The translations under genes were made by a program, and so were the position numbers. Of a DNA stretch of 32,330 bases, positions 1 to 32,330 are shown piece by piece. Each line of letters opens with the position of its first letter. The first letter of the stretch is position 1. The notes beneath the pieces are model-generated. The model worked only from the letters and a program-made list of their open reading frames with translations, was not told the origin of the DNA and did not search any database. The stretch is from an uncultured Eubacteriales bacterium (GTDB taxonomy: Bacteria > Bacillota > Clostridia > Oscillospirales > Oscillospiraceae), in NCBI GenBank assembly GCA_900544765.1, contig UQWI01000019.1:1-32330 (forward strand), in the 5' to 3' direction.

Positions 1-4
1 GCTC

Positions 5-778
5 ATGGAAGAGAAAAACATAGTCGAAGGCGGCCCGGAGCACGCCCGGGCGGGGGAGTGGAATGTGGACGTCGCGGAGATTATGGACGGCGTCCGCGAC
101 GAGGCGGAAGCGCCCGGCGAGGCCGTGACCGCGGCCGGGGAGGGCAATGAGGGCGGCGAGAGCTACACGCTCAAGCACCTCGACGAAGTGCGCACGGTGT
201 CGCGGGACAAGGTCATAGAGCTGGCGCAGAAGGGCCTGGACTACGACCGTGTGCGAGCCAAGCTCGAGAGCGCGAGGGACCGACTCGCGGACTTCGAGAA
301 CTGGATGAGCGAGGTGTCGGGCGGGAAGCCGCCCGAAGAGTTCAGGGACGAGCTCTCGGCGCGCTCGCTGGCCGAGAGGGAGGGGATTGAGTTCGACGCC
401 GCCCTTGAGCGCGTCCGAAGCGTGCGCTCCGCCCGGACCGGGGCGGAGGGCTCCGACGGCTCGAGGGCCAAGAGGGAGGTGCGCGAGTTTTTCGCCGCGC
501 ACCCGGACGCGGCGGCGCAGCTGGTGTCCGACCGCGGCGCCATACCGGACGAGGTGTGGCGGCGCGTAAGGGCCGGGGAGAGCCTGAGCGCCGCGTGGGA
601 GGGCGTGAAGCTGCGCGAGGGCGCGAAGGCCCAGAGCGAGCGCGTGCGCACGCTCGAGCGCGAGCTGGCCGAGACCAGGCAGGCGAAGCGCAACCGGGTC
701 AGGAGCACCGGCAGTACCACCGGCGACGGCGGGGAGGTCGAGCGCGACCTTGCCGCGCTGGGCTGGAACGAGGTGTGA
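5..778 (+). CDS. Phage scaffold-like protein
   Basis: About 257 residues, highly charged (Glu, Arg, Asp) and mostly helical in character. A central segment around residues 55-100 (KHLDEVRTVSRDKVIELAQK) resembles the conserved core of scaffold proteins in Firmicutes phages. It sits directly upstream of the major capsid gene, the usual place for a scaffold, which guides procapsid assembly in the cytoplasm and then leaves. A further coiled-coil-like stretch lies near residues 205-230, followed by a Gly/Thr/Ser-rich linker and a short acidic tail ending in LGWNEV. The ATG at position 5 is so close to the window edge that no ribosome site can be seen, so the true start could lie further left. Function is inferred from position and composition, not from a catalytic motif. 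Confidence 0.75.
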   Translation: MEEKNIVEGGPEHARAGEWNVDVAEIMDGVRDEAEAPGEAVTAAGEGNEGGESYTLKHLDEVRTVSRDKVIELAQKGLDYDRVRAKLESARDRLADFENWMSEVSGGKPPEEFRDELSARSLAEREGIEFDAALERVRSVRSARTGAEGSDGSRAKREVREFFAAHPDAAAQLVSDRGAIPDEVWRRVRAGESLSAAWEGVKLREGAKAQSERVRTLERELAETRQAKRNRVRSTGSTTGDGGEVERDLAALGWNEV

Positions 779-831
779 GCGCGATAGCGGCGCGAGCACA
801 GGAAAAATGATTTTGAGGAGGAAACAAAAAT

Positions 832-1884
832 ATGGCGATTAACCTTGCAAGCAAGTTCAGCAAATATGTAGACGACGCCTTCGAGCACGAGTGCCTGCTC
901 GCGGGCGCTACGAGCAACCGCGTCGATTTCACCGGCGTAAATGAGGTCAGCGTCTACTCCGTCGACAAGATGGAGATGAACGACTACAACCCCTCCGGCA
1001 CTTCCCGCTACGGCAGCGTGGAGGAGATAGGCGACCGCGTGCAGACCTTCAAGATAGACCGCGACCGCTCCTTTACAGGCTCCATAGACGAGGGCAACGC
1101 CCAGGACCAGTACAACGTCAAGGACGCCTCCGCCAGGCTGCATGTCCAGATACGCGACGTGGTCATCCCTGAGGTGGAGACCTACGTCTTTGGCAAGTGG
1201 GCCTACGGCGCAGGCAAGGTGGTCGGCGGCGACGCACCGACGGCCGAGACCCTGCTGGGGCTCATCCAGGCGGGTGCGAGCTACATGAACAACCACCATG
1301 TACCCCGCCGCGGGCGCAGTATGTTCATAGCCGAGACCTACGCGGCTATGCTGCCCAACCTCGCCAACCTGACCTACCTCGAACGCCTGGGCAGCGAGGC
1401 CCTGAGCGAGAACCGCCTGCCCCGCGTGGCCGGTTTCGACGTGCGCGTAGTACCGGACGGCGACATGCTCGAGGGCGTGTACTTCATCCTTCAGCACAAG
1501 GACGCCTGCCCCTTCGTCCAGAAGCTGGCCAAGTACAAGATTCAGAAGGACCCCATGGGCATAGACGGCAACGTCATTGAGGGGCGCGTGCGCTACTGGG
1601 CCGGTGTACTCGCAGAGAAGTGCGACGGCGTTTATGTCTACGCCGCCTCGGCTTCCGTCCAGGACGCGCCGGTTTTCGGCGGCACCGGCAATGCGGTCAC
1701 CGTCACCGCTGCTGGCGCGACCATCTACTACACCGTGGACGGCACCGACCCCAGGTACAGCGCTACTCGGGAGCTCGTGGCCTCCGGCGGCACGGTTAAC
1801 ATAACTTCTGGGCAGGTGCTCAAAGCTTACGCCTTCACGGACGAAAAGTATCCCAGCGGAGTTGTAGAGAAGGCTGCCGTCTGA
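832..1884 (+). CDS. Major capsid protein with C-terminal beta-sandwich domain
   Basis: A 350-residue protein starting at an ATG with a strong GAGGAGG ribosome site ending about 10 bases upstream. The N-terminal part (VDDAFEHECLLAGATSNRVD, then a DRDRSFTGSIDEGN segment) matches the pattern of phage coat proteins of the P22/HK97-fold group common in gut Firmicutes phages. It would form the icosahedral shell. Residues about 275-350 look like a separate small beta domain of the chitobiase C-terminal/Fn3-associated type: an ATIYYTVDGTDPR motif, then SGQVLKAYAF. Such domains usually decorate the capsid surface and may bind glycans; that role here is inference. It lies between the scaffold and a connector-type gene, the standard head-gene order. 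Confidence 0.9.
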   Translation: MAINLASKFSKYVDDAFEHECLLAGATSNRVDFTGVNEVSVYSVDKMEMNDYNPSGTSRYGSVEEIGDRVQTFKIDRDRSFTGSIDEGNAQDQYNVKDASARLHVQIRDVVIPEVETYVFGKWAYGAGKVVGGDAPTAETLLGLIQAGASYMNNHHVPRRGRSMFIAETYAAMLPNLANLTYLERLGSEALSENRLPRVAGFDVRVVPDGDMLEGVYFILQHKDACPFVQKLAKYKIQKDPMGIDGNVIEGRVRYWAGVLAEKCDGVYVYAASASVQDAPVFGGTGNAVTVTAAGATIYYTVDGTDPRYSATRELVASGGTVNITSGQVLKAYAFTDEKYPSGVVEKAAV

Positions 1885-1962
1885 CATGCGCACGGCGTTG
1901 GTGAAATCGTTTTGATTTAAAGAAGGGTGGGAGGGTATGGGCTTGCGTAAGGAGATGTGTCG

Positions 1963-2373
1963 ATGGCATACGTTGAGGACGTTTTTAATGCGGCGATGGG
2001 GATAATGGACGAGCTCGGCGTGGACGGCGAGGCGAGGACGAGCGACACGGAGGAGTACGCGCTGCGGACGCCGTCCATTGTGAACATGCTCGTGAGCGAG
2101 CTGAAAATACTTACGGGAGAGCGCGGCGACTGGCTGCCTATAGAGTCGCTCGAGGACGTGGTGCCGGTGGGCGACACCAGTTACTCGCTGGGTGCGCTGC
2201 CCTACGGCCTGGCGGCCAACCTGCTTGTGGACGAAAACCCGTCGGCGGCCAGCTTCTATCAGCAGCGCTACGAGGAGATGCGAGCGTACTATCTGGCCAG
2301 GATGCAGGCGGTGACGGGGGATGTGGTCAACGTCTACGGCGGGATAGAGTACGGGGAGTTCGCCCACTGGTGA
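1963..2373 (+). CDS. Phage connector/adaptor-type structural protein
   Basis: A 136-residue acidic, mostly helical protein just after the capsid gene. The ATG at 1963 is preferred over the in-frame GTG at 1957 because the AAGGAG site at 1949-1954 is eight bases from the ATG and only two from the GTG. Its pattern (YVEDVFNAAMGIMDELGVDG, a SIVNMLVSELKIL helix, then LPYGLAANLLVDENP and SFYQQRYEEM) resembles the small head-completion or adaptor proteins found after the capsid gene in short-tailed phages of Firmicutes. No enzyme motif is present. The role is inferred from gene order and general pattern. Confidence 0.65.
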   Translation: MAYVEDVFNAAMGIMDELGVDGEARTSDTEEYALRTPSIVNMLVSELKILTGERGDWLPIESLEDVVPVGDTSYSLGALPYGLAANLLVDENPSAASFYQQRYEEMRAYYLARMQAVTGDVVNVYGGIEYGEFAHW

Positions 2374-2512
2374 GAGCGTCCGGGGGATTTTCTCCCCGGA
2401 TACCCGCGCAAGCGCCGGAATACCATCTTGCGCGTCGCCGCGGTCAGTGGGGAAACGGTTAATTAGTGGTGGGATATGGGTGGGAAAGCTTTTTGCGGGG
2501 AAGGAGGTCAAT
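2374..2512 (+). promoter_or_regulatory. Structured intergenic leader with two hairpins
   Basis: This 139-base gap breaks an otherwise tightly packed gene run. It holds two inverted repeats: TCCGGGG at 2379-2385 with CCCCGGA at 2394-2400, and CGCGCAAG at 2405-2412 with CTTGCGCG at 2427-2434. Neither is followed by a T-run, so they are not typical terminators. They may protect or shape the mRNA upstream of the split structural gene. The gap ends with a perfect AAGGAGG ribosome site at 2501-2507. A regulatory role is inference. Confidence 0.4.
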
Positions 2513-2944
2513 ATGGCAAGAGTGCCGACTAACATTTCTGAATCCGTCTACCAGATAAAGCGCTGGAAAGGCGTCAACGAGGCTCAGGAGGGCGAGGCTT
2601 CGCTGGAGATGGGCGAGGCGGCGGTCATGCGGAATTTCAAGGTCACGGCGGGCGGGGCGCTGCAAAAACGGGGCGGCTCGGTCAACGTGGCGGGTCTGCT
2701 CAACAGCTACACCGTCGAGGTGGACGAGGACAACCCCGTGGGGCTGTACTCCGAGTTCGGCTCCAGCGTGCTGCAATTTACTATGTACCCGGGTGTGCAG
2801 GTCGACAGCATGGGCGCTCTCAGCCTCACGGGCGAGCCCGTGACTGTCACGGAGAGCAATGCCGACGACTACGAGGGGTACTATTTCCAGCACAACACGG
2901 GCGAGATATACCGCTTTGAGGGATTGACGAGGTCGAGAAGATGA
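2513..2944 (+). CDS. N-terminal fragment of a phage tail/stopper structural protein
   Basis: A 143-residue product starting at an ATG five bases after a perfect AAGGAGG site; an in-frame ATG at 2447 lacks such a site. Residues 1-65 (MARVPTNISESVYQIKRWKG, then GEAAVMRNFKVTAGGALQKR) match the N-terminal signature of long tail or stopper proteins in gut Firmicutes phages, reminiscent of P22 gp10 and T7 gp12 starts (NF-V...G-L-KR-G). In such proteins this segment normally runs on into a long beta-propeller-like body. Here it stops soon after GEIYRFEG with a short basic tail (LTRSRR). The missing body appears about 2 kb downstream, from about residue 245 of the 4167-6533 product. The stop codon overlaps the next start (ATGA), implying translational coupling to the radical SAM gene. 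Confidence 0.75.
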   Translation: MARVPTNISESVYQIKRWKGVNEAQEGEASLEMGEAAVMRNFKVTAGGALQKRGGSVNVAGLLNSYTVEVDEDNPVGLYSEFGSSVLQFTMYPGVQVDSMGALSLTGEPVTVTESNADDYEGYYFQHNTGEIYRFEGLTRSRR

Positions 2945-4185
2945 GAGAGCTGCCGAAAATTACATCCGCCATGCTGGTGGTCACGCATGGCTGCAATCTC
3001 CGGTGCTGCTACTGCTTTGTGCAGAAGGAGCCGCAGCGTATGGCGCTCTCCACGGCGAAGGACGCGGCGAGGTTCCTCATGGCCAACGCCGTGGCTTCAG
3101 GCGGCGGGACGCCGGAGATAAACTTCTTCGGCGGCGAGCCGATGCTCGAGTTCGACACGGTAATAAAGCCGCTGGTCGAGTGGGTGCACGATGAGCTGGG
3201 CAAGCCGTTCAGGTTTTCCATTACGACAAACGGGACGCTGCTGACGGACGAGCGGATACGTTTCATGCAGCGGCACGGCTTCGGGCTGCTGCTCTCCATG
3301 GACGGGAACGCTCCTGTGCAGGACTACAACAGGCCATGCGCCGACGGGAAGGGGTCGTTCACTATACTGAAGCCCATTGTGCCGAAGGTGCTCGCGGCGT
3401 GGCCGGGTACGACGTTCCGCATGACGGCGATTCCCGAGACGTGTTCGCACCTGTTTGAGAGCATTATGTGGGCTTCGGCGCAGGGGTTTACGAACTTCTT
3501 TGTGACGCCGAATGTGTTTGAAGCCTGGGACGATGCGGCGCGGGACGTGCTGGCCGGTGAGCTGCGCAAGTATGCAGACTACTACGCCGACTGTAAGGCT
3601 CGGGGCGTGAGGCCTATCACGTTCTCAACCTTTGAGCAGGCGTTCCAGGACATGAAGCAGATAGAGCTGGCCGAAAAGCAGGGAGCATACAGGGCTATGC
3701 CCAAGTGCCGCAGCGAGGGCAAGTGTGGGCTGGGTACGTCGCGGTTTGCGTCCATCCATCCGAACGGGAACCTGTATGCCTGTCAGGAGATGACGAGCAA
3801 CGAGGGCGAGGAAAGCGCCTTTTATATAGGCTCCATATATTCCGGCGTGGACAATAACCGGCGGCGTGCGCTGGCGGAGAGCTTTGACAGCGTACCCGTG
3901 CGGGGCGAATACTGCTCGGGTTCCCCGCAAAAGCGCAGCTTTTGTGGGGAGAGGAGGAGCGACGGAACGACTGAGCCTTCGCGCTCGCGCGGAGGGGAAG
4001 GATGTGCAGTCCGCGACGACGTGTGCGAATATGACAGGATATGTGATGGGGGATGCGTTGCAAACAACTACATGGTCACCGGCAGGCTGGGCAGGATGCC
4101 CGAAATGTATTGCTGGTGGCGGCGCACGGTGCTACATGAGGCTATGAGGGTAAAGGAGGCAGAGCAATGCCGAGCGGAAGCGTAA
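2941..4185 (+). CDS. Phage-encoded radical SAM/SPASM peptide-modifying enzyme
   Basis: A 414-residue radical SAM enzyme. The cluster motif C18-x3-C22-x2-C25 (GCNLRCCYC) binds the [4Fe-4S] that cleaves S-adenosylmethionine. FFGGEP (GGEP motif) and the SITTNGTLL strand follow. The C-terminal third is a SPASM domain for auxiliary Fe-S clusters: C262-x13-G276-x4-C281, then C362-x5-C368-x3-C372 and C391. SPASM enzymes of this layout typically modify ribosomally made peptides, for example by forming Cys thioether links. It starts by ATGA overlap with the upstream structural fragment and overlaps the start of the Cys-rich structural gene by 19 bases, so all three are co-translated. That neighbour is the obvious candidate substrate (inference). 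Residues 328-354 look like an in-frame insertion; without it C325 and C355 would form a CxxC pair. Confidence 0.9.
   Translation: MRELPKITSAMLVVTHGCNLRCCYCFVQKEPQRMALSTAKDAARFLMANAVASGGGTPEINFFGGEPMLEFDTVIKPLVEWVHDELGKPFRFSITTNGTLLTDERIRFMQRHGFGLLLSMDGNAPVQDYNRPCADGKGSFTILKPIVPKVLAAWPGTTFRMTAIPETCSHLFESIMWASAQGFTNFFVTPNVFEAWDDAARDVLAGELRKYADYYADCKARGVRPITFSTFEQAFQDMKQIELAEKQGAYRAMPKCRSEGKCGLGTSRFASIHPNGNLYACQEMTSNEGEESAFYIGSIYSGVDNNRRRALAESFDSVPVRGEYCSGSPQKRSFCGERRSDGTTEPSRSRGGEGCAVRDDVCEYDRICDGGCVANNYMVTGRLGRMPEMYCWWRRTVLHEAMRVKEAEQCRAEA
3922..4002. repeat. In-frame 81-bp double-hairpin element inside the SPASM domain
   Basis: Codons 328-354 of the radical SAM gene do not fit the SPASM family and are low-complexity (Ser, Arg, Gly, Glu). 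The DNA forms two hairpins: CCCCGCAAAAGC at 3923-3934 with GCTTTTGTGGGG at 3938-3949, and CCTTCGCGC at 3976-3984 with GCGCGGAGG at 3987-3995, each with one G-T wobble. The outer ends TTCCCC (3921-3926) and GGGGAA (3994-3999) are also complementary. Its length is a multiple of three and it has no stop in the coding frame. This looks like a small dispersed palindromic element that has landed in frame, comparable in principle to Rickettsia palindromic elements. No second copy was seen in this window. Confidence 0.65.
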
Positions 4186-6533
4186 GCGGATTTAAGAGCT
4201 GGCACAACGGCTCGCCTATAAACAGCTCGTCTTGGGCGAACCCGAACACCATAGCCTGCGGCTCTTCGGGCTATGTCGGCGCGGTGAGGTTTTCAATAAG
4301 CCAGTCGGCGTCGAGCATCACCATCAGCTCCAGCGTGTACAGGCGGCTTTCAAGCGGCACGATGCGCGCGGAGATTCGCACAAGCGAGCTGAGCAATCCG
4401 ACGCCCTCGGCGGTCGGCTCTGACACCACATTCAGCGCTCCGAGCGCGGGGAGTACGGCTAGCTTCACGTTCAGCGGCTCTTTCACGGCGGGGACGTACT
4501 ATGTTTACATCACCAGCGACAGCGCGTACATAGACCTCTACGCCTCGGGCAACATGTCGGTGAGCTATGTTGCAGGCGGCGGGTGTACGCACATGTGTGA
4601 GCTGTTCTGCGAGGAGTGCGAGGGCTCGTGCGAGAGCGGCTGCCAGGCGGTGTGTCAGAACTGCGAGGGCTACTGTGAAAGCTCCTGCGAGGTGTACTGC
4701 CAGAACTGTGAGGGCGCGTCCTGCCAGAGCTGCGAGGGATGCGAGAGCTATTGCGAGGGGGTCTGCCAAAACTGCCAGGGGGCGGGCTGCCAGACCTGCC
4801 AGACCGGCTGCCAGGGCTCGTGCCAGGAGACGTGTGAGAGCGCGTGCCAGACCTCCTGCCAGCTGGGGTGTCAGGCCTCCTGCGAGCTTTCCGCGCAGAG
4901 CTCCAACTACTTCGTCTGGAACTTCTGCAAGGTCACGGCGGCGGCAAACACCACCGACACGGTGGTGCGCGGGCTCTGGTCGGGCTTTGTGGCCGGGCAG
5001 GAGGTGCTGTGCGCGGCCTGCAACGGCTACCTGTGGCAGCTCTCGCTCGGCGAGGACGGGACGTGGAGCAAGACGGCCTGCGGCACGATAGACACCGACG
5101 AGGACGTTTTCATGTTTGGCTTCTCGGACAGCCTCTATCTGCTCAACGGTTCCCAATACCGTGTTTGGAATGGCACGGCGCTCACGGATGTGGGCGGCTA
5201 CAGGCCGCTGGTGGCGGTGAGTGTGCCGCCTGAGGGCGGTGGGACGGCGCTGGAGCAGGTGAACAAGCTCACAGGCGCGCGCCGTGTGCGGGTGTCGCCG
5301 GACGGCACGGCCACTGTGTTTCATCTGCCTGAGCAGAACCTTGCGAGCGTGGACTATGTGCAGTATGTGGCGTCGGGCGCGGATATAACCAGCTACGACG
5401 TAGATTTGACGGCAGGCACGGTGACTATCGCACCGGCTCCGGCGGAGGGTACGAACAGCGTAGAGATAGGCTATTCAGTCGCTGACGATACGGCGGACGA
5501 GATTCAGGCGATGCGCTACGCAGAGCTGTACAACGGCTCGCAGGACACGAGGGTGTTCGTCTACGGCGACGGGACGAACAGGTGCTTCTACTCAGGTATA
5601 GACTACGACGGTTTGCCGCGGGCGGACTACTTCCCGGACTTGAACGTGGCGCATGTGGGTGACGAGAACACGGCCATAACCGCCATGATACGCCATTATG
5701 ACCGGCTGCTGTGCTTTAAGCTCGACAGCGCGTGGGCTATAGGCTACTCACAGGTGACGCTGGCCGACGGCACGGTGACGGCGGGGTTCTATGTCTCGCC
5801 CATCAACCGCAGCGTGGGCAACTGCGCGCCGGGGCAGGCGGTGCTGGTGGAGAACAGGCCGCGCACACTGGACGGGCGCAGCGTGGTTGAGTGGAAGTCC
5901 ACTTCCTCCAGCGGCAACATAAACGGCGACGAGAGGAACGCAGAGCGCGTTTCTCAGCGCGTGGACGAGACGATACGCACCTTTGACCTGGAAACTGCCA
6001 AGACCTTCTACGACAAGTACGCGCACGAGTACTACGTCATCGGCGCGGACGGCACGGCGCTGGTGCACGGCATAGACGCGGACGCCTGGTATGTCTACAC
6101 CAACTTCGCGGCCAGGTGCCTCATAAACTACAAGGACGAGCTCTACTTCGGCACGGCGGACGGGTATCTCAGGCACTTCTCGACGCAGTATTTCTCGGAC
6201 GAGGGCGAGGCGATAGACGCCTACTGGGAGAGCGGCTCCATGCCCTTCGCGGCGGACTTCCAGCGCAAATACTCCGCGATGCTGTGGGTCGGCATCAGGC
6301 CGGACGACAACGGCTATCTCGAGGTCAGCGCCAAGACCGACCGCAAGACGGATTTCGCCGTGTACAGCTTTGAGACGGTGGACGCGGCCCAGGTGCCGGA
6401 GATGAACCGCATCAAGCTCAAGGCGAAGAAGTTTACTTACTACAACCTCATCCTGGCGAACAACACGGCGGACAAGACGGCAACGGTGGTCAGCGTGGAC
6501 ATCCGGGTGCGCGGGACGGGGTATGTGAGATAA
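4167..6533 (+). CDS. Phage structural protein: beta domain, Cys-rich repeat segment, tail/stopper body
   Basis: A 788-residue product with an AAGGAGG site at 4152-4158. Three parts can be seen. Residues 1-135 are a Ser/Thr-rich beta-sandwich-like domain of the virion-displayed binding type (SASSITISSSVYRR, TAGTYYVYITSDSAY). Residues 140-239 contain 27 cysteines. From about residue 245 (NYFVWNFCKVTAAANTTDTV) to the end is a repetitive beta body with motifs such as VVRGLWSGFVAGQEVL, YNGSQDTRVFVYGDG and YFPDLNVAHVGDENTAI, as in phage stopper/tail-needle-base proteins with a propeller-like fold. This third part normally follows the sequence now found separately at 2513-2944. The gene probably encodes a particle component near the tail. 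Whether its Cys-rich part is modified by the adjacent radical SAM enzyme is inference. Confidence 0.85.
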   Translation: MPSGSVSGFKSWHNGSPINSSSWANPNTIACGSSGYVGAVRFSISQSASSITISSSVYRRLSSGTMRAEIRTSELSNPTPSAVGSDTTFSAPSAGSTASFTFSGSFTAGTYYVYITSDSAYIDLYASGNMSVSYVAGGGCTHMCELFCEECEGSCESGCQAVCQNCEGYCESSCEVYCQNCEGASCQSCEGCESYCEGVCQNCQGAGCQTCQTGCQGSCQETCESACQTSCQLGCQASCELSAQSSNYFVWNFCKVTAAANTTDTVVRGLWSGFVAGQEVLCAACNGYLWQLSLGEDGTWSKTACGTIDTDEDVFMFGFSDSLYLLNGSQYRVWNGTALTDVGGYRPLVAVSVPPEGGGTALEQVNKLTGARRVRVSPDGTATVFHLPEQNLASVDYVQYVASGADITSYDVDLTAGTVTIAPAPAEGTNSVEIGYSVADDTADEIQAMRYAELYNGSQDTRVFVYGDGTNRCFYSGIDYDGLPRADYFPDLNVAHVGDENTAITAMIRHYDRLLCFKLDSAWAIGYSQVTLADGTVTAGFYVSPINRSVGNCAPGQAVLVENRPRTLDGRSVVEWKSTSSSGNINGDERNAERVSQRVDETIRTFDLETAKTFYDKYAHEYYVIGADGTALVHGIDADAWYVYTNFAARCLINYKDELYFGTADGYLRHFSTQYFSDEGEAIDAYWESGSMPFAADFQRKYSAMLWVGIRPDDNGYLEVSAKTDRKTDFAVYSFETVDAAQVPEMNRIKLKAKKFTYYNLILANNTADKTATVVSVDIRVRGTGYVR
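4584..4883 (+). repeat. Cysteine ladder, C[EQ]xx/C[EQ]x repeats (residues 140-239)
   Basis: Twenty-seven cysteines lie within 100 residues, spaced 3, 4 or (twice) 5 apart, mean about 3.8. Of these, 26 are followed directly by Glu or Gln (only C140 is followed by Thr). QNC[EQ]G recurs at residues 179-183, 201-205 and 164-168. The spacing puts the cysteines along one face if helical, with runs of 4-4-3 and 4-4-4-3. The DNA shows partial direct repeats, pointing to growth by duplication. The pattern recalls precursor peptides of Cys-rich radical SAM systems (for example CXXX-repeat targets), but here it is embedded in a large structural protein. Confidence 0.9.
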
Positions 6534-6543
6534 GGAGGGAAAG

Positions 6544-6870
6544 ATGGCTATACGGATAAAACAGGGCGACCAGTACAGCGTGCCTATTCTAATACGGCTC
6601 AACGGGGAGACGGTCGACATAGATGAGCTCGCCGAGGTGGAGTTCACCTTCGGCGACGGGACGCGCAAGCTCTGGCCCCAGGACGTGCAGTACAACAGTG
6701 CGGACAACTGCTTCTACCTGCCGCTCACGCAGGAGGAGACCTTCGCCTTCCCGGCGGGGGAGTCCGTGGCGCTGGACATACGAGTAAAGTTCGTGGGCGG
6801 GAACGTCATCGGCGTGCAGAGACCGGAGAGCTTCGCCGTGGCCGACGCAGCAAGTGAGGTGGTGCTTTGA
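6544..6870 (+). CDS. Small phage tail/fibre-associated protein
   Basis: A 108-residue, beta-rich acidic protein with a GGAGGG site just upstream of the ATG, 10 bases after the stop of the large structural gene. The opening (MAIRIKQGDQYSVPILIRLN) and the middle pattern of alternating strands resemble N-terminal attachment domains of baseplate or fibre upper proteins (BppU-like) that link fibres to the tail. Its TGA stop overlaps the start of the collagen-like fibre gene (TGATG), so the two are translationally coupled and the products probably meet in the particle. No catalytic motif is visible. Confidence 0.6.
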   Translation: MAIRIKQGDQYSVPILIRLNGETVDIDELAEVEFTFGDGTRKLWPQDVQYNSADNCFYLPLTQEETFAFPAGESVALDIRVKFVGGNVIGVQRPESFAVADAASEVVL

Positions 6871-8795
6871 TGGACAGGCTCAGCGTGGAGCTCTTCGACG
6901 CGGGGCGCCTGGAGGCGGACGCGGGCTCCGCCAGGCTCGTACAGGGGCCTAAGGGCGACCCGGGCGCGGTGTATGTGCCGAGCGTGGCCGGAGGCGTCCT
7001 GTCCTGGACGAACGACGCCGGGCTTGAAAACCCCGTCCCGGCCGACATAAGCGGCCCCGCAGGCCCGCAGGGGCCTAAAGGGGATACAGGCGAGGCCGGG
7101 CCGCAGGGCCCGACAGGCCCGCAAGGAGCGACCGGCCCGCAGGGAGCCCAGGGCGTTCAGGGCGTAAAAGGCGACAAGGGCGACGTGGGATACGTCTTTA
7201 CACCCAGCGTCAGCGACGAGGGCCTGCTCTCGTGGACAAACGACGGCGGCCTTACGAACCCGGAGCCCGTCAGCGTGCGCGGCCCGCAGGGCGTCAAAGG
7301 CGACACCGGAGACCAAGGCCCGCCGGGAGAGCAGGGGCCGCAGGGAGAAACAGGCCCGCAGGGGCCGAAAGGAGATAAAGGCGACACTGGTGACGCAGGC
7401 CCGCAAGGGCCGAAGGGAGACACGGGAGAGCAGGGACCGCAGGGAGAGACAGGCCCGCAGGGGCCCGTCGGACCCAAAGGGGACCCGGGCACGGGGCTGG
7501 ACATACTCGGTCAGTACGACAGCCTTGAAGAGCTCCAGGCGGCCGTGACGAGCCCGGAGATAGGCGACAACTACTATGTAGGCGCTTCGGCCCCGTACAG
7601 CATTTACACTTGGACGAACGCCGGCGGGACGGCGCAGTGGGTAGACGGCGGTCAGCTCCAGGGCTCGAAGGGAGACAAGGGGGATTCGGGCGGCTACTAC
7701 ACGCCAAGTGTCGACGGCAATGGAGTGCTGTCCTGGGCGGGCTCCCAGAGCGGGATGCCGGATGTCGCGCCGGTGAGCATACGCGGCCCGCAGGGCTCCG
7801 CCGGTGCGGACGGAGCGGCCGGGGCCGACGGCGCTACCTTCACACCGTCCGTGAGCGAAGAAGGGGTGCTTAGCTGGACAAACGACGGTGGCAGGGCAAA
7901 CCCGCAGCCGGTCAGCATAAAAGGGCCGCAGGGCGAGCGCGGGCCAAGCGGGCAGGACGGAGCGTCCGGTGACGACGGGGGCTACTACACGCCGTCTGTC
8001 GACGCCTCCGGAAACCTCTCCTGGTCGGCGAGCAAGGGCGGGATGCCCACGGCGCCTTCGGCCAATATATGCGGCCCGCAGGGGGTGAAAGGCGACACCG
8101 GAGAGCAGGGTCCGCAGGGTCCGCAGGGCCAGCAGGGCGTACAGGGAGAGCCCGGAGAGCCCGGAAACGATGGGGCGGACGGCGCGACTTTCACGCCCAG
8201 CGTGGACGCGGCGGGCAACCTGAGCTGGACGAACAACGGAAACCTGGAAAACCCGGCCACCGTAAATATAAAAGGTCCGAAGGGCGACAAGGGGGACACG
8301 GGCGACACCGGGGAGCAGGGGGCTCCCGGCGCACCAGGTGCGGCTGCGACCATCAACGGTGTGAACGCGCTTACGCTGGCAGCGGGCGAAAATGTGGAGC
8401 TAGAGCAGTCCGGCTCTACGCTGACAATCAGCGCGTCGGCGGGCGGGCCGCTGTACGTCCAGTTTACCGGAAGCGATCAGATGAATCTGAGCACCGACCA
8501 CACGCTTGAAGAGGTCGTCGCTGCGTACCGGGGCGGGCGTGATGTGATAGCCGTATACGACAGCGTCAACTACACCCTGGTGTGCATAGACTCGGCGAAC
8601 ACCATGGCGCAGTTCACTTTCTTCGCTCAGAGCACCATGCACGAACTGTTTATGCTCAACAGCGGCGGGCTGCGCATAAATTATTGCACTGAGACGCAGA
8701 TAAGCGCCTCATTGATAAAGTTCTCGCCCGGCTCCACCGGCATCGACGCCGACAACGTTCAGGACGCCATCGAGTATTTGGCCTCTTTACTGTGA
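6870..8795 (+). CDS. Collagen-like phage tail fibre
   Basis: A 641-residue protein starting at the ATG that overlaps the previous stop; a TTG three bases earlier is less likely. Gly-x-y triplets ([19 protein letters not shown] style) form several collagen-like rods. Between them sit six related modules of about 30 residues with the core [FY][TV]PSV-(x)-G-L-SW-(x)-P-(x)-I-GP, at about residues 34, 108, 278, 325, 372 and 440. A single larger insert ([20 protein letters not shown]) lies near residue 215. The final 170 residues form a C-terminal head that ends in [18 protein letters not shown], a common phage fibre ending. It would be a trimeric fibre with a receptor-binding tip. One Cys occurs in a module (NICGPQG). 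Confidence 0.88.
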
Positions 8796-8842
8796 CGGGG
8801 CCGCAGCCGGACACATATTATGTAGAGCAAGGAGGGAGAAAA

Positions 8843-9634
8843 ATGTATAAAAAAGGCATCGACGTGTCCAAGTGGCAGGGTACGGTGGACTGGGAAAAGG
8901 TGAAGGCCTCCGGCATAGAGTTCGCCATGCTGAGGGCCGGGTACGGCCAGGGCAATATGGACCCGCAGTTTGAGCGAAACGCGAGTGAGTGCACCAGGCT
9001 TGGTATACCGTTCGGCGTGTATTGGTTTTCCTACGCCTGCACGGCGGACATGGCCAGGCGAGAGGCGCAGTTCTGCATGGACGCTGCGGATAAGTATAAG
9101 CTTCAATACCCGATGGCCTTCGACTTTGAATACGATAGCGTAGACAACGCCGCCGACAAGGGCGTGTCCGTAACCAAAGCGCTGGCCAGCTCTATGGCGC
9201 GCGCGTTCTGCGATGAGGTGAAGGCCGGCGGATACTACCCGATGGTATACGCCAACCCTAATTACCTCGCGGCCTATTTCGACGCGGATATACCGAAGGA
9301 GTTCGACATCTGGCTGGCCAAGTGGCCTCGCGACCCGCAGCCGGAGAACGAGCCGGAGCAATCAGGCGGCATGTGGCAGTACACTTCGAGCGGCACGGTG
9401 AACGGCATAAACGGGCGCGTGGACATGGACGCGGCGTACAAGGACTATCCGGCGCTCATCGCCGGGGAGAACGGCGGAGGCGAGGACGAAAACGAGGGCG
9501 GATACGAGCAGGAGGCCGAAAGGGCCAGGGCCTGGGTGATGCGGCAGGGCATATCCGACGGCACCAGGCCGGACGACTTTGTCACCAGGCAGGAGCTCTG
9601 GGTGATGCTCTACAGATTGGAGGGGTACAAATGA
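8843..9634 (+). CDS. GH25 endolysin (lysozyme) with C-terminal SLH-like region
   Basis: A 263-residue phage lysozyme that cuts the glycan backbone of peptidoglycan. The ATG at 8843 follows an AAGGAGGGAG site; an earlier in-frame GTG at 8792 has no site and would only add an unlikely leader. GH25 features are clear: GIDVSKWQG with D7, then MAFDFEYD with D94 and E96 as the DxE catalytic pair, and WQYTSSGTVNGINGRVDMD near the end of the domain. After a Gly/Glu-rich linker, residues about 225-263 (ARAWVMRQGISDGTRPDDFV) form a wall-targeting type module common in Firmicutes endolysins. No signal peptide is seen, consistent with release through the holin encoded immediately downstream (ATGA overlap). 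Confidence 0.95.
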   Translation: MYKKGIDVSKWQGTVDWEKVKASGIEFAMLRAGYGQGNMDPQFERNASECTRLGIPFGVYWFSYACTADMARREAQFCMDAADKYKLQYPMAFDFEYDSVDNAADKGVSVTKALASSMARAFCDEVKAGGYYPMVYANPNYLAAYFDADIPKEFDIWLAKWPRDPQPENEPEQSGGMWQYTSSGTVNGINGRVDMDAAYKDYPALIAGENGGGEDENEGGYEQEAERARAWVMRQGISDGTRPDDFVTRQELWVMLYRLEGYK

Positions 9635-9891
9635 TAAATTGGTTGGTAAGGTTCAAAAACAAGGGATTTTGGCTGAGTTTTATCCCGGCTGTGCTGCTTT
9701 TTGTACAGACTGCGGTCGCGCTCTTCGGGCTCAATATTGAGCTCGAGGGCCTGGCGGCGAAACTGCTCGACGTGATGAACGCGCTTTTCGCCGTGCTGGC
9801 GCTGCTGGGTATAGTCAACGACCCCACCACCGAGGGCGTTGGCGACAGCGCGCAGGCGCTCGGTTACACCGAGCCGAAGAGGGCCGGGTGA
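9631..9891 (+). CDS. Holin, phi LC3 type
   Basis: An 86-residue membrane protein whose ATG overlaps the endolysin stop and follows a TTGGAGGGG site. It starts MINWLVRFKNKGFWLSFIPA and has two hydrophobic segments, about residues 13-33 and 46-63, joined by a short polar turn, then a polar tail with NDPTTEGVGDSAQAL. This is the standard pattern of the phi LC3/Hol family, which opens the cytoplasmic membrane to let the endolysin reach the wall. The endolysin-holin pair forms the lysis cassette. Confidence 0.93.
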   Translation: MINWLVRFKNKGFWLSFIPAVLLFVQTAVALFGLNIELEGLAAKLLDVMNALFAVLALLGIVNDPTTEGVGDSAQALGYTEPKRAG

Positions 9892-9892
9892 T

Positions 9893-10165
9893 ATGACGGA
9901 GTGGGGTGTGGTGGGCGTACTCGCAGCCCTGGCCGGATTCGCGGCGACGCTGGTCGCGCCGGTGATTAAGCTCAACACGACGCTGACCAGGCTTACCGTG
10001 CTGGTCGAGGAGCTGTCGGACAAGCTCTCGGCGCTCGAGCGCAGCAATTCGGCCGTGCATACGGCGCTTGCAGACAGGATAGGCCGGATGCGCACGGACG
10101 TGGGTGCACATGAGACAAGGATAACGGTTTTGGAGAAGAACGGGGGTAAAAATGGCGACATATGA
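9893..10165 (+). CDS. Small phage membrane protein with coiled coil (XhlA/holin-accessory-like)
   Basis: A 90-residue protein. The ATG at 9893 lies one base after the holin stop; an upstream in-frame TTG at 9839 lies inside the holin gene and is unlikely. Residues 5-25 form one membrane segment (GVVGVLAALAGFAATLVAPV), followed by a heptad-like helix from about 29 to 84 with regularly spaced Leu and Val. The layout (membrane anchor plus coiled coil beside a holin) resembles XhlA-like or spanin-like lysis helpers. A structural role cannot be excluded. It overlaps the next gene by 14 bases. Confidence 0.7.
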   Translation: MTEWGVVGVLAALAGFAATLVAPVIKLNTTLTRLTVLVEELSDKLSALERSNSAVHTALADRIGRMRTDVGAHETRITVLEKNGGKNGDI

Positions 10166-11090
10166 CCCAAATGTGGACTATTCTGACCTCATAGCCCAAG
10201 AGGCGGCCAAGGGAGTAAACGCAAACCGGCAGCTGCTGGCGCAGTACGAGGCGCAGCGCAACGCCAAGATTACAGCCGAGCGGCTGCCGTATGCGCAGAC
10301 CTCGGTGTACACCAACGAGCTGGGCAGGCCGCTGGGCTATTATCAGGCCGAGGACAGGTCCGACTACATAAACGAGCTCTACGACACGGCGAGGGAACAG
10401 GCGCTCAGCGCTCTTGAGAGCGCTTACGACAGGGAAGTGACGTCATACGACTATGCGGCGGCGCGCATACCGGCGCAGTATTACGATGCGCGCAACGCGG
10501 CTTCCGCCGAGGCTGCGCTCGCCAGGCAGAGCGTGAACGAGCAGTTTGCGGCCTCCGGCCTCAACACGGGCGCGGCGGGACAAGCCCGCCTGAGCCTGGC
10601 CGTGGCGGAGCAGGGCGCACTTGGCGCGTTGGGCAGGGAGCAGGCCGCCGCACTGGCGGAGCTTGAGATGCGCAGGGCCGAGGCCGAGAGCGAGTACAAG
10701 GCCGCGGTTGCCGAGGCGATAGCGTCCAGCGAGCTGGAGAGGGCTCAGGCGCTGTACGACGAGGCGGTGCGGGTCGAGTCCAGCTACCGGACGTACTCAG
10801 AGGATTTGCTCGCGGCATGGGGCCTGACCCTGGCCGGTACGCCGGCTGCGGCGGAGACGGCAGCGGCAGGAACGTCCGGGGGAGGGGGCCGGACAGCTGC
10901 CCGGAAAACCGACGATGAGCCGGCTCCGCCCTCTGCGCAGGAGCTGGCGGACAACGCCGCGGCGCTGCGCTCGCAGCTCTCGCGCATACCGGGCCTGACG
11001 CGCGAGAACAAGGCCGGTATGGTGCGGGACTACTTTGCCAACGGGCGCATAAGCTACGACGACATGCAGTCGCTGCTGGCAGGGATATGA
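10152..11090 (+). CDS. Ala/Glu-rich helical phage protein, possibly internal virion protein
   Basis: A 312-residue protein that I cannot assign firmly. It begins MATYDPNVDYSDLIAQEAAK, then residues about 70-220 are long Ala/Glu/Arg-rich helices with an embedded NEQFAASGLNTGAAGQARLS segment. A Gly/Ala/Pro-rich linker (230-262) leads to a C-terminal helical part (SQLSRIPGLTRENKAGMVRD). There is no membrane segment or enzyme motif. Long Ala-rich helical proteins near the end of the structural block in short-tailed phages are often ejected internal proteins, so that is the best guess. It is the last phage gene before a strong terminator. Confidence 0.55.
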   Translation: MATYDPNVDYSDLIAQEAAKGVNANRQLLAQYEAQRNAKITAERLPYAQTSVYTNELGRPLGYYQAEDRSDYINELYDTAREQALSALESAYDREVTSYDYAAARIPAQYYDARNAASAEAALARQSVNEQFAASGLNTGAAGQARLSLAVAEQGALGALGREQAAALAELEMRRAEAESEYKAAVAEAIASSELERAQALYDEAVRVESSYRTYSEDLLAAWGLTLAGTPAAAETAAAGTSGGGGRTAARKTDDEPAPPSAQELADNAAALRSQLSRIPGLTRENKAGMVRDYFANGRISYDDMQSLLAGI

Positions 11091-11093
11091 AAA

Positions 11094-11124
11094 CAGGCGG
11101 CCGCAAGGCCGCCTGAGACTTTTG
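11094..11124 (+). terminator. Terminator closing the phage late operon
   Basis: A 9-bp perfect stem, CAGGCGGCC at 11094-11102 and GGCCGCCTG at 11107-11115, with a GCAA loop of the stable GNRA type, followed by GAGACTTTTG. It lies three bases after the last phage gene and marks the end of the recognisable phage block. Confidence 0.88.
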
Positions 11125-11152
11125 TCGGGATGTGCGGGAAATGTGGTTTTGC

Positions 11153-11181
11153 TTGCGTTTTTTGAAATAGTTTATTATAAT
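11153..11181 (+). promoter_or_regulatory. Promoter for the acyltransferase gene
   Basis: A perfect -10 TATAAT at 11176-11181, with TTGCGT at 11153-11158 as a weak -35 and a 17-base spacer. It lies about 30 bases before the AGGAGGGA ribosome site of the next gene and marks the restart of transcription after the phage terminator. Confidence 0.6.
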
Positions 11182-11213
11182 CAAGTGAAACCCAGCAGGA
11201 GGGAGTGCATCAT

Positions 11214-12512
11214 ATGGATAAGCTCACCGTACAGCAGGAGCTGGAGAAACGCAAGCTGCATCCGGTGTCGCCGCTTATATACAGGTTTCTGGGACGCGTG
11301 GTTGTAAACGGCGTCCTTGCCAAGAAGTACAACGCCCACTTTACATATGTAGACGATGTGTCCAAGTATCGCGGGCAGAGCTATGTGGTGGTGTCGAATC
11401 ACGCCTCCCGCATGGACTACGTCTTTACCGCTCCGGCTTTCCTTCCGGACGCCTTTAACTTCGTTGTGGGCTACAACGAGTTCTTCCGCAGCCATCTGGC
11501 CATGATACTGCGCATGATGCAGGTCATACCTAAAAAGAACTTCGTGCATCAGCCCTATGCGATACGCCAGATAATCAAGGTTATACGCTCGGGCGGGCGC
11601 ATCATTATCCTGCCCGAGGGCATGAGCAGCATCTCCGGCGCAAACCAGCCCTGCGCGCTGGGCAGCGGGCACCTGCTCAAGAGCCTGGGCGTGCCTGTGC
11701 TGTACACAAAGATTTCAGGCGGTTACCTCACCGCGCCCAAGTACAACCTCACCGACCGCGTCGGCCGTGTCGACATAGAGGCCGGGGTGCTCTTCACACC
11801 TGAGCAGCTTGAGGATATGACAGCCGAGGAAATCCAGAGCCAGCTCGACGAGAAGCTCTACCACGACGACTACGAGTGGAACAAGACGGCCCGCGTCAAG
11901 TTCGACGGCAAGGGACGGATGGCCGAGAACATGCATCAGCTGCTTTTCTGGTGCCCAAAATGCGGCTCCGACCTCACTATGGAGAGCAGCGGCGACAGCA
12001 TCCGCTGCAAAAAGTGCGGCAACGGCGGACATCTTAACGAGTACTACGACCTCATCCCCGATGAGGGCAGCACCCTGCCCGAGACCCCGCGCGTCTGGTT
12101 CGACATGCAGCGTGAGCATGTGCGCAATATGGTGCGTGAGGACGGCTATACGCTCAGCGAGCACGTCAAAATAGGCGTGCTGCCCAAGTACAGCTACCTC
12201 AAAAACCAGGCCACGAGCGAGATAGTGGGCGAGGGCGAGCTGAAGCTCGACGCCGAGGGCCTGCACTTCGAGGGGACAAAATCCGGCGAGGCCTACAGCT
12301 TCTTCGTGCCTATAAAGCAGCTGCCGACCTACGGTATGTGCACAGACGTGTCGCGCTTCTACACCTTCGTGGACGGGGAGTTCACGGAGTTCTACCCCGA
12401 CGGCGACACCGCCGAGCTGTGGATGATGGCGACCGAAGAGATGCATAGAGCGCAGGGCGGGCAGTGGCAGGATTTCCCCTGGAAGCGCCATGAGGACGCA
12501 GTAAGGCAATAA
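11214..12512 (+). CDS. PlsC-like glycerophospholipid acyltransferase with zinc ribbon
   Basis: A 432-residue protein. The ATG at 11214 is well spaced from AGGAGGGA, whereas the GTG at 11205 is too close. The N-terminal half is an acyltransferase of the 1-acylglycerol-3-phosphate type: the catalytic H63-x4-D68 motif in SNHASRMDY and the LPEG motif at 133-136. It would transfer an acyl chain to a lysophospholipid at the membrane. Unusually long for PlsC (about 240 residues), it continues with a zinc ribbon (C247-x2-C250 and C265-x2-C268) and a C-terminal region ending around WMMATEEMHRAQGG. The C-terminal extension may bind a substrate or nucleotide; its function is unknown. No host genes lie between it and the phage end. 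Confidence 0.88.
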   Translation: MDKLTVQQELEKRKLHPVSPLIYRFLGRVVVNGVLAKKYNAHFTYVDDVSKYRGQSYVVVSNHASRMDYVFTAPAFLPDAFNFVVGYNEFFRSHLAMILRMMQVIPKKNFVHQPYAIRQIIKVIRSGGRIIILPEGMSSISGANQPCALGSGHLLKSLGVPVLYTKISGGYLTAPKYNLTDRVGRVDIEAGVLFTPEQLEDMTAEEIQSQLDEKLYHDDYEWNKTARVKFDGKGRMAENMHQLLFWCPKCGSDLTMESSGDSIRCKKCGNGGHLNEYYDLIPDEGSTLPETPRVWFDMQREHVRNMVREDGYTLSEHVKIGVLPKYSYLKNQATSEIVGEGELKLDAEGLHFEGTKSGEAYSFFVPIKQLPTYGMCTDVSRFYTFVDGEFTEFYPDGDTAELWMMATEEMHRAQGGQWQDFPWKRHEDAVRQ

Positions 12513-12539
12513 AGCTCTGCGCGGCAGCAGATAATAGAC

Positions 12540-13325
12540 ATGTTTACGACTAACCATTTTATTTGGCTGGCAGTATGCGCCGTATGCATTGCCGCAGGGC
12601 TGGGGTACCTCATAAACCGGCGGCCAAGGCTCAGCAGCGCACTCACGGCGTTCTGCCTTGTGTGTATTGCGAGCGAGTGCGTCAAGGTGCTCTCATGTAT
12701 AGAGATGGTACCCGCCAAGGACGGGCAGACTATGTATCCATACCTGCCGCTGGCACATCTGCCCTTCCACCTCTGCTCGATACAGATAGCCTTCATTTTC
12801 TATACCAGGTTTTCGCACAATGAGCGGCTGCGCACTGCGCTGCTCGCCTTTATGTATCCCAGCTGCCTGGCCGGGGCGCTGCTGGCCCTGCTGATGCCCA
12901 GCATCGTACCCGGCTCCGTGGCCGTGGAGGACATGTTCCGCGCGCCTCTGGCCTATCAGTACTTCCTTTACCACAGCGCGCTGATTGTTCTGGGAGCCTA
13001 CATACCGCTCTCGGGAGAGGTTGACATAAAACCAAAACACTATCTCTCCAGCCTCGGCATATTGCTGGGTTTGGGCTTCGCGTCCATTTACCTCAACAGC
13101 GCCTTTGCTTCGCCCAGGTACGAAAACGGGGAGCTGGTGGGCCTGGACTATGTTACGAACTTCTTTTTCACATATGAGCCGCCCTTCGACCTCGGGATAA
13201 GTGAAAAATGGCAGTGGATGCTCTATGCGGCGGCAATAGCGCTTCTGGCAGCGGCGGTGATAGCGCTGCTGTACGCGCCGTATTTCGTCAAGGCTAAGCG
13301 GGCAAAGTCCCGTGAGCGGGGCTGA
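12540..13325 (+). CDS. YwaF/TIGR02206-like integral membrane protein
   Basis: A 261-residue, strongly hydrophobic protein with about six to seven membrane segments. The motif LAHLPFHLCSIQ near residues 72-84 is typical of the YwaF family of uncharacterised Firmicutes membrane proteins. A basic tail (FVKAKRAKSRERG) suggests a cytoplasmic C-terminus. The start is the ATG 27 bases after the acyltransferase stop; no strong ribosome site is visible, so it may depend on coupling to that gene. The family's biochemical role is not known; the link to a lipid acyltransferase hints at envelope function (inference). Confidence 0.8.
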   Translation: MFTTNHFIWLAVCAVCIAAGLGYLINRRPRLSSALTAFCLVCIASECVKVLSCIEMVPAKDGQTMYPYLPLAHLPFHLCSIQIAFIFYTRFSHNERLRTALLAFMYPSCLAGALLALLMPSIVPGSVAVEDMFRAPLAYQYFLYHSALIVLGAYIPLSGEVDIKPKHYLSSLGILLGLGFASIYLNSAFASPRYENGELVGLDYVTNFFFTYEPPFDLGISEKWQWMLYAAAIALLAAAVIALLYAPYFVKAKRAKSRERG

Positions 13326-13405
13326 CGGCAGCAATTACGCGTGCGCTGCGTGATTGCAGGCGGTCCGATGTAAAGAAGAGACGGCGCGTTTGCGCGCGAA
13401 ACAAG

Positions 13406-13430
13406 AGCCCCGCTCAACGAGCGGGGCTTT
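13406..13430. terminator. Terminator between convergent genes
   Basis: A 10-bp perfect stem, AGCCCCGCTC at 13406-13415 and GAGCGGGGCT at 13419-13428, loop AAC, then TTT. It lies between the membrane protein (+) and the small conserved protein (-). The flanking region 13329-13358 has a further imperfect hairpin (GCAATTACGC with GCGTGATTGC) without a T-run. Confidence 0.75.
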
Positions 13431-13435
13431 GCCGT

Positions 13436-13675
13436 TCAGTTCATGTATTCGTCACAGCTGTAGCTGTTGTACTGCTTTTTCAGACGCACGATAATGGAGC
13501 CGTCGGGCTGCTCGGACTCGTCGATTATCCTGTACTTCGTCCTGTTGCGGTCGAGCATGCTCTTGAAGTGGGCGAGCTCGTCGTGTACGCCGCGCACGGC
13601 TGCGTCATGGGGTACATCATCCTTGAGGGTGAAGTGTATCGTCTGGAACAGGCAGGCGGCTTTGATACGTTTCAT
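13436..13675 (-). CDS. Small conserved protein of unknown function
   Basis: A 79-residue protein with an AGGAGG site 8-9 bases before its ATG on the minus strand and a good promoter, so it is very likely real. It starts MKRIKAACLFQTIHFTLKDD, has a central amphipathic helix (VHDELAHFKSMLDRNRTKYR) and a strand pair near the end (GSIIVRLKKQYNSYSCDEYM). No membrane segment, signal peptide or known motif is visible. I recall similar small proteins in Oscillospiraceae but know no function. Confidence 0.75.
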   Translation of the reverse strand: MKRIKAACLFQTIHFTLKDDVPHDAAVRGVHDELAHFKSMLDRNRTKYRIIDESEQPDGSIIVRLKKQYNSYSCDEYMN

Positions 13676-13731
13676 GGTTAATTAACCTCCTTAATCTGAT
13701 AAAATACGCGTTTATTGAACTTTACGAGGAT

Positions 13732-13761
13732 ATTATACCAGAATTGGAGCCAAGGCTTCAA
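13732..13761 (-). promoter_or_regulatory. Promoter of the small conserved gene
   Basis: On the minus strand TTGAAG (13761-13756) and TATAAT (13737-13732) are separated by 18 bases. The -10 is a perfect consensus. The transcript would start about 50 bases before the ATG at 13675. Confidence 0.65.
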
Positions 13762-13776
13762 AAGCCATTTTGGACG

Positions 13777-13822
13777 AAAACAGGCCCTGTGCGTTTTGTG
13801 CAAAACGCGCAGGGCTGTTTTT
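13777..13822 (-). terminator. Terminator of the SGNH hydrolase gene
   Basis: A long, nearly perfect hairpin: the arms span 13777-13798 and 13801-13822 (AACAGGCCCTGTGCG with CGCGCAGGGCTGTT, two wobble or mismatch positions). On the minus strand it is followed by T-rich sequence. It lies just after the stop of the SGNH hydrolase and before the small-gene promoter. Confidence 0.8.
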
Positions 13823-13852
13823 GCGTCGAATAAGGGGGAGTGAGGCGGGCGC

Positions 13853-14539
13853 TCAGGCCAGTACGCGCCTGGCCTGGGGCAGCAGGAATTCGTACATCCT
13901 GCGGTGGCCCTCCACGCTCGGGTGGATGCCGTCGGTGGAGAAGAGGCTGTCGAATACGCGGCGGTACAGGAAGGCGCTGCGCGCGTCGAGGACGGGGACG
14001 TTCCGCTCTGCCGCCACGCGCATGACGGCAAGGTTGTACATCTCGTTCCAGTGCTCGATGCTGTCCGTCGTACCCAAAAAGCGCATGAGCTGCTCCGGGT
14101 CCGCCCGCTTGGAGAACCATTTGAAGTAGCGGCGGCCGAACACCGGTATGAGGTTGAGCGCTATCGGGCGGCTGCCCAGGGAGATTATCTTGTCAAGCAC
14201 CTTGGCGTAGCAGTCCATGAAGCGGTCTATGGGCGTGTTGCACTCGTGTTCCTCCTCGGGCGTGGCGGCGACAGCGGGCCAGTCGAAGTCGGAGTCGTTC
14301 CCGCCCAGCATGACCAGGGTGTAAGGGCACTCCGCCACGTCGGACTCGTAGCGCGGCATGCGCTCAAGCGCCGCCGTGCTGGTGCAGCCGAAGCGCGAGT
14401 GGTTGTGCAGGTCCAGCTCAAGAGAGTTTGCGAGCAGGTTCACAAACGAGTCCTTGCACTTGACGTATCTGCCGGCGTCATCCTTGTAAACGACCCCGCC
14501 GGTGATGGAATCGCCTATAACACAGAGTTTTCCGGCCAC
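13853..14539 (-). CDS. SGNH/GDSL-family hydrolase
   Basis: A 228-residue esterase-type protein. The SGNH blocks are present: GDSITGG with nucleophile S11, the GGND block (VMLGGNDSDFD), and DGIHPSVEGH with the catalytic Asp and His near the end. Such enzymes remove acyl or acetyl groups from lipids, glycans or small esters. No signal peptide is seen, so it is probably cytoplasmic. The start is a GTG at 14539 with AGGAGG at 14554-14549. The gene has its own consensus promoter with an operator-like palindrome, so it is likely regulated alone. The substrate cannot be told from sequence. Confidence 0.9.
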   Translation of the reverse strand: MAGKLCVIGDSITGGVVYKDDAGRYVKCKDSFVNLLANSLELDLHNHSRFGCTSTAALERMPRYESDVAECPYTLVMLGGNDSDFDWPAVAATPEEEHECNTPIDRFMDCYAKVLDKIISLGSRPIALNLIPVFGRRYFKWFSKRADPEQLMRFLGTTDSIEHWNEMYNLAVMRVAAERNVPVLDARSAFLYRRVFDSLFSTDGIHPSVEGHRRMYEFLLPQARRVLA

Positions 14540-14594
14540 AATTTCCGACCTCCTTAAGCAAATAACGGTAGAAACTAAAGAAACGTTTTCCTTG

Positions 14595-14630
14595 TGAAAC
14601 TATTATAGTTTCAGTCGTCGAATTTGTCAA
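14595..14630 (-). promoter_or_regulatory. Consensus promoter overlapped by a 19-bp palindrome
   Basis: On the minus strand a perfect -35 TTGACA (14630-14625), a 17-base spacer and a perfect -10 TATAAT (14607-14602). The -10 lies in the centre of a perfect palindrome, TGAAACTATTATAGTTTCA (14595-14613). Further GAAAC/GTTTC half-sites occur nearby (14570-14587 and 14660-14668). A repressor bound here would block the SGNH hydrolase promoter; the regulator is unknown. Confidence 0.8.
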
Positions 14631-14665
14631 CATAAATTTCTGTTAACACAAAAGTATTTTTAGTT

Positions 14666-16006
14666 TCAACACTCCATGCTGTAGCTGAAGCTGCTGCCCT
14701 GTCCGGGCTCGCTTTCAACGCTGAGCTTTCCGCCGTGGGCGTCGGCAATCTGCTTGACCATGGCCAGGCCGAGGCCGCTGCCGCGGTCGACGCCCCGGGA
14801 AGAGTCGGCCTGCCAGAAGCGCTCCCAGATATGGCCGAGGTCACGTTTGGCGATGCCGATGCCGGTGTCGGACACGGTTAGCGTGGCCCTGCCGCCTGCC
14901 GCGTGCAGAGAGACGGTGATTTTCCCGCCGTCGGGGGTGTACTTGCAGGCGTTTTCAACGAGGTTCTGCACCAGGCGGCTCATCAGCCCCACGTCTATAT
15001 TTGCCGTGACGCCGGGCTCTATGTGCTTTTCCACGGTGAAGTCCTTGCCGCTGGCGCGGACGGCCTCGTCCGTCACTACGTCCACCAGCTCGGAGAAGTC
15101 GGCCTCCTCACGGGATATGGCCTGGGTACCCTGGTCCATGCGCGTTATATTCAGCAGCTGGTTTATCAGCCTGGACATGCGGCGGCCCTGGCGCTCCACG
15201 ACGTCGAGGCTCTCCTGATAGTCCTCAACGGTCTGGGCGTTGGCGCGGGCGTATTCGCACTCGGCGAGGATGATTGAAACGGGGGTGCGCAGCTCGTGCG
15301 AGGCGTCGGAGGCGAAGCGCTTCTCGGCGTTGAAGCTCAGCTCCAGGCGGTCGAACATGCTGTCGAAGGTGGCGGCGAGGCGGTGTATCTCGTCGCGGCC
15401 GCGGTGAAGGCCGATGCGCGCGGTGAGGTCGTCGCCGTCGTTTATGGCGTCGACGGTGTCGGTAATCTGCCGCACGGGCTTGAAGGCGTGGCGCGCGATG
15501 AGCCAGCCGATTACAGCCGTTATTGCTACGAGCACGGGCAGTATGATGAGCGCGAGTATGGTTATCACGCGCGCGGCGGAGAAGTTGTTGTCCGCGCTTG
15601 TGATGCCGCGCAGCCAGACGCCGCCGTTGTTGTCGGCCAGGTAGAGGTCATAGACCAGCCAGGGCTGGTTGTCCACGCTGACGGAGCGTATCTCGCCGTT
15701 GTGGAATTCGACCGCGCCGTCGAAGTCGCTCGGCCCTGCGCCGCCCAGCAGGAGGCCCGACGCATCGTAGGCCTGGACGTAGACGTTGTGCCGGTAGAAG
15801 TCGAGCTCGTCCAGGTCGAGATAGCCGTCGTCAAACTCCACGTCGTCTATCTCGTCGTGTACGACATCCAGAAGCGTACCCTCGGCCGTGTCGGATATGA
15901 CACCTCGCCCGGCGATGAGTATGACGCCTATCACCAGGCCCACGATGAGCAGCATCATAAGTGTGAAATATATGGTCACCCGTGTTTTTATCGTCAGAAA
16001 GCGCAT
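14666..16006 (-). CDS. Two-component sensor histidine kinase
   Basis: A 446-residue membrane kinase. A first membrane segment (about 11-32), an acidic sensor domain outside the cell (about 33-146, rich in Asp/Glu: DEIDDVEFDD), a second membrane segment (147-171) and a HAMP linker are followed by HisKA with phosphorylated H237 in FASDASHELRTP. The ATPase part has the N box NLVENACKYTP, G1 DTGIGIAKRD and G2 GSGLGLAMV. It would autophosphorylate and pass the phosphate to the response regulator encoded just upstream; the two genes overlap by one base (TAATG). The acidic sensor domain could bind cations or cationic peptides (inference). The ATG has a GGGAGGAA site within the regulator's end. Confidence 0.96.
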   Translation of the reverse strand: MRFLTIKTRVTIYFTLMMLLIVGLVIGVILIAGRGVISDTAEGTLLDVVHDEIDDVEFDDGYLDLDELDFYRHNVYVQAYDASGLLLGGAGPSDFDGAVEFHNGEIRSVSVDNQPWLVYDLYLADNNGGVWLRGITSADNNFSAARVITILALIILPVLVAITAVIGWLIARHAFKPVRQITDTVDAINDGDDLTARIGLHRGRDEIHRLAATFDSMFDRLELSFNAEKRFASDASHELRTPVSIILAECEYARANAQTVEDYQESLDVVERQGRRMSRLINQLLNITRMDQGTQAISREEADFSELVDVVTDEAVRASGKDFTVEKHIEPGVTANIDVGLMSRLVQNLVENACKYTPDGGKITVSLHAAGGRATLTVSDTGIGIAKRDLGHIWERFWQADSSRGVDRGSGLGLAMVKQIADAHGGKLSVESEPGQGSSFSYSMEC

Positions 16007-16677
16007 TATTCCTCCCGAAGTACCCAGCCCACGCCGCGCACGGTGTGGATGAGCTTCTTTTCAAAGCCCGAGTCCACCTTGCGGCGCAGATAGCTCATAT
16101 AGACGTCGACGACGTTGGTGCCGCCCTCCCAGTCGTAGTTCCAGACGTTGTTCTCTATGGTCTCGCGCGAGAGCACGCTGCCCTTGTTTCGTATCAGGCA
16201 GTCGAGCACGCCGAACTCCTTGGCGGAGAGCTCTATCTTTTGACCGGCGCGGGTGACGGTGTGCGAGGCCTCGTCGAGAGTGAGGTCGCCGCAGGTGTAG
16301 ACGCTGGTGGACGCGCCCGCGCTCTTGCGCGTCATGACGCGGATGCGCGCGAGCAGCTCGTCAAAGGAGAAGGGCTTGACGAGGTAGTCGTTCGCGCCCA
16401 AATCCAGTCCCGCAACGCGGTCGGATACGGCGTCGCGCGCGGTCAGGAACAGCACGGGCGTGGCGTCGCCTCGCTCGCGCATGCGCCTCACGGCCTCGAA
16501 GCCGTCCATGCGCGGCATCATCACGTCGAAGATGGCGGCGTCGTAGTCCGCTCCGGCGAGGTAGTCGAGCGCCTCCAGCCCGTCGTAGCAGGCGTCGACG
16601 CTGTAGCGCGCGGCGGTGAGCCGTTTTACGATTATGCGGTTGAGGTCGCGCTCGTCTTCTACGACCAGTATGCGCAT
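16006..16677 (-). CDS. OmpR-family response regulator
   Basis: A 223-residue regulator with a receiver domain (acid pair E7/D8, phosphoacceptor D51 in AAIFDVMMPRMDG, T79, K101 in YLVKPFSF) and an OmpR/PhoB winged-helix DNA-binding domain ending in DVYMSYLRRKVD and IHTVRGVGWVLRE. The ATG at 16677 is chosen over a GTG at 16686, which would overlap the ribosome site. It is first in an operon with the kinase. The divergent PepSY-domain gene 170 bases away is a likely target, since such proteins often accompany this type of two-component system. Confidence 0.96.
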   Translation of the reverse strand: MRILVVEDERDLNRIIVKRLTAARYSVDACYDGLEALDYLAGADYDAAIFDVMMPRMDGFEAVRRMRERGDATPVLFLTARDAVSDRVAGLDLGANDYLVKPFSFDELLARIRVMTRKSAGASTSVYTCGDLTLDEASHTVTRAGQKIELSAKEFGVLDCLIRNKGSVLSRETIENNVWNYDWEGGTNVVDVYMSYLRRKVDSGFEKKLIHTVRGVGWVLREE

Positions 16678-16846
16678 GAAAAACACATCCCTTCGAGGAA
16701 ATAATAGCGTATTTTCGTTAGAGCCGCATTAAAATGATAGCGCATTTCGGGCTGAAAAGAAATTTAAAAGTTTTTAATGAAGCTCTAATTTTCGTGTGGC
16801 ATCATACAGCCAAGGGAAACACAAAACATTTCAGGAGGAAAAGAAG
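16678..16846. promoter_or_regulatory. Divergent regulatory region between the two-component operon and the PepSY gene
   Basis: An AT-rich 169-base region holding both promoters. Direct repeats ATAGCGTATTTTCG (from about 16704) and ATAGCGCATTTCGG (from about 16737), about 33 bases apart, look like response-regulator sites spaced by three helical turns. Inverted TTAGAGC (16718-16724) and GCTCTAA (16783-16789) also occur. No clear consensus promoter was found on either strand. Binding by the adjacent regulator is inference. Confidence 0.45.
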
Positions 16847-17158
16847 TTGAAAAAGAAAACTATAATTATAATCGTCGTCGCCGTGCTGCTTGCCGCCGCG
16901 ATAGCCCTCGGCCTCGTGTGGTATTTTGTCTGGAACGACAGCGCGTACATCGGCAAGGACGCCGCGCTCACCGCAGCGCTGAACGACGCCGGTTTCACCG
17001 CGAGCGAAGTGCAGCGCGCCAGGAGTGAGTTCGAGCGGGACGACGGACTCGTCTACTACGATGTCAGCTTCGTGAACGGGGCGACGGAGTACGAGTACGT
17101 CATTGAACCCAACACGGGAGCAGTGCTGCACACGCAGACAGAGAGCGTATACGATTAA
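16847..17158 (+). CDS. PepSY-domain membrane-anchored protein
   Basis: A 103-residue protein with one N-terminal membrane anchor (KKKTIIIIVVAVLLAAAIAL, about residues 2-30) and a PepSY-type domain outside the cell: EVQRARSEFERDDGLVYYDV followed by EYEYVIEPNTGAVL. PepSY domains are thought to inhibit or modulate proteases or sense the envelope. The TTG at 16847 is chosen because AGGAGG at 16833-16838 is eight bases before it and the signal anchor begins right there; a GTG at 16796 would add an unlikely leader. It is divergent from the two-component operon and probably controlled by it. Confidence 0.85.
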   Translation: MKKKTIIIIVVAVLLAAAIALGLVWYFVWNDSAYIGKDAALTAALNDAGFTASEVQRARSEFERDDGLVYYDVSFVNGATEYEYVIEPNTGAVLHTQTESVYD

Positions 17159-17167
17159 GCGGAACTT

Positions 17168-17207
17168 TTCCCCCTTGCCATCGTCATTGAAGGCAAGGGG
17201 GAATCTT
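17168..17207 (+). terminator. Terminator after the PepSY gene
   Basis: A 12-bp perfect stem, TTCCCCCTTGCC at 17168-17179 and GGCAAGGGGGAA at 17192-17203, then TCTTTG. The 3' arm supplies the only ribosome-site-like sequence (AAGGGGGA) for the next gene, whose GTG starts at 17209. Confidence 0.8.
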
Positions 17208-17208
17208 T

Positions 17209-18015
17209 GTGAGCAAGAGAAAGAAAATAGCGCTTGCACTGTGTCCGGTTATAGTAGTCGCTGTAGTGCTGTTCCTTTTCGGCGGCGGAATTGGACGCCG
17301 CCCCTTCCGCTCGCTGGAGGGTGACGACATCGTCTCGGCGACAGTCCGGCTCAGGCCGCCGGACGTCACGCTCGTGGTAGAGGACACGGATGAGCTCGCA
17401 CGGCTCATTAGCGAGGCGGTCGTATACCGCAGGTACGGGAGCTTTACGAACTACTCCGGACAGGGCGCCGAGTACACGCTCACGCTCTCCGACGGCACGG
17501 TGACGACGGTCATGTCGTACAGCCCTTACCTAATCATAGACGGCGTGAGTTATCGGGCCAAGTACGGTCCATGCGAAGAGATGCTGAGCTATGCAAACAA
17601 GCTGGCGGGGGACACGGACGCATACTTGCTTGATAACCCGCCCTGGCTGACGGTTGTATGCGGCGATGAGGGCACGGAGGCGACGCTGGGCTCATATTCC
17701 TGACATTGCGACAGCGGGGACGGCGCAATGACGGGCGTGGATTCGGACAGCGCCGACCCGCTTGACCTGGATGGGCGCGCCCCGCTCGTGACGAAAGAGG
17801 GCATGGCGCGCTTCAGGTATATGACCCGGCCCGCCGCGATAAGCTCTGCCGTCGTCTGGGACGAGGACGCGCGCACTTCCTCGCCCGCAGAGGTGAACGT
17901 CGGTGAGCTCGAGCTCCTGCCCGGCGATCACATCTACACCGTCCGCGTAGACTGGGACTTCCCGCTGTGCGGCGGGGAGGCATACTACAGCTTCAGAGCA
18001 ATATACGAGGCGTGA
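17209..18015 (+). pseudogene. Membrane-anchored extracellular protein split by an in-frame TGA
   Basis: Two pieces in the same frame: 17209-17703 (164 residues) and a continuation to 18015 (about 103 residues). Only the TGA at 17701-17703 separates them. The first piece starts SKRKKIALALCPVIVVAVVL, a signal anchor, then a beta-rich domain and the start of a second domain at PPWLTVVCGD. The second piece completes that domain (GDHIYTVRVDWDF, then GGEAYYSFRAIYEA). In related Clostridia proteins as I remember them, the sequence at the break reads Y-S-Trp, so the TGA probably arose from TGG. The GTG start sits just after the preceding terminator. Alternatives are a sequencing error or stop readthrough. 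Function unknown, probably envelope associated. Confidence 0.75.
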
Positions 18016-18047
18016 AAAATCGCCCCCGCAGCCGCGGGGGCGATTTT
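18016..18047. terminator. Bidirectional terminator
   Basis: A 14-bp perfect stem, AAAATCGCCCCCGC at 18016-18029 and GCGGGGGCGATTTT at 18034-18047, loop AGCC. A/T-rich ends on both sides allow it to serve both the broken gene (+) and the pyrophosphatase gene (-), which converge here. Confidence 0.9.
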
Positions 18048-18054
18048 GATTTGC

Positions 18055-20184
18055 TCAGAACAGGTGTACGTTCGCTATGACGGCGGAGAACACTATGGAT
18101 ACGGTAGAGCAGAGCTTGATGAGTATGTTCAGGCTCGGGCCGGAGGTGTCCTTGAAGGGGTCGCCGACCGTGTCGCCTATGACGCCGGCCTTGTGGCACT
18201 CGCTGCCCTTGCCGCCGTGGTGTCCGGCCTCTATGTACTTTTTCGCGTTGTCCCAGGCGCCGCCGGAGTTCGACATGAACACCGCCATGCCGAAGCCGCA
18301 GACCGTGGTGCCTGCCAGCAGGCCCACTACGCCCTCGACGCCGAGCACCAGGCCCGTGGCGATGGGGACGATGACGGCCAGCAGGGCGGGGAGCACCATG
18401 GCGCGCAACGCGCCCGTCGTGCAGAGGTCGACACAGCGCTCGTAATCGGGCTCGGTCTCACCCTCCATGATGCCCGCAATCTCGCGGAACTGGCGGCGGA
18501 CCTCAACGACGATGTGCTGCGCCGCCTTCTGCACCGCGCTCATCGTCAGCGAGCCAAAGACAAACACCAGCATCGTACCGACAAAGAGGCCCACAAGCAC
18601 GGCGGGGTTCGTGACCGACAAATCCATCGGCGAGCCCATGGCCTTTTCGCCGACGTCGACATAGGAGACCAGCAGCGCGAGGGCGGTCAGCGCGGCTGAG
18701 CCGATTGCAAAGCCCTTGCCGGTGGCGGCGGTGGTGTTGCCCAGGGAGTCGAGCGCGTCCGTGCGCTCACGCACTTCTTCACCCAGGCCGCTCATTTCGG
18801 CGATGCCGCCGGCGTTGTCCGCGACGGGGCCGTAGGCGTCGGTGGCAAGCGTGATGCCCAGCGTGGCGAGCATGCCGATGGCGGAAATGCCTATGCCGTA
18901 GAGGCCGTTGTTGAAGGAGAGCTCATAGAGCTCGCTGTTCGTAGTCAGTGTGCCGCCGCTGGCTAGGAAGCTCACTATGACGGCGATGCCTATTATGATT
19001 ATGGGGGCGGCTGTGCTGACCATGCCGAGAGAGATTCCGCCGATTATCGTCGTCGCTGCGCCGGTTTCGGTGGCGTCGGCGAGGTTTTGCGTCGGCTTGT
19101 ATGTGTCCGAGGTGTAATACTCGGTGACGTAACCGATAGCGCAGCCCGCAGCCAGGCCGCAGAAGATGGAGACGAGTATGCCTATCCAGCTCGCGCCCTC
19201 GACGTCCTTCATGACGAACCAGGTGAGCGGTATGCACAGCACCGCGCAGAGTGCGGCGGCGAAGTAAGTGCCGGTGCGCATGCTCTTGAGCAGCTCACGC
19301 TGGCTGGCCTTCTCGCCGGTCTTTATCATAAAGGAGCCGATAAGTGAGCAGATGACGCCCACGACGGCTATGGCGAGCGGCAGGAACATACCGCTCCAGC
19401 CGTAGCCCGCGCTCGCGCCTATTGCAAAGGTGGCCAGGATGGAGCCGACGTAGCTCTCGTACAGGTCCGCGCCCATGCCCGCTACGTCGCCGACGTTGTC
19501 GCCCACGTTGTCCGCGATGGTCGCCGGGTTGCGCGGGTCATCCTCGGGTATGCCCGCCTCGACCTTGCCGACCAAATCCGCGCCCACGTCGGCGGCCTTG
19601 GTGAAGATGCCTCCGCCCACGCGCGCGAAGAGCGCGGCGCAGGATGCGCCCATGCCGAACATGACCATCGTGTTGGCTATAGTGTCGGCATCACAGCCGA
19701 AGCCGTATTGAAGTATCAGGAACCAGACTGAGACGTCGAGTATGCCGAGACCCACGACCGTGAAGCCCATGACGGAGCCCGAGGATATGGCTACGCGCAG
19801 GCCCCGGTTCAGGCTCTCGCTCGCGGCGTTGGCCGTGCGCGCGTTGGCGCTGGTGGCGATGCGCATGCCGATGAAGCCCGCGAGGCTGGAGTAAAACCCG
19901 CCCGTCAGGAAGGCAAAGGGTACGAACTTGTTCACCAGCCCCTCGCCGTTTATCCAGGGCACATAGGCCAGCACGGCGAGTATTATTGCGATTATCAGGA
20001 ATATAAGCGCCACGGTCTTGTATTGGCGCTTCAGATATGCGTTAGCGCCCTTGCGTATGGCGGCCGCTATCTTCTCCATCAGCGGCGTGCCCTCAGAGTA
20101 CCTCTTGACCCTGCGGGTCTGTGTCCAGGCGAACAGCAGGGCTATAAATGCACCGACCAGTCCCAGCCAGAAGTAGTTCTCCAT
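18055..20184 (-). CDS. hppA: Membrane-bound ion-translocating pyrophosphatase
   Basis: A 709-residue polytopic membrane protein, near the usual family length, with about 16 membrane segments. It couples hydrolysis of pyrophosphate to pumping of H+ or Na+ across the membrane. The active-site region is clear: [20 protein letters not shown] and then [20 protein letters not shown]. The [10 protein letters not shown] segment has Ala where K+-independent enzymes carry Lys, so it should be K+-dependent; many such enzymes pump Na+, but the ion cannot be settled here. The start is the ATG at 20184 ([20 protein letters not shown]), with an AGGAG site ten bases before it; a longer reading to 20346 has no support. 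It has its own promoter and a shared terminator, so it is monocistronic. Confidence 0.97.
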
Positions 20185-20233
20185 TCGTCCATCACTCCTT
20201 ACTTTCTCGCAGAGTATTCTGCAACCTGATGTT

Positions 20234-20262
20234 ATGATAGCGTAAAACTCTTGAGAAATCAA
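20234..20262 (-). promoter_or_regulatory. Promoter of hppA
   Basis: On the minus strand TTGATT (20262-20257), a 17-base spacer and TATCAT (20239-20234). The -35 overlaps a small inverted repeat, CTTGA/TCAAG (20249-20262). It lies about 50 bases before the ATG. Confidence 0.6.
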
Positions 20263-20381
20263 GCAACGAGTACAAAAAATGTTGTGAAATAAGCAAATTT
20301 TTTTAAACAAAATGCACAAAACATCTGTGACGTTTATAACGTCCATGACGGCTGTAGCGTCTGCCCAAACCGCCGGAGCGC

Positions 20382-20415
20382 GAAAAAATCCCGCCGCCCG
20401 AAGGGGCGGCGGGAT
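20382..20415 (-). terminator. Terminator of degV
   Basis: A 12-bp perfect stem, ATCCCGCCGCCC at 20388-20399 and GGGCGGCGGGAT at 20404-20415. On the minus strand the loop reads CTTC and a run of six T follows (20387-20382). It lies 22 bases after the degV stop. Confidence 0.9.
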
Positions 20416-20437
20416 GGGTTTTACGACCGCTGCAGGC

Positions 20438-21286
20438 CTATTTCAGGCCGAAGAAAGCGACGCCCAGAGCGCCGGGACCGGCGTGGGTGCCTATGACGCT
20501 GCCGATGGCCATGATGGGCAGGTCGTCGGTGTGGCCGACCCAGAGGCGGGCGCTGTCCTCCTTGTATTTGAGCAGCGTGGCGTCAGAGAGGCCGGTGTAG
20601 CCGAGGGCGTAGGGCATGGAGAAATCCACGCCGTACTTCTCTATCATCTGCGAGAGCAGGTTGCCGGCGTTTTTGGAACCGCGGGCCTTGCCTATGACGG
20701 CGACGGCCCCGTCGCGCAGGGTGATGACGGGCTTGATGGAGAGGATGCCTCCGGCCAGGGCGGCTGCGCCGGATATGCGTCCGCCGCGTTTGAGGTATTC
20801 GAGCGTGTCGAGAAGGGCGATGAGGTGGACTCGGCTCTTGACCTCTTCTACAAGCCCGGCGACCTCGTCCATACCCCTGCCCTCGTCGGCGAGACGGTGG
20901 GCGTACAGCGCGAGAATCTGCGCGCCCAGCGTGGCGCTCTGAGTGTCGACTACCCTGACACGGCCCGGATAATCTGCGGCGGCTATCATCGCGCTCTGGT
21001 AGGTGCCCGAGAGCGCGGAAGAGATGGTCAGGGCCACAACGTCGTGCCCCTGCGAGGTCAAACGCTCAAACTCCTGCTCAAATTCGGCCGGAGCGGCCTG
21101 GCTGGTGGTCGGAAGCGTGTCGCTCTCAATGAGGCGTTCGTAGAACTGACGAGGGGTCATCGAGAGCCCGTCGATAAATTCCTCGTCGTCGAAGTGCACG
21201 CGCAGGCGCACAACGGCCATATCCAGTTCGGCGAGCTGCTGCACCGTGAAGTCAAAGGTCGAGTCGACAAGTATTTTAACAGCCAT
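20438..21286 (-). CDS. DegV/FakB-family fatty-acid-binding protein
   Basis: A 282-residue DegV-family protein. The N-terminus ([20 protein letters not shown]), the [17 protein letters not shown] block, [12 protein letters not shown], and [15 protein letters not shown] are all family hallmarks. DegV/FakB proteins bind a fatty acid and present it to fatty acid kinase FakA for phosphorylation before entry into lipid synthesis; FakA is not in this window. The ATG at 21286 is preferred because GGAGG lies five bases before it; an in-frame ATG at 21298 would overlap that site. It is divergent from a marR gene and shares its control region, so it is probably a target of that regulator. Confidence 0.93.
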
Positions 21287-21307
21287 ACTGTCCTCCATAT
21301 TTCAAAT

Positions 21308-21368
21308 GTTGAGTGCTCAACAACTATACGCCAGAAAAGTTGACTTGTCAACATCTAAGTTGTATTAT
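21308..21368. promoter_or_regulatory. Divergent degV/marR promoters with two MarR-type palindromes
   Basis: The degV promoter (minus) is TTGACA (21351-21346), 17 bases, TATAGT (21328-21323). The marR promoter (plus) is TTGACT (21340-21345), 17 bases, TATTAT (21363-21368). Palindrome GTTGACTTGTCAAC (21339-21352) overlaps both -35 boxes, and GTTGAGTGCTCAAC (21308-21321) lies just downstream of the degV -10. Their centres are 31 bases apart, three helical turns. Binding of the MarR protein encoded here would shut off both genes (inference). Confidence 0.8.
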
Positions 21369-21481
21369 ATTTGCTGACTGCGGGGCCGGGCGTGAAGCGG
21401 GCCGGCTCCGACTGAAGGAAGGAGGGCACTGAGCGGGTTCCGGCGCGAAGCTGCGCCGCAATCTGCGAAGTCTGTGACGAC

Positions 21482-21922
21482 GTGAACGAAACCGAGAAAT
21501 TCAACGAGTTTACGGGGCTGGTGTCGCGCGCATATAAGGCGCTCCACCGTGTACAGGAGAGGTATATGCGCGATTTTGGGCTCAGGAGCGTGCATGTCTC
21601 CTGCCTGCTCAGGCTGCTGGACGCGCCGGACGGCCTGAGCGCCACGGAGCTCAGCGCGCTCTGCGGCGTGGACAGGGCGCAGATTTCACGCGTCACCGCC
21701 GACCTGGCCTCCCGCGGGCTGGTCTGCGAGACTGCCCCCGGCATGAAGCGCCGCTACCGCGGCAGCCTGACGCTGACCGCCGCGGGCCGAGCGCAGGCGC
21801 TGGAGATGCGCGAGATAGTCGCCGAGAAGCTGAACGCCGTCAGCGGCGGCCTGGACCCGGACAAATTGTCAGTTTTTTATGAGGTGTTTCACCGGATAGA
21901 CGACAAGCTGGACGGCATATGA
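21482..21922 (+). CDS. MarR-family transcriptional regulator
   Basis: A 146-residue regulator of normal MarR length. The winged helix is clear: HVSCLLRLLDAPDGLSATEL, then the recognition region LCGVDRAQISRVTADLASRG and a wing with KRRYRGSLTLTAAG. Flanking helices form the dimer. It starts at a GTG with no strong ribosome site; a 113-base leader with GC-rich hairpins precedes it, so expression may be low. It is divergent from degV, whose product handles fatty acids, so it may act like the fatty-acid regulator FabT, but the ligand is not known. The 14-bp palindromes in both promoters fit autorepression. Confidence 0.9.
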   Translation: MNETEKFNEFTGLVSRAYKALHRVQERYMRDFGLRSVHVSCLLRLLDAPDGLSATELSALCGVDRAQISRVTADLASRGLVCETAPGMKRRYRGSLTLTAAGRAQALEMREIVAEKLNAVSGGLDPDKLSVFYEVFHRIDDKLDGI

Positions 21923-22005
21923 GCCGCAGAGTGGGGAATAATAGGCCTGCTTGAGAAATAACGCAACGCCGGTGAGAAATCCCGGACACAAAACATGCCA
22001 TTAAC

Positions 22006-22040
22006 TTTGACTTGTCAAAAGCGTCTTTCTCGATTATAAT
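22006..22040 (+). promoter_or_regulatory. Promoter of the GntR gene with a third MarR-type palindrome
   Basis: TTTGACTTGTCAAA at 22006-22019 shares the 12-base core TTGACTTGTCAA with the operator at 21340-21351. Within it TTGTCA (22013-22018) can serve as a -35, with a 16-base spacer to a perfect TATAAT at 22035-22040. This suggests that the GntR gene is under the same MarR regulator. Confidence 0.7.
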
Positions 22041-22097
22041 ATGATAAATGATATAGACATATCAGACGTTATAACAAGTCAGGTAAGAGGTTAAGCG

Positions 22098-22883
22098 ATG
22101 GATACTAATCCTGTTTTGATGAACAAGCTGAGCATGGACAGCGACATACCGCTGTACAGCCAGCTGGTGAGCATTATCAAGCGTAATATCTCCGCAGGCA
22201 CGCTGACGCCGGGCGCGCTGCTGCCCAGCGAGGCGGAGCTTTGCCGCACCTTCGACGTGTCGCGCTCCACGGTGCGTCAGGCGATAGGCGAGCTTGAGAG
22301 CGAGGGCCTCGTCGTGCGCAAGCAGGGCCGCGGCACCTTCGTGGCGGAGCCCAAGATGCGCCGCCGCACCGAGAACGTGTACTCCTTCACCAGTGAGATA
22401 AACTCCATGGGCATGACGCCGAGCTCAACGATACTCGAGTTCGAGGTCATGAGCCCTCCGCCGGATATCGTCTCCATGCTCGAGCTCGAGAGCAGCAGCG
22501 TGAAAATTTACCGTTTCTCCCGCATCAGGAACGTGAACGGGCAGCCGCTGATACTTGAGACCAGCTTCTACCCCACATATATCTACCCCAAGCTGACACG
22601 CGAGCTGCTGGAGACACACAGCTTCTACAGCCTGCTCTACGAAGAGGGCATAGTGCCCTACAGCGCGGTGGACAGTTACGAGGCCGTCATACTCGGCAGG
22701 CGCGAGGCCGAGCTGCTCGGCACACGCCCCGGAAGCTGCGCCTTCTCCGTGCAGCGCCGCACTCGCACAGAGTCGGGCTCCGTATACGAGTTTACGCAGA
22801 GCCTTATCAGGGCCGACCGGGTTACGCTCGACGTGCATCTGCACAAGGACGGCGTGAGCTTCGCGCGCAACGTGGACAAGTGA
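22098..22883 (+). CDS. GntR/HutC-family transcriptional regulator
   Basis: A 261-residue regulator. Residues about 16-85 are a GntR winged helix (IPLYSQLVSIIKRNISAGTL, LLPSEAELCRTFDVSRSTVR, then VVRKQGRGTFV). Residues about 105-255 are a UTRA ligand-binding domain of the HutC subfamily, with FSRIRNVNGQPLILETSFY and later FTQSLIRADRVTLDVHL. These usually sense sugars, amino acids or related small molecules. The ATG at 22098 has only a weak AGAGG site. It stands alone, ending at a terminator; the operon it controls is not evident here. Confidence 0.93.
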   Translation: MDTNPVLMNKLSMDSDIPLYSQLVSIIKRNISAGTLTPGALLPSEAELCRTFDVSRSTVRQAIGELESEGLVVRKQGRGTFVAEPKMRRRTENVYSFTSEINSMGMTPSSTILEFEVMSPPPDIVSMLELESSSVKIYRFSRIRNVNGQPLILETSFYPTYIYPKLTRELLETHSFYSLLYEEGIVPYSAVDSYEAVILGRREAELLGTRPGSCAFSVQRRTRTESGSVYEFTQSLIRADRVTLDVHLHKDGVSFARNVDK

Positions 22884-22930
22884 TAAATAAAAGCGGTCCA
22901 ACAAGTGAACGCTAATGTTTTATAAGAGAA

Positions 22931-22969
22931 CACCCATGATTCCGTCATTGAGAATCATGGGCGTTTTTT
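22931..22969 (+). terminator. Terminator of the GntR gene
   Basis: A 12-bp stem, CACCCATGATTC at 22931-22942 and GAATCATGGGCG at 22952-22963 (one mismatch near the base), followed by six T (22964-22969). It marks the end of the GC-rich host block before the AT-richer efflux module. Confidence 0.9.
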
Positions 22970-23047
22970 ATGCTTCTTTTGCAGCGTTTTTTAGGCGTCC
23001 GTTTTGATATAGCCAATAATAAAGCGTTTGCACATCACAGCAGTGGG

Positions 23048-24286
23048 TTACTTGCTATTTTCCAACCTGCCGAATATTTTCTTTGAATAAAGAGAAATCA
23101 AAAATGCAGCTATCGCAGCCCCAATTAAAACCACCCATGTATGCGCCGCAAAAATGTCAAACAGAACACCGTAAATCGCCTGTCCAATCGGTTGCCCACA
23201 CATCGCAATAGAAATCAGCGCTGCCATGATCTTACCGACTAATTGAGGCGGGGTATGCGTCTGTACCAGTGTGTAAATCTGAACCATAAAGAGCGTAGAG
23301 GCACCCATAGCGGTGAAGCTCATTAAAGTGATTGCCCAATACGATACGATGGCGGGCATGTTCAGGAAAAGGGAAATCCCCATAACCGCCACGGCAACAG
23401 AGCAAGCCAAAAGCAGCACATACGAATTTTGAATCTTCAGTTTTTCCGATACGATTGCGGTTAAAACTCCGCCGCACAGACCGCCCAACGCCAGCGCCCC
23501 CTGTGTGAAGCCGTACATGGTATCAGACATCCCTAACACCTGTGTAATGAGAATGGGCGTTCCGACAATCATCACCGCGCTTAAAACCAAATTGAAGATG
23601 GATACCAGAAAGACCGCTGAAAAGAAAATGGGCTTTTCTGTCTTTACAAACTGATAGCTTTCTTTCAAGTCCATTCCGACTACCTGAAACACGCCGACTT
23701 CACGCGGGCGTTTTTCATGCGGGATGCGGATAAAGAATTCCATGATGGCGGAGAAAGTAAAGCACGCCGCACTCAAAAGCAAAATCGGATAAATGCCCCA
23801 AAGGGTGAACATCACACCGCCAATCACCGGCCCCAACAGACCGGAAAGGGTATTGACCTGATTGATTACCGCATTTCCGGCCATCAGTTTCTCTTTCGCC
23901 ACCAGAAGTGGAACGCTTGCCTGTACTGCCGGCTGGTATGTGCCGGAAATACCATAAAGCAGCATCAAGACAATGATAAAAAGCGGAACTGTGGGGATCT
24001 TCCCCAGCGAAAAGTAAAACAGCATGATGATGGCTGCCGTAGAGAAGTCCAGCCCTACCATAATGTTGCGCTTGTTCACACGGTCAGCCAGCACGCCGCC
24101 AACCATCGAAAGAATAACCATCGGAGCAAAGGAGCAGGCGGTCACAACACCAAATAGCGTTGAAGAACCTGTTTCCCTCAATAGATACAGCGGTAAGGCA
24201 AATCGCAAGATGGCATTGCCGAAAAGGGAAATGATCTGGCCGATCACAACGAGAGTGAAATCCCGCCTGAAAAGTTTTGTTTGCAT
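23048..24286 (-). CDS. MFS efflux transporter
   Basis: A 412-residue major facilitator with about 12 membrane segments. The N-terminal half carries the loop motif between segments 2 and 3 (GGVLADRVNKRN), a form of the MFS motif A, and GLLGPVIGGV near segment 5 resembles the antiporter motif C. It most resembles the macrolide/drug exporter group of Firmicutes and would expel a small toxic compound by proton antiport. The ATG at 24286 has GGAGG six bases upstream; the in-frame ATG at 24298 overlaps that site. It is downstream of a TetR gene on the same strand, with a perfect operator just before it, so export is likely induced by the substrate. Its DNA is AT-richer than the flanks. Confidence 0.92.
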   Translation of the reverse strand: MQTKLFRRDFTLVVIGQIISLFGNAILRFALPLYLLRETGSSTLFGVVTACSFAPMVILSMVGGVLADRVNKRNIMVGLDFSTAAIIMLFYFSLGKIPTVPLFIIVLMLLYGISGTYQPAVQASVPLLVAKEKLMAGNAVINQVNTLSGLLGPVIGGVMFTLWGIYPILLLSAACFTFSAIMEFFIRIPHEKRPREVGVFQVVGMDLKESYQFVKTEKPIFFSAVFLVSIFNLVLSAVMIVGTPILITQVLGMSDTMYGFTQGALALGGLCGGVLTAIVSEKLKIQNSYVLLLACSVAVAVMGISLFLNMPAIVSYWAITLMSFTAMGASTLFMVQIYTLVQTHTPPQLVGKIMAALISIAMCGQPIGQAIYGVLFDIFAAHTWVVLIGAAIAAFLISLYSKKIFGRLENSK

Positions 24287-24310
24287 AAATACCTCCATTA
24301 TCTCACTATT

Positions 24311-24327
24311 AAACCGACCGTCGGTTT
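24311..24327. promoter_or_regulatory. TetR operator upstream of the MFS gene
   Basis: A perfect 17-bp palindrome, AAACCGACCGTCGGTTT, 25 bases before the MFS start codon. Its half-site AAACC also occurs in the operator before the TetR gene at 25042-25058. It fits a TetR-type repressor site controlling efflux separately from tetR. Confidence 0.8.
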
Positions 24328-24347
24328 GATATATGTCTAAAATAAAC

Positions 24348-24363
24348 TGCTCATTGAGAGCAG
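24348..24363 (-). terminator. Weak hairpin between tetR and the MFS gene
   Basis: CTGCTC (24348-24353) and GAGCAG (24358-24363) form a short stem; on the minus strand it is followed by TTTATTTT. It could reduce readthrough from tetR, leaving the MFS gene to its own operator-controlled promoter. Confidence 0.45.
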
Positions 24364-24377
24364 CTCATTTTAGGGAG

Positions 24378-25028
24378 TCAGGCCGTGTGCTGGGACTTGC
24401 AGTAGCTGATATAGCCGTCTATCATTTCGTCGTCCAAAAGCTGGTTGATACCAACGCCTTGTAACAGGTCGTTGAATGTTTCGCAGCGATTACGCATCCC
24501 TGCTTCATCCGTCATACTAACCAGCGGATTGAGCCATACATTGGATAAGACCATGATGGCCTCTGCCAGCTCATGGGGATTTGTCGCCTGAATGGAACCA
24601 TCGTCAATCCCCTGCTGCAAGATCGGCTGGATGAACTTTGGAGCAACAATCTGATAGAGCTGGGCAATTTGCACCGCCAAAAAGCGCGGATTATCCAATA
24701 GGCAGGGCGTAACGGTCAGCATTAGGCTCTGGTTAGAGTTAAACAAAGCGGCCTTAAAGATCTCCCTCAGCTTTTCCAGCCCGTTCAGGGATTTATCATC
24801 GCGTACTTTTGCCAAAGCGTTTGTGTTTTCTTCCCCTATACGGTGAAAGATCGCTTCAAAAATTTCTTCTTTGGACGAAAAGTGATGGTAAATTGCGCCT
24901 TTTGAAAGATTTGTTTCGTTGATGATGTCCTGCAAAGATGTTGCGTCATATCCTTTTTCAACAAACAGATGGGTGGCAGCATCCAAAATCAGCTTCACGG
25001 TTTCCTCCGGGTATTTGTTTCTTGCCAT
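24378..25028 (-). CDS. TetR-family repressor of the efflux gene
   Basis: A 216-residue TetR regulator. The DNA-binding part is textbook: EETVKLILDAATHLFVEKGY, then TSLQDIINETNLSKGAIYHH and FSSKEEIFEAIF. The C-terminal ligand domain is helical with no assigned ligand. The ATG at 25028 follows GGAGGTG; a longer reading to 25133 would cross its own promoter. It has a consensus-like promoter overlapped downstream by an operator, fitting self-repression, and the same kind of operator precedes the MFS gene. Its DNA shares the lower GC and different codon choice of that gene, so the pair probably moved together. Confidence 0.94.
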   Translation of the reverse strand: MARNKYPEETVKLILDAATHLFVEKGYDATSLQDIINETNLSKGAIYHHFSSKEEIFEAIFHRIGEENTNALAKVRDDKSLNGLEKLREIFKAALFNSNQSLMLTVTPCLLDNPRFLAVQIAQLYQIVAPKFIQPILQQGIDDGSIQATNPHELAEAIMVLSNVWLNPLVSMTDEAGMRNRCETFNDLLQGVGINQLLDDEMIDGYISYCKSQHTA

Positions 25029-25041
25029 CCTGCACCTCCAT

Positions 25042-25091
25042 ACAAACCAACGGTCTGTATAAAGTATAGCAAGGGCCTCCGCCTTTGTCAA
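25042..25091 (-). promoter_or_regulatory. Promoter and operator of the tetR gene
   Basis: On the minus strand TTGACA (25091-25086), 17 bases, TATACT (25068-25063). Downstream, ACAAACCAACGGTCTGT (25042-25058) is a near-perfect palindrome related to the site before the MFS gene. It lies between the -10 and the ribosome site, where a bound repressor would block transcription. Confidence 0.8.
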
Positions 25092-25313
25092 GCGGGTTGT
25101 ATGCTGTTTGCGTCCCTGAAACCTGCCTTTCATATGCCGACAAATCCAGCGGCCGTGCAGGCGGTATATAGAAACGGGCCAGGGACGTCATCGGAGAAAT
25201 ATGCCTGCCGGCGTGGGACGGACTGCGGAGCAGGGGCAGCATGACCTTTCAGCCTCGCCGCCCTTGGGCAATACGCTGACATCATTATTGATGCGTCCCG
25301 ACGGGCCGCTCTT

Positions 25314-26051
25314 TTATTTGCCCGCGCGGGCCGCCATTTTCGACATAAGAGAGCCCAGGCTGAGAGGCGTGAGATAGCACAGCAGCGTTTGCAGCTTCTG
25401 CGCGGCGCTGTGACAGATAATAAAGCGGCGCGAAAACAGCCGCCGTGCGAGTCCTCGTCCCACCACGTCCGGAGTTGACATAAATTCTTTGGGCACCGGC
25501 AGCGGGGAGCTTGAGCGGGTGCGCGTGAGGGGCGGGTGGAGTATGTGGAAGCTGTACTGCGGATACTCCAGGCGCAGGCACTTCGCCAGGGCCTCAATGG
25601 CGCCTTTCGTGGAGGCATAGGCGCTCAGCGAGGGGAAACCTGTCACTCCGACGCCGGAGCTGGTGAAGGCAATGCGTCCGCCCTCGTTCATATGCGGCAG
25701 CGCGGCTCGGGCGAGATGGACGGCGCCGAGAAAGTTTACATAATATACAGACAAATATGTTTCGTCCGTGCTGTCCGCGAAGCTTTAAAAGGGGCAGAGG
25801 CATGCGTTCTGCACCGCGGCGTCTATGCCGCCGAAACTGGAAGCGGTCGCGGCAACCGCGCGCTCGAGCGCCGCGAAGTCGCGCACGTCGGCTTCGATGC
25901 ACAGGCAGGAGCCGGGATGCGTTTCGGCGAGAACGGATGCGCCGTCGAGCGCGATGTCGAGGACTGCAACGCGGTGACCCGCTTCCAGCAGGGCCTTGGC
26001 CATGTGAAAGCCGATGCCTTCGTTTGCCCCTGAAATTACGATGTTTGACAT
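25314..26051 (-). pseudogene. Short-chain dehydrogenase/reductase broken by an in-frame TAA
   Basis: An SDR of about 245 codons, the normal size, with one in-frame TAA at 25787-25785. Before it: NIVISGANEGIG (NAD(P)-binding TGxxxGIG-type motif) and ADVRDFAALERAV, up to AAVQNACLCPF. After it in the same frame: SFADSTDETYLSVYYVNFLG, then IAFTSSGVGVTGFPSLSAYASTKG (catalytic Ser, YxxxK). SDR relatives often have Lys at the stop position, so an AAA-to-TAA change is likely. The ATG at 26051 follows GGGGGAAG. It is downstream of a TetR gene 16 bases away on the same strand. The full protein cannot be made unless the stop is read through; a sequencing error is possible. Confidence 0.85.
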
Positions 26052-26067
26052 GACTTCCCCCTTGTTT

Positions 26068-26664
26068 TCAGAGCCGCGCGGTGAGCGAGGAGAAGAATTT
26101 GCGCACATGCCTGTATGCGTCGGCACGGAAGGCGGCCTTGTCGCCTTCGGAGAGCGTGCCGGTCAGCAGCCAGCGCTGTGCGTAGAGATATATAGGCGCG
26201 TAGAACTGTACGGCGAGATAGCTCGCGTCTGAGCGCCCGGTCAGCGCGGCGAAAACGCGGGTCTGGTAGCTGAGCGGTTCGTCGAAGAGCCAGCGGCGGT
26301 AGAGCGCCCTCGCCGGGCGGTCGGAGAGCTGCTCTATTGTCAGCAGGCGCAGCACCCGGTTGCAGAAGGCGTCGCACAAATAGCTGTCGAAGTATTTTGC
26401 GCAGACGTTCAGGAAGGAGCCGCGCTCGGCCTTCGCGCCGGACGCGAGCGCAGAGTCCAGTTCCTCCATGAGCTCCATGGCGCGGCGCTCGAAGCGGGCG
26501 TACAACTCGTCAATGATGGCCTGCTTGTTTTTAAAGTGGTAGTAGACGGAGCTCTCCTTGATGCCTACCTGCGCGCAGATGTCGCGTATGGACACGGACT
26601 TTGTACCCCCGACAGCGAAGAGCTCCAGCGAGCATGAGATTATTTTTTCCCGGGTGTCTGACAT
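26068..26664 (-). CDS. TetR-family regulator
   Basis: A 198-residue TetR protein. Helix-turn-helix: TREKIISCSLELFAVGGTKS, SIRDICAQVGIKESSVYYHF, then KNKQAIIDELYARF. The C-terminal domain is helical with a rich set of Tyr and Leu residues that could form a hydrophobic pocket (SYLAVQFYAPIYLYAQRW). It is first in an operon with the broken SDR gene and lies behind a promoter nested in a large palindrome, so it very likely represses itself. The ligand is unknown. Confidence 0.94.
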   Translation of the reverse strand: MSDTREKIISCSLELFAVGGTKSVSIRDICAQVGIKESSVYYHFKNKQAIIDELYARFERRAMELMEELDSALASGAKAERGSFLNVCAKYFDSYLCDAFCNRVLRLLTIEQLSDRPARALYRRWLFDEPLSYQTRVFAALTGRSDASYLAVQFYAPIYLYAQRWLLTGTLSEGDKAAFRADAYRHVRKFFSSLTARL

Positions 26665-26675
26665 AAGCTCACCAA

Positions 26676-26723
26676 CCTAACGATTGTTAGGCTAATTATA
26701 CCTAACAATCGTTAGGCAGTCAA
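26676..26723 (-). promoter_or_regulatory. tetR/SDR operon promoter inside a 41-bp palindrome
   Basis: CCTAACGATTGTTAGG (26676-26691) and CCTAACAATCGTTAGG (26701-26716) are each near-palindromic and are exact reverse complements of one another around a 9-base centre. On the minus strand the -10 TATAAT (26700-26695) lies in that centre and the -35 TTGACT (26723-26718) just outside, with a 17-base spacer. Two TetR dimers could bind and clamp the promoter. Confidence 0.88.
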
Positions 26724-26775
26724 GCTTCAACATGAATTTCCGGGGGAATTACCGGATATTTGGCGGTTATGCGGC

Positions 26776-26804
26776 TTGACATACACATATAATAGTGATA
26801 ATAT
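26776..26804 (+). promoter_or_regulatory. Promoter of the thrS T-box leader
   Basis: A perfect -35 TTGACA (26776-26781), a 17-base spacer and TAATAT (26799-26804) as a weaker -10. The leader RNA begins only a few bases later. Confidence 0.65.
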
Positions 26805-26805
26805 A

Positions 26806-27052
26806 GCGCCGATAAAGGCTGAGACGGAGCCGCTTTTTCCAATGAGGCCGCACAGAGAGCCCGCCCGGATGCGCATTTAGCACGCCGAGGCTGCAAGGCG
26901 GGCCGGCCGATGGAGAAAGCCACCTCTCCCGAGCCTGCGCGCAGAAACTTGAGTAAGCGCGCACGTCAAGCCGCGTTAAGGCACTTGAGTTAAACTCAGG
27001 GTGGAACCGTGTGAGAAATCGCACCCCTGGCAATGCGTCAGGGGCGCTTTTC
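26806..27052 (+). ncRNA. T-box riboswitch (threonine type) controlling thrS
   Basis: An RNA leader that senses uncharged tRNA. Stem I begins near GATAAAGGCTGAGACGG (26811) and contains AGAGAGCCCG and GGCTGCAAGGC. A likely specifier ACC (Thr) is at 26922-26924, in the segment AAAGCCACCTCTCCCGAGC. The conserved T-box AGGGTGGAACCGTG is at 26998-27011. A terminator follows: GCACCCCTG (27021-27029) with CAGGGGCGC (27039-27047) and TTTT. Uncharged tRNA-Thr would stabilise the antiterminator and turn on the gene 82 bases downstream. The specifier call is by alignment from memory. Confidence 0.9.
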
Positions 27053-27133
27053 ATTTTAAGCGCAATCGCTGCGGGGACGGGCACGGCGTCCGCCTTTGCA
27101 GCGGCTGCGGCAGGCATTTTGGAGGTAATTTTA

Positions 27134-28903
27134 ATGGACGAGAAGAAAAGCCTTTACACGTTTGAAAACAAAGAGTACAGGGATACCTACCGTCACAGCA
27201 CCAGCCACGTCCTCGCCCAGGCGGTGAAGCGCCTGTACCCCGAGGCCAAGCTGGCCATCGGCCCGGCTATAGACGACGGCTTCTACTACGATATCGACTC
27301 CGACGTCACCTTCACCCCCGAGGTCCTCGAGAAGCTCGAGGCAGAGATGCGCAAGATATGCAAGGAGAAGCTGGCCATAGAGCGCTTCGAGCTGCCCCGC
27401 GAAGAGGCCATAAAGCTCATGGAGGAGAAGGACGAGCCCTACAAGGTCGAGCTCATCCGGGATCTGCCCGAAGATGCGACCATAAGCTTCTACAAGCAGG
27501 GCGAGTTCACCGATTTGTGCGCCGGCCCGCACCTGGACAGCACCGGGCGCATCAAGGGCAACGCCATAAAGCTTATGAACTGCACCGGCGCATACTGGCG
27601 CGGCGACAGCAAGAACAAGATGCTCCAGCGAATTTACGGCACCTGTTTTATGAAAAAGGAGGAACTTGACGCCTATCTCGCTCGTCTAGAAGAGGCGAAG
27701 AAGCGCGACCACCGCAAGCTGGGCCGCGAGCTCGGCCTGTTCATGCTGGCCGACGAGGGCCCCGGCTTCCCCTTCTTCCTGCCCAACGGCATGGTGCTCA
27801 AGAACACGCTGCTCGACTACTGGCGCGAGGTACACAAGCGCTACGGCTATGTGGAGATTTCCACGCCTATAATCCTCAACCAGGAGCTCTGGCACCGCAG
27901 CGGCCACTGGGACCACTACAAGGACAACATGTACACCACGGTCATAGACGGCGAGGACTACGCGGTCAAGCCCATGAACTGCCCCGGCGGCATGCTGGTG
28001 TACAAGAACGAGCCGCACTCCTACCGCGACCTGCCTATGCGCATGGCGGAGCTGGGCATAGTCCACCGCCACGAGCTCTCCGGCGCCCTGCACGGGCTCT
28101 TCCGCGTCAGGTGCTTCACCCAGGACGACGCTCACATCTTTATGACCCCCGAGCAGATGAAGGACGAGATAAAGGGCGTCGTGCGTATTTTCGACGAGAT
28201 TTACTCCACCTTCGCTCTGACGTACAAGATAGAGCTCTCCACCATGCCCGAGGACCACATGGGCGACGAGGAGACCTGGCGCAGCGCCGAGGCGACGCTC
28301 AAGTCCGCTATTGAAGAGCTGGGCAAGTCCTACGAGATAAACGAGGGCGACGGCGCTTTCTACGGCCCGAAGCTGGACTTCCACCTCTCCGACTCCCTCG
28401 GACGCACCTGGCAGTGCGGCACCATCCAGCTCGACTACCAGATGCCGGAGCGCTTCGAGCTGGAGTACGTCGGCGAGGACGGCCTCAAGCACAGGCCGAT
28501 AATGATTCACCGCGCGCTGCTGGGCAGCATAGAGCGCTTTATCGGCGTCATCACCGAGCACTTTGCCGGAGCTTTCCCGACCTGGCTGGCCCCCGTGCAG
28601 GTGAAGGTCATGCCCATCACCGACCGCAGCCGCGAGTGGTCCGAGAAGGTGGCCGAGGAGCTCAACAAGCACGGTGTGCGCGTGGAGTGCGACTTCCGCA
28701 ACGAGAAGATAGGCTACAAGATTCGCGAGGCGCAGAGCAAGAAGATCCCCTATATGCTTGTGATAGGGGACAAAGAGAGCGAGAACGGCACGGTTTCCGT
28801 CCGCACCCGCTCCGGCGGCGACAGGGGCGCGATGGCCCTCGACAAGTTCGTCGCAGATATCTGCGAGGAGATCCGCACCCGCAGTCTCGACCTCGCTGAG
28901 TAA
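27134..28903 (+). CDS. thrS: Threonyl-tRNA synthetase lacking the TGS domain
   Basis: A 589-residue class II synthetase that attaches threonine to tRNA-Thr in the cytoplasm. The ATG at 27134 has GGAGG eight bases upstream and follows the T-box leader. It begins almost at the editing domain (YRHSTSHVLAQAV with H21 and H25), so the N-terminal TGS domain of about 60 residues found in most ThrRS is missing, as in some Clostridia. The catalytic core has NCPGGM (zinc-binding Cys), motif 2 HRHELSGALHGLFRVRCFTQ and motif 3 HRALLGSIERFIGV. The C-terminal anticodon-binding domain starts near VQVKVMPITDRS. Expression should rise when threonine is short. Confidence 0.98.
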   Translation: MDEKKSLYTFENKEYRDTYRHSTSHVLAQAVKRLYPEAKLAIGPAIDDGFYYDIDSDVTFTPEVLEKLEAEMRKICKEKLAIERFELPREEAIKLMEEKDEPYKVELIRDLPEDATISFYKQGEFTDLCAGPHLDSTGRIKGNAIKLMNCTGAYWRGDSKNKMLQRIYGTCFMKKEELDAYLARLEEAKKRDHRKLGRELGLFMLADEGPGFPFFLPNGMVLKNTLLDYWREVHKRYGYVEISTPIILNQELWHRSGHWDHYKDNMYTTVIDGEDYAVKPMNCPGGMLVYKNEPHSYRDLPMRMAELGIVHRHELSGALHGLFRVRCFTQDDAHIFMTPEQMKDEIKGVVRIFDEIYSTFALTYKIELSTMPEDHMGDEETWRSAEATLKSAIEELGKSYEINEGDGAFYGPKLDFHLSDSLGRTWQCGTIQLDYQMPERFELEYVGEDGLKHRPIMIHRALLGSIERFIGVITEHFAGAFPTWLAPVQVKVMPITDRSREWSEKVAEELNKHGVRVECDFRNEKIGYKIREAQSKKIPYMLVIGDKESENGTVSVRTRSGGDRGAMALDKFVADICEEIRTRSLDLAE

Positions 28904-28921
28904 TTCAAAGGAGGACATTTG

Positions 28922-29521
28922 ATGAAGAAAATCCTGGCGCTGGTATTGGCCCTCTGCATGGTGTTCGTCCTTGCCGCCTGCGGCTCCGATGACGGGAACG
29001 ACACCGTAAACGACGGCTCCACCCCGTCCGATTTGATGCCCGTAGTCAGCCCGACACCCACTCCCGTGCCGGAGGACATCACCAGCCTCACCATTGGCGG
29101 GCTGCACATAATCCGCGACGGCCAGATTACCGGCCTCGGCTACAGGGGCTGCACATATGAGGACGGCACCCTGACCATAGATTCCGTCGCTCTTACCAAC
29201 GACAAGGCCGATGAGCCCATCATCAGCTTTGAGGGCGGCGACCTCGAGATAATTGTAGTCGGCGACTGCAGCATGACCTCCACCGGCGGCGCGAGCATAA
29301 TCAGCGGCGGCGACAGCAACCTCACTATCAGCGGTGACGGCACCCTGACCATGTCCGCCACCGGCGCGGCCGCCATCGACTTGAGCGGCAGCCTGTCTGT
29401 CGAGTGCGCCCTGAACGCCACCGGCGAACCCGCCTGCTCTTCTGAAAACGTCAGCGCCGGCGACGGCTACACCGTCGCTGCCAACGACGGAACCACCCTG
29501 ACCGTCAGCGCGGCTGCCTGA
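28922..29521 (+). CDS. Lipoprotein with beta-helix-like repeats
   Basis: A 199-residue lipoprotein. The signal peptide MKKILALVLALCMVFVLAAC ends in an LAAC lipobox with C20 as the lipid-bearing residue, so it is anchored outside the cytoplasmic membrane. A short Asp/Pro linker leads to a repetitive Gly/Thr/Ser/Asp domain (LTISGDGTLTMSATGAAAID and similar units), as in carbohydrate-binding or beta-helical surface proteins. The ATG at 28922 has AAAGGAGG seven bases upstream; a TTG just before is unlikely. It follows thrS by 18 bases and may be partly co-transcribed with it. Function unknown. Confidence 0.8.
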   Translation: MKKILALVLALCMVFVLAACGSDDGNDTVNDGSTPSDLMPVVSPTPTPVPEDITSLTIGGLHIIRDGQITGLGYRGCTYEDGTLTIDSVALTNDKADEPIISFEGGDLEIIVVGDCSMTSTGGASIISGGDSNLTISGDGTLTMSATGAAAIDLSGSLSVECALNATGEPACSSENVSAGDGYTVAANDGTTLTVSAAA

Positions 29522-29548
29522 GCAAAAATTTACAAGTATATCGGGACA

Positions 29549-29585
29549 CGCCCCCTCGTATGCTAAGTGCGAGGGGGCGATTTCT
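29549..29585 (+). terminator. Terminator after the lipoprotein, with embedded ribosome site
   Basis: A 10-bp perfect stem, CGCCCCCTCG at 29549-29558 and CGAGGGGGCG at 29570-29579, then ATTTCT. The 3' arm supplies GAGGGGG, the only ribosome-site-like sequence before the next gene. Confidence 0.8.
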
Positions 29586-30260
29586 ATTATTTCAACCAAG
29601 CGAAAGCTCATACTTGCCATAGCGCTGCTGTTTGCGCTCAACATAGCCGCCATAGCCCTTATCCAGGCTGCGCGGGCCGAGACCTATGAACGCGGCGACT
29701 CGGGCTCCACGGTGCGCGAAATTCAGACGCTGCTGAAGGACTGGGGCTACTACGAGGGCAGCGTGGACGGCATATACGGCAGCGCCACGGAGGCTGCCGT
29801 GCGCCTGTTCCAGGAGAAAAACGGCCTTACTGTGGACGGCAGGACCGGGCCCGCCACACTGGAGGCGCTGGGGCTGCCTGTGAGCGGCTACACGCCCGGA
29901 GAGGACGCCTCGGGAGAGCTGGCGCTCCTGGCGCGGCTCATCTCGGCTGAGGCGCGCGGAGAGCCTTACGCGGGGCAGGTGGCTGTCGGAGCCGTAGTGC
30001 TCAACCGCGTGGAGCACCCGTCGTTTCCAAACACGATAGCTGAGGTCATTTTCCAGCCCGGAGCCTTCAGCTGCATGCTCGATGGACAGTGGGACGAGCC
30101 TGTGGCGGACAGTGCATACCAGGCCGCGCGTGACGCCCTGGCCGGCTCTGACCCGTCGGGCGGCGCAATTTACTATTTTAACCCGGTGACGGCGACAAAC
30201 GCCTGGATTTGGTCGCGCGAGGAAATAGTCACCATAGGCAAGCACCGCTTCTGTGCGTGA
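29586..30260 (+). CDS. sleB: SleB-like spore cortex-lytic hydrolase, apparently with an ATT start
   Basis: About 224 residues. The frame is open upstream of the first usual start (GTG 29712), and that upstream part encodes a clear signal peptide (KRKLILAIALLFALNIAAIA, then AARA) and the beginning of a peptidoglycan-binding domain (YERGDSGSTVREIQTLLKDW). So translation must begin earlier. No ATG, GTG or TTG lies there in frame; ATT at 29586 (or 29589) is the best start, 8-11 bases after GAGGGGG. The C-terminal half is the hydrolase domain with LISAEARGEPYAGQVAVGAV, its first Glu being the likely catalytic residue. SleB-type enzymes degrade spore cortex at germination. Alternatively a frameshift or sequencing error hides an ATG. 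Confidence 0.85.
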   Translation: MISTKRKLILAIALLFALNIAAIALIQAARAETYERGDSGSTVREIQTLLKDWGYYEGSVDGIYGSATEAAVRLFQEKNGLTVDGRTGPATLEALGLPVSGYTPGEDASGELALLARLISAEARGEPYAGQVAVGAVVLNRVEHPSFPNTIAEVIFQPGAFSCMLDGQWDEPVADSAYQAARDALAGSDPSGGAIYYFNPVTATNAWIWSREEIVTIGKHRFCA

Positions 30261-30265
30261 GACGA

Positions 30266-30293
30266 GGGCGGCCCGAAACGGGCCGCCCTTTTG
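30266..30293 (+). terminator. Terminator of sleB
   Basis: An 11-bp perfect stem, AGGGCGGCCCG at 30266-30276 and CGGGCCGCCCT at 30280-30290, loop AAA, then TTT. It lies five bases after the stop codon. Confidence 0.92.
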
Positions 30294-30319
30294 CGGCTTT
30301 GCGCATCTGCTTTAATGTG

Positions 30320-30348
30320 TTGCAAACCGCAACGGCGCGTTATATAAT
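30320..30348 (+). promoter_or_regulatory. Promoter of the zinc-ribbon/FAH gene pair
   Basis: TTGCAA (30320-30325), a 17-base spacer and a perfect -10 TATAAT (30343-30348), about 30 bases before the next start codon. Confidence 0.75.
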
Positions 30349-30378
30349 GTACCCATAACGCGAAAATGAGGGATACAT

Positions 30379-31053
30379 ATGAGCTATTGCACCTCCTGCG
30401 GAGCCTATATGCCGGACTGGGCGGACGAGTGCCCGGCCTGCGGCGCGCCGAAGGCGGATAAAAATAAAAAGACAACGCAGAAGAAGAAAACCACGGGACA
30501 GGCCTCGTCTGCCTCCGCCGGAGCGGCGCAGGAGAAGAGCGGGGAGTACCACTACTCGTACAAAAAGCCGGATAAAAAAGGCGGCGGCGCCTCCGGGGCC
30601 GGGGAGCGGCGGAGCGCCGCGGGTACTGGCGGCGCTTCGGACAGGGGCACGTTCAGATACGAGAGCTCCAGGCGCGCCGACGGCGGGACGTTCACATACG
30701 GAGGCTCTTCACGTAGCCGCGATCACTACGAGCCGAAGGGCAGGAGCGACTACGAGAGCGAGTACCGCAGCGACGCGAAAAAGAACAAATTCCTCGCGGC
30801 GCTCTGCTATTTCGGGCCGATGTTCATACTCTCGTGGCTGCTCAAGCCGAAGAGCTCCTTCGTTCGGTATCACGTCAATCAGGGCCTCGTGTTCTTCCTG
30901 ATGTGCGTGATTATAAACATCTTTGACTTCATACCTTTCGTCGGCGTGCTGAACATATATGCCATCGTCTGCTTTGTGTGCGGACTGAGCAACGCGCTCA
31001 AGGGCAAGCGTAAGCCGCTGCCCGGAATTGGAGAGATAACGCTGATAAAATAG
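30379..31053 (+). CDS. Zinc-ribbon membrane protein
   Basis: A 224-residue protein. An N-terminal zinc ribbon (C4-x2-C7 and C18-x2-C21) is followed by a long, low-complexity polar linker rich in Lys, Ser, Gly and Arg (about 25-135), then two to three membrane segments from about residue 142 (FLAALCYFGPMFILSWLL) with the HVNQGLVFFLM motif typical of DUF4870-like membrane proteins. The ATG at 30379 has GAGG nearby but no strong site. The next gene follows by 19 bases. The architecture (cytoplasmic ribbon on a flexible arm attached to the membrane) is common in Clostridia; its function is not known. Confidence 0.8.
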   Translation: MSYCTSCGAYMPDWADECPACGAPKADKNKKTTQKKKTTGQASSASAGAAQEKSGEYHYSYKKPDKKGGGASGAGERRSAAGTGGASDRGTFRYESSRRADGGTFTYGGSSRSRDHYEPKGRSDYESEYRSDAKKNKFLAALCYFGPMFILSWLLKPKSSFVRYHVNQGLVFFLMCVIINIFDFIPFVGVLNIYAIVCFVCGLSNALKGKRKPLPGIGEITLIK

Positions 31054-31072
31054 AGGACAGGAGGAAAATGCT

Positions 31073-31921
31073 ATGAAACTGTTGACCTGCGAGTATCAGG
31101 GGCGAGCCTTTGCAGCCGCGAGCGACGGCAAGTACGTCTACGAGGCCGCGCCCGACATGCTCACACTGATAAAGTCGCTCAGCGGGTCCCTGCCGGACGG
31201 CTCGCTCCTCAAGGGCGAGGCGCTGCCGCTGGAGAGCGTCAGGCTGCTTGCGCCTATCCCGGAGCCCGCTCAGGACGTTGTATGCCTCGGCATGAACTAC
31301 GCCGAGCACAGCGCAGAGGCCGAGAGGTGGGGCGGCGAGGCTGAGTTTAAGAAGAACGCGGGAAAGGCCGTGTACTTCTCCAAGCGCGCATCATATATAA
31401 TAGGGCCTGGGGATTATATAGACGGGCACTTCGACATCGTGGACTCCCTCGACTACGAAGCGGAGCTCGCCGTGGTGCTGGGCCGCGACGCCTACAGGGT
31501 CAGCGAAGCGGAGGCGGAGGACTATGTCCTCGGCTACAGCGTACTCAACGACATATCCGCGCGCAATCTCCAGACCGCTCACAAGCAGTTCTACTTCGGC
31601 AAGAGCCTGGACACGCACACGGCAATGGGCCCGTGGATTGTGACGCGCGACGAGTTCGAGTGGGAGCCGCAGCGCGGTATACGCTGCTTCATCAACGGTG
31701 AAAAGCGCCAGGACAGCAACACCCGTTTTGAAATATACGGCGCTGCCCATGTCATAGCGGAGCTATCCGCCGGTATGACGCTCAAGGCCGGCACTATAAT
31801 AGCCATGGGTACGCCTGCAGGTGTGGGTATGGGCTTTACCCCGCCAAAGTACCTCAAGAGCGGCGACGTAGTGCGCTGCGAAATAGACGGGATAGGCGTC
31901 CTGGAGAACACAGTAAGGTGA
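31073..31921 (+). CDS. Fumarylacetoacetate hydrolase-family enzyme
   Basis: A 282-residue FAH-family protein. The metal-binding residues are in place: E129 and E131 in DYEAELAVVLGRD and D160 in LNDISARN; GMNYAEHSAE and TPAGVGMGFTPPKYL are further family blocks. Members hydrolyse or decarboxylate acyl-pyruvate-type compounds, such as 2-hydroxyhepta-2,4-dienedioate, or act as oxaloacetate decarboxylases; the substrate here cannot be told. The ATG at 31073 follows AGGAGG by about nine bases. It is second in a probable operon with the zinc-ribbon gene and ends at a strong terminator. Confidence 0.93.
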   Translation: MKLLTCEYQGRAFAAASDGKYVYEAAPDMLTLIKSLSGSLPDGSLLKGEALPLESVRLLAPIPEPAQDVVCLGMNYAEHSAEAERWGGEAEFKKNAGKAVYFSKRASYIIGPGDYIDGHFDIVDSLDYEAELAVVLGRDAYRVSEAEAEDYVLGYSVLNDISARNLQTAHKQFYFGKSLDTHTAMGPWIVTRDEFEWEPQRGIRCFINGEKRQDSNTRFEIYGAAHVIAELSAGMTLKAGTIIAMGTPAGVGMGFTPPKYLKSGDVVRCEIDGIGVLENTVR

Positions 31922-31945
31922 GAATATACAACATATAGTGGCTGG

Positions 31946-31978
31946 TTTCCCCTGGTAAACACCAGGGGAAATTTTTTT
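31946..31978 (+). terminator. Terminator of the FAH-family gene
   Basis: An 11-bp perfect stem, TTTCCCCTGGT at 31946-31956 and ACCAGGGGAAA at 31961-31971, followed by seven T. A textbook intrinsic terminator. Confidence 0.95.
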
Positions 31979-31988
31979 GAATTTATGC

Positions 31989-32017
31989 TTGACAAATGCC
32001 ATCCCATCGGTTATTAT
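31989..32017 (+). promoter_or_regulatory. Promoter P1, probably of an rRNA operon
   Basis: A perfect -35 TTGACA (31989-31994), a 17-base spacer and TATTAT (32012-32017). It lies directly after a strong terminator, with no coding region downstream within the window. Confidence 0.8.
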
Positions 32018-32123
32018 ATTGCCTCGCCGGGAGCGCCGATGAGCGGAGGACAGGGAGCGAGAGCATTTCCCCAACGCAGCTCAAAAGTAAGCGAACGGTT
32101 AACGGTTTGAAAAGACCGGACAA

Positions 32124-32180
32124 AAAATCTCGAAAAAAATTGAAAAAAGACTTGACATTCCGGACTCCAAGTGCTATATT
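32124..32180 (+). promoter_or_regulatory. Promoter P2 with A-rich upstream element, probably of an rRNA operon
   Basis: A perfect -35 TTGACA (32152-32157), a 17-base spacer and TATATT (32175-32180). Three A-tracts at about 32122-32150 (AAAAAA, AAAAAAA, AAAAAA) spaced about one helical turn apart look like an UP element. Tandem promoters of this strength are typical of rRNA operons. Confidence 0.85.
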
Positions 32181-32330
32181 AGTCAAGCACCTCACCGAGA
32201 GGCCGGAACGAAAGAAACCCGACAGACAGCTGCGAGGCTGGCCAAAAAGGTTGATTTTCAAGGCTTTTCGAGGTTGCGAGTGTACCTTGTAAATTAAACA
32301 ATGTAAGTAAAAGCTTATGCGAAAAGCACC
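32181..32330 (+). other. Leader region, probably preceding 16S rRNA
   Basis: No supported gene is seen from 31979 to the window end. The last 150 bases after P2 are non-coding. The segment near 32289-32330 (TACCTTGTAAATTAAACAAT, then GTAAGTAAAAGCTTATGCG) resembles pre-16S leaders of Clostridia. The 16S gene itself, if present, starts beyond the right edge. Confidence 0.6.

What the first reader, a model, noticed from the sequence alone, without database searches (positions are those of the whole stretch)
2941..4883. Phage radical SAM/SPASM enzyme paired with a cysteine ladder built into a virion protein
A radical SAM enzyme with SPASM cysteines (C18/C22/C25; C262-x13-G-x4-C281; C362-x5-C368-x3-C372; C391) lies inside a phage structural operon. 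It overlaps by 19 bases a structural gene whose residues 140-239 contain 27 Cys, 26 of them followed by Glu or Gln. SPASM enzymes commonly modify Cys-rich ribosomal peptides, and CXXX-repeat targets are known. A substrate embedded in a tail protein, with its modifying enzyme in the same phage operon, would be a new kind of post-translationally modified virion part: perhaps thioether cross-links that stiffen a shaft or protect it in the gut.
Basis: partly seen in the sequence, partly recalled or inferred. Interest (0 to 1): 0.9.

Follow-up and report, generated by a model that had tools for sequence, protein, structure and literature searches.

The report
Phage tail hub with thioether ladder
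A gut-bacterial prophage carries an enzyme gene next to a tail protein whose cysteine ladder looks built to be stapled by that enzyme, and the same enzyme-plus-ladder pairing recurs in many unrelated phages, suggesting a new way for viruses to harden parts of their particles.

Summary

Enzyme and ladder travel together. In the enzyme's clade 27 of 31 loci have a strong ladder beside the gene (misses: one short ladder, one degenerate ladder seen twice, one contig end); 0 of 63 outgroup loci do. Of 56 viral loci with the same hub, 4 have the ladder (3 with the enzyme, one cut by a contig end); 52 lack both. Starting from ladders, 17 of 22 contigs have a radical SAM domain, against 4 of 93 others.

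The ladder's ends hint at the chemistry: the first Cys rarely has a following Glu/Gln (4 of 28), the last has an extra one five residues on (23 of 28). This fits thioethers from each Cys to the next unit's Glu/Gln, as PapB makes. The chemistry is inferred, not measured. In this copy a dispersed repeat interrupts a SPASM CxxC, so its activity is uncertain.

The parts
2941..4185 (+). Radical SAM/SPASM enzyme, 414 aa; first cluster Cys is residue 18, so no room for an N-terminal RRE domain (size of RRE recalled)
   Evidence: PF04055 58.5 bits; best NCBIfam NF047865 PapB 190 bits, below the cut-off of 340; alignment A1; PDB best CteB 5wgg
3916..4023 (+). In-frame insert region with strong hairpin, copy of a dispersed repeat, between SPASM residues C325 and C362
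   Evidence: of the 20 relatives in A1, 18 lack the insert, P0033 has a few residues there and P0004 has it whole; hairpin, no second copy in the window; copies of 77-90% identity in 4 of 9 related genomes
4167..6533 (+). Carrier protein, 788 aa: carbohydrate-binding-like domain, Cys ladder, tail hub
4167..4185 (.). 19-base overlap of enzyme and carrier genes
   Evidence: overlapping or closely spaced genes in relatives
4167..4577 (+). N-terminal jelly-roll domain (residues 1-137), CBM35/CBM6-like fold
4584..4898 (+). Cys ladder: residues 140-239 (27 Cys) plus terminal acceptor Q244; proposed substrate of the enzyme
4941..6530 (+). Tail hub domain, P22 gp10-like
832..1884 (+). Major head protein, same operon
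   Evidence: phrog_422, 4.8e-29
6867..8795 (+). Collagen-repeat tail fibre
   Evidence: PF01391 and tail PHROGs
8792..9634 (+). GH25 endolysin
   Evidence: PF01183, phrog_291

Best explanation
The enzyme is the maturase of a cysteine ladder that is part of a virion protein. Shown by sequence comparison: enzyme and ladder travel together, the ladder unit is Cys-[Glu/Gln], and the carrier here has a tail-hub fold. Inferred: as in PapB, the enzyme abstracts a hydrogen from the carbon next to the carboxylate or amide of Glu/Gln and joins it to the sulfur of the Cys in the unit before it (Cys-X4-[E/Q] at spacing 4, Cys-X3-[E/Q] at spacing 3). This gives a chain of small thioether rings. In the window C140 would pair with E145 and so on to C239 with Q244: 27 donors, 27 acceptors. 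The stapled segment would act as a stiff stalk that needs no oxidation and resists proteases and reductants, holding a carbohydrate-binding-like domain off the hub; in other phages it is a linker or cap on tail proteins. Likelihoods: enzyme acts on ladder 0.93; Cys-to-side-chain thioethers 0.75; downstream pairing 0.7; stalk role 0.4.
For: Enzyme to ladder: 27 of 31 clade loci including the window (L001-L017, L081-L093; some are near copies) have at least 5 C[EQ] per 60 aa in a gene beside the enzyme; 0 of 63 outgroup loci L018-L080 do; 30 of the tree's 34 ladder-labelled rows form one clade, support 100/99. Hub to both: 4 of 56 loci with ladder (3 with enzyme, the fourth starts inside the carrier gene); 52 without ladder show no enzyme by the A1 profile (Fisher 1.4e-4). 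Ladder to enzyme: PF04055 on 17 of 22 ladder contigs (15 over the cut-off) against 4 of 93 other contigs (p 1.5e-12, or 2.1e-10 at the cut-off). Register: E/Q at Cys+1 in 621 of 750, elsewhere in the ladder 128 of 1512. Edges: first Cys followed by E/Q in 4 of 28 against 602 of 763 for the rest; last Cys +5 is E/Q in 23 of 28, background 8.1%; E/Q at -4 to -2 of the first Cys 6 of 28, about background. Distant ladders: first +1 E/Q in 4 of 28 blocks, last +5 E/Q in 17 of 25 (counted). Ten of ten further enzymes have PapB as best family. PapB makes Cys-Xn-Asp, n 0-6, and Cys-Glu links (PMC9413430).
Against: No modification has been measured. All 11 enzymes score below the PapB cut-off (190-281 against 340 bits), so chemistry cannot be read from family membership. 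Gln as acceptor is not mentioned in the passages read (Asp, Glu, Asn and Thr are). The window's enzyme has an insert between two conserved SPASM Cys and may be inactive. The 28 ladders are not independent (L009 and L085 are near copies). One contig of 35.6 kb (G089) has a strong ladder and no radical SAM match. On one contig (G013) ladder and enzyme are about 6.7 kb apart. Three of the 52 ladderless hub loci (L257, L268, L293) start at the hub gene and could not show an upstream enzyme. A leader-like motif is in 9 of 19 carriers looked at, not in the window's. AlphaFold2 gives the unmodified ladder pLDDT 28-39, so no structure can be claimed for it.
Confidence: 0.72

Rival explanations
1. The enzyme acts on the ladder but with other chemistry: S-to-alpha-carbon (sactionine) links, oxidation or dehydration at Glu/Gln, or links in the upstream direction as in NxxcA.
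For: Sactipeptide and cyclophane maturases are also in the enzyme's hit list; NxxcA links Cys23 to Asn20, acceptor three residues before the Cys (passages of PMC8326336), and [EQ]xxC is the arrangement at the commonest spacing, 4.
Against: All 11 enzymes scanned have a side-chain-thioether maturase (PapB) as best family. The E/Q at +1 is kept at spacing 2 and 3, where -3 of the next Cys is not E/Q, and the ladder ends fit the downstream direction.
Confidence: 0.2
2. The ladder is a metal, Fe-S or disulfide module of the tail, and the enzyme gene is a neighbour with another job.
For: Cys every 3-5 residues could also bind metal (general knowledge); nothing measured excludes it; one ladder contig (G089) shows no radical SAM match.
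Against: Ladder and enzyme are present or absent together on one hub protein, the ladder sits on unrelated carriers with the enzyme beside it, and ladder-first scanning finds enzymes far above the background. Metal or disulfide binding does not explain the fixed Glu/Gln and the end asymmetry.
Confidence: 0.04
3. In this particular prophage the enzyme is dead: the dispersed repeat splits its auxiliary-cluster motif and the ladder is now unmodified or modified in trans.
For: The insert lies between C325 and C362, Cys-x2-Cys in relatives; it is a dispersed repeat; of the 120 homologues listed only P0003 and P0004 are 414 aa long.
Against: P0004, 87% identical, keeps the same insert and an open frame; both clusters have many members (116 and 332); the ladder and the other cluster Cys are intact.
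Confidence: 0.3

Closest known systems
PapB/PapA (freyrasin), ranthipeptide maturase of Paenibacillus polymyxa, NF047865
   Same: Best family hit for all 11 enzymes scanned; repeated Cys-Xn-acid motifs with donor Cys before the acceptor; Cys-Glu accepted (PMC9413430)
   Different: Scores below the family cut-off; PapA is a free peptide with Asp acceptors and a leader, here the motif is Glu/Gln and sits inside large virion proteins; no room for an N-terminal RRE in the window's enzyme
QhpD / quinohemoprotein amine dehydrogenase
   Same: Cys-Asp and Cys-Glu thioethers made by a radical SAM enzyme in a functional protein (PMC8326336, passages)
   Different: A cellular enzyme with few links (number recalled); here a repeat ladder in phage tail proteins
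CXXX-repeat target family (TIGR04115) and Cys-every-fifth (NF038107)
   Same: By their names, regular Cys spacing in the target; SPASM-type maturase
   Different: 101 and 68.5 bits against cut-offs of 350 and 600 for the window's enzyme; PapB matches better
P22 gp10-type tail hub / Pagevirus virion structural protein
   Same: Fold of the carrier's main domain, sequence relatives, place in a phage structural operon
   Different: 52 of 56 viral relatives lack the ladder, Pagevirus ones included

Membership tests
Radical SAM superfamily | CxxxCxxC motif and Radical_SAM domain above cut-off | tested here: met
   C18/C22/C25; PF04055 58.5 bits, cut-off 29.5
SPASM domain enzymes | Cx9-15Gx4C, then Cx2Cx5Cx3C, then C (pattern recalled) | tested here: inconclusive
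   Cx2Cx5Cx3C present in most relatives of A1; in the window C325 and C362 are separated by the insert, the other Cys are in place
PapB (NF047865) | Score at or above the curated cut-off of 340 bits | tested here: not met
   190 bits for the window; 191-281 bits for ten relatives
SCIFF maturase (TIGR03974) | Score at or above 425 bits | tested here: not met
   129 bits, match begins at profile position 98
CXXX-repeat maturase (TIGR04115) | Score at or above 350 bits | tested here: not met
   101 bits
Ranthipeptides | Thioether from Cys to a non-alpha carbon in the product | not testable with these tools
   Needs mass spectrometry or NMR
Ranthipeptides / RiPPs | Leader motif before the core | tested here: inconclusive
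   IxIPxFL-like motif before the ladder in 9 of 19 carriers looked at (L009, L013, L081, L082, L083, L085, L087, L091, L092); absent in the window's carrier
P22 gp10-type tail hub | Fold over most of the domain | tested here: met
P22 gp10-type tail hub | Position in the virion | not testable with these tools
   Needs virion cryo-EM

The most novel reading that the evidence does not exclude
A portable thioether-ladder module with its own maturase is a widespread virion modification. It is grafted onto tail hubs of podophages, fibre-like proteins of long-tailed phages and RHS or cell-wall-active proteins, with a Glu/Gln version and an Asp/Asn version in recoded (TAG=Gln) gut phages. It would be an enzyme-installed multi-link staple in virus particles, with the pairing rule Cys(i) to the acid or amide that follows the next Cys.
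Probability: 0.62. Interest if true: 0.93.

Novelty: new variant of a known kind. Interest (0 to 1): 0.86.

Why it matters
If true, phages encode dedicated radical enzymes to cross-link their own particles, work that the papers seen here report only for peptides and a cellular enzyme. It would explain a class of Cys-rich phage proteins without known function, give a testable pairing rule for the links, and supply natural substrates with dozens of links for study of radical SAM processivity and for making stapled proteins.

Tried and rejected
Rejected: ladder as chance composition. Rejected: ladder as an old part of the hub (52 of 56 viral hubs lack it). Rejected: CXXX-repeat or SCIFF family membership. 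Rejected: [E/Q]xxC as the fixed unit, because at spacing 3 the -3 position is Cys while E/Q stays at +1 (112 of 135).

Led nowhere: single-sequence scan of viral contigs with the enzyme (no relative); own-genome search (none held); isolate phages with a close enzyme (48 and 39 records, all under 60% identity; best listed alignment Phage Phass-1, 35%); plasmids (54 records, all under 60% identity; 11 of the 15 rows printed are annotated as quinohemoprotein amine dehydrogenase maturation protein); first AlphaFold2 model of the whole carrier (mean pLDDT 49.7), used only for its N-terminal domain and as a lead to the hub, which one search then tested.

Literature: the searches showed no title or abstract start about radical SAM modification of a virion protein; the library holds open-licence PMC papers only, and one search listed 20 of 25 papers. 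Of PMC9413430 I saw the outline with abstract and sections 8 and 11; of PMC8326336 found passages; of all others search listings only.

Of 118 new loci (78 printed and examined; 40 not printed, examined) 47 have the pattern in frame; I took 23 as real ladders (22 contigs; L176 and L181 share one) and 24 as simple repeats by eye, among them L160 and L216, whose contigs also have a radical SAM match; 71 have no in-frame pattern. The 93 other contigs are these 24 plus 71 loci, less 2 sharing a contig. Ladder contigs without a match: G005 and G009 (ladder genes run to the contig end), G090 (its enzyme end is seen as L283), G092 (a second Cys-rich gene runs off the end), and G089, unexplained. In the distant-edge count L101, L103, L104 and L128 were left out as other types. 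L012, L015, L090, L091 and L097 fail the exact last-Cys +5 rule.

Full report
What is there. The window is the end of a prophage followed by bacterial genes. A 98% identical carrier comes from Candidatus Scatomorpha gallistercoris (P0144), so the host is probably of that group. The enzyme gene 2941-4185 and the carrier gene 4167-6533 overlap by 19 bases.

Does the ladder follow the enzyme? I tested three directions. (a) From the enzyme: an alignment of 21 relatives gave 80 genome loci (the best 80 of 192) and 47 viral loci. In the clade of the window's enzyme (L001-L017, L081-L093 and the window, 31 loci, some near copies) 27 have a strong ladder in a gene overlapping the enzyme or within about 150 bases of it. 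Misses: L006 has a short ladder of 4 Cys, L087 and L088 a Cys-rich segment with few C[EQ], and L084 ends at the enzyme. Of 63 outgroup loci L018-L080 none has a ladder at this threshold. Of the 34 more distant viral loci L094-L127, 6 have one near the enzyme (L098-L102, L104; L101 only just) and the rest do not, apart from the recoded phages below. A tree of 53 of the 128 enzymes puts 30 of its 34 ladder-labelled rows in one supported clade (L006, L087 and L088 were labelled ladder). (b) From the hub: 56 viral loci; 4 with ladder, 3 of these with the enzyme directly upstream and one starting inside the carrier gene; 52 without ladder and without enzyme by the A1 profile, three of which start at the hub gene. 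On 22 contigs with ladders judged real, 17 have a radical SAM domain (15 over the cut-off); of 93 other contigs, 4 do (p 1.5e-12). Four of the five exceptions are cut by contig ends; G089 is not explained. On G013 ladder and enzyme lie about 6.7 kb apart.

The module moves between carriers. Besides hubs it sits on proteins matching Hoc-like head decoration and phrog_36643 (L011, L017), a Big_2 protein with an M23 match just under the cut-off (L016), RHS proteins (L014, L015), a PG-binding protein (L012), the end of a 959-aa protein of a PHROG without function (L090), and small proteins with head or tail genes nearby (L009, L092). L011 has a Baseplate_J gene upstream. L012 and L016 have a sigma-70 region 4 protein and a BhlA holin close by. 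Distant phages have one or more ladder proteins next to other radical SAM enzymes (L303, L306, L307, L309), and L098 and L100 have two enzymes. In L094, L096 and Phass-1 (L313, whose record names a code-15 clade) the enzyme frame is whole only with TAG read as Gln, and the next gene is Cys-rich, with Asp, Asn, Glu or Gln after 8 of 17, 19 of 27 and 6 of 13 Cys. No such gene was seen directly after the enzyme of L095.

What the ladder says about chemistry. Over 23 carriers E/Q follows Cys in 621 of 750 places against 128 of 1512 elsewhere in the ladder, at spacings 2, 3 and 4 alike and in half of the pairs at 5 and 6. So Cys-[E/Q] is the unit. At the ends the unit breaks asymmetrically: the first Cys mostly has no E/Q (4 of 28) and the last Cys is followed five residues on by an E/Q without its own Cys (23 of 28); E/Q before the first Cys is at background (6 of 28). 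Distant ladders from 13 loci agree (4 of 28 blocks; 17 of 25 with a residue there; counted), most cleanly L306 with six blocks. This is expected if each Cys is joined to the E/Q of the next unit, and is hard to explain by disulfides or metal binding. PapB, the best family hit for 11 of 11 enzymes (none over the cut-off), joins Cys to a downstream Asp or Glu, with 0-6 residues between and in in-line or nested form (PMC9413430, abstract and sections 8 and 11). QhpD makes Cys-Asp and Cys-Glu links in quinohemoprotein amine dehydrogenase (PMC8326336, passages).

Caveat for this copy. A 34-residue insert separates C325 from C362, which relatives have as Cys-x2-Cys. Its DNA folds into a strong hairpin and has copies of 77-90% identity in 4 of 9 related genomes. 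Whether this enzyme works is open; I made no attempt to alter it.

Judgement. On sequence evidence enzyme and ladder belong together; the thioether reading is the best-supported chemistry but is unmeasured; the role as a stiff stalk is a guess from its place between the two domains. The searches listed no paper on it; the library holds open-licence papers only.

Noticed in passing
3916-4023: Dispersed palindromic repeat inserted in frame in the enzyme gene, between two conserved SPASM cysteines; shared by P0004.
   Followed up: partly
L094:2314-2835, L096:10226-10828, L313:8129-8653: Recoded (TAG=Gln) phages, including the complete genome Phass-1, have a Cys-rich protein, partly of Asp/Asn type, directly after a related radical SAM gene.
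   Followed up: partly
L009:8959-10017: Reverse transcriptase (PF00078) two genes downstream of the ladder protein in a phage locus, possibly a diversity-generating retroelement acting on a tail protein.
   Followed up: no
L012:8016-8807, L016:7928-8721: Sigma-70 region 4 protein and BhlA-type holin next to enzyme and ladder protein outside obvious phage genes; resembles a release cassette (recalled: UviA/UviB).
   Followed up: partly
L009, L013, L081, L082, L083, L085, L087, L091, L092: Leader-like motif IxIPxFL before the ladder in otherwise mostly unrelated carriers.
   Followed up: partly
L011:7141-7542 and 10193-11716: One prophage with two ladder proteins near a single enzyme.
   Followed up: no
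L319 (G089): 7659-9950: Strong Cys ladder on a 35.6 kb viral contig without any radical SAM match; another Cys-rich gene with a CxxxCxxC lies at 5217-6782.
   Followed up: partly
12540-13325: Bacterial gene with a TMEM164-family domain (PF14808, 71.7 bits), a family named after a eukaryotic membrane protein.
   Followed up: no
6867-8795: Collagen-repeat tail fibre directly after the hub region.
   Followed up: no
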